A program made the position numbers and the translations under genes. The notes beneath the pieces are model-generated. The model saw only the letters and a program-made list of their open reading frames with translations, did not search any database and was not told the origin of the DNA. This document shows, one piece after another, positions 1 through 64,000 of a stretch of 64,000 nt of DNA. This DNA is from Gammaproteobacteria bacterium (GTDB lineage: Bacteria; Gemmatimonadota; Gemmatimonadetes; Longimicrobiales; Gaopeijiaceae). The stretch is from positions 62,001 through 126,000 of the forward strand of contig JAPPHB010000080.1 of assembly GCA_028821195.1 (NCBI GenBank). Direction: 5' to 3'. How positions within the stretch are numbered: position 1 is the stretch's first letter; each line of letters starts with the position of its first letter.

Positions 1-278
1 GTGCTGTCCGCACCGAAGTCGATGGCAGCCAGGTAGAAGCTGCCGTCGGTGTCGGCGCGGTGGAACTGAATCGCAGGCCCCAGCGCAATGCGCGGGGTGA
101 GCTGATACAACGCCTCCAGCGCGAGCATGGGGCTGTTCATGAGCGAACTCGACGGGGCGTACATCTGGGTTCCCGCGGATACCTCGACGCTCCAGGCGCC
201 CTGTTCGGACTGGGCGTGTACGGCCGAGGGCAGCGCCATCACCAGCCCGGCCAGCGCCAACCGGTTCAGTACTCTCAT
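1..278 (-). CDS. Outer-membrane beta-barrel-like protein, C-terminus missing at window edge
   Basis: This gene is not in the ORF track because it runs off the left edge. The ATG at 278 is preceded by GGGAGG at good spacing. The first 92 codons encode a signal peptide (MRVLNRLALAGLVMALPSAV, cleavage probably after VHA). After that come alternating hydrophobic strands (WSVEVSAGTQMYAP, RIALGPAIQFHR) typical of an outer-membrane barrel. It lies 17 bases after the PorV-like gene and is the last visible gene of the TonB receptor operon. The family cannot be named from the visible part. Confidence 0.7.
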   Translation of the reverse strand, partial: MRVLNRLALAGLVMALPSAVHAQSEQGAWSVEVSAGTQMYAPSSSLMNSPMLALEALYQLTPRIALGPAIQFHRADTDGSFYLAAIDFGADS

Positions 279-295
279 CAGTCTATTTCCTCCCG

Positions 296-1411
296 TCAGA
301 ACTGCAGCTGGAAGCTGAAGACCTGGATGTTCTCCAGCTGCTCCATCGACGTGTAGGCGTAGTCCACGCTCAGCGTGCCCAGTTCCCCGACCGGGAGCCG
401 CAGGCCTCCACCCGCGGCGGCCGCGTGCATGAGCCCGTGGTCGATCTGGTCTTCGTTCGCGAAGCGCTTGCCGGCCCGCACGAAGGCCAGTCCCATGAAG
501 CCGTACTCGAGCCCGAGCGCGGTTTCCTGGGGCGCGTCGACGGGATCGTTGATGTCGGCCATCAGCCGGAGCGACTGGTCCGCGTCCGGAGAAACGATCG
601 CGTCCGCGCCCCCAATCAGGTCCAGCATCACGCTGAAGCGGAACGATGTGGGGAGTTCGAGACGGTCGGTGGCCGCGGACAGCTCGATGACCCGGATGAA
701 ATCGTCGATCTGATTCTCGGCGAACTCCGTGTTCACCCGGCTATTAAGCAGGTTTCCCTCGAATCGACCCGAAGTCCCCAGATTGGTGAGCGACGCTCCG
801 AAGGTGACGCCGTAGAGCCCGGTGCGGAACACGGTGCTCATGTCGACGCCGACGTAGCTCGCCGTCGCGTTGGTGATCCCCTCCTCGACCACCTTGCCCG
901 CCACGCCTACCGTGAGGCGGTCGGTGATGGGCTGCGCGAAATGCAGTCCGATCGCTGTCCCCGTCCAGCTGAAGGACGCGGCGGTCGGATCCTGCTCGCC
1001 TCCATACCCGGCGTTGGGCCAGTTCTCACTCTGCCAGGGCATTTCCCCGGAGTCGAGGGTGTTCACGCTTACGCCGATGCGGGTAAACCCGAACGGCATC
1101 ACCACGCCCACGAAGGTGTGCTGGATATCGAGATCGTCGAAGAGCCGCGCCGTCGTCATTCCGGCGGAAAAGCCGTCGATCCGAGACATGGCCGCGGTGT
1201 TCCAGTAGAGCGACGTGACGTCGTCCGCCGCCGCTCCGAAGGCGCCTCCCAGCGCCTGGCCGCGCGCGCCGACGCCCACCGCGAGAAATGCGGCGCCCCG
1301 GGTTCCGACGCGGGTCACGATTTGTTCCGGCGTCGAGGTCAGCGTTTCCTGAGCCTCAAGCATCTCCGCCGTCGCCACGAGCGTGAGCGCTAGCAGCAGT
1401 GCACGGTTCAT
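296..1411 (-). CDS. PorV/PorQ-like outer-membrane protein
   Basis: The 371-residue protein has a short signal peptide ending near LEAQ. It then shows the family pattern RGAAFLAVGVGARGQALGGA followed by DDVTSLYWNTAAM, in which a conserved Asp and a YWNPA-like motif open a FadL/PorV-type barrel. It ends in Phe (FSFQLQF), as outer-membrane barrels do. PorV of the Bacteroidota type 9 secretion system collects cargo carrying C-terminal sorting domains. The gene immediately upstream encodes a protein with such a C-terminus, 24 bases away, which supports this role by context. AAGGAG precedes the ATG. PorV and PorQ cannot be separated here. Confidence 0.8.
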   Translation of the reverse strand: MNRALLLALTLVATAEMLEAQETLTSTPEQIVTRVGTRGAAFLAVGVGARGQALGGAFGAAADDVTSLYWNTAAMSRIDGFSAGMTTARLFDDLDIQHTFVGVVMPFGFTRIGVSVNTLDSGEMPWQSENWPNAGYGGEQDPTAASFSWTGTAIGLHFAQPITDRLTVGVAGKVVEEGITNATASYVGVDMSTVFRTGLYGVTFGASLTNLGTSGRFEGNLLNSRVNTEFAENQIDDFIRVIELSAATDRLELPTSFRFSVMLDLIGGADAIVSPDADQSLRLMADINDPVDAPQETALGLEYGFMGLAFVRAGKRFANEDQIDHGLMHAAAAGGGLRLPVGELGTLSVDYAYTSMEQLENIQVFSFQLQF

Positions 1412-1435
1412 TGATCTATCTCCTTGGCCTCAGGC

Positions 1436-4400
1436 TCAGCGAATGACGACGAACTTGCCCATCTTTTTCTGGCCGCCGGATTCGAGAACGAAAATGTAGA
1501 GTCCCGCTCCCAGGTTGGTGCGCTCGCGGGTCTGCATGTCCCAGTTGAGGTCACCCCCGCAGTCTCCGGCGCCGCAGTAGGCATCAATCCCCTGGAGATC
1601 CTCGGGACCATAAACGATCTCCTGGATGAATCGCCCCGCCACGTCGAAGATGCGGATGGTTCCTTCCTGGGGAAGGTTCGTGAACTTCAGAACCCGTGCG
1701 TCGGTCGCGCGCTCGAACGCGCTTGCGTGCAAGTACGGGTTGGGAACCACGTGCACGTCGTCGAGGGAGACCGCCCCCGTCGCGGCGGCCTCCGCCGCCG
1801 TGATCGCCCTCTGCACGTCCACCACCACCTCGTCGCCCGACTGAAGCGGGACCAGCCAGGGGACCGTCAGCGTGACCTGCTCGGTCACCGGGATGTAGCC
1901 GGATTCGGTCGACCCTCCGGTGGTCGGATCGCATGAGGGACGCGGGGCGTCGCAGCCGAGGGTCACGTCGAAGGTCACGACCGTGGCCGTCTCCGTCGCG
2001 GGCTGCCCGCCCGCGTCGAGGACCGTGCTGCCTTGGTCGTCGGTCAACTCCCGGGTCACGGTCTCTACGAAGTAGATCTGGTCGCCCGGCACCCACACGC
2101 CCGCCGGAACCTCCACCCGGGCCGTGTCGACCCCCTGTCCGACGAGCACCGATTCCTGGTGGTCGACCACCGCAATCTGCACATCGCGGCCGTAGGTGTT
2201 GTTGCGCACCGAGAACGGAAGCGCGTACGACTCCAAGGTTTCGATGTCAGGATCGACCTCCTGAACGGCTGCCAGGACATCCTCGCCCGTGCTCGAGGTC
2301 GATGCCGCCGGCCGCCCCGACAGGGAGGCGGCGACGGTGGCCTCGATCGCGGGATCCGGAAGCCGGAAGGGCGCGCCGGCGCCCCACGCGTCTGCGTTCC
2401 AGACGATCGCGTACTCGCCGTACTCGTCGCCGCCTACATATCCAGAGGAACTCGTCAGCCACCACACGGTGGGCTGCACCCGGTCCGCGACGGTGTCGGC
2501 CGACGCGGTGGTGAAAACCCGCGACGGCGGGTCCAGCGTACCCCCTGCCCCGGCGTCCACCGACACCGTGAAGAAGGGAAAGTCCTCGCGGCTGAAGAAG
2601 GCGCCAGGGGTGGCCTCGTCGCCCTCAAGGGTGGTCGAGGCGAGCAGGGGGGTGGCCCCGGCGGCGACCACCATGCCGAAGCCTCCCTCGAACACCGTGG
2701 TGCGCTGCATCGAGCTCTGCATCGCGCTGTCGACCGGCAGTTCCTCCAGGCCGGAAATGGTAACGTTGCCGGACCGGTTGAAGTCCACGCTGGCGATCAC
2801 CACCTCGACGGGCTCCCCCTCCATGCCGGTGATGGTGCGCACTGACTGCGCGGCCACGGTGGTCTGGGTGGAGGTGGGCGAACCGGTGTCGTCCAGGTTG
2901 TCCACCTGGTTGACCACCAGCTTGTCGCCGAAGACGACCCGGTACTGTCCGGAGACGGGCGAGGTTCCGACCACAGAGAATTCGACCGGCACGGTGGAGT
3001 TTCCGCTGCGGGAGACCTCGTTCAGCTCGGCCCGGCTGGCTCCTGCCGCGAGGTTGAGCGGCGCGTACACCACCGCCACGTTGGGGTTGGTGCCCGAAGC
3101 GGACACGGCCCCGATCAGCTCGGGCGCGAACACCACCTCTTCGGCCAGCAGCGAGTCGACGTGCGTGCCGCGGACGACGTTGAATTTGGCTCCGCGCGTC
3201 TCGGTGACGATGGAGTAGGTGTAGGTCACCCCGGGGATCAACGACTGGTCCTCGAATACGTTCGGAAGGGTGCCGTCGTCCTCGGCCTCGAAGGTGGTGT
3301 AGGGCTGCCACCCGAAGTTGTTCCACTTGGAGGTCTCGTCGAAGACCGGGTCGCCGTCACAGTCCCCGTCCTGGGTCCAGGTGGAACCTCCGTCGCACGA
3401 CTTGAAGATGTGGATGGCGGCCACGTTGTTGGCGGAGCGTGCCGCGACCGAATCCGCAAGCCAGAAGTTGCGCGCGATGTCCGCGCTCACATCGAGATTG
3501 GCGAGGTAGGGATCGACCCATTCCTCAGGTGTGTCGTCGAAGAAGAGCGAGATCTCGTTTCCGTCGATCTCACCCGTGGATGAAGCCTGGCCTCCGACCA
3601 CATCCACCGCGGATATCACCGGCGGCGGCGCCGTCTCCGGTCCGAGGTACATCTGCTGATAGAAGCCGATGGCGTTGTCCAGGGCGGACTCCATGGATGT
3701 GGAGTCCGCGGCGCCCACCAGCGCCACCACGAAGGGGACGGTGTCGCCGGGCGCCATGTGCACCGGGCCCACGGCGATATCCGAGATGTTCCCGTAACTG
3801 TTCGTATAGCCCGACGGAAGCGTGTCCGCCCACAGGGCCACGCACCCGCGGCTGCCGCAGGCGTCGGCGTAAATGGTGTCCGACTGGCCGTCGTGGTTCC
3901 AGTCCCAGGTGGGTGCGCCCGCTTCACCCTCGCCGGGCACGTACTTGTTGTAGACGCCGGTGCGTTCCGGCCACGCCTCCGGCCGGAAAATGCGGTGGTA
4001 GGCGCCGTCGGACAGGTCCCCGGGCGTCTCCCCGTCCAGCGTGTATTCGCCGATCGATGCGAAGTGCCCGAAGTGGGCGCGCTGGCTGCGGCTCCAGGTG
4101 CGGGGTATGCAGCCCCCGAACCCGCACTGGCGCTGGTGCTGGAACATGATGGTGTCGCCGGCGCGCGGGTGCGCGGGATTGTAGAAGTCGCTCGACGGGT
4201 CGCTGAACAGCTTGTAGCGCGCGTCGCCGATGGGGGTCTTGAGGAACACGATGCCCGCGCCCGCAGCGCCGTTGTTCCAGTCGTCGTCTCCAGTCCGGTT
4301 GCAGCCGGAACCCGGAGGATCGATCGCGTCCGCACAACGGCTCCCGGTTTCCTTCCAGAGCATCGCGCTGCGCACGGGGTCGAAGTAGTGCGCGTCGCCC

Positions 4401-5476
4401 TGTCCCTGCAGCAACGGGTCGACGTTCATGCCGATGTAAACCGAGTCGTAGGTCATGCCCACGCCGTAGACCTTCTCGGACTCGTTGACGATGATGGACT
4501 GGAAGTACATCACGTTTCCGACCGTCGGCAACCCGAAGTAGAACCCGTCGTAGAACTGGGTGAGCCCCAGCGGCCAGCCCGCGTAGTTGGGCGACCCCGC
4601 ACCTCCGGGAACCACCGTGCCGTAGCGTTCGAGAGCGTTCCGGTACCAGTCGCTCAACTCGCCGTAGGTCTGCCAGTCGCCGAGGAATTTCTCGGTGGCC
4701 TGCATCTCCTCCGGGACGCGCCAGAAGGCGAAGGGATCGTAGTCGTTGGGATTCATCAGGTCGTACATGGCCCCGAATTCCGGCGCCGAGGCCTGGAGTT
4801 CGAGATACGATTCGGCCGGGATCGGGTGGCTGCCCTGCCATCCGGACGCGGGATGCGTCCCCTCGCAGTCGGAGGTGGGGGTGAGCTGGAATCCCGAGAA
4901 CATGAAGCCGTCGCGCAACGCCGTGTGATTCGTGCAGGTGGCGTCCTCGGTGGTCTTCGCCGCCAGATTCAGCAGATCGACCGGGCTCCGGTCCGAGGCC
5001 CACAGCTTGTCCCCGCCGCCCTGTACCGCTCCCCCGATGATGAGGGTGGTCATGTTGACGGTGAAGCCGCCGCCACCGAGGCCGCTGGTGGCGGGATCGA
5101 TGACCTCGGGCAGGTCGCTGGCGGGCGCGCCCCACTTCATCCCCATGTCGAAGATCGCAGCGTTGAACTGGCCGTTGGCCTGGCGGACATACCAGCCGGT
5201 GCGGCAGCCGAAGTTGAAACGGCTCGAGAAGCCCTGAATGTTCTGCAGGCACCAGGAGTTGGATCCGTTGGTGCGAACCCCTGCCGCGCCCTCATCGCCG
5301 AAAGCCCGCAACTGGAAGAGGTTCGGGCGCGTTGGGACCACCAGGTCGTTACCGGCGCCCCCCGCGTCGATGACCGTCACGTCTTCCTGGCCTCGTGCTT
5401 CGCCGGGCGTACCCAGCGGCATCACGACCAGGCCCGCGATGAGGAGGCCTGCCCTGTGCGTAAGAAGTTGCTTCAT
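1436..5476 (-). CDS. Large cysteine-rich secreted protein with T9SS-like C-terminal sorting domain
   Basis: The chosen start (MKQLLTHRAGLLIAG) has GGAG 7 bases upstream and gives 1346 residues with a signal peptide; the track's longer start adds 17 unlikely residues. The body is not recognised. It contains many closely paired cysteines (RQCGFGGC, DACGSRGC, YCGAGDCGG), consistent with disulfides outside the inner membrane, and an Asp-rich DWNHDGQSD stretch. The last 100 residues match a type A sorting domain in layout: VVPNPYL, then FDVAGRFIQEI, then GAGLYIFVLESGGQKKMGKF. It sits between a TonB receptor and a PorV-like protein, so surface export is inferred. Substrate and activity are unknown. 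Confidence 0.75.
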   Translation of the reverse strand: MKQLLTHRAGLLIAGLVVMPLGTPGEARGQEDVTVIDAGGAGNDLVVPTRPNLFQLRAFGDEGAAGVRTNGSNSWCLQNIQGFSSRFNFGCRTGWYVRQANGQFNAAIFDMGMKWGAPASDLPEVIDPATSGLGGGGFTVNMTTLIIGGAVQGGGDKLWASDRSPVDLLNLAAKTTEDATCTNHTALRDGFMFSGFQLTPTSDCEGTHPASGWQGSHPIPAESYLELQASAPEFGAMYDLMNPNDYDPFAFWRVPEEMQATEKFLGDWQTYGELSDWYRNALERYGTVVPGGAGSPNYAGWPLGLTQFYDGFYFGLPTVGNVMYFQSIIVNESEKVYGVGMTYDSVYIGMNVDPLLQGQGDAHYFDPVRSAMLWKETGSRCADAIDPPGSGCNRTGDDDWNNGAAGAGIVFLKTPIGDARYKLFSDPSSDFYNPAHPRAGDTIMFQHQRQCGFGGCIPRTWSRSQRAHFGHFASIGEYTLDGETPGDLSDGAYHRIFRPEAWPERTGVYNKYVPGEGEAGAPTWDWNHDGQSDTIYADACGSRGCVALWADTLPSGYTNSYGNISDIAVGPVHMAPGDTVPFVVALVGAADSTSMESALDNAIGFYQQMYLGPETAPPPVISAVDVVGGQASSTGEIDGNEISLFFDDTPEEWVDPYLANLDVSADIARNFWLADSVAARSANNVAAIHIFKSCDGGSTWTQDGDCDGDPVFDETSKWNNFGWQPYTTFEAEDDGTLPNVFEDQSLIPGVTYTYSIVTETRGAKFNVVRGTHVDSLLAEEVVFAPELIGAVSASGTNPNVAVVYAPLNLAAGASRAELNEVSRSGNSTVPVEFSVVGTSPVSGQYRVVFGDKLVVNQVDNLDDTGSPTSTQTTVAAQSVRTITGMEGEPVEVVIASVDFNRSGNVTISGLEELPVDSAMQSSMQRTTVFEGGFGMVVAAGATPLLASTTLEGDEATPGAFFSREDFPFFTVSVDAGAGGTLDPPSRVFTTASADTVADRVQPTVWWLTSSSGYVGGDEYGEYAIVWNADAWGAGAPFRLPDPAIEATVAASLSGRPAASTSSTGEDVLAAVQEVDPDIETLESYALPFSVRNNTYGRDVQIAVVDHQESVLVGQGVDTARVEVPAGVWVPGDQIYFVETVTRELTDDQGSTVLDAGGQPATETATVVTFDVTLGCDAPRPSCDPTTGGSTESGYIPVTEQVTLTVPWLVPLQSGDEVVVDVQRAITAAEAAATGAVSLDDVHVVPNPYLHASAFERATDARVLKFTNLPQEGTIRIFDVAGRFIQEIVYGPEDLQGIDAYCGAGDCGGDLNWDMQTRERTNLGAGLYIFVLESGGQKKMGKFVVIR

Positions 5477-5533
5477 GAGAACTCCGATTGGACAAGTTTG
5501 GCGTCTCTTTGCATACCGGTGGCCCATGGCCTT

Positions 5534-8500
5534 CTAGAAGGTGACCCTCATGCCGGCCGTAATCGTCCTGCGCTGGCCGAGGAAGTGCGGGCGGTCGAAG
5601 AAGGTGGAGCTCGTGTTGGTGTCCACCGTGTTCCCCGCGCGGCGCCGGCTCTGGTCCTCGGAGCCGTCGGTGCACTTCCCGGTCGACTCGTACACCTGAA
5701 TGCAGTTCAGGCGGTCGGTCAGGTTGTTTACGTTCACGAAGAATCCGTAGCGGACGTTGTTGATGGTCCAGTCCTTGCGGGCCTGCATGTTGAGGGTCAT
5801 GAGCATGGGCGCGCGCCCGCTGTAGCGGTCGAACTGTTCGAGTTCGCCGAAGCCCTCGAACGTGAGCGTCGGCGTGTACGGCAACCCGCTCGACGCGGAG
5901 AAGATCACCGAAAGGTTGGTGTTGGCGAACACGTCGCCGAACGGGATTTCGGGCACGTCGTCGCGCACCGCGAGCCGGAGAACGCCGGTGAACTTGTGGG
6001 GCTGGTCGATCTCACAGGGGATCTCGTCGCGAACGAACGGATCGTTCTCTTCCGTCTGAGCCTCGAATTCCCGCTCCGGATCCGCGGCGTTGGTGCGGCA
6101 CGCCGAGAGACCGTAGTTCACGTCGAAGCCCCAGTAGTTTTCCACACGCCGGCGCAGAGCGATCTCGATGCCCCGCGTGGTCGCGAAATCCTGGTTGGTC
6201 AGGACGGCGTAGTCCGGCGCTGAAAAGCCGTAGGTCGCGCCCGGATCGATGACCGTGTAGGGCGGGCTGCCGACGCGGGCCACGCCCGTGAGGCCGCTCT
6301 GGTCCTTCGAGAAGATGACGGCCGAGAGCGCGTACTGGCCGTCGATCTCCTGCGAGTACCCGATCTCGTAGGTCGTCGCCTGCTCGGTGACGAGGTGCGG
6401 GTTGCCCAGGAAGGGAGTCTGTCCCGCCGAAGCGTTCACGAAGATCGCGGGTCCGGCGATGGTTCCCTCGCGCGCGGTGCCGATGCCCGAGTTCCGGTAG
6501 TTGTTGAAGAGAATCGGGTTCTGCGAGAGACGCTGAAAGTTCAGGAACAGGCTCGAGCTCTCCGTGACCGGGAAGCTCACGCCGATCCGGGGAGAGAACT
6601 GCGAGCGGGTATCCGCCTCCGAGAAGTCGTCGGAAGACGCGATGCGCGTGGCTTCGTCGCGGACCTCGAAGGTGCAGCCGGCCAGCGTCCAGCTTGGATC
6701 GGCCGAAACCGTGGAGGTGCTGACGGTTTCGGTCGCCGCGTCGTACTCGCGCACGGTGACGTTCTGCCACTGCGACGGATTGGTGCACACGTCGAGCGCG
6801 GTGGTGCCGTTGGTCGGATCGACTGGGTTGGCGAAGAAGAGCCCGCTCGCCCTCCCGTAGTCGAAGCGCGCGCCCAGCTTGAGCGTCAGGAAATCGTATT
6901 CGATCTGGTCCTGGATATAGACGGCGCCGTCCCAGGGCTGGGCCTCGAAGAGCTGGTGCAGCTTGACCACGTCGTTGACACCCACGTCGTCCCATTCGTC
7001 GTAGGTGAGGTCGTGACCCTGGTAGAACACGCCGCCCGAGATGTTGTGGTTGTCCGAGACCTGCGACTGGAAGTCGAAGCGTCCGGTTGTGGTCAGCACG
7101 CTCTCGCCGCCCCAGTAGCGGTCGGTCCCGGCGGTGGGCGTGTTGTTGTACACCGCGGGACCCGGAGCCACGAAGCCGCCATTGAAGTTGGGGTCCTCGT
7201 AGTGGTTCTGCAGGCAGACGCCGCTCATGACGTTGCAGGTCTCCCGGCTCTGGTCGAAGCGTCCCACCGTGATCTTGTAGGCGGAACGTCCGAAGGTGTG
7301 GTCCCAGCGTCCGATGAAGAGGTTGCGGTCCAGCCGGAGCGAGTTCTGCACCAGGTTCTGGTAGTCCAGAGTTCTGGTCCGCGCCAGGTAGTAGGCGCTG
7401 TCGGTGGCGGTGGTCATGTACTCGAGCGGGTTGACGGCGAGCGTCCAGTCGAAATCGTAGGGCTTGTACTCGCGCTCGTACCCGGCCCAGGAGAGGTTGA
7501 GCTTGGCCGCCGGGGTCGCGTAGTAGGTGAGCTTGGCGTAGCCGTCCCGGACTTCGTCGAACCCGGTGGCCCGCCAGCCGGCGATGACGTCGTTGGCGTC
7601 GGGAGTGTTGAAGTCGGTCGACGGGTTCGACGGGTCGAAGACATCGTCGTCGAACTCGTAGGCGCGGGCCGCGCCGTACCTCTGCCGTCCGGCGATGAGG
7701 AAGCGCAGGTTGTCGCCGGTCATGGGGATGGGGCCCGATATGACCCCTTCGAACATGTCGAACCCGCGGGTCTGGTCGTACTGGTTGCCCAGCCATCCGC
7801 CGACCTCCGAGGACCGGAACTCGAGTTCGCCCTGCAGCTCGTCGGAGCCCTCGGGGGTAGCGTAGTTGACGACGCCCGAGAGTGCGTTGCCGTACTGCAC
7901 ATCCAACTGTCCGGTGAAGATCGCCACCTGCTCGATGGCCTTGTTGGTGATGTCGAAGGCCGGGCCGCCCAGCGCGAAGTTGTTGATCGGGATGCCGTCG
8001 ATCATGACCGTGGTCTCGGCCCCGCGCCCGCCGCGGATGCGGAGGGCCGTAACTCCCTGCCTCTGTTGCGCGAAGGAGACCACCGTGGTGTTGTCCTCCG
8101 GCACCTGCAGGAAGCCCTGCTCCAGTTCGAGGACACCCATGATGTCGGTGACCGGGAGCGCGTCGATCTCGTCCCTGGAGATCATCTCGAGCGAACCGGT
8201 CTGACCCTCCACCACCAGGGGGGTGCGGCTGGTCGACACCACGACTTCACCCAGCGCGATGGCCTCGGTGGCGAGCTGGAAGTTCTGCTGCACGGTGACG
8301 TCGATGGAGACGGCGACGTTTTCGCGCCGCTCGCTGGCGTAACCGATCAGTTCGGCCACCAGCGTGTAGGTGCCGGGGGGAACGTTGATGATGAAGAAGC
8401 GGCCGTTGTCCTGGGTCAGCGACCCGCGTCCGGTCCCGTCGATGAAGACCGAAACGTTTGCGAGGGGCTCGCCGGTGGCCTGATCAGTGACCACGCCGGT

Positions 8501-8599
8501 CACTTTTCCGGTTTGGGCGGCTGCGGGCGCGGCGGTGAGCAGAATCGCCACCGCGGCGATCCCGAGCAGTCCCGGGGTCGCGGAGAGAATACGTGTCAT
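5534..8599 (-). CDS. TonB-dependent receptor with N-terminal carboxypeptidase-regulatory-like domain
   Basis: The start MTRILSATPG is preceded by a strong AAGGAGG 6 bases upstream, giving 1021 residues; the track start lies 53 codons upstream. A signal peptide ends at APAAAQ. Residues about 30-110 form a CarboxypepD_reg-like beta-sandwich (GVVTDQATGEPLANVSVFI). A plug follows (EMISRDEIDALPVTDIMGVL, RIRGGRGAETTVMIDGIPI), then a 22-strand-type barrel ending in Phe. It would import an unknown substrate with TonB energy. It leads the operon with the CTD protein (57-base gap) and the PorV-like protein, an arrangement reminiscent of SusC pairs, although no SusD is visible. A hairpin with a T run lies in its leader. 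Confidence 0.9.
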   Translation of the reverse strand: MTRILSATPGLLGIAAVAILLTAAPAAAQTGKVTGVVTDQATGEPLANVSVFIDGTGRGSLTQDNGRFFIINVPPGTYTLVAELIGYASERRENVAVSIDVTVQQNFQLATEAIALGEVVVSTSRTPLVVEGQTGSLEMISRDEIDALPVTDIMGVLELEQGFLQVPEDNTTVVSFAQQRQGVTALRIRGGRGAETTVMIDGIPINNFALGGPAFDITNKAIEQVAIFTGQLDVQYGNALSGVVNYATPEGSDELQGELEFRSSEVGGWLGNQYDQTRGFDMFEGVISGPIPMTGDNLRFLIAGRQRYGAARAYEFDDDVFDPSNPSTDFNTPDANDVIAGWRATGFDEVRDGYAKLTYYATPAAKLNLSWAGYEREYKPYDFDWTLAVNPLEYMTTATDSAYYLARTRTLDYQNLVQNSLRLDRNLFIGRWDHTFGRSAYKITVGRFDQSRETCNVMSGVCLQNHYEDPNFNGGFVAPGPAVYNNTPTAGTDRYWGGESVLTTTGRFDFQSQVSDNHNISGGVFYQGHDLTYDEWDDVGVNDVVKLHQLFEAQPWDGAVYIQDQIEYDFLTLKLGARFDYGRASGLFFANPVDPTNGTTALDVCTNPSQWQNVTVREYDAATETVSTSTVSADPSWTLAGCTFEVRDEATRIASSDDFSEADTRSQFSPRIGVSFPVTESSSLFLNFQRLSQNPILFNNYRNSGIGTAREGTIAGPAIFVNASAGQTPFLGNPHLVTEQATTYEIGYSQEIDGQYALSAVIFSKDQSGLTGVARVGSPPYTVIDPGATYGFSAPDYAVLTNQDFATTRGIEIALRRRVENYWGFDVNYGLSACRTNAADPEREFEAQTEENDPFVRDEIPCEIDQPHKFTGVLRLAVRDDVPEIPFGDVFANTNLSVIFSASSGLPYTPTLTFEGFGELEQFDRYSGRAPMLMTLNMQARKDWTINNVRYGFFVNVNNLTDRLNCIQVYESTGKCTDGSEDQSRRRAGNTVDTNTSSTFFDRPHFLGQRRTITAGMRVTF

Positions 8600-9038
8600 G
8601 ATCGCCTCCTTGAACCAACGAAAAACGGGCGTCACCGCAGAGGTGCGCCCGCTCTCGAAGCGCCGATACGACAATATCGGGGTCGGATTAGAACGTTTTG
8701 GGTTTCCTGTCGGGTTTCTTGTAGGTGTCGATCGAACAATGGATTGCGTCACAGGCAACCTCCCTGCTCAGTGTGTACCCGGAAACCGCTTCCGAACACG
8801 CCATGCCGGACGGCGACCTTCCCCAATCCCCTCACGTACCTGCCCCACCCGAGTCGCTGACCTCGGTATGTCAGCCCGGATTTGGAGCATACTAACACAG
8901 CCGCCATCCCCAGCAAAGGGGGCCTCCAGGTGCGGGATCCGGGACGCAAGAGGCGGGGTATTTGCAGCGGAGATCGGCGGAGTGCGACGAAACTGCGGTT
9001 ACCTTTTCGTTACATGAGCCTGACCAGACCGTGACATC
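8600..9038. promoter_or_regulatory. 439-base divergent intergenic region between TonB receptor and PBP1A
   Basis: No credible gene is seen. It must hold the promoters for the TonB receptor operon (minus) and probably for the PBP1A gene (plus). I could not identify convincing -35/-10 pairs. Visible structure is a hairpin followed by a T run (8621-8650) and two GGGTTTC copies 12 bases apart (8700-8718). Confidence 0.5.
8621..8650 (-). terminator. Hairpin plus T-run in the leader of the TonB receptor (possible attenuator)
   Basis: Read on the minus strand, GGGCG-CACC pairs with GGTG-(A)-CGCCC around a 5-base loop, and the stem is followed by GTTTTTCG. This is the shape of an intrinsic terminator. 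It lies only about 10 bases upstream of the AAGGAGG ribosome site of the receptor gene and no minus-strand gene precedes it. It is therefore either a leader attenuator or a stem protecting the 5' end. Activity is inferred from structure alone. Confidence 0.45.
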
Positions 9039-11195
9039 ATGTTTCCCGCAAAGGCCCGACCCCGGATAGACATGAAGACCCCTGTTTCAGCGATTCGAGC
9101 ACTGCTCGCGGTGCCGGCGGTATCGTGGATCCTGCTGGCGTCGGCCGCGCTGGCCGGCGGCTTCGTGTGGGGTTCCTGGCGCAACCTGTGCGGCGACTGC
9201 CCCTCCATCGCTCAGATTCACAACTGGGAGCCCCGCCAGACCTCGAAGCTGCTCGCCCGCGATGGCCGCATCATCTCGGAGTTCGGCATCCAGCGCCGTA
9301 CCCCGGTGGCCATAGGCACGCTGCCCGCCTATGTCCCGGGCGCATTCGTCGCGGTCGAGGACAAGCGCTTCTACAACCATGGTGGCCTGGACCCGATCGG
9401 CATCGCGCGCGCGGCCCGCGACCTGATTCTCACCCGATCCCTCGAGCACGGCGGAGGAAGCACGCTTACGCAGCAGTTGGCGCGCAACATCTGGGAGGAG
9501 GACATCGGCTTCGAGAAGCGGCTCGTACGCAAGCTCAAGGAGGCGCAGGTTGCGCTGGAGCTGGAGCGCGCCTACACGAAGGACCAGATTCTCGAAGCCT
9601 ACATGAACCAGGTGAACTACGACGGGGTGTACGGCATCGAGGCAGCCGCCCGCAAGTACTTCGGCAAGCCGGCGACGCAGATCAATCCGGCAGAGGCCGC
9701 GCTTCTTGCGGCGATCCCCAACCGTCCGCGCCGCTACAACCCCTTCCTCAACCCGGAAGAATCCCAATCGCGGCGCGACCTGGTTCTGCGCCGCATGGCC
9801 GCGCAGGGGATCATCAGCCCGGCGGAGCTTGAACGGTGGTCGGCGGTCCCACTCCCGACGCCGGGCACCCGCAGCGGGGAACCGGTGGCCCCCTACTTCG
9901 AGGAATGGATCCGCCAGATCCTCGACGACCGCTACGGCAGCCAGTTGTACACGGCGGGCCTCGAGATCCAGACCACGCTCGACCTGGACATGCAGTTCCT
10001 GGCCGAGCGGGCCATGGAGTGGGGATTCGGGCGCGTCGAGGCACGGCCCGGGTTCGACCACCCCCTTTATGCGGAGTTCGTGGAGGCTACGGAAGCCTTC
10101 GAGACGCCGTATGTCCAGGGGGCGATGATCGTTCTGGAGCCGTCGACCGGCGAGGTGCTTGCGATGGTCGGGGGCAGGGACTTTGTCCACTCCAAGTTCA
10201 ACCGCGCCACCCAGGCCATGCGCCAGCCGGGCTCTTCGTTCAAGCCCTTCGTGTACGCGGCGGCCGTGGAGAGCGGAATCCCGCCCTCGCACGTCGTCGT
10301 CGACGCGCCCTTCGCCTACATGCAGGTGAGCGGCGAACCCTGGCTGCCCCAGAACTTCGACGAGATCTTCAAGGGGCGCATGACCATCCGCCAGGGACTG
10401 CGGGAATCGCGCAACATGATCGCCATCAGGCTCGGGTGGGACGATGTCGGCATCGAGACCGTCGCCCAGATGGCGACCCGGCTCGGCCTGAGCACCGACA
10501 TCCCGCGCTTCCCGTCGACCACGATCGGATCGGCAGAGGTTCTTCCCATCGACATGGCCAAGGCGTATGCGTCGTTCGCGACCCTGGGCACGCGCGTCGA
10601 GCCGCACGGCATCCTGCGGGTGGAGAACGCCGAGGGCCAGGTGCTCTGGGAGCCCCAGCCGGAGAAGACTCCAGTGATGGACAGCCTGGAGGCCCGGGTG
10701 ATCGTACACATGCTGGAGGACGTGGTCGCGGCCGGAACCGGCTACAATGCGATCCGCATTGTGGCCGGGCTTCCGCACGAAGTCCCCGCGGCCGGCAAGA
10801 CCGGCACGACCAACAATTCGACGGACGCGTGGTTTAACGGGTTCACCCCCGACCTGCACGCGATCGTCTGGTACGGCATGGACCAGCCGCAGGAGATCCG
10901 TCCCAACTCTACCGGCGGTGGCGACGCGGCCCCCGTCTGGGGCGCCTTCATGCGCAGCGTGTACTACGGATGGGAGGGTGACGATACCCGCCCCGACATA
11001 CCTCCGCTGCGAGAGATTCCCTCACGCTGGCCGCTGCCGGAAGCCCTTCTCCGGCTCGAAGTGGACAACAAGACCGGACTTCTGGCCTCGGAGTGGTGTC
11101 CGGAGGTCCAGCGCTACCAGGAGATCTTCATTCCGGGCACGGAGCCGACCGAGCCCTGCGACGCGTCGCGGATCTTCGGCGGCGTGCCACGCTAG
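9039..11195 (+). CDS. Penicillin-binding protein 1A (class A, transglycosylase/transpeptidase)
   Basis: A bifunctional peptidoglycan synthase of 718 residues. One N-terminal membrane segment (about residues 22-42) is followed by a GT51 glycosyltransferase domain with VEDKRFYNHGG (about 106) and GGSTLTQQLARN (139-150). The transpeptidase domain carries SSFK with its serine at 399, SRN at 457-459 and KTGT at 587-590, so all catalytic motifs are present. It acts in the periplasm. The start is uncertain: the ATG at 9039 has no clear ribosome site, and the ATG at 9072 (MKTPVSAIR) is an alternative. The gene is convergent with the nucleoside phosphorylase and the two stop codons overlap. Confidence 0.93.
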   Translation: MFPAKARPRIDMKTPVSAIRALLAVPAVSWILLASAALAGGFVWGSWRNLCGDCPSIAQIHNWEPRQTSKLLARDGRIISEFGIQRRTPVAIGTLPAYVPGAFVAVEDKRFYNHGGLDPIGIARAARDLILTRSLEHGGGSTLTQQLARNIWEEDIGFEKRLVRKLKEAQVALELERAYTKDQILEAYMNQVNYDGVYGIEAAARKYFGKPATQINPAEAALLAAIPNRPRRYNPFLNPEESQSRRDLVLRRMAAQGIISPAELERWSAVPLPTPGTRSGEPVAPYFEEWIRQILDDRYGSQLYTAGLEIQTTLDLDMQFLAERAMEWGFGRVEARPGFDHPLYAEFVEATEAFETPYVQGAMIVLEPSTGEVLAMVGGRDFVHSKFNRATQAMRQPGSSFKPFVYAAAVESGIPPSHVVVDAPFAYMQVSGEPWLPQNFDEIFKGRMTIRQGLRESRNMIAIRLGWDDVGIETVAQMATRLGLSTDIPRFPSTTIGSAEVLPIDMAKAYASFATLGTRVEPHGILRVENAEGQVLWEPQPEKTPVMDSLEARVIVHMLEDVVAAGTGYNAIRIVAGLPHEVPAAGKTGTTNNSTDAWFNGFTPDLHAIVWYGMDQPQEIRPNSTGGGDAAPVWGAFMRSVYYGWEGDDTRPDIPPLREIPSRWPLPEALLRLEVDNKTGLLASEWCPEVQRYQEIFIPGTEPTEPCDASRIFGGVPR

Positions 11196-12520
11196 AGCTG
11201 CTCGACCCCGGTCGCGGTTACCCGGTGGGACATCAGGGGCATCTGCGGCTGCGGAACGTCCGGAGCGACCTGAATCGCTCGACGGAGCATCTCGGACGCC
11301 CTGTCGGCGTCCTCCGACGTGGCCGCGTACACGACCCCCAGGGTGCTGCCGGACGCGACCTTCTCCCCGACCTGGACTTCCAGCCTGAAGCCCACCCCGC
11401 GGTTGATGGTTGCCCCGAGCCGCGTCCGGCCACCCCCCAGCTCGACCACCCCGTGGCCCAGAGTGCGCGGATCGATGGCCGCCGCAACGCCGGACGATCG
11501 CGCGCGCACATAGCGGCGAACCCTTGCGGCCGGCAGCCTCTCGGGACGGTGAACTGCCCGGATGTCGCCCCCCTGAAGCGCCACCACGCGCGCGAAGCGT
11601 TCCAGCGGGCGGCCCGAGTCGAGCGCAGCGGCCGCCCGCGCCCGGGCGCTTCCCGCGTCGCGCGCGAGCCCTCCGACGACCATCATCTCGGCGACCAGGC
11701 CGAGCGTCACTTCCCGAAGATCGGCGGGACCGCCGCCGGCCAGGCAGTCCAGTGCCTCGGCCACCTCCAGCGCGTTGCCGATGGCGCGCCCGAGGGGACG
11801 ATCCATCGCGGTCACCATGGCGACCGTCTCGACTCCGGCGCGCTCGCCGAGGGTCACCATCGTCCGCGCCAGCTCCAGCGCGCGCGCGATTCCGGGCAGA
11901 AAGGCGCCGGAGCCTGCCTTGACGTCGAGCACCAGCCCGGTCAGCCCCTCGGCGAGCTTCTTGCTCATGATGCTGGTCGCGATCAGGGGAATCGACGACA
12001 CCGTGCCGGTCACCGAGCGAAGATCGTAGAGCCGGCGGTCGAGGGGCGCGATCTCCGGGGTCTGCCCGATCATCGCGAACCGCTCCCCCTCCAGTATCGA
12101 CACGAAATCGTCGAGCGCGATGTCGGTGCGGAAGCCCGGAATCGACTCCAGCTTGTCGAGGGTGCCGCCCGTGTGGCCAAGACCGCGGCCCGACATCATG
12201 GGCACGTAGAGCCCCAACTCCGCCGCGAGGGGAGCCAGAACCAGCGACACCTTGTCTCCGACGCCACCCGTAGAGTGCTTGTCGACCCGCGGGCCATCGA
12301 GATGGGAGAGATCCAGCGAGGCTCCCGAGGCGATCATCGTGTCGAGGACGGCATCCAGCTCGGCGCCCGAGAGGCCACGGAACCAGACGGCCATCAGAAA
12401 GGCGGCCATCTGATAGTCGGGGACGTCACCCTCCAGATACGCGCCAAGGAAGGCCTGCAGCTCTCCGGCTTCAAGGGTCTGGCCGGCGCTCTTGCGCTCG
12501 ATGATGCGAATCGCGCTCAT
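11192..12520 (-). CDS. deoA: Pyrimidine-nucleoside / thymidine phosphorylase
   Basis: Cleaves thymidine or uridine with phosphate to base plus (deoxy)ribose-1-phosphate in the cytoplasm. The family start pattern is present (IRIIERKSAGQTLEAGEL), together with KHSTGGVGDKVSL, MSGRGLGHTGGTLDKLES and VLDVKAGSGAF. The C-terminal PYNP domain is intact. The chosen start gives 442 residues, matching the family (about 435-440); an ATG at 12577 would add 19 residues and the track ORF runs much further into ruvX. Its TAG stop overlaps the PBP1A TAG in the palindrome CTAG. DeoA and Pdp cannot be distinguished by eye. Confidence 0.9.
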   Translation of the reverse strand: MSAIRIIERKSAGQTLEAGELQAFLGAYLEGDVPDYQMAAFLMAVWFRGLSGAELDAVLDTMIASGASLDLSHLDGPRVDKHSTGGVGDKVSLVLAPLAAELGLYVPMMSGRGLGHTGGTLDKLESIPGFRTDIALDDFVSILEGERFAMIGQTPEIAPLDRRLYDLRSVTGTVSSIPLIATSIMSKKLAEGLTGLVLDVKAGSGAFLPGIARALELARTMVTLGERAGVETVAMVTAMDRPLGRAIGNALEVAEALDCLAGGGPADLREVTLGLVAEMMVVGGLARDAGSARARAAAALDSGRPLERFARVVALQGGDIRAVHRPERLPAARVRRYVRARSSGVAAAIDPRTLGHGVVELGGGRTRLGATINRGVGFRLEVQVGEKVASGSTLGVVYAATSEDADRASEMLRRAIQVAPDVPQPQMPLMSHRVTATGVEQL

Positions 12521-12640
12521 GGAGGTACGCGGGCGGTCGACGGCGACCGGAGCCGAGTGTGATGTTGTTGGGGTCATTTGTGAGTGCGGGTAGGATCCAA
12601 TCCGGAAAACAGCCTCCAGAACAGTGAGAGACAGCCTCGC

Positions 12641-13072
12641 ATGCGCGTGCTCGGCATCGATTATGGCGAACGGCGAATCGGTGTCGCAATCAGCGATCCG
12701 ACGGGTACCTTCGCCACGCCCCTGCCTACCCTGACGCGGCGGCGCGGCAAGCGGCCGCCCATGGGCGCCCTCCAGGCGCTCGCGCGTGACCACGGCGCGA
12801 TCGCGCTGGTCGTCGGGCTCCCACTCGCCGCAGACGGGACCGAGACGGATTGGTGCGCCGAAGTGCGCCGTTTCGGAGATCGACTCGGTGGCAGCCTGGA
12901 ACTCGACGTGTACTATGTCGACGAGCGCATGACATCCGCCAGCGCGGAGAGGGTCGTACGCTCGCTCGCACTGCCCCGGCGCAAGCGGGAGCAAAAGGAA
13001 CGCGTGGATGCGGCGGCGGCCGCACTGATTCTGCAGAGATGGCTGGACGCGGGAGAGAGGCGCCTCAGGTGA
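12641..13072 (+). CDS. ruvX: Holliday junction resolvase-like nuclease RuvX (YqgF)
   Basis: A 143-residue RNase H-fold protein with MRVLGIDYGERRIGVAISD at its start, VVGLPLAADGTE in the middle, YVDERMTSASAE for the second acidic motif, and a C-terminal DAAAAALILQRWL helix. The family acts in pre-16S rRNA maturation and was proposed as an alternative Holliday junction resolvase. The start at the canonical MRVLGIDYG is preferred over the track start 19 codons upstream. The mltG GTG start overlaps its stop as GTGA, indicating an operon. Confidence 0.92.
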   Translation: MRVLGIDYGERRIGVAISDPTGTFATPLPTLTRRRGKRPPMGALQALARDHGAIALVVGLPLAADGTETDWCAEVRRFGDRLGGSLELDVYYVDERMTSASAERVVRSLALPRRKREQKERVDAAAAALILQRWLDAGERRLR

Positions 13073-14154
13073 CCAGGTGGGTGATGCGGGCCGTCGGCAG
13101 GCGGGGCGCGGCCCTGGGCTGGCGGAGGATCGCCCTTGGGACGGCTGCCGGCGTGATCCTGCTCGGCGGCGGGTCGGTGCTGCTCTGGCTGGCGGCGCCG
13201 GTCGAGACGCCCGGCGGCATGCCGCCGGACGGCGAGACCGTGGTGTTCACGGTCGCACCCGGAGCCACCTTCGGGCAGATCACCGACACGCTGGTGGCGC
13301 GCGGACTGATACGCCGACCGCTCCTCTTCCGCGCCTACGGGCGGCTGCGGCGGGACGAGCGCAATGTCCGCGCCGGAACATATGCGCTGGACGCCGGAAC
13401 CGGATGGCCGCGCCTGCTCGACGCTCTCGTCGAAGGCCGGGTCAGGATGGTGGCGGTCACCATTCCCGAAGGCTTCACGCTTCCCCGGATCGCCACCCGC
13501 ATCGCCGGCATCACCGAACTGCCCGCCGACACCGTGCGCGTCAGGCTGGGCGGGGAAGACGCCCACACCCGCTGGAATCTGCCGGGGCCGGGTCTGGAGG
13601 GGTACCTGTTTCCGGATACCTATCTCTTCGCCGGAGGTGTCCCGCTCGACGCCGTGGTCGACGCGATGAGCGAGCGCTACCGGAGCTACTGGACCCCCGA
13701 GCGGGAGGCGCGGGCCGCGGAGCTGGGACTGTCGGAGCGGGAGGTGGTGACGCTGGCGTCGATCATCCAGGCGGAGGCTCGCGCATCCGGCGAAATGCCC
13801 GCGATCTCGGCGGTCTACCACAACCGCCTGCGCATCGGCATGCTCCTGCAGGCCGACCCCACCGTCCTGTACGCGCTGGGCGGCCACCGCCCGCGCCTGC
13901 TCTTCGCCGCGATGGACTCGGTAGCCAATCACCCCTACAACACCTACACCCAGGGGGGGCTTCCCCCCGGCCCCATCGGGGCGCCCGGAGCCGCCGCGCT
14001 GGACGCCGCGCTGCATCCGGCCGACGTGGACTACCTGTACTTCGTCGCCAACGCCGACGGCTCGCACACCTTCTCGCGCACCCTGAGCGAGCACAACCGC
14101 GCGGTCGCGCGGTCGCGGCGGGGGGCCGCCGGGGCGGGTCCGGGCGGCCGATGA
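13069..14154 (+). CDS. mltG: Endolytic transglycosylase MltG
   Basis: A membrane-anchored lytic transglycosylase that cuts nascent glycan strands. The GTG start at 13069 overlaps the ruvX stop, and GGGAGAGAGG lies 8 bases upstream; 361 residues result (ATG 13084 is an alternative). One N-terminal membrane segment (about 20-40) precedes a LysM-like region (VFTVAPGATFGQITDTLVARG). The YceG catalytic domain follows, with LASIIQAEA containing the catalytic Glu, SAVYHNRLRIGMLLQADPTV, and YNTYTQGGLPPGPI. The ruvX-mltG pairing is common in bacteria. thiE overlaps its stop by ATGA. Confidence 0.93.
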   Translation: MTRWVMRAVGRRGAALGWRRIALGTAAGVILLGGGSVLLWLAAPVETPGGMPPDGETVVFTVAPGATFGQITDTLVARGLIRRPLLFRAYGRLRRDERNVRAGTYALDAGTGWPRLLDALVEGRVRMVAVTIPEGFTLPRIATRIAGITELPADTVRVRLGGEDAHTRWNLPGPGLEGYLFPDTYLFAGGVPLDAVVDAMSERYRSYWTPEREARAAELGLSEREVVTLASIIQAEARASGEMPAISAVYHNRLRIGMLLQADPTVLYALGGHRPRLLFAAMDSVANHPYNTYTQGGLPPGPIGAPGAAALDAALHPADVDYLYFVANADGSHTFSRTLSEHNRAVARSRRGAAGAGPGGR

Positions 14155-14801
14155 CCGGCGCCGCGGACCCGCTCCGGCGCGCGCTCCGCCTGTTGGTAGT
14201 CACCCACCCTCGCCCCCGCTGCGGGCGGTCGCCGGAAGAGGTAGTGGGGGAGGTCGTGGCGGCCGGTGCCACCGCCGTTCAACTGCGCGACAAGGAGGCG
14301 CCGCCGCGCGAACTCCTCGCCCTGGCCCGCCGCCTGCGCGCCGTCACAGCGCGCCACGGGGCCTTGCTGATCGTGAACGACCGGCTCGACATCGCCCTGG
14401 CGGCAGGCGCGGACGGCGTCCACCTGGGCCCCGACGACGTACCCGTGGCAGCGGCGCGCCGGGTGGTGCCCGACGGCTTCCTGCTGGGTCACTCGACCGA
14501 CGATCCGGGCGCGGCTCGCCGGGCCGAAGCCGACGGCGCTGACTATCTCGGCTGCGGGACCGTCTTCCCCACCACCAGCAAGGCGGACGCGGGCGCGGTT
14601 ATCGGGGTCGGCGGCCTCGCCGCGGTGGCGCGCTCGGTCGGCATCCCCGTGCTCGCCATCGGCGGCGTGACCGCCGAGCGCGTCCCGCTCCTGGGCGGGA
14701 GCGGGGCGGGCGGCGTGGCTGTCATCTCGGCGGTGATGGCGGCCCGCCGCCCCGCGGACGCCGCACGACGGTTGCTGGAGACGGTGGAGGGGTGGGGCTG
14801 A
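14151..14801 (+). CDS. thiE: Thiamine-phosphate synthase
   Basis: Joins HMP-pyrophosphate and thiazole phosphate to give thiamine monophosphate. The 216-residue TIM barrel shows the family motifs VQLRDKEA, LLIVNDRLDIALAAGADGVHLG, LGHSTDD, YLGCGTVFPTTSK and VLAIGGVTAERV. The ATG overlaps the mltG stop (ATGA), so expression is coupled to mltG. It is read internally in the 574-residue track ORF 13077-14801, whose upstream part is a frame shadow of mltG. thiD lies 14 kb away; no TPP riboswitch precedes either gene. Confidence 0.92.
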   Translation: MTGAADPLRRALRLLVVTHPRPRCGRSPEEVVGEVVAAGATAVQLRDKEAPPRELLALARRLRAVTARHGALLIVNDRLDIALAAGADGVHLGPDDVPVAAARRVVPDGFLLGHSTDDPGAARRAEADGADYLGCGTVFPTTSKADAGAVIGVGGLAAVARSVGIPVLAIGGVTAERVPLLGGSGAGGVAVISAVMAARRPADAARRLLETVEGWG

Positions 14802-14820
14802 CCAAGCCCGGCTATCGCCC

Positions 14821-15636
14821 CTACATCCCTCCCGCTTCCAGGAACCCCGCTACTTCATCCCCGAAGACGCAGAACTCACCCAGTGTTCCCGAGTCGGGAC
14901 CGTGCCAGTCGGAGCCGCCGGTCATGAGCAGGTTCCAGGACCGGGCGATCCGTTCCAGCGAGAGAATGCGCTCGGGTGAAGTGCGGGGCCTGTAGACCTC
15001 GATCCCCCTCAGGCCGGCCAGCTTGAGCCCGGGAAGAAGTCCTTCCAGAAGTTCGTAGGGAGGATGGGCCCAGATCGGAATACCGCCCGACTCCAGGATG
15101 ATCCGAATGGCTTCTTCAGCCGAAACGAAGGCCGTGGGAACGTATGCGGGATGCCGGTTCCCGATGAGCCGGTCGAACGCGTCCGGAACGCTGTCCGCGT
15201 ACCCCTCCGCCACCAGCGCCCGCGCGAGATGGGGCCGACCCAGGCTGCGGCGCGAGGGCCCGGCGATTTCGACCACCGACTCGTAGCGCACGTGCACGCC
15301 GCGGACGGCAAGCCGCTGGATCATCTCCCGCATCCGCTCTTCGCGCCGGTGGCGGGCCCGGGTCTCGTATGCGCGCAGCCGGGGCGTCGAGGGATCCACG
15401 AAGTAGCCCAGGATGTGAAGCCCCCTGCCCGCGTGAGCCGTGCTGATCTCGATGCCGGAAACGATCTCGATCGGGACTCGCGCGGCGGCCGCGCGGGCGC
15501 CGTCGAGACCCTGGGTGGTGTCGTGGTCGGTGAGCGCGATCACGTCCAGCCGCCCGGCGGCGGCGGCCTCCACGACACCCGACGGAGGCTCGGAGCCGTC
15601 CGAGGCCTGGGAGTGCAGGTGCAGGTCCAGACGCAC
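14821..15636 (-). CDS. PHP-domain phosphoesterase (RNase AM / nucleoside bisphosphate phosphatase type)
   Basis: A 271-residue metal-dependent PHP protein starting with GTG: residues 3-8 are DLHLHS, then ALTDHDTTQGL, SGIEIST, HILGYFVD, WAHPPYE and TGGSDWHGP supply the His/Asp ligands. The TrpH/YciV family hydrolyses 3',5'-nucleoside bisphosphates or trims RNA 5' ends; the substrate here is inferred. It starts 4 bases after the atpC stop with no ribosome site of its own, so it probably rides on the ATP synthase transcript. Confidence 0.85.
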   Translation of the reverse strand: MRLDLHLHSQASDGSEPPSGVVEAAAAGRLDVIALTDHDTTQGLDGARAAAARVPIEIVSGIEISTAHAGRGLHILGYFVDPSTPRLRAYETRARHRREERMREMIQRLAVRGVHVRYESVVEIAGPSRRSLGRPHLARALVAEGYADSVPDAFDRLIGNRHPAYVPTAFVSAEEAIRIILESGGIPIWAHPPYELLEGLLPGLKLAGLRGIEVYRPRTSPERILSLERIARSWNLLMTGGSDWHGPDSGTLGEFCVFGDEVAGFLEAGGM

Positions 15637-15640
15637 CGGT

Positions 15641-17424
<1,784 letters not shown>

Positions 17425-18285
17425 TTAGCCGACGCCTTCCGCGCCGCCCACGATCTCCGCGATCTCCTGCGTGATCTGCGCCTGGCGGGCCCGGTTATAT
17501 GTGCGGGTGAGGTGTTCGATCATCTCTCCCGCGTTATCGGTTGCGTTCTTCATGGCCGTGCGGCGCGCGCCCTGCTCCGCGGCCGCGTTCTCCACCAGCG
17601 CCCGGTAGACCATGTTGCGCAGGTACAGGGGAATGAGATCGCGCAACACCCCGACCGCCGAGGGCGACAGGATGAACGCCTCGGCCGAAAGGGCTCCTTC
17701 AGACGGCTGCAGAGGCAGCAGCTGAAGCGTCCGTGGAGGCGTCGACATGGCGGAGCGGAACTCCGACGAGATCAGGTACACGGCGTCGATCTCACCCGCC
17801 TCGAAGGCCTCGCGCAGCGACCCGGACAGCCCCTCGGCGTCGCCGACGGTCGGGTCGTCGCTGATGTCGGTCCGGCTCGAAGCGATGGCCTCGCCGCGGA
17901 ACCGGAAGTAGGCGAGCCCCTTGCGCCCGGCCAGATGCAGATCGACCTCCACCCCGTCGCTCCGCAGCCTGTCGAGCAACTGACGCCCCTCGCGAATCAG
18001 GTTGGCGTTGAAGGCTCCCGCCAGCCCCCGGTTGGCGGTCATCAACAGGATGGCGGCGCGCCGCACCTGCTCCGGCTGCCGCAGCACCGGCAGCGCCTCC
18101 GCGTATTCCGGTGCGTGCAGGCTGGAGACGATGGCGCTCAGGGCCTCGCTGTAGGGCCGCGCTGCCCTCACCCGGTCGGTGGCCCGCTTGAGCTTGGAGG
18201 TGGCGACCAGTTCCATGGTCCGCGTGATCTGGCGCGTATTCTCGACCGAGCGAATCCTGCGCTTGACGTCGCGGGCTCCGGCCAT
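17425..18285 (-). CDS. atpG: ATP synthase F1 gamma subunit
   Basis: The rotor shaft subunit of 286 residues. The N-terminal helix reads KRRIRSVENTRQITRTMELVATSKLKRA, the central domain holds ILLMTANRGLAGAFNANLIR, and the C-terminal helix reads RRTAMKNATDNAGEMIEHLT with NRARQAQITQEIAEIVGG. Both coiled-coil strands are complete. The gene starts 1 base after the atpA stop. Confidence 0.96.
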   Translation of the reverse strand: MAGARDVKRRIRSVENTRQITRTMELVATSKLKRATDRVRAARPYSEALSAIVSSLHAPEYAEALPVLRQPEQVRRAAILLMTANRGLAGAFNANLIREGRQLLDRLRSDGVEVDLHLAGRKGLAYFRFRGEAIASSRTDISDDPTVGDAEGLSGSLREAFEAGEIDAVYLISSEFRSAMSTPPRTLQLLPLQPSEGALSAEAFILSPSAVGVLRDLIPLYLRNMVYRALVENAAAEQGARRTAMKNATDNAGEMIEHLTRTYNRARQAQITQEIAEIVGGAEGVG

Positions 18286-18286
18286 G

Positions 18287-19861
18287 TCAGCTCGCCGCTC
18301 CGTTGCCGGCGGCGTCGGAGTCGGCCAGGTACATCCCGGACCAGGCCTGGATCGCGTCCACCAGGCGGGTCTCGATCTCCTCGGTGAGCATCCCCTCGGA
18401 ACGCAGCCCGCTCAGCACGTCCTTCCCGGAGGTCGCGAGGAATTCGTGGAAGCCGCGCTCCCACTTGCGCACCTCCGCCACCGGGATCGCATCGAGATAG
18501 CCGTTGGTGACGGCGTAGATGGTGGCGATCTGGTTCTCGACCGGCATCGGCTGGTACTGCGGCTGCTTGAGCACTTCCACCGTGCGCTCTCCGAGGGCCA
18601 GCTGCTTTTGCGTGGCCGCGTCCAGATCAGAGCCGAACTGGGCGAAGGCCTCCAGCTCCCGGTACTGCGCCAGGTCCAGCCGCAGGCGCCCCGCCACCTT
18701 CTTCATGGCCTTGATCTGCGCGTTTCCGCCCACGCGCGACACCGAAATGCCCACGTTCACGGCGGGACGCACCCCCGAGTAGAACAGGTCGGGCTCGAGG
18801 AAGATCTGGCCGTCGGTGATAGAAATCACGTTGGTGGGAATGTACGCCGAGACGTCCCCGCCCTGGGTCTCGATGATGGGCAGCGCGGTGAGCGATCCCC
18901 CGCCCTGCTCGTCGGCGAGCTTGGCCGCCCGCTCGAGAAGCCGCGAGTGGAGGTAGAACACGTCCCCGGGATACGCCTCGCGGCCGGGCGGGCGCCGCAG
19001 CACCAGCGAGAGCTGGCGGTAGGCCTGAGCCTGTTTGGACAGGTCGTCGTAGATCACCAGGGTCGCCATTCCCTGCCACATGAAGTGCTCCGCCAGCGCG
19101 CACGCGGCGTAGGGGGCGATGTACTGCATGGGCGCGGGATCGGAGGCGTTGGCCGCGACCACGACGGTGTAGTCCATCGCCCCGTGCTCGCGGAAAGTCT
19201 CGACCACCGCGGCAACCTTTCCGGCGCGCTGCCCCACCGCGCAGTAGATGCAGATGACGTTGGTGTCGGCCTGGTTGATGATCGTGTCCACGGCGATGGC
19301 GGTCTTGCCCGTGCCGCGGTCGCCGATGATCAGTTCGCGCTGGCCGCGCCCGATGGGGATCATCGAGTCGATGGCCTTGAGACCGGTCTGGAGCGGCTCC
19401 TTGACCGGCTGCCGCAGCACGATGCCCGGCGCCACCACGTCGATCTGGCGGCTGCCCTCGATGGGGGCGACGGGACCCTTGCCGTCCAGCGGGTTCCCGA
19501 GCGCGTCGACGATCCGGCCGATGTATCCCGACCCCACCTGGACGTCCAGCACGCGTCCGGTGCGGCGAACCTCGTCACCCTCGTGCAGCTGTGTCCAGTC
19601 GCCCATGATCACGGCGCCGATGTTGTCTTCCTCGAGGTTCAGCGCCAGCCCGGTTACGGTCTCCCCGGTTTCGCTGGAGGTGACGTCCAGCATCTCGCTG
19701 GCCATCGCGTTGGTGAGCCCGTAGATGCGCGCGATGCCGTCCTTGACCTCCAGAACCTCGCCGACCTCCTCGGCATGCAGCTGGTCCTCGTAGCGCTCGA
19801 TCTCGGAAAGCAGAACGTCCTTGATCTCGCTGGCCCGAAGTTGGGAATCAGTATGAGCCAT
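18287..19861 (-). CDS. atpA: ATP synthase F1 alpha subunit
   Basis: The 524-residue non-catalytic nucleotide-binding subunit. The N-terminal [15 protein letters not shown] helix is followed by a beta-barrel. The Walker A GDRGTGKT is at about 180-187, then [16 protein letters not shown] and the alpha signature around [17 protein letters not shown]. Length and motifs are normal. It lies between atpH and atpG in the classical order. Confidence 0.97.
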
Positions 19862-19888
19862 ACCCAGTCCTGTGGTGACTCGAAGGCG

Positions 19889-20464
19889 TCAGCCTCCGCC
19901 GTTGGTTGTCGCAGTACCGCCCAGGGATGCCGCCAGCAGCGAGTGGCGCATCCCCTCCAGGCGGCGTCTCAGGGAGCCGTCGTATACGGTGTCGCCCGCA
20001 CGCACCACAACTCCGCCCAGAATCTCCGGGTGGACACGGAAGTGGGGAATCGCCGTCCGCCCCAGCAGCTGCGAGAGCCGGCCGGCGACGCTCCTCTGCC
20101 CTGCGCCGTCGAGCGCGCGCGCCACGGTCACCTCGACGTGGACCCGCTTGTGGTGTTCGTCCAGGAGCTCGTTGTAGCTGAGCGCGATCTGCTCGAGCAG
20201 CGCCTGCCTGCGCTTGTCGACCGCGACCAGCACGAAGCTGAGGAAATGTCCCGGGACGCGACCCTCGAGCGCGGAGCGCAGCACCGCCTTCTTGTCGGTG
20301 GCCGCGATGCGGGGCGTGGCCAGGAAGGTCCGCAAACCGGGGCTCTCGTTAAGGATCCCGACCAGGGCGGCGAGCGCGTCCTGGTACGCCTCGACCCCCT
20401 CGTGACGCTCCGCGAGCGCGAAGAGGGTTTCCGCGTAGTTCCTGGCGACGGTTTCCTCTCTCAC
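19889..20464 (-). CDS. atpH: ATP synthase delta subunit
   Basis: The 191-residue stator subunit linking F1 to the b subunit. Family features are the N-terminal [14 protein letters not shown], then [30 protein letters not shown], and the C-terminal [28 protein letters not shown]. The start is GTG and overlaps the atpF stop as GTGA, so translation is coupled. Confidence 0.95.
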
Positions 20465-21045
20465 GCGTCGCGCCTCTTGCCGATGGCGGAGAGCGACGAC
20501 AGGTAGTCGTTCACCAGTTCGCGGTCCTCCGGCGCATCCAGACGCTGCCGGACCAGCCTGGACGCAGCCGCGAGGGCGAGGCCCACGGTCTCCTTGCGGA
20601 TCGCCTCCAGCACCGCGTCCCGCTCCACCTCGATCTCGCGCCGGGCGCGCTGAACGATGGCCGCGCTCTCCTGCCGCGCCTTCGCTTCCAGTTCTCTCCC
20701 GAGGCCCGCCGCAGCCTCCTTCGCCTCGGCGATGATGTGCTGCGCCTCGTGGCGCGCCTCACGCAATTGCAGCCTGTGCTCGTCGAGCGCGTCGGACGCT
20801 TCCTTGCGCAGCCGCGTGGCGTCGTCGATGGAGCTCTGGATGTTCCGTTCCCGGTTCTCGAGCGCATTCAGGATCGGACCCCAGGCGAATTTGGCGAGGA
20901 GCAGAAGCAGGATCAGGAAGACGATCAGCGCCCACAGGCTCAGGCCGGTGTTGATGTCGAAAAGCCCCATCTCTTCCTGAGCCAGGAGGGATGCGGGAAG
21001 GGCGTTGAGTGCTGCCGCCGCGGCAGCCGCCGATAGTGCTCTCAT
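20461..21045 (-). CDS. atpF: ATP synthase Fo b subunit with signal-like N-terminus
   Basis: A 194-residue b subunit with one membrane helix ([20 protein letters not shown]) and a long charged coiled coil ([20 protein letters not shown] and onward). From the ATG at 21045 it begins with an Ala-rich hydrophobic stretch ending LLAQEE, which looks like a cleavable signal peptide and puts the canonical MGLFDINTG start 25 residues in. That internal ATG (20970) has AGGAAGAG just upstream and is the alternative. The track's 597-residue ORF is a false upstream extension. Confidence 0.9.
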
Positions 21046-21140
21046 AATCGTGACACCAAGGTTCCCGGACGGACCCCCGAACCCGGCGGGATGTGGGATC
21101 CGGCGTGGGTGAAGGACACGCCCGGGGGGACGGTTTCTGG

Positions 21141-21485
<345 letters not shown>

Positions 21486-22391
21486 TCAGTGGGCGTGGCG
21501 GATCAGGCCGATGAAGACGGCCGAGAGCATGGCGAAGATGTAGGCCTGCAGGAAGGCCACGAACAACTCGAGGACCATCATCAGCGTGGTGGCCGTCACG
21601 GAAGCGCCGGCGACCGCCCATCTTGCGAAGGTGAGCTGCGCGAAGATGAAGATGAGGCCCAGGAGAGAGAAAATGAGCGTGTGTCCCGCCGTCATGTTGG
21701 CGAAAAGGCGGACCGCGAGGGCGAAGGGCTTGGTCAGCTTGCTCACCACCTCGACCGGGATCATGACCAGCAGCATGACCGGCTTCATCCACCCGGGGAT
21801 GCCGGCGGGGACGAAGAAGATGGTGCGCGCATAGCCGGCGGGACCGAGGGCACGGAATCCGGACACTTCGACCACAAGGAACGTGACGATCGCGAGCACC
21901 GCGGTAACGGAGATGTTTCCCGTCGCCGAGGCCCCCCAGGGGACCAGCCCAAGGAGGTTCATGGTGAGGATGAAGAAAAAGAGCGTCAGAATGTAGGACG
22001 TGTACCTGTCGGCGCCCTCGCCGATGTTCTTGCGCACCACCTCGTCCCGGAAGTAGAGCACCAGCGCTTCGATCGCGTTCGCGAACCCCGACGGCGCTTC
22101 GTGCACCTTGCGCCGTCTCGCGGTGCGCCCCACCAGCGTGAACAACAACCCGCAGATCACCGCCGCCAGCAACAGGAACACGACGTGCTTGGTGGGCGAA
22201 AGGTTGACCGCGAGGGGCCCGAGGTGGAGGGGCTCCCACTCCGGCAGATGCCACACCGCACCGAGCGGACCTTCGATTTCGTGGGCATCAACGATGTGGT
22301 GCATCAGGGTGCCGCCGAGATCCAGCCCCTCGCCCTCGGCCCCGTGCGCGGGCGCACCGTGCCCCTCCTGGAGCAGCGCGGTCGCGATCAT
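21486..22391 (-). CDS. atpB: ATP synthase Fo a subunit
   Basis: The 301-residue proton channel subunit. The chosen ATG ([10 protein letters not shown]) has GGAG 9 bases upstream; the track start is 22 codons longer. An extended His- and Gly-rich N-terminal region ([15 protein letters not shown], then HHIVDAHE) precedes the first membrane helix, as in FCB-group proteins. The essential Arg lies in [16 protein letters not shown] and late-helix residues in [18 protein letters not shown]. Five to six membrane helices are visible. Confidence 0.95.
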
Positions 22392-22404
22392 GCAGTCGTC
22401 TCCA

Positions 22405-22776
22405 TCAGGCCGCTTCCGCCGCGGATCGCATGCGGGCGGCGAGGAAGACCGGCTCAAGCATCAGAAGCACGAAGAAGAACCCGGCACAGCCCAGCAGGGT
22501 GGTGGCGGGAGAAAGAGCCGGGAGCAGGGTCACCGCCAGCCCGACGCCGATCACGATGGCCATGCGAACGACCGCGGCGCCGATCCAGACGACCAGCCCC
22601 TCGGCGGGCCGCACCGCGTGCTTGCAGAGCAGGGCGAAGGCCGCCACCTGAACCGGAAACGTGATGGCGGCCGCGACCAGGAGACCGGCCCTGCCGGGGC
22701 CGTCGAGCCAGGGGAACATCACGCCGTTTGCGGCGGCCAGGATGGCGAGGGCCGCCCCCGCGTACTTGAGCGTCAT
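22405..22776 (-). CDS. Four-helix membrane protein in AtpI position
   Basis: A 123-residue protein with about four hydrophobic helices and basic loops (CKHAVRPAEG, AARMRSAAEAA). Sequence similarity to AtpI is weak by eye; the assignment rests on position between atpZ and atpB. Its start overlaps the atpZ stop (ATGA). AtpI-type proteins assist c-ring assembly, but that role is inferred for this gene. The track ORF extends 76 codons upstream in a frame already occupied by atpZ. Confidence 0.7.
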   Translation of the reverse strand: MTLKYAGAALAILAAANGVMFPWLDGPGRAGLLVAAAITFPVQVAAFALLCKHAVRPAEGLVVWIGAAVVRMAIVIGVGLAVTLLPALSPATTLLGCAGFFFVLLMLEPVFLAARMRSAAEAA

Positions 22777-23045
22777 CGCTCGTGTTCTTCCCGTTCTCTC
22801 TGCCGGCGTGGTTCCAGGACGACGTGGTAGTAGAGGCTGTACAAGCCCGCGGCCGCTCCGACGAAGGCGCCCAGGACGGTGAAAACCGGGACCGTCCCCA
22901 GCCGGTTGTCCAGCCACCAGCCCGCCCACAGGAAGAGCCCGGTCGCGAGCGCCAGGGTCAGTCCCTGGCCCGCAACGCGGGCTGCATCTGCCCGAGGATT
23001 CCACGGATCTCCTGCCGGAGCTCGCGGGGGCTTTTCGTCGCCCAC
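22773..23045 (-). CDS. atpZ: AtpZ/AtpI-family ATP synthase-associated protein
   Basis: A 90-residue protein with two membrane helices: GQGLTLALATGLFLWAGWWLDNRLG and VPVFTVLGAFVGAAAGLYSLY, followed by a basic tail. This is the AtpZ pattern, including the GxWLD-like motif in the first helix exit. Start is GTG with GGGAGG about 8 bases upstream. It is the first gene of the ATP synthase operon. The family is linked to c-ring assembly or Mg/Ca uptake. Confidence 0.85.
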   Translation of the reverse strand: MGDEKPPRAPAGDPWNPRADAARVAGQGLTLALATGLFLWAGWWLDNRLGTVPVFTVLGAFVGAAAGLYSLYYHVVLEPRRQREREEHER

Positions 23046-23358
23046 CTGATCAACCTCCCACCGGTGCGATCCTGCCCCGGAAACAGCCGACAGAAGCTAG
23101 AAGGTTGGCGCATCCGGCGCAACCTCCGGAACGCCCCGTTTTCGCTGATCCGGGAAGCACGCGCCGGCACCCCTTTTCCACGGCGGCGGCTGGCGCAAGA
23201 GGGGCTGGTGCCCGTACCTTCGGCATCGCCCGGCGCGAGCCGGGATCCTGTCCCGAATATCGGTTTATTCTCGCTAGGCTTGCGGAATCTGCGATCTTGC
23301 GGATGCGAAGGGCATCCGCCGCCCGTTCCTCGATTCGAACCCGGAGCTGCAGCCTCAC
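23046..23358. promoter_or_regulatory. 312-base divergent region between the ATP synthase operon and moxR
   Basis: No gene is seen. By position it carries the promoter of the ATP synthase operon (minus) and of the MoxR gene (plus). I find no convincing -35/-10 pair and no riboswitch. A GGTTCGAATC string near 23335 (minus) resembles a tRNA T-loop, but no tRNA folds around it. Confidence 0.4.
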
Positions 23359-24375
23359 ATGAGAACGCTCGAGAACACGATGGTGGACGATCGGGATCTG
23401 CTGCTGCTCGATCGGGTCGGCACGGTCACGCAGGCGCTGCGGAACGAAGTCGCGAAGCGCATCGTGGGTCAGGAGGCGGTCGTGGGCGGGCTACTCACGG
23501 CCCTGCTTGCCAACGGACACGTTCTTCTGGTGGGCGTGCCGGGACTCGCGAAGACGCTGCTGGTCTCGACCCTCGCGGACGCCCTCGACCTGGAGTTCGG
23601 CCGTGTCCAGTTCACGCCCGATCTGATGCCCACCGACATCACCGGCACCGAGGTGATCGAGGAGGACCGGACTTCGGGGCGGCGGGTGTTCCGCTTCGTG
23701 CGCGGACCCATTTTCGCCAACGTGGTGCTCGCCGACGAGATCAACCGGGCGCCGCCCAAGACCCAGGCGGCGCTCCTGCAGGCCATGCAGGAACGGGCGG
23801 TCACGGCATCGGGCGAAACCATGCGCCTCGCTCCTCCGTTCTTCGTGCTTGCGACACAGAATCCCATCGAGCAGGAGGGCACGTATCCTCTTCCGGAAGC
23901 GCAGCTTGACCGCTTCATGCTCGAGCTGCGGATCGGCTATCCCGATCAGCGGGAGGAGGAAGAGATCGCCATGAGGACCACCGGCGCCGACGACGGCCTC
24001 ATCTCGCCCGTCGTTGCCGCGGGAGAGCTGATCGAGCTCCAGAACCTGGTGCGGCGCGTGCCCGCTTCGCCGGCGCTCATCTCCTTTGCGGTCCGTCTCG
24101 CGCGCGCCACCCGCCCCTCTCCGGACGCGCCGGCGGTCACAGGGAAGTACGTGAGCTGGGGAGCCGGGCCGCGCGCCTCCCAGTTCCTCGTGCTGGGCGC
24201 CAAGGCGCGCGCCGCGATGAACGGCGAAGCCATGCCGTCGATCGACGACGTGAGCGCCGTGGCAGCCGACGTGCTGGCGCATCGCCTGGTGCTGAACTTC
24301 GAGGCGGAGGCCGACGGCCGCGGCACGCACGACATCATTAGCGAGCTGCTTGAGGAGAGCCGCCTGTGGAGGTAG
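23359..24375 (+). CDS. MoxR-family AAA+ ATPase
   Basis: A 338-residue AAA+ protein with Walker A GVPGLAKT, Walker B VLADEINRAPPKTQAALLQAMQE, sensor 1 LATQNPIEQEGTYPLPEAQLDRF, and the MoxR lid region (WGAGPRASQFLVLGAKARA). The family acts as a chaperone for metal-cofactor or membrane complexes. Its usual partners (DUF58, VWA proteins) are not downstream here; a CNNM/CorC-type transporter follows after 100 bases. The start could also be the ATG at 23380. Confidence 0.9.
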   Translation: MRTLENTMVDDRDLLLLDRVGTVTQALRNEVAKRIVGQEAVVGGLLTALLANGHVLLVGVPGLAKTLLVSTLADALDLEFGRVQFTPDLMPTDITGTEVIEEDRTSGRRVFRFVRGPIFANVVLADEINRAPPKTQAALLQAMQERAVTASGETMRLAPPFFVLATQNPIEQEGTYPLPEAQLDRFMLELRIGYPDQREEEEIAMRTTGADDGLISPVVAAGELIELQNLVRRVPASPALISFAVRLARATRPSPDAPAVTGKYVSWGAGPRASQFLVLGAKARAAMNGEAMPSIDDVSAVAADVLAHRLVLNFEAEADGRGTHDIISELLEESRLWR

Positions 24376-24475
24376 ATCCCAGCAGTACCAGCGCTTCCGA
24401 GCCTCCGTCAGGCCGGCAGAGCCGGCCCGCGCGGGCCGGATCGGCGGCCGGTTTCCCGTGGACGGGAGACCTCCC

Positions 24476-25726
24476 TTGACTACGATCCTGCTGGGCCTCG
24501 GCCTCCTGCTGCTCGTCGGGTCGGCGCTGTTGACGGCGGCCCAGACCGCGTGCGTCACGGTGGGTGAATCGCGCATCCGCACGCTCGTGGACGAGGGCTT
24601 CCAGGAGGCCGACAAGCTGTCGCGGCTGCGAGAGGAACCGGGGCGATTCCTGGACTCCTACGTGCTCTTCGACACGCTGTTCAACGCGGGCACCGCCGCG
24701 CTGTGGGTGGGAGCGTCCGCCCGGGTCGGGGCAGGATCCCTGGTGATTGCCGCCGTCGTGGCCGTCGGCATGGTTCTGGTCGCGGGAGAGTTGGTGCCGC
24801 GGGCCGTGGCCCAGGCCAGGCCGGTTCGCCTGGCGCTTCTCGGCGCGCCCGCGTTGCTCCTCCTCGAACGGCTCTCCCGTCCGCTCCTCTACCCGGTGCG
24901 GCGATTCGCGCGCTACTGGATCCACCGGCCGGGCGACGAAGGCCGTTCGGCCCAGGAGCGCGAGGTGAGCGAACTGGCCGAACTGGGTCAGGAGGAAGGC
25001 GTCGTGATGCCCGAGGAACACGAACTGGCGGAACGGGCCTTTCGCCTGGACGAGACCACGGCCGGGGACGTGATGACGCCACGCGTGTCCATCTTCGCCT
25101 GGAGCGACTCGCTGACCCTCGGCGACATCATCGAACAACTGCCCGAGGTGCCGTATTCGCGGGTGCCGGTGTACGGCGACTCGATCGACGACGTTACCGG
25201 CATTCTCTATGTGCGCGAAGCCTATGCCGCCCACTCCGGCGGGCAGGCGAACGAACGGCTGTCGGAGCTCTCGCGCGAGCCCTTCTTCGTCCCCGGATCC
25301 CTGCCCCTGACGCGCCTGCTGCGGGACTTCCAGAGCCGGCGCATCCACATGGGCATCGTGGCCGACGAGTTCGGGGGCACCGATGGTCTCGTTACCCTGG
25401 AGGACCTGCTCGAGGAGCTGGTCGGCGAGATCGTCGACGAAACCGATCCCGCGTCCGAGGCCATCGTGCGCGTCTCGCGCACGGAAGCGATTGTCGAGGG
25501 TTCCACGGAACTGCGGGAGATCAACTACGCGATGAACGTCTCCCTGCCCCACCTGGAGCACCGCTCGCTGAACGGGTTTCTGGTGGAAAGGCTGGGCCAC
25601 GTGCCCGCCCCGGACGAGGTTGTGGTGGTGGCGGGCGTCGATATCCGGATCGTGGAGGCCTCCGAAACCCAGATCCTGCGCGCACGGCTGCGCAAGGTGC
25701 CCGCTCCCGGGGGCGAGGGCGAATAG
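24476..25726 (+). CDS. CNNM/CorC-type (hemolysin-like) transporter with CBS domains
   Basis: The proposed start is TTG at 24476, 7 bases after GGGAG, giving 416 residues; GTG 24458 is an alternative. The N-terminal half is a DUF21/CNNM membrane domain with about four helices and GELVPRAVAQARP. Two CBS domains follow (DVMTPRVSIFAWSD, YSRVPVYGDSIDDVTGILY, GIVADEFGGTDGLVTLEDLLEELVGEI). The C-terminal CorC_HlyC domain reads INYAMNVSLPHLEHRSLNGFL. The family is associated with magnesium or cobalt efflux; substrate is inferred. gamma-carbonic anhydrase follows 4 bases later. Confidence 0.88.
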   Translation: MTTILLGLGLLLLVGSALLTAAQTACVTVGESRIRTLVDEGFQEADKLSRLREEPGRFLDSYVLFDTLFNAGTAALWVGASARVGAGSLVIAAVVAVGMVLVAGELVPRAVAQARPVRLALLGAPALLLLERLSRPLLYPVRRFARYWIHRPGDEGRSAQEREVSELAELGQEEGVVMPEEHELAERAFRLDETTAGDVMTPRVSIFAWSDSLTLGDIIEQLPEVPYSRVPVYGDSIDDVTGILYVREAYAAHSGGQANERLSELSREPFFVPGSLPLTRLLRDFQSRRIHMGIVADEFGGTDGLVTLEDLLEELVGEIVDETDPASEAIVRVSRTEAIVEGSTELREINYAMNVSLPHLEHRSLNGFLVERLGHVPAPDEVVVVAGVDIRIVEASETQILRARLRKVPAPGGEGE

Positions 25727-25730
25727 GGAA

Positions 25731-26261
25731 ATGGCGTTGATTCTGCCCTTCAACGGGCACACCCCCAAGGTCGCCGAGAGCGCCTTCCTGGCCCCCACGG
25801 CGGTCCTCATCGGCGACGTTACGGTGGGCGAGGAAGCCAGCATCTGGTTCGGCGCGGTCCTGCGGGGGGACAACCCGGAGCACGGCGTCGTCATCGGCGC
25901 ACGCAGCAACATCCAGGAGAACTGCGTGGTGCACGTGGGCCACTGGGGGCCCACGGTGGTTGGCGAGGACGTAACCGTCGGCCACGGCGCGAAGTTCGAG
26001 AGCTGCGAGATCGGCGACAACACGGTCGTGGGCATGAACGCCGTCATCCTGCAGGGGGCGCGGGTGGGCGCCGGCTGCGTCCTGGCCGCGGGAACCGTCG
26101 TGCTCGAGGACGCCGACTTCCCCGCGCACAGCCTGGTCGCGGGCGTGCCCGGGCGGGTCAAGAAAACCCTTGAGGGGGCGTCGGCGAGCTGGGTGGAAGG
26201 AGGAGGCGGCCACTACGTGCGGCTGTCGCGGAGGTACATGGAGGAGCTGGGACTCAAGTGA
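25731..26261 (+). CDS. Gamma-class carbonic anhydrase family protein
   Basis: A 176-residue left-handed beta-helix with hexapeptide repeats (APTAVLIGDVTVGEEASIWFGAVLRGD). The metal-ligand histidines are in NCVVHVGH and VGHGAKFESCEIG. The C-terminal alpha helix packs as usual. The family includes true zinc or iron carbonic anhydrases and inactive homologues; the His ligands are present. The ATG lies 4 bases after the transporter stop; the track's longer ORF is a shadow extension. The end overlaps the convergent prepilin peptidase by 8 bases. Confidence 0.9.
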   Translation: MALILPFNGHTPKVAESAFLAPTAVLIGDVTVGEEASIWFGAVLRGDNPEHGVVIGARSNIQENCVVHVGHWGPTVVGEDVTVGHGAKFESCEIGDNTVVGMNAVILQGARVGAGCVLAAGTVVLEDADFPAHSLVAGVPGRVKKTLEGASASWVEGGGGHYVRLSRRYMEELGLK

Positions 26262-27303
26262 GCCCGGACAGCCGCAGATACCAGGCGAGTATGGCGTCAC
26301 CCCACCACAGGGTGATGGCGCCGCCGACCGCCAGAAACACGCCGAGGGGAACCAGGTGGCGGGTTCCCAGCAGCAGCCGCAGCTTGAGGTAGGCCAGGAT
26401 ACCCGCGAGGGCTGCCAGGAATACGGTCAGGACCGCGCCCCACGGGCCGGTGAAGGAACCCACCAGCGCCATCATCTTGACGTCGCCTCCTCCCAGCACG
26501 GCTCCCGGGGTCACGGGCGCGGTGGAGTCCGCGTCCTCGCCCAATCCCTCCACCCAGGCGACCAGGACGGCCAATCCGGCCGCGCAGGCCGCCACCGCCA
26601 CAGCCACGCCGACCGGCCCGAACCACCATCCGACCAGCACCATCACCGGAAGGGTCGGCAGCAGCGCCGCCAGCTGGCCGCGCGGCCTCGCCAGGACGCG
26701 CACCCCCCGTGCGTCACGAGTCCGGCGGCGGCCCTGGGCGTGTTCCCGGCCGGCCTCCTCCAGCCGGTCGGGACGAGCGCGCGCGAGCACCCAGGTGCCC
26801 GCCGCACCGACCAGCCACATCCCCCCGAACCCCACCACCACCCCCGTGGTCGCACTGCCGGGAGTGATTCCTCCCGGCGCGAGCGAGAGCGCCAGGCCCG
26901 CCGCCGCGCCGCCCAGAGAGAACTGGTCGGGGATCAGGTAGAAGCGCGCGTCGGTGAGCGCGATGCCCAGCAGGACGAGCAGGAAGCAGGCCGCGGCGGC
27001 CGCCTCCAGGCTCACACCGCGGGTCAGGACGACGAGCACGCAGATCGCGGCGCCGGCGGTCTCCACCAGCGGATACGACAGGGAGACGCGGGCACCGCAC
27101 TTTCTGCAGCGGCCGCGCAGCAGGGACCAGCTCACCACCGGGATCTGGTCGTACCAGCGGATCGGCGCCGAGCACGCCGGGCACGCCGAGCGCGGCCGCA
27201 CAACCGAACCACCGCGCGGCCAGCGCGCCACGCAGACGTTGAGGAAAGACCCGAGCGCCAGGCCGACCAGCCCGACAAGGGCGAGCACTACCGGATCGGT
27301 CAT
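26254..27303 (-). CDS. pilD: Type IV prepilin peptidase / N-methyltransferase
   Basis: Cleaves and N-methylates type IV prepilins at the inner membrane. The 349-residue protein starts at MTDPVVLALVG, overlapping the methyltransferase stop by ATGA. It has the GSFLNVCVARWPRG entry motif, a zinc-binding CPAC and CRKC pair, the first catalytic Asp in LTDARFYLIPDQ and the second in GGGDVKMMALVG. About eight membrane helices are visible. A charged loop (residues about 190-225) is longer than usual. It can process the minor pilins encoded at 57-59.5 kb. Confidence 0.93.
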   Translation of the reverse strand: MTDPVVLALVGLVGLALGSFLNVCVARWPRGGSVVRPRSACPACSAPIRWYDQIPVVSWSLLRGRCRKCGARVSLSYPLVETAGAAICVLVVLTRGVSLEAAAAACFLLVLLGIALTDARFYLIPDQFSLGGAAAGLALSLAPGGITPGSATTGVVVGFGGMWLVGAAGTWVLARARPDRLEEAGREHAQGRRRTRDARGVRVLARPRGQLAALLPTLPVMVLVGWWFGPVGVAVAVAACAAGLAVLVAWVEGLGEDADSTAPVTPGAVLGGGDVKMMALVGSFTGPWGAVLTVFLAALAGILAYLKLRLLLGTRHLVPLGVFLAVGGAITLWWGDAILAWYLRLSGLT

Positions 27304-28061
27304 CGGCGCGTAAGCGCGTAGAGCACGATCGCGCCCGCGACCGCCGCGTTGAGCGAATCGGCCGCGCCGGCCATGGGCACCGCCGCCCACGCGTTCGCCG
27401 CCTCGCGGATCTCCGCGCGCACACCCGCGCCCTCATTGCCGACCACCAGCATCCACGGCGGCTCGACGGAGAGGCTGGCCGCGTCCCGTCCGGCGGCGTC
27501 CGCCACGATCAACTGCACCCCAGCCGCCCAGGCACCCACCTCGGTCCACGGAGCGCGCACCACCGGGATCCGGAACACGCTGCCCGCGGAAGCACGCACC
27601 ACTCTGGCGTTCCAGGGATCCACCGTCCCGTCCAGGGCGATCACGCCCGTGAGGTCAAACGCGCGCGCCGTGCGCACCAGAGTACCCAGGTTCCCCGGAT
27701 CCTGGATGCCGTCCAGCGCCAGGAGGCGGGCCTCCGTGGCGGCGGCCGTCGCCAGCGTGGTCGACGGCTGCTCGCAAACCAGCAGGATGCCCTGGGGGCT
27801 GGGGGTCGCGGACACGGCCGCCATCTCGCGCTCCCCCACCCAGTCCGGCGTCAGCCCCCTCGCCTCCAGTTCCGCGAGCAGTTCCTCGCCGGCGGACGAG
27901 CGCGTAAGCACGCGCGAACATACCACGAAGCGCACGACCACCCCGGAGGCGAGTGCCTCCGCGACCGCGCGCACGCCCTCTGCCAGGACACGGCCCTCGC
28001 GGACGCGGCCCCGGGCGCTCCCGAGCCGCGCCAGCATCCGCGTCCTGCGCTTGCTCAGCAC
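27300..28061 (-). CDS. TrmH/SpoU-family RNA 2'-O-methyltransferase
   Basis: A 253-residue SPOUT methyltransferase using S-adenosylmethionine. The knot motifs are motif 1 QDPGNLGTLVRTARAF, motif 2 MLVVGNEGAGV and motif 3 VPMAGAADSLNAAVAGAIVL. An N-terminal substrate-binding domain (KRRTRMLARLGSARGRVREG, VLAEGVRAVAEAL) is present. tRNA or 23S rRNA is the likely substrate and cannot be settled by eye. It is followed by pilD with a 4-base overlap. Confidence 0.9.
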   Translation of the reverse strand: MLSKRRTRMLARLGSARGRVREGRVLAEGVRAVAEALASGVVVRFVVCSRVLTRSSAGEELLAELEARGLTPDWVGEREMAAVSATPSPQGILLVCEQPSTTLATAAATEARLLALDGIQDPGNLGTLVRTARAFDLTGVIALDGTVDPWNARVVRASAGSVFRIPVVRAPWTEVGAWAAGVQLIVADAAGRDAASLSVEPPWMLVVGNEGAGVRAEIREAANAWAAVPMAGAADSLNAAVAGAIVLYALTRR

Positions 28062-28231
28062 GGGCTCAAGGGGGCCCGTCGAGTCGCCGCCTCACCGCCA
28101 CCGGGATCGCTCATCCTGCTCCGCTGCTCATCCTTCTCCACGCTGCTCATCCCTCCCAAGGCGATTATCTTTGCCTGCGCCGGCCTCGGAGCCGCGCCAC
28201 GGCCCCCGGAATCGACCCACTCCACCGTCCC

Positions 28232-29062
<831 letters not shown>

Positions 29063-29098
29063 GTTGCGGAAGACCTCATCGGCAGCGCCCGAGTGCCG

Positions 29099-29962
29099 TC
29101 AGACGGAAAACGCGCCGCCCGCCAGCATCCCCCGGATCACCCGCTCCAGCACCGCACCCGCCCGGTTTCCCACCTCCAGAACCTCGTCATGCGAGATGGC
29201 GTCCGCGCCCTCCGCCCCCGGGGCCATTCCCACCCCGCACGCCAGGTTGGTGACCATGGCGAAAGCCAGCACCCGCACGCCTCGGGCGCGCAGCGTGAGC
29301 ACCTCGGGTACGACCGACATGCCCACCACGTCCCCGCCCATCCGCTCGACCATGCGGATCTCGGCAGGCGTCTCGAAGCTGGGGCCGAGCAGGGCCGCAT
29401 AGGTGCCCCGGGCCAGGCGCACGCCCAGCCGGGCAGCCTGCTCGAGCGCGGCCTGCTGCAACCCCCGGTCGTAGGGCACGCTCATGTCCGGAAACGGGTT
29501 CGCATCGCCCGCCTGCGCGGGCGGCGGCAGCGGCGTGCGGGAGAGCAGATTGATGTGGTCGTCGATCACCATCAGGCCGCCCGGGCACAGCCGCCGGTCC
29601 ACCCCCCCCACCGCTGCCGTGACGACGGAACTCCGCACTCCCATCGCGGCCGCGATGCGGGCCGGGGCCGTGATCACCCATGGTGGGTGACCTTCGTAGA
29701 AGTGCAGCCGCCCGCACTGCACGACGACCGGAACGCCCTCGCAGCGCCCGAAAAGGAAGTGGCCCGCGTGACCCGCGACTCCGGCCGACGGAAGGCCGGG
29801 AATCTCCCCGAACGGCACCTTCTCCTCTACCTCGACCAGCCGTTCGAGCCCGTTGAGCCCGGAACCCAGCAGCAGATGCACCTTCGGTGCCGCGCGCAGT
29901 CGCGCCCGCAGCGCCGCCACCACCGCTTCGAAGTCGTCTCCCGGCGCCACGCCCGGCGTCAC
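29099..29962 (-). CDS. Purine-nucleoside phosphorylase
   Basis: Cleaves purine nucleosides with phosphate in the cytoplasm. The protein is 287 residues from a GTG that overlaps the transporter stop (GTGA). Motifs of the trimeric PNP family are LLLGSGLNGLE, GHAGHFLFG, QCGRLHFYEGH, LLGPSFETPAEIRM, VGMSVVPEVL and VTNLACGV. The usual TNAAGG segment reads TAAVGG here. Together with the CNT carrier upstream it forms a two-gene nucleoside salvage operon. The track's 773-residue ORF joins this gene to a shadow of the transporter. Confidence 0.9.
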   Translation of the reverse strand: MTPGVAPGDDFEAVVAALRARLRAAPKVHLLLGSGLNGLERLVEVEEKVPFGEIPGLPSAGVAGHAGHFLFGRCEGVPVVVQCGRLHFYEGHPPWVITAPARIAAAMGVRSSVVTAAVGGVDRRLCPGGLMVIDDHINLLSRTPLPPPAQAGDANPFPDMSVPYDRGLQQAALEQAARLGVRLARGTYAALLGPSFETPAEIRMVERMGGDVVGMSVVPEVLTLRARGVRVLAFAMVTNLACGVGMAPGAEGADAISHDEVLEVGNRAGAVLERVIRGMLAGGAFSV

Positions 29963-31476
29963 AGGATCATCCCGGCCACGGTCGCCGTCATGAAGGCGGC
30001 GAGTGCCCCCCCGACCATCGCCCGCAGCCCGATGCGCGAGAGGTCCTGCCGGCGTGAAGGCGCCAGTCCGCCGATGCCGCCGAGCTGGATGGCGATGGAG
30101 GAGAAGTTGGCGAAGCCGCACAGCGCGTAGGTGGCGATCACCACCGACCGGGGATGCAGCGTGGAATCCTCCCCGAGCAGGCCCGCCAACTCGACGTAGG
30201 CCACGAACTCGTTGAGCGCCGTCTTGATCCCCATCAGCGAACCCACCTCCACCGCGTCGGCCCAGGGCACTCCCATGAGCCAGGCCAGCGGCGCCAGAGC
30301 CAGCCCCAGCACGGACTGCAGGGTGAGGTCGGGCAGGCCGACCAGCCCGCCGGCCCACCCCATCAGCCCGTTGATCAGATAGACGAGCGCCACGAAGGCG
30401 AGCAGCATGGCTCCAACGTTGAGGGCGAGGCGAAGCCCGTCGCCGGCCCCCCGCGCCGCCGCGTCGATGACGTTCACGTCCGGCTTTTCGACTTGCGTGA
30501 CCAGGCGGCCCGCGGTTTCGGGCTCCCCGTCCTCCGGGTACATGAGCTTGGCCATCATCAGCGCCGCCGGGGCGGACATGACCGACGCCGCCATCAAGTG
30601 TCCGGCGATGTCCGGGAAATAGGAGATGAGGAAGCCGACGTACGCCGCCATCACCCCGCCCGCAACCGTCGCGAAGCCGGCGGTCATCACGGCGTTCAGC
30701 TCCGACATCGTCATCTTCTCGACGAAGGGCTTGATGAGGAGCGGCGCCTCGGTCTGACCCACGAAGATATTGCCGGCCGCGGACAGTGTCTCGGCCCCCG
30801 AGGTGCGCATGGTGCGCTGCATGACCCAGGCCATCCCCCGCACCACGAACTGCATCACCCCCAGGTGATACAGCACCGTCATGAGGGAGGCCAGGAAGAT
30901 GATCGTGGGCAGCACGGTGAAGGCGACGTATGCCCCCGGATTGGCGACCTGTCCGGGGATCGGGTTGAACTCGCCGTTGCCGGGCTCGCCGGTGCCGATG
31001 GGGATGTTGTTGTCGACCAGGTTGCCGAAGATGAAGCGCGCTCCCTCGAGCGTGTACCCGAGCAGCCCCACCACCACCGTGTTGGCCCCCTGGAAGATCG
31101 CCAGCCCGACGGCGGTCTTGAGGATGAAGAAGGCGAAGACCAGCTGGAGCGAGACCCCCCAGGCCACGACTCGCCACGGGATGGCGGCCCGGTTGACGCT
31201 GAAGACCCACGCGAGCCCGCCCAGCGCCAGCATGCCCAGGAGCGATCTCAGGCGCCCGGGAAACGAGGTGTCCAGTCCCTCCGAGGCGATCGATATCCCG
31301 AGTCCCGGACCCTGCTGGACCGTGGCCGCCGCCGCCGCCGCCGGCACGTCCTCTGCCCCGCCCGCGCCCGGCGAGGCAGCGGCCAGGCCGGCTCCGACAA
31401 GAAGCAGGCACACCACCCACAGTATCCGGAGCGCGGGTCCGGGAACGGCTCGAGGTCCGGCAGACGGCCGGGTCAT
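29959..31476 (-). CDS. CNT-family (NupC) concentrative nucleoside transporter
   Basis: A 505-residue inner-membrane symporter. The start MTRPSAGPRA is chosen from family length; the track start is 35 codons longer. An N-terminal signal-like helix and a low-complexity Ala-rich stretch precede the CNT core. The core contains GNIFVGQTEAPLLIKPF, which binds the nucleoside, and GIKTALNEFVAY, ALCGFANFSSIAIQLGGIG. It is directly coupled to a purine-nucleoside phosphorylase, so uptake and cleavage of nucleosides are joined. Driving ion is not evident. Confidence 0.92.
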   Translation of the reverse strand: MTRPSAGPRAVPGPALRILWVVCLLLVGAGLAAASPGAGGAEDVPAAAAAATVQQGPGLGISIASEGLDTSFPGRLRSLLGMLALGGLAWVFSVNRAAIPWRVVAWGVSLQLVFAFFILKTAVGLAIFQGANTVVVGLLGYTLEGARFIFGNLVDNNIPIGTGEPGNGEFNPIPGQVANPGAYVAFTVLPTIIFLASLMTVLYHLGVMQFVVRGMAWVMQRTMRTSGAETLSAAGNIFVGQTEAPLLIKPFVEKMTMSELNAVMTAGFATVAGGVMAAYVGFLISYFPDIAGHLMAASVMSAPAALMMAKLMYPEDGEPETAGRLVTQVEKPDVNVIDAAARGAGDGLRLALNVGAMLLAFVALVYLINGLMGWAGGLVGLPDLTLQSVLGLALAPLAWLMGVPWADAVEVGSLMGIKTALNEFVAYVELAGLLGEDSTLHPRSVVIATYALCGFANFSSIAIQLGGIGGLAPSRRQDLSRIGLRAMVGGALAAFMTATVAGMIL

Positions 31477-31643
31477 GGGGCCACCCGGGCGTCGGAAACG
31501 GTCGCGGCGACGGAGGAGTCCGGACGGCGGGAGACGGAAGGCGTGGAAGGCATGGTGGATCCGTGAGCTGTTTCGTGGCATAACGCGCAGGGGTCGAGGC
31601 TCATGATAACCCGACTGCCCGAAAACCGCCTGACCGGGCTGGG

Positions 31644-31665
31644 AAGTCTGCCATTTTGTCAGGTC
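31644..31665. repeat. Palindromic box, copy 1, upstream of dnaK
   Basis: The core CTGCCATTTTGTCAG (31648-31662) is an inverted repeat of CTGnCA around TTT. The whole 22-base unit recurs exactly 31 bases downstream, about three helical turns away, which suits cooperative binding on one face of the DNA. The dnaK start is about 120 bases further on. The binding protein is unknown to me. Confidence 0.8.
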
Positions 31666-31674
31666 CTGGCGGAA

Positions 31675-31696
31675 AAGTCTGCCATTTTGTCAGGTC
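31675..31696. repeat. Palindromic box, copy 2, upstream of dnaK
   Basis: An exact second copy of the 22-base unit, with core CTGCCATTTTGTCAG at 31679-31693. It lies 87 bases upstream of the dnaK ATG, in the range of an operator overlapping or just upstream of the promoter. A related core occurs at 44672-44690. Confidence 0.8.
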
Positions 31697-31782
31697 TCCG
31701 GCCCGGTACGGGGGCACGAACGTTGCTCCAGACCCGGCGACACCCCGTAAACCGGGGACTCACAACCATCCAAGGAGCACAG

Positions 31783-33711
<1,929 letters not shown>

Positions 33712-33726
33712 GCCCTCCGGCGACTC

Positions 33727-33740
33727 CGCGGCGCGCCGCG
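33727..33740. repeat. 14-base perfect palindrome after dnaK
   Basis: CGCGGCGCGCCGCG lies 15 bases after the dnaK stop and could fold as a GC-only hairpin. It has no T run, so it is not a standard intrinsic terminator. It may still help end the dnaK transcript before the Do-type protease gene. Confidence 0.4.
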
Positions 33741-33888
33741 CGGGACCATGTCCCCGCCGGGACAACTCTGGCGCGGCGCGGCGCATCGAAAGGGCGCACA
33801 CGGACAACGAGAAACCGGTGGCGCGGGGATGGGTAGCAGCAGTCAGCATCCCTCGCGCCGGCTGCAGCGATACCACAGGAGGCCAGGC

Positions 33889-35418
33889 ATGTTCGATCCC
33901 CTGAGAATCAAGATGAGAGTGCTCTTCTACGTCGCCCTCGCGTTCCTGGTCGGCGTGGGCCTCGCCTCGGGGATGGGATGGACGCAGGACGCGGTCGCAA
34001 CCCCCGCGATCTCGGTGGCCCCCCAGGTGCCCGTGGAGTCGGTTCAGCCGGCGCGCGACCTGAGCGAATCCTTCGTTCGAGTGGCCGAGGTGGTCACGCC
34101 CGCGGTCGTGAGCATCACGACCCGCCGCATGGTGCGGTCGGCCGCCAACGACCCCTTCCGCAACTGGTTCGAGACGCCGGACCCGGAGCCGCGCGCCGGC
34201 AGCGGCAGTGGATTCCTGGTCTCGGACGACGGGTACATCCTGACCAACAACCACGTGGTGGAGGACGCCGACGAGATTACGGTCCAGCTGGAGGACCGGC
34301 GCACCTTCGAGGCGACGCTGATCGGCGGTGACCCCACCACCGACGTCGCGGTGATCAAGGTGGACGGAAGCGATCTGCCGACGCTCAGCCTGGGCGACTC
34401 CGACGGAGTCCGAGTGGGAGAGTGGGTGCTGGCGGTGGGCAACCCGGGGTTCCGGTCGGCCGGGGGACCGACTTCCTTCAACCACACGGTGACCGCCGGC
34501 ATCGTCAGCTTCAAGGGTCGGCCGCTGGGCATCATCGGCAACGAGCTGCGCAACGACCCCGAGTCCCAGGACGCCGCCCAGTACGCGATCGAGGACTTCA
34601 TCCAGACCGACGCGGTCATCAACCCCGGCAATTCCGGGGGCCCCATGGTCAACCTCGACGGGCAGGTGATCGGCATCAATTCCGCGATCGCCAGCGGGGA
34701 CGGCTACTACCAGGGATACGGCTTCGCGATTCCGATCAGCCTTGCCCACAGGGTGATGGAGGATCTCATCGAATACCGCGCGGTGCGGCGCGCCTTCCTG
34801 GGCGTGCAGATCGGGCCGGTGGGACCCGAGGACGCCGAAGTCTACCAGCTGCCCGAGGTGAGCGGCGCGCTGGTTCAGGACGTCACCGGCACGCCGGCCG
34901 AGGAAGCGGGGCTGCAGCCGCAGGACGTGATCGTCGCCATCGACGACGACCCCGTCGGCTACTCGAACCAGTTGCAGCAGCTGGTAGCGCGCAAGCGGCC
35001 GGGAGACCGGGTGAGCATCGCATATTACCGCGATGGCCAGCGGCAGGAGACGGAGGTTCAGCTGGGTGAGTCTCCGCTCAACGAAACCGCCACCGCGGCT
35101 GCGCCCGAGCCGACGACGCGTGCCGAGGAGAGGCTGGGAATCGAGGTTTTGGACAACAGCCCGGAGGTGGCCCGGCGAAACCAGTTCCGCATCGACGAGG
35201 GCGTGCTCATCAGCGGCGTCACCCGCATGGGTCCCGCCGCCCGGCGCGGCGTCCGGGCCGGCGAGCTGCTGGTAGGCATCAACCGGCGGCAGGTGGAGTC
35301 CGCGGACGAAGTCACGGAGTTGCTGGCCGAGGTGGAGCCCGGCGAAATCGTCACGCTGGTCCTGGCCAATCCGATGAACGGCAGGCAGCGCTTCATCAAC
35401 ATCCGCATGCCGGAGTGA
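33889..35418 (+). CDS. Do/DegP-type periplasmic serine protease with two PDZ domains
   Basis: The ATG at 33889 has AGGAGG 6 bases upstream, giving 509 residues; the track start is 47 codons upstream. An N-terminal signal or anchor (RVLFYVALAFLVGVGLASGM) precedes the trypsin-like domain. The catalytic triad is visible: His in LTNNHVV, Asp in PTTDVAVIKVD, Ser in NPGNSGGPMVN. Two PDZ domains follow (VRRAFLGVQIGPVGPEDAEV and RIDEGVLISGVTRMGPAARR), separated by an Ala/Pro linker. It degrades or refolds envelope proteins. DnaK upstream fits a stress role. Confidence 0.93.
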   Translation: MFDPLRIKMRVLFYVALAFLVGVGLASGMGWTQDAVATPAISVAPQVPVESVQPARDLSESFVRVAEVVTPAVVSITTRRMVRSAANDPFRNWFETPDPEPRAGSGSGFLVSDDGYILTNNHVVEDADEITVQLEDRRTFEATLIGGDPTTDVAVIKVDGSDLPTLSLGDSDGVRVGEWVLAVGNPGFRSAGGPTSFNHTVTAGIVSFKGRPLGIIGNELRNDPESQDAAQYAIEDFIQTDAVINPGNSGGPMVNLDGQVIGINSAIASGDGYYQGYGFAIPISLAHRVMEDLIEYRAVRRAFLGVQIGPVGPEDAEVYQLPEVSGALVQDVTGTPAEEAGLQPQDVIVAIDDDPVGYSNQLQQLVARKRPGDRVSIAYYRDGQRQETEVQLGESPLNETATAAAPEPTTRAEERLGIEVLDNSPEVARRNQFRIDEGVLISGVTRMGPAARRGVRAGELLVGINRRQVESADEVTELLAEVEPGEIVTLVLANPMNGRQRFINIRMPE

Positions 35419-35498
35419 CCGGTTCCAGGGGAACCGCTAAGTTTGTACCAGCTTCGGGGATGCCGCGGAGGAGAACTCCGCCCGGACCCGGGCTTTCC

Positions 35499-35581
35499 GC
35501 GAAAGTGGCGGAACTGGTAGACGCGCGGGATTTAGGATCCCGTGGCCCCGGGCCGTGGGGGTTCGAGTCCCCCCTTTCGCA
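35499..35581 (+). tRNA. tRNA-Leu (anticodon UAG)
   Basis: An 83-base cloverleaf. The acceptor stem GCGAAAG pairs perfectly with CTTTCGC, followed by discriminator A. The anticodon stem CGGGA/TCCCG holds the loop TTTAGGA, giving anticodon TAG, which reads CUA/CUN leucine codons. A long variable arm (GGCCCCGGGCC region) and the T-arm GGGGG-TTCGAGT-CCCCC mark a class II leucine tRNA. The 3' CCA is not encoded (next bases TCC), so it must be added enzymatically. Confidence 0.95.
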
Positions 35582-35649
35582 TCCTGTCCGCGGAGTCGCA
35601 CTTCGCTCGCCGAAGCGAACCCTGACACAGCCATGACGAGCCTCGACCC

Positions 35650-36912
35650 TTGACCATCGATCCCACGCGCCTGCGCGTATCCGTCACCGAAGGCGAACGC
35701 TGGCGGCGCGACCTCGCCATAACCGTTCCCGCCGACATCGTCGGGCGCGAGCGAGCGCGCGTAATGGGCAGCGTTTCGGGCCGGGCACGCATGCCCGGCT
35801 TCCGCAAGGGCAGGATTCCGGCGAGGGTGCTCGAGCAGCGCTACGGAGCCGCCGTCGAGCAGGAAACGCTGGAGACGCTCCTGAACGAGGCGACCCGGGC
35901 GGCCATCCGGAGCGAGCAGCTGCGGCCCATCAGCGATCCCGAAGTGGGCGCGGTGCGGAGCGAACCGGGCGAGGATCTCTTCTTCGAGATCTCGTTCGAT
36001 GTCGAGCCCCGGATCGAGATCGAGCGCAGCGGCGGGTTCGTGGTGGAGAGGCCGGCGGTGGAGGTCGGTGACGCGGAAGTCGACGCGGTCCTGCTACGCC
36101 TGCGCCAGCAGAACGGCGCCTGGCGTCCGCTGGAGGGCGGGTTCCCGGACGCGGGCAACGCGGTCGGGGTGAACATCCTGCAACTGGACCGCGAGGACGC
36201 CGAAGCGAGGGACTACGAGTTCATTCTGGGCGAGGGCGACGCGATTCCGGATGTGGAGCGCGCAATCGAGCAACTGGAAGTGGGAACGGAGGGAGACTTC
36301 GTGGTCCGGTTCCCCGACGACTTTCCCAACGAGGAGCGGCGGGGCGAGGAAGAGCACCTGCGCATCCGGCTCGTCAGCCGAAAGGTTCTCGACCTTCCGG
36401 AACTGGACGACGACTTCGCGGCCAGCCTTGACTTCACAAGCCTCGACGATCTCCAGGACAAGGTCCGGGCGGACCTGGAGCAGAACGCCGCAGGCCAGGC
36501 GGAACAGGTGGTCCGGGCACGCCTCATGGAGTTTGTCCTGGAGGCGAACGCCTTCGACGCGCCCGGCTCCATGGTCGACCGGTACCTGGAGGCGGTGGCC
36601 GGCGAAGGACCCGAGGACACGCCGCCCGAGAAGGTGGAGGAGATGAAGGCCGCCATCCGTCCGCGCGCGGAGAGGGCGGTTCGCACCATGCTGGCGGTGG
36701 AGAGCCTGGCCCGGGCCAACGACCTGGTCGCCAGCCCGCTCGAGGTGTCGGAGCGGGTCGACGAGATCGCGCGCAGGAACGCCGTGCAGCCGGAGACGGT
36801 GGAGGCCCAGCTGCGCCGGAACGGGCGCATGGAGTCGCTGGAGCGAGAGATCACCGAAGGGAAGGTGTTCGAATTCCTGAAGCAGCAGTCCGAGATCATC
36901 CAGGCCGGCTGA
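35650..36912 (+). CDS. tig: Trigger factor (ribosome-bound chaperone / prolyl isomerase)
   Basis: A 420-residue three-domain protein. The N-terminal ribosome-binding domain carries the signature MPGFRKGRIPARVLEQRYG (about 48-66). An FKBP-like PPIase region (NAVGVNILQLDRED to EEHLRIRLVSRKVLDLPELDDDFA) and a C-terminal helical arm complete it. The start appears to be TTG at 35650 with no strong ribosome site. A 6-codon ORF (ATG 35633) ends in TGA overlapping that TTG. clpP follows after 27 bases, giving the widespread tig-clpP-clpX order. Confidence 0.92.
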   Translation: MTIDPTRLRVSVTEGERWRRDLAITVPADIVGRERARVMGSVSGRARMPGFRKGRIPARVLEQRYGAAVEQETLETLLNEATRAAIRSEQLRPISDPEVGAVRSEPGEDLFFEISFDVEPRIEIERSGGFVVERPAVEVGDAEVDAVLLRLRQQNGAWRPLEGGFPDAGNAVGVNILQLDREDAEARDYEFILGEGDAIPDVERAIEQLEVGTEGDFVVRFPDDFPNEERRGEEEHLRIRLVSRKVLDLPELDDDFAASLDFTSLDDLQDKVRADLEQNAAGQAEQVVRARLMEFVLEANAFDAPGSMVDRYLEAVAGEGPEDTPPEKVEEMKAAIRPRAERAVRTMLAVESLARANDLVASPLEVSERVDEIARRNAVQPETVEAQLRRNGRMESLEREITEGKVFEFLKQQSEIIQAG

Positions 36913-36939
36913 GCCGGACCAACGGAGAACGAAAACCCC

Positions 36940-37560
36940 ATGCCTATTTTTCCTCCGTACGTCATCGAGCGGACGAGCCGCGGAGAACGAAGCTACGACA
37001 TCTTCAGCCGCCTGCTGATGGACCGGATCGTCTTCCTGGGCTCACATATCGACGACAATGTGGCCAATGTCATTCTGGCTCAGCTGCTCTTTCTGGACGC
37101 GGAGGATCCCGAGCGGGACATCTATCTTTACATCAATTCACCCGGCGGGAGCGTCTATGCCGGACTCGCCATTTTCGACACCATGCAGCACCTGCGGGCA
37201 CCGGTCTCCACCTACTGCGTGGGCATGGCGGCTTCGATGGCCGCGATCCTGGTGGCCGCGGGAGCGCCCGGCAAGCGCAGCGCCCTGCCCAACTCGCGCA
37301 TCATGATCCACCAGCCCTCCACGGGGGCGCAGGGCACCGCGTCAGACATCGAGATCGCCGCCCGCGAGGTGCTCGACATTCGTGAGCGGCTCAACGGCAT
37401 CCTCGCCGACTGCACCGGGCAGCCGATGGACAAGATCGCGCAGGACGTGGACCGCGACCGCTTCATGAGCCCCGACGAGGCGCGCGAATACGGCCTGATC
37501 GACCGGGTGCTGGTGGGCCGGGAAGAAGACGCCGCCAGGGACGTGCGTCTTGAGGAATAG
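36940..37560 (+). CDS. clpP: ATP-dependent Clp protease proteolytic subunit
   Basis: A 206-residue serine peptidase forming the ClpXP core. The family start [22 protein letters not shown] is intact. The catalytic Ser is in [15 protein letters not shown], which differs slightly from the common GQAASMGA. The His is in RIMIHQPS and the Asp lies in the [12 protein letters not shown] region. Oligomerisation motif [12 protein letters not shown] is present. It is followed by clpX after about 100 bases. Confidence 0.97.
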
Positions 37561-37663
37561 CAGCCCGTGGATGAATCCACGCCAGCACCGAGAGCGGCGA
37601 GGCGCCCGACCGGCAAGGCGCCCTGAAGGCCGCATGGCAGCACCCGCATAGCCGAGCAAAGCC

Positions 37664-38917
37664 GTGCCCACGACCAGCGACAAGTTCCCCCGCTGCAGCT
37701 TCTGCGGAAAGACCAAGGACTCCGTCAAGAAGTTCATCTCCGGGCCTCAGGTCTACATCTGCAACGAGTGCATCTCGCTCTGTAACGAGATTCTCGCGGA
37801 AGAGGAGGAGCGCGAGGCGGTGTCCGTGGTGGTGCCCACCATGGTACCCGCGGAGGTCAAGGCAGCCCTCGACCAGTACGTCATCGGGCAGGAGGAGGCC
37901 AAGAGGGCACTCGCCGTCGCCGTCTACAACCACTACAAGCGCGTCAACCACCAGGGGCAGATCGACGACGTCGAGATCGACAAGGCGAACATCCTCCTGG
38001 TCGGGCCCACGGGCGTGGGCAAGACGCTGCTGGCGCAGACGCTCGCGCGCATCCTCAAGGTGCCCTTCACCATCGCCGACGCCACCACGCTGACCGAGGC
38101 GGGCTATGTGGGCGAGGACGTCGAGAACATCCTGGTGCGCCTGCTTCAGGCCAGCGACTTCAACATCACGGCCTGCGAGCGCGGGATCGTCTACGTCGAC
38201 GAACTGGACAAGATCGCGCGCAAGTCGGAGAACCCGTCGATCACCCGGGACGTCTCGGGCGAGGGTGTGCAGCAGGCGCTGCTGAAGATCCTCGAAGGCA
38301 CCGTTGCCAGCGTGCCCCCCCAGGGCGGACGCAAGCATCCCCAGCAGGAGTACCTGCAGGTCGATACCCGCAACATCCTGTTCATCTGCGGCGGCGCCTT
38401 CGACGGGCTGGAGGAAATCGTCGAGCAGCGCATCGGCCAGCGGCGCATCGGCTTCGGCAAGAGCTCCCCGGAAGGCACCGGCGACTACCGCAACCGCGAC
38501 GATCTGGTCAGGCTGGTCGAGCCCGAGGATCTGCAGCGCTACGGGCTCATCCCCGAGCTGGTGGGGCGGCTGCCGGTCTCGGTAGGCCTCTCGGAACTCG
38601 ACGAGGACGACCTGGTGCGCATCCTCGAGGAGCCCAGGAACGCCCTGGTCAAGCAGTACCGAAAGATGTTCGAGCTGGAGGGCGTGGGGATCACCTTCGA
38701 TCGCCAGGCACTGCGCGAAGTGGCGAATAAGGCTGCCGACCGGGGCACGGGAGCGCGAGGGCTGAGGGCGGTGCTCGAGGAAGTGATGCAGGACGTGATG
38801 TTCGAGGTGCCGTCGCGGCACGACGTGCGCGAGATTGTGATCACAGTCGAATCGGTCATCTCGGGGACCCCTCCCCTGCTGGTGCTCGAAGGGGAGCGGC
38901 AGAAGAAGGAGGCCTGA
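37664..38917 (+). CDS. clpX: Clp protease ATP-binding subunit ClpX
   Basis: The 417-residue unfoldase that feeds ClpP. The start is GTG at 37664. The N-terminal zinc-binding domain has CSFCGK and CNECISLC. The AAA+ core shows Walker [29 protein letters not shown] for Walker B, and the arginine-finger region [17 protein letters not shown]. The tripeptide loop that contacts ClpP is IGFG (RRIGFGKSS). engB lies 20 bases downstream; a lon gene, common at this position, is missing. Confidence 0.97.
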
Positions 38918-38937
38918 GGAAGCACCCGCGAGAACCC

Positions 38938-39534
38938 ATGATCATTCGCAGCGTCGAGTTCGCGGGCAGCCACGTCGATCCCGGCGTGTCGATCGCGCCC
39001 GAGCTGCCCCACGTCGCCTTCTGGGGCCGCTCCAACGTGGGCAAGTCATCGCTCATCAACCTCCTCCTCCGGCGCACGCGCAAGAAGGTGGCGCGCGTGT
39101 CGGCGCGCCCGGGGAAGACCCAGACCCTCAACTTCTACATCGTCAACCACCGCTTCGTGCTGGTCGATCTTCCGGGCTTCGGCTACGCGAAGGTGTCGCG
39201 CACGCTGCGCGAGAGTTGGCAGCGGCTGGTGCGCGACTACCTGAAGCGAAGTCGCGAGCTGGCCGGGGTGGTGCTCCTGATCGACGCCCGCCGCGATGCG
39301 GCGCCCGCGGACCTCGCCGCGGTCGAGTTGCTGGGTGAGGTCGGCTTGCCCGCCCTGATCGTAGTCACCAAGATCGACAAGACGCGAAAGAGCGCCCGGG
39401 AGCAGCGGATCGCGCGCCTGCGCGAGCAGCTTGCGGTGTCGAGGGACCAGTTGGTGGTGTCGTCCGCGCGCACCGGCGAGGGGCGGGACGAGCTCCTGGG
39501 CGCGATCGGGGGTCTGCTGGACGCCGGCGGCTGA
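38938..39534 (+). CDS. engB: Ribosome biogenesis GTPase YsxC/EngB
   Basis: A 198-residue GTPase needed for large ribosomal subunit assembly. The G motifs are G1 GRSNVGKSSL, G2 around SARPGKTQT, G3 DLPGFGYAKV, G4 VTKIDK and G5 VSSARTGEG. The N-terminal AGSHVDPGVSIAPELPHVAF strand is typical. It closes the tig-clpP-clpX run. Confidence 0.95.
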   Translation: MIIRSVEFAGSHVDPGVSIAPELPHVAFWGRSNVGKSSLINLLLRRTRKKVARVSARPGKTQTLNFYIVNHRFVLVDLPGFGYAKVSRTLRESWQRLVRDYLKRSRELAGVVLLIDARRDAAPADLAAVELLGEVGLPALIVVTKIDKTRKSAREQRIARLREQLAVSRDQLVVSSARTGEGRDELLGAIGGLLDAGG

Positions 39535-39584
39535 GGTCCGCGGCGGGCGGACGGCCACATGGGCCCAGGGCAGGAGGACGATCC

Positions 39585-40199
39585 ATGCGCGACCAGGATT
39601 TCTTGACCATCGCCCACCGCTGGATCCTGGCGCTGGCGTGCCTTGTCGTGCCAGCGGCGTCGGCCGCCGCGCAGGAGCCCGAGGAGGAGGACCTGGTTCC
39701 GGCCGGGTTCGGGACCCTGCTGCAGGACGAGGTCTCGCTCTCGCTCCGCTCCCAGGATCTGCTGATCAAGGCCACCCCGCTGGCCGAGGAGGTGACGCGG
39801 CTCACGGCACCCGACACCCACGCCCGCCTCTCGGCGCTGGCCGCCGCACACCGCGAGACGCTCGAATTCCAGACGCGGTCGACCGACCCGGTGCTCTTCC
39901 TGGTTTCGGTGTTCAGCTACCAGCCCGACGTCACCTACCAGCCCGAAGACATCAACATCGTCAACCAGGGAATTCGCGAACGGCCGCTGGCCATTCAGGC
40001 GATCACCCCGGGATGGGGCGTGCAGCGGCTGGACCAGCAGGAAACGCAGATGGCGATCTACGCCTTCAGCCCCTTCATCAACCTCGACCTCGACCTCGAG
40101 ATCGAGTACAGGGACGCGCGCAACGCCGGCTGGCAGCGGATTCTGACCGTGCTGGAAGCCGAGCGCGCGAAGGTGCGGGCGCGGGCGGGAGGCTGGTAG
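39585..40199 (+). CDS. Secreted protein of unknown function
   Basis: A 204-residue protein with a good ribosome site (AGGAGG about 7 bases before the ATG) and a signal peptide (HRWILALACLVVPAASAAAQ). No cysteine or membrane segment remains in the mature part. It contains an acidic start (EPEEEDL), conserved-looking SLRSQDLLIKATPLAEEV, and a C-terminal region of strands (INLDLDLEIEYRDARN). I do not recognise the family. It follows engB by 50 bases and is convergent with the sigma-54 activator, so its operon ties are uncertain. Confidence 0.75.
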   Translation: MRDQDFLTIAHRWILALACLVVPAASAAAQEPEEEDLVPAGFGTLLQDEVSLSLRSQDLLIKATPLAEEVTRLTAPDTHARLSALAAAHRETLEFQTRSTDPVLFLVSVFSYQPDVTYQPEDINIVNQGIRERPLAIQAITPGWGVQRLDQQETQMAIYAFSPFINLDLDLEIEYRDARNAGWQRILTVLEAERAKVRARAGGW

Positions 40200-40215
40200 C
40201 CCGGGCGCTGCGGCG

Positions 40216-41987
<1,772 letters not shown>

Positions 41988-41991
<4 letters not shown>

Positions 41992-42521
41992 GGGGCAGCG
42001 GAGGTGCGTGGGGCGTGCGAGACGGAGGTGCCGCGCGAGAGCTCGACGGCGTGCTCGAGAACGGGATCGAGGACATCGAGCCCGTCGCGCACGCCGCCGG
42101 TGCTGCCGGGGAAGTTGACGATCACGGTCCCCCCGCGGAACCCGGCCACGCCCCGCGACAGGTTCGAGTAGGGGGTCTTGAGCGCGCCCCGCGCCCGGAG
42201 AGCCTCGGCGAGGCCCGGAGCCTCCCCGTCGAGCACCGCCAGGGTGGCCTCGGGGGTGACATCGCGGGCTGTGAAGCCGGTTCCCCCGGTGGTAAGGATG
42301 ACGTGCGCGTCCAGGCGGTCGGACCAGTCGAGGAGCACCGGCACGATGGCGGCGGTCTCGTCCGGGACGACCGTGCGCGCGACCACCTCGTACCCGCGCG
42401 CCCGGCACCACGACTCGATGGCGTCCCCGCTGGTGTCGGCGCGCTCACCCCGGACACCGAGGTCGCTGGCCGTCAGGATGGCCACGGTCAGGGGGCGGGG
42501 GGTTGTCGGTTCGCGGGTCAC
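41988..42521 (-). CDS. Molybdenum cofactor biosynthesis protein MoaB/MogA
   Basis: A 177-residue MoCF-fold protein that adenylates molybdopterin or inserts molybdate. The start is GTG at 42521 with GGAGG 9 bases upstream; the track ORF starts 26 codons too early. Motifs are VAILTASDLGVRGERADTSG, ILTTGGTGFTARDVTPEAT and VIVNFPGSTGGVRDGLDVL. It lies 19 bases after gcvT and overlaps the activator gene. No other molybdenum genes are in the window, so MoaB and MogA are not separated. Confidence 0.87.
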
Positions 42522-42540
42522 GTCAGGGGCCTCCGTGCGG

Positions 42541-43650
42541 TCAGCGCCGGATCGAGCCGTGGCGGTAGAAGGGGGGGCGCGCCACCACGGCGGGGACATC
42601 CGCGCGGCGGATGCGCACGGCCACCTGCGTGCCGGGGGCGGCGAGGGGGGTTGGGAGGTACCCCATCGCGATCCCCTCCCCCAGCGACGGGCTCACCGTG
42701 CCGCTGGTGAGGGTTCCGGCGACCTCGCCCTCCGCGACGATCCCGTAGCCGGGCCGCGGGAAGCCCCGTTCCAGCAGACGCAGGCCGACGAGGCGGCGCG
42801 GGACTCCTTCGGCCTTGTGGCGCACCAGCGCGTCCCGCCCCGAAAAGTCGCCCTTCCCCGGCTTCACCACCCAGCCCAGCCCCGACTCGAGCGCGCTGTG
42901 TTCCTCGTCCAGATCGTTGCCGTAGAGTGCGTAGCCCATCTCGAGCCGGAGCGAATCCCGGGCGCCCAGCCCCGTGGGTTCCAGACCGTGCTCGGCCCCG
43001 GCTTCGAGCAGCGCGCTCCAGACCGCCGGCGCGTCGCCGGCCTCCAGGTACAGCTCGAAGCCATCCTCTCCGGTATACCCGGTGCGCGCCACCATCGCCG
43101 GCACGCCGGCGACTTCGCCGGTGGTGAAGCGGTAGTAGCCTACGGCGGACAGGTCCGCTCCGGTGAGCCGGACGAGGATGCCCGCGGCCGAAGGCCCCTG
43201 CAGCGCCAGCAGCGCGGTGCGGTCGGAAACGTCGCGCACCTCGCAGTCGAAGCCGGACGCGTGCCGCGTGACCCACGCCCAGTCCTTGTCGCGGTTGGCC
43301 GCGTTGACCACCAGCAGGTAGCGGTCCTCGAAGCGATAGACGAGCAGGTCGTCCAGCACGCATCCCTTCTCGTCACAGAAAGCGGAGTATTGAGCCTGCC
43401 CCACCTCCAAGCGGCCCGCGTCGTTGGTGGTAAGCCACTGCACCAGGTCGAGTGCCTCGGCGCCACGCACCTCGAATTCGCCCATGTGCGAGACATCGAA
43501 GAGACCCGCGCGCTCGCGCACCGCGTTGTGCTCCGCGCGGATGCCCCGGCGATACTGGACCGGCATCTCGTATCCCGCGAAGGGCACCATCCTGCCGCCG
43601 GCCCGAAGGTGTTCCTCGTGGAGCGGCGTGCGGGCGAGTCCCGCGCTCAT
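42541..43650 (-). CDS. gcvT: Glycine cleavage system T protein (aminomethyltransferase)
   Basis: Transfers the aminomethyl carbon from lipoyl-GcvH to tetrahydrofolate. The start [14 protein letters not shown] has GGAAGAGGGA upstream; the track start 10 codons earlier is GTG. The 369-residue protein shows [25 protein letters not shown] with the folate Asp region, [27 protein letters not shown] and a C-terminal [16 protein letters not shown] barrel. gcvH and gcvP are not in the window. It follows argF by 36 bases. Confidence 0.95.
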
Positions 43651-43686
43651 GGAGTCCCTCTTCCGGTCATTGGCTGCCACCTCCGG

Positions 43687-44616
43687 TCATTCATCATTGC
43701 AATCCTCTCCCAGCAGTGCGATCAAGAGCGCCTTCTGGGTGTGCAATCGGTTCTCCGCCTCCCGGAACACGCGTGAACGGGGGCCTTCCAGGACCGCCTC
43801 GGTGACCTCCTCGCCGCGGTGGGCGGGGAGGCAATGCAGGAAGATCGCCCTTTCGGAGGCCCGCGCCATCAGCGCGCGATCCACGGTATAGCCCGCAAAG
43901 GCGTCCCGGCGTGCATCCGCCTCGCCCTCCTGTCCCATCGAAGCCCACACGTCGGTGGTGACCACATCGGCGCCCTCGGCGGCCTCGCGCGGCGATCGGG
44001 TGAAGTGTACGGGGGCGGCCGTGCGGGCGCGCGCCACGATCCCGGGGTCCGGGTCGAAGCCCCGGGGGCACGCCAGCGCCACCTCGAACCCAAGAATGGA
44101 CGCGGCGTTAAGCCAGGAGTTGGCCATGTTGTTTCCGTCTCCGATCCAGGCGACCCGAATTCCGTCGAACCCCGGTCCGAACTCCTCCTGAATGGTCATC
44201 AGATCGGCGAGCAGCTGACACGGGTGCAGGAGGTCGGTGAGGCCGTTGATGACCGGAATCGGCGCCCAGCGGGCGAGCTGCTCGACCTCCTCCTGGTCGA
44301 ACGTCCGGATCATGATGCCGTCCACGTAGCGCCCCAGGACGCGCGCGGTGTCGGCGAGCGGTTCGTCGCGTCCGATCTGCGTGTCCACCGCGGAGAGGAA
44401 GAGCGCCTGCCCGCCCAACTGGACCATGCCCACCTCGAACGCCACCCGGGTGCGGGTGGAATTCTTGCGGAAAACCATCGCCAGCGACTTGCCCCGAAGC
44501 GGCACGCGCGGACCCTCTCCGGCCTTCAGGCGCCGAGCGTGCTCCAGCAACGACGCCAGTTCGTCGCGGGTGAAATCCCGGAGGGACAGAAAGTCCTTCT
44601 TGCGGGCTGGGGTCAT
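43687..44616 (-). CDS. argF: Ornithine carbamoyltransferase
   Basis: Makes citrulline from ornithine and carbamoyl phosphate in arginine synthesis. The start [12 protein letters not shown] gives 309 residues; the track ORF is 28 codons longer and runs through the palindromic box. Carbamoyl-phosphate motifs are STRTR (53-57) and HPCQ. Ornithine-side motifs are [10 protein letters not shown] and [10 protein letters not shown], and the catalytic HCLPAHRG is intact. A 19-base palindrome lies 56 bases upstream, so this gene probably starts a transcript separate from hslVU. Confidence 0.95.
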
Positions 44617-44671
44617 GGACTCGGGGAGGACGATTCCCGGTCGGCGGTCGAGATGAGGGTCGGCTGCTTTG

Positions 44672-44690
44672 GTCTGCCATTTTGGCAGAC
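44672..44690. repeat. Palindromic box upstream of argF, related to the dnaK boxes
   Basis: GTCTGCCATTTTGGCAGAC is a perfect inverted repeat with 8-base arms and a TTT centre. Its core differs by one base from the two copies upstream of dnaK. It lies between the hslU stop (44789) and the argF start (44616), 56 bases before the latter. It could be an operator for argF-gcvT-moaB, or a signal at the end of the hslVU transcript. Confidence 0.75.
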
Positions 44691-44788
44691 GTGCCCCCAA
44701 GCTACCAAGGACCGCGGTGCCGGGGAAGCGGCACCCGGAGAGGGCCAGGATCGCCGAAAACCAGCCGGCGTGGGCAACCCACCGGTTA

Positions 44789-46300
44789 CTACAGGATGTA
44801 TCGGCGCAGGTCCTCGTCCTCCGCGATCTCCTCCAGGTGCGTGCGCACGAACCCGCGGTCGACGATGAGCGGGCGCTCCATCTCCTCGCTGGGCAACTCG
44901 AAGAGCACCTCTTCCAGGAGCGTCGTCATGACGGTCTGCAGGCGCCGGGCGCCGATGTTCTCCATCCGTTCGTTCAGGCGCGCGGCGATGCGCGCGATCT
45001 CCTCGACGCCGCCGGGCGTAAACTCGGCCCGTGCACCCTCGGCCTCGATGAGCGCCTGGTACTGCACCAGCAGGGCGTTGCGCGGCTCCTGCAGGATGCG
45101 CTTGAAGTGTCCTTCGTCGAGGCTGTGCAGTTCCACGCGGATGGGAAAGCGGCCCTGGAGCTCCGGAATGAGGTCGCTGGGCTTGGAGACATGGAAGGCG
45201 CCGGCGGCGATGAAGAGGATGTGGTCGGTGCGCACCAGCCCGTACTTGGTCTGGACGTTGCAACCCTCCACCACCGGCAGCAGGTCGCGCTGGACCCCTC
45301 CCCTGCTGACGTCGGGCCCGTAGCCCCCGCGGTCGCCCGCGATCTTGTCGATCTCGTCCAGGAAGATCATCCCCATGTCTTCCGCGCGGATGAGTGCCTC
45401 GTTGACGACCTCGTCCATGTCCACGAGCCGGTCCAGCTCGTCCTGGATGAGGATGCGGCGCGCTTCCGCGACGGTCACGCTGCGCCGCTTGGTGCGCTTG
45501 GGAAGCATCTCCTGGAGCATCTCGGAAAAGTTGTATTCCATGCCCTCCATGCCGCCCATGGGCACCATCATGCCATCGATGGCCGGAGCCTGGCTGACCT
45601 CAACGTCGACTTCCCGCTCCTCGAGTTGCCCGTCCCGCAGCAGGGTGCGGAGCTTCTCGCGGGTGCGCTGTCGACGCATGATCAGGCGCTCGTCCTCCTC
45701 GCTCAGCTCCTCGCCGGCGGCATGCTCCTGCACGCCCTGGGGACCGGCGACGAAGACCTTGGGAACGCCGTCGGCGACCACCACGGGTCCCGCCGGTGAG
45801 GTGCGCCCGTCCATGGGCGGAAGTAAAAGGTCGAGAAGCTGTTCCTCGACCCGGCGCTCGGCCTCCTCCTGGACGCTGTCCTCACGCTCGGCGCGCACCA
45901 TGTTCACCGACGTGTCGACGAGGTCGCGGATCATCGATTCGACATCCCGGCCCACGTATCCCACCTCCGTGAACTTGGACGCCTCCACCTTGACGAAGGG
46001 CGCGCCCGTCAGCCGGGCCAGGCGGCGCGCGATCTCGGTCTTTCCGACACCGGTGGTGCCCATGAGGATCAGATTGTTGGGCAGGATCTCGTCCCTCAGT
46101 TCGTCCTCGACGCGCTGCCGGCGCCAGCGATTGCGCATCGCGATGGCGACGGCGCGCTTGGCTTCCTCCTGGCCCACGATGTACTTGTCCAGCTCCGTCA
46201 CGATCTGGCGGGGCGTGAGCTGCTCGAGCCAATCGGGCACGGCGTCGGTTTCGGCCGCGGCTGCCGAGGGCGCCGCGGGCTCCGTCGTTGAAACGACCAT
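44789..46300 (-). CDS. hslU: ATP-dependent protease ATPase subunit HslU
   Basis: A 503-residue AAA+ unfoldase partner of HslV, about 60 residues longer than E. coli HslU (443). The ATG overlaps the hslV stop (TGATG). Walker A is GTTGVGKTEIARRLARL, Walker B MIFLDEIDKIAG, and GPDVSRGGVQRDLLPVVEG plus NIGARRLQTV are typical. The I-domain holds an added stretch (about residues 140-190, including VADGVPKVFVAGPQG). The C-terminal EDEDLRRYIL that docks into HslV is preserved. Confidence 0.95.
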   Translation of the reverse strand: MVVSTTEPAAPSAAAAETDAVPDWLEQLTPRQIVTELDKYIVGQEEAKRAVAIAMRNRWRRQRVEDELRDEILPNNLILMGTTGVGKTEIARRLARLTGAPFVKVEASKFTEVGYVGRDVESMIRDLVDTSVNMVRAEREDSVQEEAERRVEEQLLDLLLPPMDGRTSPAGPVVVADGVPKVFVAGPQGVQEHAAGEELSEEDERLIMRRQRTREKLRTLLRDGQLEEREVDVEVSQAPAIDGMMVPMGGMEGMEYNFSEMLQEMLPKRTKRRSVTVAEARRILIQDELDRLVDMDEVVNEALIRAEDMGMIFLDEIDKIAGDRGGYGPDVSRGGVQRDLLPVVEGCNVQTKYGLVRTDHILFIAAGAFHVSKPSDLIPELQGRFPIRVELHSLDEGHFKRILQEPRNALLVQYQALIEAEGARAEFTPGGVEEIARIAARLNERMENIGARRLQTVMTTLLEEVLFELPSEEMERPLIVDRGFVRTHLEEIAEDEDLRRYIL

Positions 46301-46860
46301 CACAACCTCTCGGACTGGGACCCCAGGTCCAGAACCGTAATCTCTTCGTTGCTGTAGACGCAGATCTCGCCGGCGATCGCCAGGCTGGCGCGCACGATCT
46401 CCGGAGCCGAAAGCGCGGAATGCGCCCTGAGCGCGCGAGCCGCGGCCAGGGCATAGGCTCCTCCCGAGCCGATCGCCACCACTTCGTCGTCGGGTTCGAG
46501 GACGTTGCCGTCTCCTCCGATCAGAAACAGGTGTTCGGTGTCGGCCACCACCAACAGGGCATCCAGACGACGCAGCGCGCGATCCGTGCGCCAGTCCTTC
46601 GCCATTTCCACGCACGCGCGCGTCAGGTTCGAGGGAAACTGCTCCAGCTTGGCCTCCAGCGTCTCGAAGAGCGTGAACGCGTCCGCGACCGCCCCCGCAA
46701 ACCCGGCAAGGAAGCGGCCGTCCTTGAGCGTACGGACCTTGCGGGCCGCGGTTTTCACGATGGTGTCCCCCATCGTGACCTGACCGTCGGCCCCCATGGC
46801 GACCTGGCCCTCCTTGCGGACCGCGAGCACGGTGGTGCCGTGGAAACTCTGCGTGGTCAT
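46300..46860 (-). CDS. hslV: ATP-dependent protease subunit HslV
   Basis: The 186-residue threonine peptidase. The start MTTQSFHG leaves an 8-residue propeptide before the expected mature Thr ([10 protein letters not shown]), as in many non-enteric HslV proteins. [24 protein letters not shown] and [15 protein letters not shown] are the expected motifs. The track start lies 33 codons further upstream. xerC precedes it after 210 bases and hslU follows with overlapping start and stop. Confidence 0.95.
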
Positions 46861-47070
46861 GTGTTCTCGGGTCCGGTGAGGGAAGGACATCGCGAAGCCC
46901 CATGTGCGAATGGGAGGACCGGCGAGCGAAAGATGCATCCAGTCAGGCAAAGAGTACACCCGGACGAAGGGCGGGTGCGGTCGATGGCATCCGGGAATCC
47001 GCGGGAACGGGGGCCCGACGGTCAGTGCGCGGGGGTCGCGACGGGTCGGGCGGGCTCGGGTCCCGCCGCG

Positions 47071-47988
47071 TCAGGCGCGCGGGTGCGCACCGCGGTAGAT
47101 GCGCTTGAGCCGTTCCCTGGATGTGTGCGTGTAGATCTGCGTCGTGGAAAGCGAGATGTGGCCCAGCAGTTCCTTGACCGACACCAGATCGGCGCCGGAG
47201 TCGAGGAGATGGGTCGCGAAGCTGTGCCGGAGCGAGTGAACGGAAAGCCCCTCCGCCTCTGCCCCGCGTTCCAGCGCATTGCGCACGACATACTGGATGG
47301 AGCGCCGCGAGAGGCGGCGGCCGTGGCGGCTTACGATGGCGGCGCGGCGGTCGCCGTCGTTCAGCGATACCACGCGCTCGCGGTGCGGTTCGTAGCGCCT
47401 GAGCGCCCGGACCGCGGCCCCGGTCAGCGGCACGATGCGCTCCTTGCGGCCCTTCCCCATCACGCGCACGCGGTCGGAGATCAGGTCGACGCGGTCGCGG
47501 TCGAGCCCGTGGAGTTCGGCCAGGCGCACCCCGCTTCCGTAGAGGATCTCCAGGACCGCCAGGTTGCGCGTGCCGAGAAAGGTGTTCTCGGACGCGCGCG
47601 CCTCTGCAACACGGAAGACGGCCTCCGCGTCGGCCTGCGACATGTGTCCGGGAAGGCGCTTGTCGGCGCGGGGCGTGCGCAGAGCACGCGCGGGATTGCT
47701 CTCAATGTGCCCTTCGAGGTGCAGGAAGCGAAACAGCGAGCGGAGCGCCGAGAGCTTGCGTCCCGAGGTGCGCCGGGAAAGCCGGCGGCGGCGGCAATGT
47801 CCGAGGAAGCCCCGCAGGGCGAGTCGGTCGACGTCGGTCCAGTTCCAGCCGGCGTGCCCGGTGTAGTCGGCGAAGAAGCGCTCGAAGTCCCGAATGTCGC
47901 GCCGGTATCCGGAGACCGTGTTCGGGGAAAGTTGTCGTTCGTCGGCCAGCGACCGCAGAAACTCGCCAGCCTCCGGACTCACGCTCAC
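47071..47988 (-). CDS. xerC: Tyrosine recombinase XerC
   Basis: Resolves chromosome dimers. Start is GTG at 47988, with GAGGAGG around 48000; the track ORF continues into topA shadow. The 305-residue protein has an N-terminal SAM-like core-binding domain (LADERQLSPNTVSGYRRDI). Catalytic residues are Arg in GSGVRLAEL, Lys in MGKGRKER, His/Arg in SLRHSFATHLL, His in LLGHISLS and the nucleophile Tyr in TTQIYTHTS. The topA-xerC-hslV-hslU order resembles that of Bacillus (topA..codV-clpQ-clpY). Confidence 0.93.
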   Translation of the reverse strand: MSVSPEAGEFLRSLADERQLSPNTVSGYRRDIRDFERFFADYTGHAGWNWTDVDRLALRGFLGHCRRRRLSRRTSGRKLSALRSLFRFLHLEGHIESNPARALRTPRADKRLPGHMSQADAEAVFRVAEARASENTFLGTRNLAVLEILYGSGVRLAELHGLDRDRVDLISDRVRVMGKGRKERIVPLTGAAVRALRRYEPHRERVVSLNDGDRRAAIVSRHGRRLSRRSIQYVVRNALERGAEAEGLSVHSLRHSFATHLLDSGADLVSVKELLGHISLSTTQIYTHTSRERLKRIYRGAHPRA

Positions 47989-48004
47989 GCGGCCCCGCGC
48001 CTCC

Positions 48005-50671
48005 TCACCGCCGCCTGCGGGTCCGGGCGGTTCTGGTGCGGCGGCGGCCCTTGCCGGCGGCCTTGCGCGCGGCGGCCCGGGCCAGCAGATCAAGCGCCTC
48101 GTCGACTCCAAGGGACTCGGGACTCCGGCCCTTCGGGATGCTGGCGTTCACCTTGCCGTCCGTCACATAGGGCCCGTAGCGCCCCCTGTAGATGTTCAGG
48201 GGTTCGTCCGTCTCCGGGTGCCGGCCTGCGACCGCGAGCACGGGCCTGCCCGGCCTGACCTCCAGGAGCTGGAGCGCTTCCTCCAGCGTAATGTCGAACG
48301 CCCGCTCCAGCGAGTCGAGGTTGCGGTAGGTCTTCGCCCGGTTGACGTAGGGACCGTACCTGCCCAACCCGGCCTTCACCGGCTGCCCCGTCCCGGGGTC
48401 CTCACCCAGCGTGCGAGGAAGTGACAGCAGCCGGCGAGCGAAGGCCAGATCGACCTGTTCGGGTGACATCCCCTTCGGGAGGCTGGCCCGCTTCGGCTCC
48501 GCATCGTCTTCACCCAATTGAACATAGGGGCCGAACGGGCCGGTGCGGGCGTAGACGTTGAGTCCGGTTTCGTCCCGGCCGAGGGGGCTCCTGCCGCGCA
48601 GCCGCAGCTCGATCAGTTCCGAGGCCTTTTCCGGAGTCAGTTCATCGATCAGGAGGTCCACCGGAAGCGTAGCCCTTGGGCTGTCCTTCGCCTCCCCCCG
48701 CTGGAGAAAGACGTGCTGCTTGCCGATGCGAACGAGGAGGGGATCGCCCGTAGCCGGGTCGTCGCCCACGGCCAGGGCCGGATAGTCGATGCGGGGAAGC
48801 TCTTCCTCGATCCGCGTCTCCAGGCCGGGCGCGCCATCGCCATCGCCCCGGAAGAAGTCCGAGAGGAAGCGCACGTGATCGACGGATCCGCCGGCGATGC
48901 GGTCGAGGGCATCCTCCATTCCTGCCGTGAACTTGAGATCCACGTAGTGCGGGAAGTGGTCGCGCAGCAGATGTGTGACGCACAGGCCCACGTACGTGGG
49001 CACCAGGACGCCCTTCTTGCGGATTGCGTAGTTGCGCTCGCGGAGCTTGGCGAGCGTGGGTTCGTACGTGGAGGGTCGCCCGATGCCCTCCTCCTCGAGC
49101 TTGCGCACCAGCGTCGCCTCCGAAAAGCGCGAGCGTGGCTGTGTGCGGTTGCCCAGGGGCTTGACTTCGATGATGTCGACGCGCGCAGCCGGCTCGTCCC
49201 CGGAGGGAGGGTTCGCAAGGGTGGCCTCATCTCCGCCCACGATCTGACCCTCCACCAGCCTGGGCAGGATGACGTCCTTGCGACTCGTGCCCCACACACG
49301 CAGGAACCCGTCGAAACGCACCACTGTGCCCACCGACCGGAAGATGTGGCCGTCTTCGCCCGCATCCACCGTGAACTCGATGATGGTGCGGGCGATGCGC
49401 GCGTCGGCCATCTGCGAAGCCACGGCGCGTCGCCAGATCATCCCATACAACTTGAGCTGGTCGGCGTCCAGTATCCCACGGAGCGACTCGGGAGTGCGGC
49501 GGATCGAGGTCGGGCGGATGGCTTCGTGCGCTTCCTGCGCGCTGCGGGAGCGGGTCGCGAACTGACGCCGCTGGTGGTAGTTGGCTCCGAGCTTTTCGCG
49601 GATGAACCCGGCAGTCTCCGCCAGCGCGGCCTGGCTGAGGCTCACGGAGTCGGTGCGCATGTAGGTGATCAGACCCTGGCGGTCGCCCCCGCCCAGATTG
49701 ACCCCCTCGTAGAGCTGCTGCGCCAGCCTCATCGTCCGCCTGGGCGTCATGCGCAGCTTGGAGCTCGCCGCCTGCTGCAGGGTGGAGGTGATGAAGGGGG
49801 GCGCCGGGCGCCGCCGCGACTCCTTCTCCTCGACGCGCCCGACCCGCCAGGGACGGGTCGCCGTTGCCTCCCGGGCAACGCGGGCCGCCGCAGCTTCATC
49901 CAGCACCACCACGCCCGCGGAGCGCCGCAGCGCGCCGGTCCTGGCGTCGAAGTTCTTCGCGGTGGCGACGGTCTTGCCACCTGTGCGGATCAGATCGGCG
50001 GCGAAGCCGGCGTCTTCGCCGTCCCGCCCCGCGGGCCCGGCTTCGGCGAGGGTTGCCTTCACGGCCCAGTATTCGGAGGACCTGAACCTCTGGCGCTCCT
50101 CTTCTCTCTCCACCACGAGACGCAGCGCGGCGCTCTGCACCCGGCCGGCGCTCAGCCCGGCTCGCACCTTCTTCCAGAGCACGGGTGAGAGCGTGTAGCC
50201 GAACAGGCGATCAAGGACGCGGCGGGTCTCCTGTGCGCGGACCAGCTGTCCGTCCACCTGGCGCGGATCCTCAAGAGCGGCCCTGATGGCGCTCGACGTG
50301 ATCTCGTGGAATGCGATGCGCTGAACCGGGATGCGCGGCTTGAGGACCTCGAGGAGGTGCCAACTGATGGACTCGCCCTCACGGTCCTCGTCGGTCGCGA
50401 GGATGATCTCCTCCGCGTCGCGGACCTTCTTGCGAAGCGCGGTGATGTGCTTCTTCGACTCCGGGGGAATCACGTAGACCGGCTCGAAGTTCCCGTCGAC
50501 GTCAACGCCCAGCCTGGCCCACGGCTGCGAGCGAAGACGCTCCGGGATCTCCTTGGCGGTGCGGGGCAGGTCGCGGATGTGGCCAAAGCTCGCCGCCACT
50601 TCATAGTCCCGGCCGAGGAAGCGCTCTATGGTCTTGCCCTTCGCGGGCGATTCGACGATGACGAGCTTCAT
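48005..50671 (-). CDS. topA: DNA topoisomerase I
   Basis: The type IA enzyme that relaxes negative supercoils, 888 residues. The Toprim domain shows IVESPAKGKTIERFLG and LATDEDREGESISWH. Other blocks are GLSAGRVQSAALRLV and the active-site Tyr in LITYMRTDSVSLSQAAL. Three or more C-terminal repeats (GRYGPYVN, GRYGPYVTDGK) replace classical four-Cys zinc fingers, and the tail is Arg-rich. Its ATG overlaps the aroK stop (ATGA). Confidence 0.96.
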   Translation of the reverse strand: MKLVIVESPAKGKTIERFLGRDYEVAASFGHIRDLPRTAKEIPERLRSQPWARLGVDVDGNFEPVYVIPPESKKHITALRKKVRDAEEIILATDEDREGESISWHLLEVLKPRIPVQRIAFHEITSSAIRAALEDPRQVDGQLVRAQETRRVLDRLFGYTLSPVLWKKVRAGLSAGRVQSAALRLVVEREEERQRFRSSEYWAVKATLAEAGPAGRDGEDAGFAADLIRTGGKTVATAKNFDARTGALRRSAGVVVLDEAAAARVAREATATRPWRVGRVEEKESRRRPAPPFITSTLQQAASSKLRMTPRRTMRLAQQLYEGVNLGGGDRQGLITYMRTDSVSLSQAALAETAGFIREKLGANYHQRRQFATRSRSAQEAHEAIRPTSIRRTPESLRGILDADQLKLYGMIWRRAVASQMADARIARTIIEFTVDAGEDGHIFRSVGTVVRFDGFLRVWGTSRKDVILPRLVEGQIVGGDEATLANPPSGDEPAARVDIIEVKPLGNRTQPRSRFSEATLVRKLEEEGIGRPSTYEPTLAKLRERNYAIRKKGVLVPTYVGLCVTHLLRDHFPHYVDLKFTAGMEDALDRIAGGSVDHVRFLSDFFRGDGDGAPGLETRIEEELPRIDYPALAVGDDPATGDPLLVRIGKQHVFLQRGEAKDSPRATLPVDLLIDELTPEKASELIELRLRGRSPLGRDETGLNVYARTGPFGPYVQLGEDDAEPKRASLPKGMSPEQVDLAFARRLLSLPRTLGEDPGTGQPVKAGLGRYGPYVNRAKTYRNLDSLERAFDITLEEALQLLEVRPGRPVLAVAGRHPETDEPLNIYRGRYGPYVTDGKVNASIPKGRSPESLGVDEALDLLARAAARKAAGKGRRRTRTARTRRRR

Positions 50672-51255
50672 GATGGGTGGGCTGGCGCCGGGTTGGAGGC
50701 TGGTTCGATCCCCTGGCGGGCGAGATGCGCGATCCGATCCGCCAGTGCGGCTACGGAAACGTCCTCGCTGTCGAGTGTCAAGCGGGCGAGACGGTAGTAC
50801 GGTTCGCGGCGGGCAAGCAAGCGCCGGGAGTGCTCGACGGGTCGGGGGACATCGAGGAGAGGTCGATCGACGCCCTGCCTGCGGGCCCGCTCCACCGCGG
50901 TCTCCGCGGTGACCTTGAGCCAGACGGACAGCGTGTCGGCGGCCACCCCCTCCATGTGGCCGGGCTGGGCGGCCCAGCCGCCCCCCGACGCGAGAACGGT
51001 CCGGTTTCGGCGGAGCAGGCGGCGCGCCACCCGCGCCTCGATGGCCCTGAACTCCCCCTCGCCGCCGCGGTCGAAGATGTCCGCGACCTCCTGCCCGGTC
51101 TCGCGCCGGACTTCCTCGTCGAAGTCGACGAACCGCCAGCCGAGCAGCCGCGCCACCTCGCGACCGACGGCCGACTTGCCGCTGGCCATGAAGCCGATCA
51201 GGAGGATCCGGGAAGGAGGGGGCGGGGCACCCCCGCCGTCGGCCGGGTCATTCAT
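50668..51255 (-). CDS. aroK: Shikimate kinase
   Basis: Phosphorylates shikimate with ATP, step five of chorismate synthesis. The 195-residue protein has the P-loop GFMASGKSAVG, the shikimate-binding DFDEEV, EGEFRAIEARV and SGGGWAAQPG, and the lid region RPLLDVPRP. Its start overlaps the aroC stop by 8 bases and its stop overlaps topA, so aroC-aroK-topA are co-transcribed. Confidence 0.94.
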   Translation of the reverse strand: MNDPADGGGAPPPPSRILLIGFMASGKSAVGREVARLLGWRFVDFDEEVRRETGQEVADIFDRGGEGEFRAIEARVARRLLRRNRTVLASGGGWAAQPGHMEGVAADTLSVWLKVTAETAVERARRQGVDRPLLDVPRPVEHSRRLLARREPYYRLARLTLDSEDVSVAALADRIAHLARQGIEPASNPAPAHPS

Positions 51256-52456
51256 GACGCTGCCGCCGGTCGCGCAGGTAGGCGGTGTAGCCCTCGTAGT
51301 TCCGGCGCATTTCGGAGAGGCTGTCGCCCCCGAACTTCTCGATGAGGGCGTCGGCCACCACGAGGGCGGCCATGGCCTCCCCCACCACCGCGGCTGCGGG
51401 CACGGAGCAGACGTCGCTCCGCTCCACGGCGGCGTCGGCCACCGAGCCGTCCCGCAGGTCCACGCTGGGCAGCCGCTTGCGCAGCGTCGAGATGGGCTTC
51501 ATGGCGGCGCGGATCACGAGAGGCTCGCCGGTTGTGACCCCGCCCTCCAGGCCGCCGGCCCGGTTGGAGGGGCGTGCGTACCCGCTCGGTGGCCGGTCGC
51601 CGGGGGCGGGCTGAATAGGATCGTGCACGCGCGACCCCAATCGTCGGGCGCCCTCGAACCCGAGGCCCAACTCGACCCCCTTGATGGCGTGAATCGACAT
51701 CATCGCCCCCGCCAGGCGGCCATCCAGCTTGGTGTCCCAGGAGATGTAGCTCCCCAGGCCCACGGGCACATGCCGGACCACGACATCGAAGATGCCTCCG
51801 AGCGTGTCTCCTTCCTCCTTGGCCCGGTCGATGGACGCGATGACGCGGTCCGCCGCGTCCGAATCCAGCATTCGCACCGGGGAAGCGTCCGCGGCGGCGT
51901 TGAGGTCGGCCGGAAGCTCGCGCGGGAGAGTGGCCTCGATATCCCCGATCGAGGTCACGTGCGACCCTACCGTGATCCCGAACTCCCGGAGCAGGGTCCT
52001 GGCCACGGCGCCGCACGCCACCCGCGCGGCCGTCTCGCGCGCGCTCGCCCGCTCCAGAATGTCGCGGGTGTCGTGTCGGTCATATTTGAGCACCCCGACC
52101 AGATCGGCGTGTCCCGGGCGCGGCAGATGCATGCGGCGCAACGCCTTGGGGTTGCCTTCGGGATCCGGCCGGGCATGGCTCATCGCCGTGGTCCAGTTCT
52201 TCCAGTCGCGGTTCCAGAGCAGCATACCGATGGGAGAACCGAGCGTCTCGCCCAGACGCACACCGGAGATCAGCTCGATGCGGTCCGCTTCGATCTGCAT
52301 GCGGCGGCCGCGGCCGTAGCCGGCCATGCGGCGCTTCATGTCGGGGTCGACATCGCGCTCGGTCGATAGGGGCATCCCTGCCGGCAGCCCTTCCAGAATC
52401 GCCAGCAGGCCGCGTCCGTGGGACTCGCCGGCCGTCCGAAAGCTGATTCGCCTCAT
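51248..52456 (-). CDS. aroC: Chorismate synthase
   Basis: Converts EPSP to chorismate using reduced FMN. The 402-residue protein begins with FRTAGESHGRGLLAILEGLPAG, and has GYGRGRRMQIEADRIELISG, RPGHADLVGVLKYDRHDTRDI and GVTTGEPLVIRAAMKPISTL, which hold the FMN and substrate-binding residues including the catalytic His in GESHG. It begins about 120 bases after pilQ on the same strand, so an operon link to the pilus genes is possible. Confidence 0.96.
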   Translation of the reverse strand: MRRISFRTAGESHGRGLLAILEGLPAGMPLSTERDVDPDMKRRMAGYGRGRRMQIEADRIELISGVRLGETLGSPIGMLLWNRDWKNWTTAMSHARPDPEGNPKALRRMHLPRPGHADLVGVLKYDRHDTRDILERASARETAARVACGAVARTLLREFGITVGSHVTSIGDIEATLPRELPADLNAAADASPVRMLDSDAADRVIASIDRAKEEGDTLGGIFDVVVRHVPVGLGSYISWDTKLDGRLAGAMMSIHAIKGVELGLGFEGARRLGSRVHDPIQPAPGDRPPSGYARPSNRAGGLEGGVTTGEPLVIRAAMKPISTLRKRLPSVDLRDGSVADAAVERSDVCSVPAAAVVGEAMAALVVADALIEKFGGDSLSEMRRNYEGYTAYLRDRRQRHE

Positions 52457-52578
52457 GTGGTTGAATCTCCCGGAGAGAGGTTTGGCGGAGTCATAGCCAA
52501 CCCTCCCCCGGTCGTCAACCCGGCGCGTATGCCGCGACCCGGAGGAGGCCGGGCCCGCAGCCTGCGCCCGAGCTGCAT

Positions 52579-54033
52579 TCAGGTCTCGATGTACGGCGTC
52601 ACCAGGATGACCAGATCGCGCTGGATCGTCTGCCTGCGGTCGACGCGGAAGAGGGCGCCGAGCACCGGAATCCTCATCAGCAGAGGAATGCCCGAGCGGC
52701 TCTCGATCTCCTCGGTCACCGTCAAACCGCCGATGACCACCGTTTCGCCGTCCTGAACCAGCACGCGGGAAGACGCTTCCTGCGTATGGAAGATGACTCC
52801 GGCGTCGGACGCGGCCGGGGTGAACTCCGCAAAGGAGCGTTCCGCATGCAGGTCGAGCAGGACGTGGCCTCCCTCGGTGACATGCGGCGTTACCTCAAAG
52901 ACGATACCCGTCTCCTGGATTTCCACCGCAGCCGTAGGCACCACCGGAGACTGGAGCCCTCCCGCGCTTCCGGCACCCGCGTCCAGCACCCTGATTGGCG
53001 TGCGTTCGCCCACCAGGATGCGGGCGGTCTGGTTGTCCAGCACGGAGATGTACGGGGCCGCCTCCATGCGAGACAGGTTGAGCGTCTCGAGCGCTTCCAG
53101 GAAGGCCAGCAGCGTGTGCCGTCCCAACACCAGCGAGGTCAGCACGGAGAGCGCGGACCCCGAGATGCGGGTTGTTGCGTTGCCGAGTGCGGAGATGGAG
53201 CTTCCGTCCAACAACACCATGTCGCCGCTGACCGCTTCGCCGGCTGCCTCGCTCCCGGGGGCCTCTGCGCCCGTCCCCCCGGTGTCTTCGCCGGGATCCG
53301 CTGCGCCGGATGGGAGCAACAAATGGCGGCCGCGCGAGTCCCGGAGATCATAAGCGACCCCGAGTTCCTCCAGACCGGTTCGGTTCACGAAGACGATCCG
53401 GGCAGAGATGGTGATCTGGGGAGCGCGGATGTCGAGTTCCCCGACGAGCGCTTCGACCTGGGCCAGCACTCTGGGGACATCCGTCACGATGACGCTGTTG
53501 GTGGCCATCGAGAGGGATGCGCTGCCGCGGTCGCTCAGGAGCGATTGCGCGGCGGGCAGCAGGTCGGCGGCGGTCGCGTAGCTCATGTGAAACACCCCGG
53601 TTTCGAGGGGTTCAACGTCTTCGCGCCGGTTCAGGTTCTCAATGTCGTCCACCCTGAGTATGCCGTTTTCCAGCTCGTGCGCGGCCAGCCCGTGCGAATC
53701 GAGAATGACGCGAAGGGCTTCGTCCCAGGGCTGGTCCCGGATATCGGCCGACACGATGCCGGATACGTCGGCCCCGGGGACGATGGAGATGCCCGCGAAC
53801 TCCGAGAATGTGAAGAGCACGTCCCGGAGGGGAGCGGAGACGAAGGTGGCGGTGATGCGCGGTTCCCCGGGCCGCTGCTGCTCAACCTGCCGTGCGAGCA
53901 TTGCGGGGGTAGCCGCGCCAGCGAGATGAACATCCCGGGAGCCGGGCGCACCTGGGGACACCTCGCCGTGGACGAGGGAAACACTTATCCACGGCCACCC
54001 AAGGCACAGCCACGCGGTCAGCATCGGTCTCAT
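52579..54033 (-). CDS. pilQ: Type IV pilus secretin PilQ-like
   Basis: The outer-membrane pore through which the pilus passes. The 484-residue protein has a signal peptide, one secretin/TonB short N-terminal domain (APLRDVLFTFSEFAGISIVPG), an N1-type domain (NSVIVTDVPRVLAQVEALV) and the C-terminal secretin core (VGERTPIRVL, TGIVFEVTPHV, ETVVIGGLTVTEE, IPVLGALFRVDRRQ). It lacks the AMIN domains of longer PilQ proteins (about 700 residues). Its start overlaps the pilP stop by 4 bases. Confidence 0.9.
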   Translation of the reverse strand: MRPMLTAWLCLGWPWISVSLVHGEVSPGAPGSRDVHLAGAATPAMLARQVEQQRPGEPRITATFVSAPLRDVLFTFSEFAGISIVPGADVSGIVSADIRDQPWDEALRVILDSHGLAAHELENGILRVDDIENLNRREDVEPLETGVFHMSYATAADLLPAAQSLLSDRGSASLSMATNSVIVTDVPRVLAQVEALVGELDIRAPQITISARIVFVNRTGLEELGVAYDLRDSRGRHLLLPSGAADPGEDTGGTGAEAPGSEAAGEAVSGDMVLLDGSSISALGNATTRISGSALSVLTSLVLGRHTLLAFLEALETLNLSRMEAAPYISVLDNQTARILVGERTPIRVLDAGAGSAGGLQSPVVPTAAVEIQETGIVFEVTPHVTEGGHVLLDLHAERSFAEFTPAASDAGVIFHTQEASSRVLVQDGETVVIGGLTVTEEIESRSGIPLLMRIPVLGALFRVDRRQTIQRDLVILVTPYIET

Positions 54034-54536
54034 CGCCCCACTCTCCCTGGTGGCCGACTCAGGTGCAGCTCCCGCTGCTCTCCAATGCCGAACCGGCGGA
54101 TCTCTACGATCACGTACTCCGGCTCGACCCGGAGGACTCTCATTTCACCGAGAACCGCATCCTGGCGAAGGCGAAACGTGCCTTCACCCGTGGCGGCCGC
54201 GGCCGCCGGGATCGCCGTCCCGGAACTGACCAGAGCGACGCTCTCCCCGACGTTGGGAGAATGGATGACGCCGATGAGCCGAAGGTCCTCGAACCTGGTG
54301 CCTGCCGCGTTGCCGGGCAGAAGCCGTTCAAACGGGTCACGCCGGTCGCCTGCCGGGTAAACGAAGACTTCACGGTCGAGACCCGGCTCGCCCGTCTCGT
54401 CGCTCAGGTTCGCTTCGGACTGCGTCCCGGGGACGCCATCGCCGGCGGACGCCGGAGGTCGAGCCTGCCGGATGATGGTCCAGGGAGCAAGCAACGGGGC
54501 CACCAGGGCGACCATGAGTAACAGTTTCACATTCAT
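54030..54536 (-). CDS. pilP: Type IV pilus assembly protein PilP-like
   Basis: A 168-residue protein with an N-terminal signal or anchor and a C-terminal HR-type domain: RRDPFERLL, then FEDLRLIGVIHS, and MRVLRVEPEYVIVEI. This matches PilP, which links PilNO to PilQ. It has no cysteine near the signal peptide, so unlike classical PilP it is not a lipoprotein. Position between pilO and pilQ and overlapping starts support the call. Confidence 0.82.
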   Translation of the reverse strand: MNVKLLLMVALVAPLLAPWTIIRQARPPASAGDGVPGTQSEANLSDETGEPGLDREVFVYPAGDRRDPFERLLPGNAAGTRFEDLRLIGVIHSPNVGESVALVSSGTAIPAAAAATGEGTFRLRQDAVLGEMRVLRVEPEYVIVEIRRFGIGEQRELHLSRPPGRVGR

Positions 54537-55147
54537 CGGACGACCTCCGCCGGCGTTCCGTTCGATCCGCCGAGGGCGGGCCCCGTCCCTGTCGGCGGAC
54601 GCACAAATGTCTCGATCCGAAATCGGGCGCGCACCGCCGGACCCTCCTCCACGGCCGGATCGGGGATCGAGATCATCTCCAGTTCCATCGGCGTAACGAT
54701 GCGCGGCAGCGACGCGACCGCGGTCAGAAAACGGGCCACCTCGTGGTAGCCGCCCACCACGGACATCTCGTAGGTCCGGCTCGTGTAGAAGGGATTCGCC
54801 TCCTCCTCTCCGGGGCGCAGGAAAGCCAGGTCTCCGAGCCCCGACCGCCGGGCCTCGACCGCCAGTGACTCCAGAAGCGCCGGGACCTCCTCCGTGCGGG
54901 GGATCAGCTGCTCGAGGCGCGCGATGTGATCCGAGTAGCGTCTCAGTCGGCTCGCAAGTTGCGCGGTCCCCCCGGGCAGCAGGTTCCGAGCGCGTTCGTT
55001 GCCGGCCTCCAGCTGCTCCAGACGGCGCGTCAGCCGCTGCACCTCCCCTTCCCGGCTGCGGTGCTCACGATAGAACAGAGCTGCGGCCAGCGTCACCAGC
55101 ACCGCCGCCAGCAGCGCGGGCCGCGGACCCGGCATCACGATCATCAT
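54533..55147 (-). CDS. pilO: Type IV pilus inner-membrane protein PilO
   Basis: The 204-residue protein starts at ATG 55147, overlapping the pilN stop by ATGA; the track start 22 codons earlier is a shadow. One membrane helix (LLAAVLVTLAAALFY) is followed by a coiled coil (EVQRLTRRLEQLEAGNERAR) and a ferredoxin-like domain (YEMSVVGGYHEVARFLTAVASLPRIV). It pairs with PilN in the inner-membrane alignment complex. Confidence 0.88.
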   Translation of the reverse strand: MMIVMPGPRPALLAAVLVTLAAALFYREHRSREGEVQRLTRRLEQLEAGNERARNLLPGGTAQLASRLRRYSDHIARLEQLIPRTEEVPALLESLAVEARRSGLGDLAFLRPGEEEANPFYTSRTYEMSVVGGYHEVARFLTAVASLPRIVTPMELEMISIPDPAVEEGPAVRARFRIETFVRPPTGTGPALGGSNGTPAEVVR

Positions 55148-55770
55148 GCCGGGTTGCCCACGGTTGGGCGGGGCTGGTAGGAGACACGGAGCACAAAGGC
55201 GCTGAGAACCCATTCCGCACCGGCCGGCAGTCGTTCCGCCACCTGCTCGGTACCGACCAGGCTGACGGAAGTCAGGAAGGGAGAGGCCTCCAGCCGGTTC
55301 ATGAAGCGCGTCAGGGCAAAGGTGTTGGCGGTTCGTCCCTCGATCTCCACCTGGACCTTGTCCCCGCCGCCCGCTTGCGCGATACGCGTCAACCAGGTGA
55401 ACTCCGGCATTGCAGCCGCCACTTCATCGAGGATGTGGGACCAGACGTACCGCCCCTGGTCGAGCTCCCGGATAACCTGCACTCGCGCGGCCACGGAATC
55501 GCGTCCGGCACGCAATTGGTCCGCAGAGGAGATCAGACCGGCCAGTGCGGTCGAGTCGCCCATGGCTCGAGTGACTCGATCCTCCAGAACTCGCTGACGA
55601 TCGCGGGCACCCGGGTAAAGCAACGCCAGTACCAGGAGGGTGGCCAGCCCGGGAACGTTCGCCGCCAGGTGCCACGGCGACGCGGCTTTCGGAGGCGACG
55701 CACCCGCTGACGATCGCCGCCTGCGCGTGGCGTGGGCCGACCCCCCGGGCATCAGGTTGATTTCGATCAC
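55144..55770 (-). CDS. pilN: Type IV pilus inner-membrane protein PilN
   Basis: The 208-residue protein begins with the conserved IEINLMPGG tail that inserts into PilM. A basic stretch, one membrane helix (VPGLATLLVLALLYPG), a coiled coil, and a PilN fold (MPEFTWLTRIAQAGG, TANTFALTRFMNRLEASPFL) follow. Its ATG overlaps the pilM stop. The cytoplasmic linker between the PilM-binding motif and the helix is long and Arg/Ser/Ala-rich. Confidence 0.9.
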   Translation of the reverse strand: MIEINLMPGGSAHATRRRRSSAGASPPKAASPWHLAANVPGLATLLVLALLYPGARDRQRVLEDRVTRAMGDSTALAGLISSADQLRAGRDSVAARVQVIRELDQGRYVWSHILDEVAAAMPEFTWLTRIAQAGGGDKVQVEIEGRTANTFALTRFMNRLEASPFLTSVSLVGTEQVAERLPAGAEWVLSAFVLRVSYQPRPTVGNPA

Positions 55771-56804
55771 CGGTCGCGACTCCGTGGGAATGAGCGCAAC
55801 GCCAGGCCCACCGGCAACAGCAGCATGGGCGCGACTTCTTCCAGCTCGACATCAACGCAGGCATCGGGACGGACGGGAATCCGTTCGAAGGGGTTGGCGA
55901 CGTGTGTTTCGACGGAGAGGATGCGGCCCAGCGCCTCGGCCAGACCCGGGATCCGGGCACCCCCGCCGCTCAGGTAGACGCGCCCCAGACCAAGGTCGGC
56001 GGACCTCGTCTTCAGGAAGGCCGACGCCCTCCCCAGTCCCACGGCCATTTCGTCCGCGGCGGACTCGATGACCGCCTCCAGGCCGGGCGATACCCGCTGG
56101 CTGCGAATCATCGCTTCCGTAGACCGTGCCCCCAGGCCCGTCTCCCGCTGGGCGGCCTTGCACAGGGAGCGCACGCCGAAGTGGAAATCGCGCGTGACGA
56201 CGGGGATTCCTTCCTCCACAACGACCACAGTGGTCGTCTCCCAGCCAATGTCGGCGGCCATAACGACACCCTCGGCCGCTTCGGGATGGTTGTGGATCAA
56301 GGCATTTCTCAGCGCAAAGCCATCTACGTCAAGGACTTCGACCGTGATCCCGGCAGTGCGCACGACTTCGGTGGCCTCATGCACCAGGTCGCGCTTGGCT
56401 GCCACCAGAAGGACATCCATGGGATCCCCGGGGGTGAGGATCTGGAAGTCCAGTTCGACGCTGGCGGTATCGAAGGGAAGATGCTGTTCGGCCTCCCAGC
56501 GGATTACCTCCCGCAACTCGGACGGCTTCATGCGCTCCAATTCGATCCGCTTGGCAATGACACCGTGACCCGCGACGCCGGTCACTACTCGACCCTGCTT
56601 CAGTCCGGAGTCCCGGAACAGTTTGACGACCGCTTCAACCACGGCAGTGCCGGCGCGTGCATCATCGCTTCCCTCCCTCAACGCGCGCATCGCAATCCGG
56701 GAGACTTCGGGAGCGTGCCTCGCATGGCTCATCTGCACGACCTTGAGGTATCGGCTCCCGACATCGAGCCCGAGGGACACTTGCGCGCGCCTGAACCAGC
56801 CCAT
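55767..56804 (-). CDS. pilM: Type IV pilus assembly ATPase-fold protein PilM
   Basis: An actin-like 345-residue cytoplasmic protein. Nucleotide-binding blocks are LGLDVGSRYLKVVQMSH, VMAADIGWETTTVVVVEEG and VYLSGGGARIPGLAEALG. It recruits PilN through its groove and starts the pilMNOPQ set. It follows the PilX-like gene by 4 bases. Confidence 0.93.
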   Translation of the reverse strand: MGWFRRAQVSLGLDVGSRYLKVVQMSHARHAPEVSRIAMRALREGSDDARAGTAVVEAVVKLFRDSGLKQGRVVTGVAGHGVIAKRIELERMKPSELREVIRWEAEQHLPFDTASVELDFQILTPGDPMDVLLVAAKRDLVHEATEVVRTAGITVEVLDVDGFALRNALIHNHPEAAEGVVMAADIGWETTTVVVVEEGIPVVTRDFHFGVRSLCKAAQRETGLGARSTEAMIRSQRVSPGLEAVIESAADEMAVGLGRASAFLKTRSADLGLGRVYLSGGGARIPGLAEALGRILSVETHVANPFERIPVRPDACVDVELEEVAPMLLLPVGLALRSFPRSRDR

Positions 56805-56808
56805 CGGC

Positions 56809-57936
56809 CTAGACGGGCTCGAGCCAGGACCCCGCCGGCAGGGCCCGCATGGTCCTTAGTCCGGCATGGCTGAGCGCGCGCAGCCCGGCGCAGGCGGACG
56901 CCTCCACTCGAGCCCGTCCTTCCAGGAGGACCCGGTCGCCCGATCGGATCCACCCGGCAACGCGGGCATCGCCGGCAAGGCGGACGGCCTCCGTCGCCAG
57001 CACCAACCCTGCGAAGGTTGCGTTCGCCAGGAAGCTTGCGCCCCCGTCCACCACGAGCACCCCCTGTCCCTCGCCGCCGGTCACCTCCAGCGACCCGCGG
57101 ACAACGACGACCGGCAGGTACGCCCCGCAGCTTCCGGCAGGGCTCAGGGGTGTGCCCCAGTTGCCCGCCGCGGTTGCGGGACAACCGCTGCCGAGATGGA
57201 CGCGCGTGCTGCCACCAGCGGCACCGAGCGTGATGTCCGCCACCTCCGCCAAATCCTGGAGGGAAAGGATTCCCAGACTCAGGGACGGCGGACTCAGGTC
57301 GAGTGCGAGGTGCTGCCGCCGGGCCGGCTCGAGGGTGGCAGCCGGGGGCACCCAGCGCCCGCTCTCGGCTACTGCGCCATGCGGGAAGATCGAATCCGCC
57401 ACCGGAAGCTGTGTGGCGCACTCGGTCGCACTCCAGGTCAACGGCGGAGCCGTGACGCGGTCACCCGCTATCAGGGCCGAATCCGAGAGCGCGATGCTGC
57501 CCCGAGCAGCGACCGCCGCCGGGAAAGCACTGAGGCGGGCGCCTGCGTCGAGCGCCCAGGTCAGCCGCCCAATCTTCGCGCGGGCTGCACCGCCCACCAT
57601 CCCCTCCCCGGCAAGCAGGTAGATCTCGCGTGTGAGGCGATGGGCCGCCACGCGATAGGCGCCTCGCTGCCCGTGTGCGCCCTCGACCACCGTGCTGTCC
57701 CCGACAGGCGCGGCCGCGAGCAGCCCCGCCGCCGTGCCTGCCACCGTGCGCACTCCGCCCTCTGCGGCGAGCCGCGCGATCAGCAGGTCGCGTTCTGCTT
57801 GGGCAACGGTCAGTTCCTGGTGCGCCAGGTAGTGGAGGAGATGTCCAAAGGCGGTCGCGGCTAGCAGCACCATCAGGATCAACGGGATCGCGAATCCCCC
57901 GGCGCCCGCGTCTTCCGGGCCGGTGACGCTCCTCAA
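56809..57936 (-). CDS. PilX/GspK-like minor pilin with beta-helix-type C-terminus
   Basis: About 375 residues. The proposed TTG start overlaps the previous stop (TTGA) with GGGAG 9 bases upstream; GTG at 57957 is the alternative used in the track. A prepilin-like hydrophobic helix follows GG (FAIPLILMVLLAATAFGHLL) but without Glu at position 5, as in tip pilins of the GspK type. The rest is rich in Gly and short strands (RGSIALSDSALIAGDRV, RGSLEVTGGEGQGVLVVDG), suggesting a parallel beta-helix. Family name is uncertain; pilus role rests on context. Confidence 0.65.
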   Translation of the reverse strand: MRSVTGPEDAGAGGFAIPLILMVLLAATAFGHLLHYLAHQELTVAQAERDLLIARLAAEGGVRTVAGTAAGLLAAAPVGDSTVVEGAHGQRGAYRVAAHRLTREIYLLAGEGMVGGAARAKIGRLTWALDAGARLSAFPAAVAARGSIALSDSALIAGDRVTAPPLTWSATECATQLPVADSIFPHGAVAESGRWVPPAATLEPARRQHLALDLSPPSLSLGILSLQDLAEVADITLGAAGGSTRVHLGSGCPATAAGNWGTPLSPAGSCGAYLPVVVVRGSLEVTGGEGQGVLVVDGGASFLANATFAGLVLATEAVRLAGDARVAGWIRSGDRVLLEGRARVEASACAGLRALSHAGLRTMRALPAGSWLEPV

Positions 57937-58661
57937 GGCCAGGTCTCCCGCGGCCACACGCGCGCCGAGTCGATTGTGGTCGCAACGGGAGCCTGGCCGA
58001 AGGCCAAGCGCAGATCGAGTCCGGCTCCGCGGCCCGACACCCCCGAGCCGACACCTGCGCCTGTTCGCAGGACCTGCGCGGTGAGCGGCTGGCGCCCCCC
58101 TCGGCCCGGCCGGTAGCGGAAGGCTCCCGCGGCAACGTGGTAGCTGCCCCGTTCAAATACTCGTCCCACGACCGCCTCCGGTACGACCGGATTAAGTTCC
58201 CAAACCTCACCGGCGGCACCATCGCCGCATGCGCCAGGCCGAGCCCGGACGAGTTTCGCAACGCGCCACACCCCATCGGCGGCGAGGACGAGCACGGAGT
58301 CCTTGGCGGGGTCGGGTCGGCGCAGTCCGGTGTAGCGCACCGCCCAAAGGGGCTGGGGGACGGTGGCGCAACCTACCCCCGTTCCCCGAAACGCCCTCAA
58401 GGCAACGGAATCTCCGGCGCCTGCCACCCAGTCGATCCCGGCAAGCCCCGTCCTCAGTTCGTGCGCGAGCGTGTACCGCGTGATCCTCCTCGTTTCGCGC
58501 ACCTGCGCGTCTTCGGTCACGCTCCAAAGGGCATGCCGAAGGGTCGTCAGCGTCTGCAGCGCCGCCGCCATGACCGCTACCAGGAGCACCATGGCGGTAA
58601 GGGCCTCCACGATCGATGATCCCTGGCGGCAAGCGGCTGCCCGCGGGTGTGGCGCGCTCAT
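57933..58661 (-). CDS. PilW-like minor prepilin
   Basis: A 242-residue prepilin-like protein. A basic leader ending in QG precedes SSIVEALTAMVLLVAVMAAALQTL: cleavage after Gly leaves Glu at mature position 5, matching the PilD signature. A globular domain of about 190 residues includes RYTLAHELRTGLAG and several Cys. It lies between PilV-like and PilX-like genes, the usual place of PilW. It is probably part of the pilus tip or initiation complex. Confidence 0.72.
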   Translation of the reverse strand: MSAPHPRAAACRQGSSIVEALTAMVLLVAVMAAALQTLTTLRHALWSVTEDAQVRETRRITRYTLAHELRTGLAGIDWVAGAGDSVALRAFRGTGVGCATVPQPLWAVRYTGLRRPDPAKDSVLVLAADGVWRVAKLVRARPGACGDGAAGEVWELNPVVPEAVVGRVFERGSYHVAAGAFRYRPGRGGRQPLTAQVLRTGAGVGSGVSGRGAGLDLRLAFGQAPVATTIDSARVWPRETWP

Positions 58662-58662
58662 G

Positions 58663-59037
58663 TCAGGGTGCCGGCACGATTGTCGTGACGCGCAGCAACT
58701 CCGCTCTTATGGTGTCGTGCGCGCTGGCCCGGATGACCACCTGCAGGAGCCTCCCTCCCAGGGGAACCGGATCGTCCCAGACGAGCGCCCCCCACGGGTA
58801 TTGGCGCGTCCCGCCGCCCGATGCCCCGAAGAGTCCGAGGGAGTCGGCGGTTTCCCCGGCCGCCACCACCGCGGCGGACAGTTCTCCGGCGCGCCGCCAG
58901 GAATGAAGCGATGCGGTCCCGAGCGCGGCCGCGGCCAGCAGACCCGTGCACAGGAGCACGATGGCCAGCATGGCCTCTACGAGCGTGAACCCCGCGGACA
59001 CGACCGCCGCAGGAGGCGCCGAACTCGACTCACTCAC
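58663..59037 (-). CDS. PilV-like minor prepilin
   Basis: A 124-residue prepilin with a leader ending in SAG and the mature start FTLVEAMLAIVLLCTGLLAAA, with Glu at position 5. The small globular part ends near the PilW-like start. It overlaps the pseudopilin upstream by ATGA. Assignment to PilV is by size, motif (VEAMLA) and order. Confidence 0.75.
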   Translation of the reverse strand: MSESSSAPPAAVVSAGFTLVEAMLAIVLLCTGLLAAAALGTASLHSWRRAGELSAAVVAAGETADSLGLFGASGGGTRQYPWGALVWDDPVPLGGRLLQVVIRASAHDTIRAELLRVTTIVPAP

Positions 59038-59474
59038 CGCCGGGATACCCGCCCGTACGTGGAAATCACCAGCGACGCATGTGTTGCGCCCCGCCCGAAA
59101 CGAAGCGTACGGGCAGCCATCCGGCCCAGTCCGAGCGCATTGAATTCGATGGTCGCGAGCGTGTCCCGCCCCGAGATGTCGAGCGAAACCCCGTAGCAGT
59201 CTCCCAGGTCGACACGCTCCCGGAACGTGCCCGCGAGGCTGCGCTCAATGTGCCCGCGGCCCGGCACGATCGTGACCTGAGAAGCGCCGGACCCCAGCGC
59301 GTCGATCCGGGCGCGGCCGAGCAGAGCCGCGCTGGCTTCGCGCGCCTGAGTCACCGCCCAGCGATCACGGTGCAGTTGCAGGGCAGGCATCCCCAGCGCG
59401 ATCCCGATGCCGACGATGGCCAGCACCACCAGGCACTCGAAAAGTGTGAATCCCCCGTTCATGCCATGAAACAT
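59034..59474 (-). CDS. FimT/GspH-like prepilin
   Basis: A prepilin with mature start FTLFECLVVLAIVGIGIALGMPAL (Glu at position 5) after a leader ending GG. The C-terminal part has the GspH/FimT layout (RDRWAVTQAREASAALLGRA, RTLRFGRGATHASLVIS). The start is uncertain: ATG 59504, 59474 and 59462 are in frame and none has a clear ribosome site. 59474 gives an 8-residue leader, typical of prepilins. It is the first gene of the pilin cluster. Confidence 0.75.
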   Translation of the reverse strand: MFHGMNGGFTLFECLVVLAIVGIGIALGMPALQLHRDRWAVTQAREASAALLGRARIDALGSGASQVTIVPGRGHIERSLAGTFRERVDLGDCYGVSLDISGRDTLATIEFNALGLGRMAARTLRFGRGATHASLVISTYGRVSRR

Positions 59475-59587
59475 GGCGTGGGGGGATCCTGCCGGGGATG
59501 GCATTCCGGGACTACCGGATGTCGAATCCGGGACGACCGGACACCAGAACCACTCCGGCCGCTACCGCGACCGAATAAGGATGGCCG

Positions 59588-60586
59588 TTACCGAAACTGC
59601 GTGGGGATGGTGAGCACCTGACCCGGGTAGATGCGGCTGCCCCGCAGGTTGTTCGACTGCCGCAGCGCAGCGATCGTCGTCCCGTGCGCGCGCGCGATGT
59701 CCCAAAGGGAATCCCCCCGCTGCACCCGGTAACTCAGGTGCATGGCCTGTACGCCGACTCCGCCACCCGCCGGGATCGTCAGAACCTGACCCGGATAGAT
59801 CCGGCTGCCCAGAAGGTTGTTCGACTGCTGGATCGCCCCGATCGTCGTCCCGTACGCGCGCGCAATGTCCCAAAGTGCGTCTCCGGATCGCACGCGATAC
59901 GATCGGCTGCCCGCAGACGCCGCCACGACGTCCTCCGCCGACCCGGCCTCCACCGCGTCCGTCGCGGCCGCCACCCGGGTCTCCGCCGCCTGGGCAGCTC
60001 CCGTCCTCAGGCCATCCACGTAGCGAGTGTATGGGTCGGGGTACAGCGCAATGTGGTAGTGGGGGGGACGGGACTCGCGCGTGGCCTCCAGGACGCCGTT
60101 CGCTTCCAGGGAGAGCAGGACATCCTCCAGCCACGCGCGGCAGGGGCGATGGTTGGACCGGCGCAGGTCGACGGCCATGCCGGTGGGATGCACCGAGCGG
60201 CTGGAGGCGTTGGGGGGCTGCCGGTTGAGCGCACGCGTCAGGCTGGTGACGACCATGACTTCCCCGCAGGCCCTGCGATACTGCCCCGCCAGCCGTTCTA
60301 CGAAGGTGCGAACCTGGGGACGGGCGTACGGGAAGCTGACCTCGTCATCGATGTCATAGTCCCGGTTGCCGTACAGCGGCACCAGGTAGCCCAGTTCGAC
60401 AAACCGCCGCACGTGCGCGGCGTCCCGCAGGTAGGTGAAGTCGTGGGCCCGCGCCTGCGCGTTCTGGGCGGTCAGTGAGCGGGACGACCCGCGGAGGCTC
60501 TGCGCGGCGGACGAGGAGGGCGCGAGGCCTGCGGCCAGCAGTGCGCCGCAGACCAGGACTCCTGCCCGAATGCCGTGTCGTCCCAT
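59588..60586 (-). CDS. DUF5715-like secreted peptidase-fold protein with two LysM domains
   Basis: A 332-residue secreted protein. A signal peptide (VLVCGALLAAGLAPSSSAAQ) precedes a domain with the M15/MepA-like metal pattern: SRSVHPTGMAVDLRR and later PPHYHIALYP. A linker leads to two LysM domains (YRVRSGDALWDIARAYGTT and YRVQRGDSLWDIARAHGTT) for peptidoglycan binding. The family name is from memory. A cell-wall hydrolase or scaffold role is inferred. A promoter-like sequence lies about 100 bases upstream. Confidence 0.8.
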   Translation of the reverse strand: MGRHGIRAGVLVCGALLAAGLAPSSSAAQSLRGSSRSLTAQNAQARAHDFTYLRDAAHVRRFVELGYLVPLYGNRDYDIDDEVSFPYARPQVRTFVERLAGQYRRACGEVMVVTSLTRALNRQPPNASSRSVHPTGMAVDLRRSNHRPCRAWLEDVLLSLEANGVLEATRESRPPHYHIALYPDPYTRYVDGLRTGAAQAAETRVAAATDAVEAGSAEDVVAASAGSRSYRVRSGDALWDIARAYGTTIGAIQQSNNLLGSRIYPGQVLTIPAGGGVGVQAMHLSYRVQRGDSLWDIARAHGTTIAALRQSNNLRGSRIYPGQVLTIPTQFR

Positions 60587-60684
60587 CGTCTCCCATCCAG
60601 ATCCAGGCTGTAGCGGGAGGGTGACCGGATCGCCCCACTCCGACCATCTCCAAACTTCATTTGTTTAGAGTGCGCAGGGTGTAT

Positions 60685-60713
60685 TCTATACGCCGATTCT
60701 CCCCGGTCCGCAA
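60685..60713 (-). promoter_or_regulatory. Sigma-70-type promoter candidate for the LysM/DUF5715 gene
   Basis: On the minus strand TTGCGG is followed after exactly 17 bases by TATAGA (within GTATAGAAT). This is the clearest -35/-10 pair I could see in the window. It would give a leader of about 90 bases before the ATG at 60586. The match is 3 of 6 and 4 of 6 to the E. coli consensus, so the call is tentative. Confidence 0.4.
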
Positions 60714-60737
60714 GCCCGCGATGCCTGGCGGGCGGTC

Positions 60738-61352
60738 CTAGCCGGCGGCGGCGAAGTTGGCGGCCACGACGTCCCAGTTCACCGTGCTCCACCACGCGTT
60801 GAGATAATCGGGCCGGCGATTCTGATAGCGCAGATAGTACGCGTGCTCCCACACGTCCACGCCGAGGATCGGCGTCTGCCCGTCCATGAGCGGGCTGTCC
60901 TGGTTCGCCGTGGAGCGCACCGCGAGGCCGGAATCGGTGGCGACGACCCAGCCCCAGCCGGAACCGAAGCGGGTGATGGCCGCGGTGTTGACCCGGCTCT
61001 TCAGCTCGTCGACGGAGCCGAAGGCAGCCTCGATCGCGGAGGCCAGATCACCACTTGGGGCGTCCGCGCCGCCGGGCGTCATCAGGTCCCAGAAAAGCGC
61101 GTGATTGACGTATCCGCCGCCGTTGTTGCGCACGGCGCCGCGAATGGCCTCGGGGACATCGCCCATGTTGCCCAGAAGGTCTTCCACGCTGCGGTCCTGG
61201 AGGCCGGGATGCGACTTGAGCGCCGCGTTGAGATTAGCGGTATAGGCTGCGTGGTGCTTCGAGTGGTGTATCTCCATCGTGCGCGCGTCGATATGCGGCT
61301 CGAGCGCATCGTAGTCGTAACCGAGGTCGGGAAGCTCCTGGGGATAGGCCAT
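60738..61352 (-). CDS. sodA: Superoxide dismutase (Mn/Fe family, Mn-type features)
   Basis: The start [22 protein letters not shown] gives 204 residues; the track start is 16 codons upstream. Metal ligands are the His in [12 protein letters not shown], His in [11 protein letters not shown], and Asp and His in [11 protein letters not shown]. The TANQDSPL segment places Gln as in Mn-dependent enzymes, while Fe or cambialistic use is not excluded. No signal peptide is present, so it acts in the cytoplasm. It is divergent from the Y-family polymerase gene. Confidence 0.94.
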
Positions 61353-61498
61353 GGTCGCAGGCTCCGCTGTATGAAGGGGACGTTCTCCCGGGCACCTCAC
61401 CGGGACAAGGCGTGGTATGTCGGGGAATCGGCATCGTATCTTACAGGCAAGTGCCCCGGAGTTCCACCACTGGCTGCGGCAGAACCTGGACGTTGAAG

Positions 61499-62701
61499 AT
61501 GAACCCGCCGCGCATTCTTCTGGTCGACTGCGACAGCTTCTTCGTGCAAGTGGCGCGCCTCGAGGATCCCGATGGCGCGGGACGTCGGCGACTGCTGATC
61601 GTCGGGGGGACGCCGGAGGGTCGGGGCGTGGTCGCGTCGGCCTCCTACGAGGCGCGCAAACACGGCGTCCGCTCGGCGATGCCCACCGCGCAGGCGCTCC
61701 GCCTGTGTCCCGGAGCCGCGGTGGTTCCCGTGCCGAGGGCTGCGTGCGTGCGGCGCAGCCGGGAAGTTCGGCGCGCGCTGGAAGAGTTGTCGCCCGTGGT
61801 CAGACCGGCTTCCATCGACGAATTCTACCTGGATCTCTCGGGGACGGAGAGGATGCTGGCCGGCGAGTCCTTCGAAGGCACCGCCCGGCGCATCCGCGCC
61901 ACCGTGTTGGCGCGCACCGGCATTTCGGTTTCCGCGGGAGGCGGCACCCGGCGCCTCATCGCCAAGCTCGCCACCGGACTCGCCAAGCCGGCGGGCGTCT
62001 GCATCGTGCCCCCGGGAGAGGAATCGGAGTTCATGCAGCGGTTCGACCTCGAGGACATTCCGGGGATCGGTCCCGCGTTCCGCGCGGCGCTCGAGCGCCG
62101 GTCGCTACGGTCCGTCGCCGACGTGCTGCGGGTCCAACCGGAGTGGCTCGAGCGCTGGTTCGGAGCCCGGCGCGCCCGCTGGCTGCACGACCGGGTGCGG
62201 GGACTGGACGGTGAGGGCACGCTCCCGGTGCGAGAGCGGAAGTCGGTGAGCGTGGAGCGGACGTTTGCTGCCGACCTTTCGGACGACGATGAGCTGGACG
62301 GGGTGCTGTCGCGACAGGTGAACTCGGTCGCGCGGCGCGTTCGCCGACTCGGTGGGGGAGCGCGCACGATCACGGTCAAGATCCGCGACGGGGATTTCGC
62401 GACCCGCCAGTGCAGCCGCACCCTGCCCCGGCCGGTGGAATCGGACCAGGCCATCCTTCGCGTGGCGCGCGAGCTTCTCGCAGAACTCCGGTCGCGGCGC
62501 CGAACTCCCGCGCGCCTCCTCGGCGTTGCCGCCAGCGGTTTCTCGAGCGAAGGAAAACGCGCGCAACTCGCCTTCCTTCCCGAAGCCGACGATCCGGATC
62601 CGGACCGCGCCCGCCGCATCTCCCAGGTGATGGACATCGCCCGAAACCGGTTCGGCGATGGCGCCCTCGGTCCGGGACGCAGCCTCGGTTCCCGGGAGTA
62701 A
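61499..62701 (+). CDS. Y-family DNA polymerase (DinB/Pol IV-like)
   Basis: A translesion polymerase of 400 residues from ATG 61499 (track start is 29 codons longer). Catalytic acids are in [13 protein letters not shown] and [30 protein letters not shown] is the family fingers motif, [20 protein letters not shown] the palm, and [13 protein letters not shown] the helix-hairpin-helix. A little-finger domain with [14 protein letters not shown] follows. QLAFLP near the end may bind the sliding clamp. No recognisable SOS box was seen upstream. Confidence 0.9.
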
Positions 62702-62726
62702 CTCCGCCGATCCCCCGTCTGTTTCC

Positions 62727-64000
62727 CTATTCGCGGGATGCTACCGACTGCCGCAGCCAGGGTTTGCGCGCAAAGTAGCCGTTGGCCTCCTCGGCCACCT
62801 TGGGCGCAAGCATGAAGAGCGCAATCAGGTTGGGGACGATGACGATGGCCAGGAAGATGTCGCCCAGGTTCCAGATCACCGTCAGGGGCAGCACCGCGCC
62901 GACGAAGTGCATGATGACGAAGACCAGCTTGTACGGCAGGACGGCGTTCGCCCCCAGCAGGTAGTACGCACAGCGGTCGCCATAGTAGCTCCACGCGATC
63001 GCCGTCGATATCGCAAACAGGAGCACCGAGAAAACAACGATCATGTGGCCCCAGTCGCCCAGCGCGCTCAATCCTCGGCGGAAGCCTTCCATGGTCAGGG
63101 GCGCGCCGCTCTCGAAGGCTTCCCCGTGGAGGGACTCGTAGGTCTGGCCGTCGTCTGTCCGGGCAAAGCCTTCGTCCGGCAAGACGGCTCCGGTGAAGGG
63201 TGTGGTATGCGCTTCGTCCACATACAGCATGTCGACGTACGCGTCGTGCCACGCGATGTGCACGCCGCCCGGATCCGCGGGGACTCCGTTCTCGAAGCGG
63301 ATTTCGGCCGGAGCGTCCGCGCGCTCGTTGTTGCCCATGGCATCCACGGTGACATACCCCAGATCGCCGCCCCCCAGGGTGACTTCCGTGGGGATGCGGG
63401 CGTTCCATACGCCGGTGGTGATGATCACGAGTCCCGTCATCGAGCAGATCACGATCGTGTCGATGAAGGGCTCGAGCAGCGCGACGACGCCCTCCGACAC
63501 CGGCTCGTCGGTCTTGGCCGCGGCGTGCGCGATGGGTGCTGAGCCCTGGCCCGCCTCGTTGGAGAAGAGGCCGCGGCGGACACCCCACATCAGCGTCACG
63601 AGGAAGGCGCCCACGCCGGTCCCGGCCACGCCCGCGGTCGGGTTGAAGGCCTCGCGGAAGATGAGACCGAGTGCGGGAACGATGTCGGCCGCGTTGAAGA
63701 GCAGGATGACCAGCGCGCCCAGGCAGTAGACCGCGGCCATGACCGGCGCCAGGATTCCGGTAACCCGTCCGATCCGGGTAATCCCTCCAAGGATGACCAG
63801 GGCGACGACGCCGGAGGTAACCAGGCCGCTCACCGTGGCCGGGATGCCGAAGATGGTGCGCATCGAATCGGAGACCGTGTTGGCCTGAATCGCGTTGCCG
63901 GTGAGGAAGGCGGTCAGCCCGAGCATGATGGCGAAGAAGACGGCCATCCACTTCCAGCGCGCTCCCAGCCCGCGCTCGATGTAGTACATCGGACCGCCGC
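62727..64000 (-). CDS. AGCS alanine/glycine:cation symporter, N-terminus beyond window
   Basis: The gene is open at the right edge; 424 C-terminal residues are visible. Family motifs are GGPMYYIERGLG, FSNEAGQGSAPIAHAAAKTDEP, EPFIDTIVICSMTGLVI and IAWSYYGDRCAYYLLG. These symporters use Na+ to import alanine or glycine across the inner membrane. Between TTGVWN and the EGFRRGL segment there is about 100 residues of soluble sequence not present in typical members. The stop lies 25 bases from the convergent polymerase gene. Confidence 0.92.
   Translation of the reverse strand, partial: GGPMYYIERGLGARWKWMAVFFAIMLGLTAFLTGNAIQANTVSDSMRTIFGIPATVSGLVTSGVVALVILGGITRIGRVTGILAPVMAAVYCLGALVILLFNAADIVPALGLIFREAFNPTAGVAGTGVGAFLVTLMWGVRRGLFSNEAGQGSAPIAHAAAKTDEPVSEGVVALLEPFIDTIVICSMTGLVIITTGVWNARIPTEVTLGGGDLGYVTVDAMGNNERADAPAEIRFENGVPADPGGVHIAWHDAYVDMLYVDEAHTTPFTGAVLPDEGFARTDDGQTYESLHGEAFESGAPLTMEGFRRGLSALGDWGHMIVVFSVLLFAISTAIAWSYYGDRCAYYLLGANAVLPYKLVFVIMHFVGAVLPLTVIWNLGDIFLAIVIVPNLIALFMLAPKVAEEANGYFARKPWLRQSVASRE

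Follow-up and report, generated by a model that had tools for sequence, protein, structure and literature searches.

In the Bacteroidota, which are well studied, T9SS cargos of type A rely on a general PorV, and those of type B come with a SprF-like carrier of their own (PMC12635249, PMC12618676). In Flavobacterium, the C-terminal domain (CTD) of the cargo binds carrier loops within SprA and the pair exits sideways (PMC10994853, PMC12635249). The CTDs of PorU and PorZ stay uncut, bound to PorV or PorQ (PMC10202324). An older survey placed the T9SS in Bacteroidetes only (PMC4793230), its presence in Gemmatimonadetes has been raised as a possibility (PMC11285876), and SusCD-type PULs have been described in Gemmatimonadota (PMC10469786). 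A literature search, with subscription journals outside its scope, found no description of a PorV-family carrier encoded with a cargo and a TonB receptor. The locus described here appears to encode a PorV-family carrier for a single type A-like cargo next to a TonB receptor, a contrast with the Bacteroidota, where dedicated carriers are of the type B, SprF kind.

The window analysed is a stretch of 64,000 nucleotides (G000:C56:62001-126000) from a 4.2 Mb draft genome of the Gemmatimonadota. Five minus-strand genes with the same direction, namely a receptor, a cargo, a PorV-like barrel, a small barrel and a putative lipoprotein, occupy its start and the sequence preceding it, with intergenic gaps, read from the sequence in gene order, of 57, 24, 17 and 18 nt. 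Their features are as follows.

5534..8599, minus strand: TonB-dependent receptor, 1021 aa, with a predicted signal peptide and CarboxypepD_reg, then plug and barrel
1436..5476, minus strand: the cargo, a secreted protein of 1346 aa, with a predicted signal peptide and a T9SS-like CTD
1439..1837, minus strand: the cargo CTD, about 130 aa, with NPY, F..LP, G..Y and GKF motifs
296..1411, minus strand: PorV/PorQ-family barrel (NF033709), 371 aa, a candidate for the cargo's own carrier and anchor
1..278, minus strand: N-terminal part of an OMP_b-brl barrel, 235 aa in full, the remainder lying before the window (L001:13571-14278)
L001:11777-13552, minus strand: putative lipoprotein, 591 aa, the fifth gene, with a lipobox-like LVAAC, entirely outside the window

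Four tightly spaced genes had been predicted from the letters of the window alone, and this was confirmed by the strand and spacing of the genes. When compared with a genome of another species in the same genus, all five genes of the operon gave dN/dS values of 0.03-0.13, so all five are real genes under purifying selection. The proposed four-gene operon is right as to its four members and has to be extended by the 591-aa putative lipoprotein gene, 3' of which a strong terminator-like stem of 14 pairs is found, also outside the window. Promoter scans gave nothing informative. The second barrel of the original prediction was likewise recovered, truncated by the window start, with a PF13505 score of 39 bits against a cut-off of 28.7. 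The first gene was correctly named a TonB-dependent receptor, its CarboxypepD_reg and TonB plug domains exceeding the Pfam cut-offs; a search against PDB sequences gave no match to it. SusC/SusD importers are recognised by a receptor above the SusC/RagA cut-off with an adjacent SusD; the receptor here lies far under that cut-off (TIGR04056, 47 bits against 368) and the window cassette holds no SusD, so the cassette is not such an importer.

The cargo ORF, which runs for exactly 1346 aa from an ATG at 5476, had no match in Pfam, and its body had none among PDB sequences. Its CTD scored 16.4 bits against TIGR04183 (T9SS type A sorting domain), under the cut-off of 23, and a TIGR04183 search of the whole genome gave no match at E up to 0.001. 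To conclude from that search alone that the genome has no T9SS cargo would be wrong, given the evidence on the CTD. The four motifs in the last ~130 residues of the cargo are common to its relatives, and the lysine of GKF is near-invariant (at least 90% of alignment rows), which fits the lysine conserved close to the C-terminal end in type A CTDs (PMC10994853). A CTD profile of the relatives, run against the complete set of PDB sequences, matched only PorU (E 0.003) and PorZ (E 0.08), in both cases on their own C-terminal CTDs. An AlphaFold2 model of the C-terminal half of the cargo (mean pLDDT 75) ends in an Ig-like part, and a Foldseek search of the PDB with this model ranked PorU and PorZ as the top two, PorZ with a probability of 1.0 over 141 columns; the CTDs of mirolase (probability 0.98) and RgpB (0.89) were also listed. 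By profile and predicted fold, the domain qualifies as a T9SS CTD in the broad sense, namely an Ig-like beta-sandwich with a conserved lysine near its end, and it is the sole CTD match in the window genome. Neither type B CTD nor PorP/SprF models were among the NCBIfam matches of cargo or carrier at E up to 1. The earlier description of a 1346-residue secreted protein with a type 9-like CTD thus holds for length, signal peptide, profile and fold and falls short only at the curated type A cut-off. The model of the N-terminal half (mean pLDDT 72.5) resembles the sandwich domains at the N-terminus of glycoside phosphorylases and of copper amine oxidases; because TM-scores were 0.17-0.27 for the better matches, it is a hint only of a supersandwich as in GH94/GH15-type enzymes.

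A SprA ORF of 2054 aa (485 bits against a cut-off of 200; SprA_N, 61 against 27) is encoded at G000:C56:130637-136801 (L039:4637-10801), ~4.6-10.8 kb beyond the window end. The T9SS core genes had been named as the point to check, and since SprA is encoded in the genome, the objection that all of them are lacking falls. The GldL and GldM models were each unmatched in 150 genomes in searches run without a positive control, a result not taken as proof of absence; were the motor truly absent, energy for extraction would have to come from elsewhere. The SprA gene is single and has comEA-, pilT- and pilC-like neighbours, not other T9SS genes. Across the phylum, SprA was present in 215 of 298 genomes, as against 76 of the 76 in which a CTD was strongly matched (Fisher p 1.8e-13, with no correction for common descent). 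No PorU-type C25 peptidase was found in the window genome, nor in the sampled genomes of its class except for one weak match; long, strong matches were seen only in the six sampled genomes of the other class, f11 (6/6).

The receptor stands upstream of the cargo in 55 of 58 testable loci, and PorV downstream of it in 62 of 64; these counts come from fetched neighbourhoods and pool three locus sets in which some genomes occur twice, so that not all loci are independent. The exceptions to the order are one unclear gene call (L055) and one genome, G184, in which a lone CTD-bearing relative of the cargo (L051 and L104) has no adjoining receptor or PorV. CTD and PorV genes are adjacent in at least 89 of 128 cases among the matches listed. 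Distant cassettes, whose cargo aligns in the CTD only, nonetheless keep the gene order. Another genome of the genus, G162, has neither cargo nor CTD nor cassette PorV, and it retains SprA and one other PorV. Outside f11, the small barrel follows PorV in 37 of 49 testable loci and a gene in the lipoprotein position is present in 32 of 43; neither occurs in f11. The three-gene core of receptor, cargo and PorV therefore recurs across much of the phylum, and the gene order expected in relatives is conserved for this core, with barrel and lipoprotein kept only in most cassettes of the window type.

The named genomes found to carry the cargo family are Gemmatimonadota MAGs, including a bin of the BD2-11 clade and sponge-associated MAGs. 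Four loci (L063, L065, L066, L097) come from MAGs titled Gammaproteobacteria or Kuenenia and yet closely match Gemmatimonadota. In a second cassette branch, a gene for a GWxTD-domain protein lies directly 3' of PorV (L056:10384-11820, L122:10351-11796). At L111:2342-8818, opposite a normal cassette, a receptor precedes a protein of 1128 aa that has a FlgD_ig-like C-terminus and no PorV of its own.

The cassette is expanded in f11, where six genomes gave at least 14, and then 7, 12, 12, 12 and 3, CTD matches, no more than 14 candidates being scored in any one genome. Of 13 further CTD loci, from four of these genomes, all 13 held the full receptor-cargo-PorV cassette, and in one the receptor is split into two reading-frame pieces. 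SusD was matched in 121 of 150 phylum genomes and in none of the six from f11. In the window genome SusCD is not replaced, at least 14 SusD matches being present. Several f11 cassettes lie beside genes for GH28, GH36, GH123, GH66-like, GH2, GH42 and acetyl xylan esterase-like enzymes, as well as ROK, Gfo/Idh, sodium-solute symporter (SSF) and sigma-54 regulator genes. As a statistical argument these carbohydrate enzymes were rejected: 4 of 10 proteins from five random f11 loci, a small control sample, were also glycan-active or sulfatases, and the enrichment argument was dropped because loci of these genomes are rich in such genes in any case. The window cassette itself has no carbohydrate gene and does not lie in a glycan-enzyme locus.

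The reading that we favour, with a probability of roughly 60%, is a T9SS-linked surface cassette in which SprA exports the cargo, the cassette PorV extracts and holds it, and the two together act as a capture module for the receptor. The cargo would cross the inner membrane via its Sec signal peptide and, by homology with the mechanism in Flavobacterium (PMC10994853, PMC12635249), would pass the outer membrane through SprA with its CTD leading. The co-encoded PorV-family barrel would bind the CTD inside SprA, draw the cargo out sideways and probably remain on the uncleaved CTD as an outer-membrane anchor. Together, the held cargo, the small barrel and the lipoprotein may then form a head that binds or processes a compound for the co-encoded receptor, to which the bound compound would be handed for import on TonB energy. 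In f11, the same core, repeated and in some cases near glycan-degrading enzymes, could act as a modular nutrient-uptake device replacing SusC/SusD. The predicted signal peptides, the relationships of CTD and PorV, the gene order and SprA are read directly from the sequence, and homology appears to give good support to export by SprA and to the pairing of cargo and PorV. We infer retention on the carrier from the missing PorU and from the uncut CTDs of PorU and PorZ (PMC10202324), and nutrient capture from the constancy of the receptor and the expansion in f11 without SusD. The original prediction of a dedicated carrier-cargo-receptor set is sound, given the co-conserved core and the presence of SprA; to call it self-contained was too strong, because SprA is encoded elsewhere. 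As to its purpose, given as nutrient capture or attachment, the former now appears the better supported of the two.

Attachment would make the set a cell-surface adhesin or surface-layer system, with the cargo as a structural or attachment protein on PorV and a receptor that is merely co-regulated or serves a separate nutrient. The size and multi-domain build of the cargo and its Ig-like C-terminal part would suit this, as would the sponge-associated MAGs among the relatives and the fact that linked SprF-like dedicated carriers in Flavobacterium often serve adhesins (PMC12618676). We nevertheless regard it as unlikely, since almost all cassettes, in two classes, begin with a TonB-dependent receptor, which one would not expect of an adhesin, and since some relatives adjoin glycan enzymes and sugar symporters; the fold matches of the N-terminal half, though weak, are also mostly to carbohydrate-active enzymes.

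The assignment of the third gene matters for the capture module, as a PorV/PorQ-like barrel could also be an ordinary FadL-type small-molecule porin, with the cargo exported by a general PorV elsewhere and the genes placed together by shared regulation. Pfam gave only a sub-threshold FadL/TodX match, and a second, divergent PorV-family gene does exist at another site (L040:9604-10683, on G000:C38), beside era and a DUF5683 gene and with no CTD cargo; relatives also carry non-cassette PorVs of this kind (L123, L124), and the L040 gene is possibly the general carrier. On the other side, the cassette protein scored 113.6 bits against NF033709 over the full model length, above the cut-off of 90, in agreement with the original prediction. 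A profile of its relatives found the PorV of the SprA complex as its best PDB match (E 2.8e-10), the next matches being FadL-type channels at E 0.008, seven orders of magnitude weaker. Almost all CTD cargos, also those of distant genomes, are directly followed by PorV, which is absent together with the cargo within the genus, and each paralogous cassette retains its own copy, all of which makes a mere porin quite improbable. The PorV, PorQ and PorV2 equivalog scores of 24.1, 39.5 and 58.6 bits missed their cut-offs of 250, 220 and 325, and in a tree the cassette PorVs cluster away from non-cassette PorVs, though not necessarily with a single origin (some rows being long); judged by sequence, the cassette protein belongs to a separate branch of the PorV/PorQ family. 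A PorQ-like gene was also seen in an identical gene string on G000:C89 (L041) and G000:C126 (L042), which would reflect assembly redundancy or a strain mixture, contamination being 5.89%.

That the cargo is instead a conventional type A substrate, cut by a divergent sortase and then released or sugar-linked beside a receptor that is its neighbour by chance, fits the type A-like motifs of the CTD and the nutritional role of T9SS cargos in Bacteroidota (PMC12635249), but is very improbable, since no PorU-type C25 peptidase was detected in the window genome or, but for the one weak match, in the sampled genomes of its class, as against all six from f11, and since the type A cargos of Bacteroidota have a single general PorV in common (PMC12635249), as against one per cargo here.

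As a device for capturing nutrients, the favoured module may differ from the SusC/SusD pairs known so far. More tentatively, and with a chance that we would put at clearly below even, the cassettes could constitute a further class of outer-membrane nutrient importer, a TonB receptor with a T9SS-exported partner kept by its own PorV. In f11 such importers would replace SusCD, several genomes there having a dozen copies or more, and in the class of the window they would rely on SprA with no PorU and perhaps no GldLM motor. If true, one module would link protein secretion to nutrient import and be repeated across a phylum, uptake loci could be built in a SusD-independent way, and the question would be raised of whether SprA export can proceed without the known motor and sortase.

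With type A substrates and PorV of F. johnsoniae and P. gingivalis, the cassette shares the CTD fold, the conserved C-terminal lysine, a PorV-family carrier and SprA; it differs in that the carrier is encoded with cargo and receptor, the CTD falls under the TIGR04183 cut-off and no PorU was detected in the window genome. With type B CTDs and PorP/SprF, such as SprB-SprF, it has in common a dedicated carrier beside the cargo and a cargo proposed to stay bound as an anchor, whereas here the carrier is of the PorV/PorQ family, the CTD is type A-like, PorP/SprF and type B models are unmatched and the set includes a TonB receptor. In the attachment complex of P. gingivalis, the PorZ-PorQ and PorU-PorV pairs, whose CTDs are the nearest solved ones in sequence and fold, keep an uncleaved CTD on a PorV/PorQ-family barrel, as is proposed for the cassette; those pairs are parts of the secretion machinery, whereas the protein held here would be tied to an uptake receptor and occurs in many paralogous sets. 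Finally, SusC/SusD pairs and PULs resemble the cassette in their TonB-dependent receptor with an N-terminal CarboxypepD_reg, their surface partner and their many paralogs, some beside glycan enzymes, but the receptor here is far removed from SusC/RagA in score, and its putative partner, in place of a SusD lipoprotein, is a T9SS cargo of 1000-1500 aa on PorV.

Follow-up and report, generated by a model that had tools for sequence, protein, structure and literature searches.

The stretch of DNA analysed here (64,000 nucleotides; "the window") contains a dnaK gene preceded by two copies of a short palindromic box and a predicted sigma-54 promoter, and followed on the same strand by genes of a serine protease, a trigger factor-like protein, ClpP and ClpX, the last three being syntenic ORFs named from sequence. 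On the opposite strand lie four closely spaced genes, argF-gcvT-moaB-like-bEBP, which are presumed to form one operon and which end in a candidate regulator, a sigma-54 enhancer-binding protein (bEBP). The features are listed below.

31648..31662, + strand: box 1 (distal), CTGCCATTTTGTCAG, within unit 31644-31665; weight-matrix score 26.5
31679..31693, + strand: box 2 (proximal), CTGCCATTTTGTCAG, within unit 31675-31696; 31 bp (three helical turns) from box 1
31712..31727, + strand: predicted sigma-54 -24/-12 promoter of dnaK, GGGCACG-AACG-TTGCT (GGGCACGAACGTTGCT); score 14.9
31783..33711, + strand: dnaK (642 aa); NCBIfam NF001413, 1029 bits
33748..35418, + strand: HtrA/DegP-like serine protease (trypsin and PDZ domains by Pfam), a conserved dnaK neighbour
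35650..36912, + strand: tig, trigger-factor-like
36940..37560, + strand: clpP
37664..38917, + strand: clpX
40216..41991, - strand: candidate regulator, bEBP of 591 aa (PF00158, AAA_lid_14, HTH_8)
41988..42521, - strand: molybdopterin-binding-domain protein (MoaB-like; PF00994), with a 4-bp overlap with the bEBP start; presumed same operon
42541..43680, - strand: gcvT-like gene of the presumed operon, named from sequence
43687..44616, - strand: argF (ornithine carbamoyltransferase; PF00185 and PF02729), first gene of the presumed operon
44674..44688, - strand: box 3, CTGCCATTTTGGCAG, 58 bp upstream of argF; 29.5 bits, the strongest of the window; putative autoregulatory site

The sequence AAGTCTGCCATTTTGTCAGGTC is present twice upstream of dnaK, and the two 22-nt units are identical and 31 bp apart, as the first-pass annotation had described. 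They begin 139 bp and end 87 bp before the dnaK ATG at 31783 (87-140 bases in that annotation), and the pair can also be read as a 31-nt direct repeat with 87% identity over 31 nt. The core, CTGCCA-TTT-TGTCAG, had been called an inverted repeat with a TTT centre; the TTT-centred dyad is there, but the palindrome is imperfect, with one mismatch of six (C4 vs T12). In the window alone, a loose pattern with one mismatch allowed gives 3 matches against 1.87 expected, which is not significant; the genome-wide count is, with exact CTGNCANNNTGNCAG found 21 times against 1 for the reversed control. With a matrix built from exact boxes, only three matches of at least 12 bits are found in the 64 kb, and each of them exceeds 26 bits.

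Relatives were compared with a tighter pattern, CTGMCAWWWTGKCAG, which occurs 9-26 times per genome in 10 of 10 congeners (reversed control 0) and 0-1 time in each of 20 other genomes of the family and order. A chance origin of the boxes was dropped on these genome-wide and congener controls. In a sample of 399 genomes of the phylum, the pattern is enriched solely in genera g1 (the window's genus), g21, g24 and g33, all of one family, and the idea of a regulon confined to one genus was revised once the three further genera, and degenerate boxes across the phylum, appeared. Boxes upstream of dnaK, clpB, hsp20 and lon are common to several genera, while g1 has extra targets, including the argR-led arginine operon, argF, hut-type genes and a UvrA-like gene. 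Some of the g1 boxes, a minority, are found at the tails of genes or within a repeat family, so a box need not be a promoter element. The same boxes are also found in L193 (VYDD01000369.1), a record titled Gammaproteobacteria bacterium SB0675_bin_31, whose DnaK is 99% identical to that of the window and which appears to be a mislabelled Gemmatimonadota.

Tandem boxes are frequent, and 80 distinct neighbouring pairs cluster at spacings of 21, 31, 42 and 52 bp. Their phases relative to 10.5 bp agree (R=0.80, Rayleigh p ~1e-22 for the 80 pairs, among which orthologous pairs are not independent), and spacings in multiples of 10.5 bp fit a cooperating protein on one helical face. Of the 79 sites in g1, 28 are changed at only one of positions 4 and 12, and 1 is changed at both. 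Such uncompensated changes point to the half-sites of a DNA operator bound by a dimeric protein, not to a paired RNA stem, and an RNA hairpin was dropped on this ground. That the boxes, with the consensus CTGCCA-WWW-TGGCAG, serve a proteostasis regulon as operators is almost certain.

In the window's genus, the argR operon (L018:5298-5824; G000 contig C61) comprises argR, a P-loop-like gene and argC-, argD- and argB-like genes, and carries a pair of boxes at a 42-bp spacing, of which the second overlaps the probable start codon. In genera g24 and g33, paired boxes (L177:4951-5007 and L181:4993-5049) precede a Fic-like gene, named from sequence only. These boxes place the Fic-like gene in one regulon with dnaK, and an Hsp70 is modified by a eukaryotic Fic enzyme, so a connection with DnaK deserves a test. 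In G094, a box pair (L176:4972-5028) lies inside a predicted 1162-aa ATPase gene beside a PAPS-reductase-like gene, and this neighbourhood resembles DNA-modification or defence loci. Six further loci (L045, L047, L055, L185, L187 and L188) are mostly non-orthologous and have a repeated flank of ~100-400 bp, several of them at contig ends, which suggests a box-carrying repeat or mobile family.

The heat-shock operator CIRCE (TTAGCACTC-N9-GAGTGCTAA) is absent upstream of dnaK, in agreement with the first-pass annotation, and the window's genome has one perfect CIRCE elsewhere, at groESL. HrcA occurs in every one of the 31 genomes searched, and in each of six genomes CIRCE occurs as a single copy, always directly before groES-groEL. 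An HrcA with changed specificity is therefore disfavoured as the binder of the boxes, since one good CIRCE is retained before groESL in every genome. The proposal that a different dimeric regulator controls dnaK is supported by the boxes at clpB, hsp20 and lon and by their conservation at the dnaK genes of relatives. Where enrichment had been predicted at groES, clpB, hsp20 or lon, it is seen at the last three but not at groES, which keeps CIRCE. The sites respect the promoters of dnaK, clpB, hsp20 and lon, and the boxes are kept at dnaK in relatives, the two points on which the first-pass annotation had staked its proposal.

The predicted promoter GGGCACGAACGTTGCT, which the first-pass annotation had not mentioned, sits between the boxes and dnaK and has the GG-N10-GC core within TGGCACG-N4-TTGCW. 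It is the best of four sites that score at least 12 on both strands of the 64 kb, and the chance of such a score per 300 bp is ~0.002; the matrix approximates the published consensus, and background rates were measured on the same loci. The further sites scoring at least 12 have no boxes and lie at 55634(-) TGGTACTGGCGTTGCT, 61560(-) AGGCGCGCCACTTGCA and 30833(-) TGGCCTGGGTCATGCA.

Wherever boxes precede dnaK, hsp20 or lon, each promoter examined also has a sigma-54 element 3' of them, between the boxes and the gene. Examples are TGGCACGTTCGTTGCA (dnaK, G179), TGGCACGCTCCCTGCC (hsp20, the window's genus) and TGGCAAGGATCGTGCA (lon, G078), and a weaker element, AGGCCCGATTCGTGCA with a score of 9.5, belongs to lon in the window's genome. 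At dnaK the element is kept in four genera, and among 12 scored Gemmatimonadota dnaK loci, 9 score at least 14, one scores 12.7 and two are weaker (8.5 and 7.9). Good elements also exist at dnaK loci of Poribacteria, Verrucomicrobia and others, and rpoN (PF04552) is present as one copy in each of the genomes tested (8 of 8). At loci L231 and L248 (Spartobacteria, Verrucomicrobia), the dnaK element is accompanied by a different palindrome (GCGACACAATGTCTC / GAGACACAGTGTCCC), which is possibly another UAS.

No sigma-54 promoter was recognisable at clpB in the boxed genera searched, despite constant boxes, and the same is true of most genus-specific targets (the argR operon, argF, hut-type genes and the UvrA-like gene). 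Overall, a sigma-54 site with a score of 9 or more lies within ~300 bp, on either strand, of only 25 of the 74 box clusters. With a sigma-54 promoter just downstream of the boxes, the likely mechanism shifts from a classical repressor to an enhancer-binding activator, and at dnaK, hsp20 and lon the boxes likely act as sigma-54 enhancers.

The window itself encodes a candidate for such an activator, which the first-pass annotation had passed over, as it had box 3. The bEBP matches PF00158 with 231 bits (1e-68), GESGTGKE and GAFTGA are seen in its translation, and its C-terminus is a Fis-type HTH, LGIAERTLYRKIRRYGLE (HTH_8 at residues 547-588, 50 bits). From N- to C-terminus, it consists of a domain of unknown family, an AAA+ domain with GAFTGA, a conserved linker and the Fis-type HTH. 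The N-terminal domain has no significant Pfam match, and in four orthologues no Response_reg match was obtained even at E=10. A single-sequence model of the N-terminus (pLDDT 72) has alternating strands and helices, and a fold search with this one model gave no significant structural match; a receiver fold was set aside on these results. The protein scores well below the NCBIfam equivalog cut-offs shown, the best being nifA (382 vs 529).

At E<=1e-20, there are 3 sigma-54 activators in G094, 3 in G179 and 6 in the window's genome, and three orthologous bEBP groups, one of them that of the window, are common to all boxed genomes compared. In five genera the window's group lies 8-15 kb from dnaK in convergent orientation, closing the block dnaK-htrA-tig-clpP-clpX-ysxC. 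Given its distance from argF, box 3 is upstream of the presumed operon that ends in the bEBP. Its equivalents are found at argF in G002 and G008, and ~13 kb from the dnaK boxes in G003, G004 and G010. In G001, G083, G094 and G179 a search ahead of the argF/bEBP genes gave no box, so autoregulation would at best hold for some members of the genus. Judged by synteny, the box on its presumed operon and its distribution, the bEBP of the window is the best candidate for the protein that would bind the boxes.

The arrangement at dnaK was also followed beyond the boxed genera: the exact-box matrix was run over 250 bp ahead of the best -24 element of dnaK, and the top site was compared with dinucleotide shuffles, a test devised for this analysis. 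All other Gemmatimonadota dnaK loci in this test (12 of 12) have a degenerate box, each at p<=0.013 and combined ~1e-15 by shuffling, the orthologous sites not being independent. Among loci of other phyla, which were chosen for having a sigma-54 site, a degenerate box at p<=0.017 exists at dnaK of a KSB1, two Poribacteria, a Marinimicrobia and a Lentisphaerae locus, and the six remaining loci have none by the shuffling test. Box and sigma-54 promoter thus occur together at dnaK more widely than the exact motif does. In the KSB1 and Poribacteria genomes with a boxed dnaK, orthologues of the window's bEBP have a similar linker and recognition helix and no N-terminal domain. In the Marinimicrobia genome (G406), such an orthologue, also without the N-terminal domain, is the only strong bEBP match, and the top bEBP match of the Lentisphaerae genome (L256) does not belong to the clade of the window's bEBP.

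Other readings of the boxes were weighed against these data. Since clpB and most genus-specific targets are boxed and have no sigma-54 promoter, a sigma-54-independent regulator is possible: the boxes would bind a dimeric repressor (or activator) of this kind, and the sigma-54 promoters at dnaK, hsp20 and lon would be driven by a bEBP that binds elsewhere. At clpB, argR, argF and the UvrA-like gene the boxes are 40-110 bp from the start codons, and at argR and a beta-propeller gene they overlap them; boxes over start codons or 40-60 bp before them suit repression, being in classical repressor geometry. We consider this reading unlikely, because box and sigma-54 promoter are kept together at dnaK across Gemmatimonadota and other-phyla loci, with one bEBP family, and no gene of a non-bEBP regulator was seen beside boxes in more than one genus. 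If the binder is a bEBP, it might be a member of another common group (the G000_C13 or G000_C74 group) instead of the dnaK-linked one, and presence alone cannot separate the three groups, because G094 and G179 hold one member of each. This is improbable in view of the synteny of the window's group with dnaK, the box upstream of its presumed operon and the Marinimicrobia genome with a dnaK box, whose only strong bEBP match comes from this group.

Two further readings are much weaker. The boxes could belong to a mobile repeat or to an RNA hairpin element instead of being regulatory operators, as several of them lie at gene tails, six loci have the common repeated flank and the exact core could form a 6-bp stem. 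Uncompensated single half-site changes, orthologous promoter positions in several genera, helical phasing and degenerate boxes at dnaK throughout the phylum make this very improbable. ArgR was considered as the protein that binds the boxes of arginine and heat-shock genes alike, since boxes occur at the argR-led operon, where two of them lie at its own start codon, and at argF, and its DNA-binding domain has diverged in the window's genus (PF01316 ~50 bits against 60-87 in other genera in the sample of relatives). However, G094 has 14 boxes, those of dnaK, clpB and hsp20 among them, and no ArgR-family match, G245 is boxed and lacks ArgR, and ArgR has its ordinary form in most other boxed genomes checked. 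ArgR as the general regulator of the boxes is refuted by G094 and G245, and we give this reading hardly any weight.

We therefore prefer to read the boxes as operators of a proteostasis regulon that serve as UAS at dnaK, hsp20 and lon for a bEBP, most likely the window's own, and we put the probability of this reading at roughly 0.6. The sequences show the boxes with their conservation, targets and helical phasing, as well as the sigma-54 consensus, rpoN and the synteny of the bEBP; from these we infer the binding, the activation and the heat induction, and the choice of this bEBP over another as the binder. In the proposed process, bEBP dimers would bind one to four boxes on one helical face and assemble into an AAA+ oligomer, which would use ATP to open the RNA polymerase-sigma-54 complex at the -24/-12 promoter just downstream. 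In part of the window's genus the presumed bEBP operon carries its own box, a putative autoregulatory site, and HrcA/CIRCE still exists, apparently restricted to groESL. For clpB and the genus-specific targets, it may be that the bEBP acts as a repressor or assists a different promoter, or that the box is shared with a second regulator.

Compared with known systems, the closest design is that of NtrC, NorR and PspF, which likewise combine an AAA+ GAFTGA activator carrying a Fis-type HTH with palindromic UAS upstream of a -24/-12 promoter and several phased sites. NorR sites are GTCA-N3-TGAC and have the 3-bp-centre geometry in common with the boxes here. The predicted system differs from these three in its targets, which are core chaperone and protease genes (dnaK, hsp20 and lon), and in an N-terminal domain without a Pfam family. 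HrcA/CIRCE is likewise a heat-shock operator system, but here it is found at groESL only and the dnaK boxes are unlike CIRCE. HspR/HAIR, CtsR and sigma-32 control the same kind of targets (dnaK, clpB, hsp20 and lon type genes), whereas their operator or promoter sequences differ from the boxes, as judged by eye only against the consensus sequences. Sigma-54 promoters have been predicted at GroEL, GroES, IbpA, GrpE, DnaJ and DnaK in Bacteroidota and Planctomycetota (PMC12316311). Those systems belong to other phyla, the main text of that survey does not mention Gemmatimonadota and, as far as the part consulted goes, it assigns no UAS operator or dedicated activator to the chaperone genes; its predictions include GroEL/GroES, whereas groESL here has CIRCE instead. 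The operator, the activator candidate and a Gemmatimonadota system of this kind were not found in the open-licence literature searched, including the sigma-54 surveys PMC12316311 and PMC3162934.

A broader proposal, which we regard as possible though somewhat short of probable, is that a dedicated sigma-54 heat-shock system may be the ancestral control of dnaK in Gemmatimonadota and common to KSB1, Poribacteria and Marinimicrobia. Its bEBP (AAA+, a conserved linker helix, an ERTLYRKI-type HTH and, in some cases, the N-terminal domain) would itself sense protein-folding stress, perhaps via the linker, and would replace sigma-32, HspR or HrcA.

For most uncultured phyla, control of chaperones by sigma-32, HrcA, HspR or CtsR is usually assumed. 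Sigma-54 is usually tied to nitrogen, motility and envelope functions. As this analysis names an operator, a promoter class, a set of targets and one candidate regulator gene, the proposal is directly testable with one purified protein and one promoter, and, if true, it would place sigma-54 at the centre of protein quality control.
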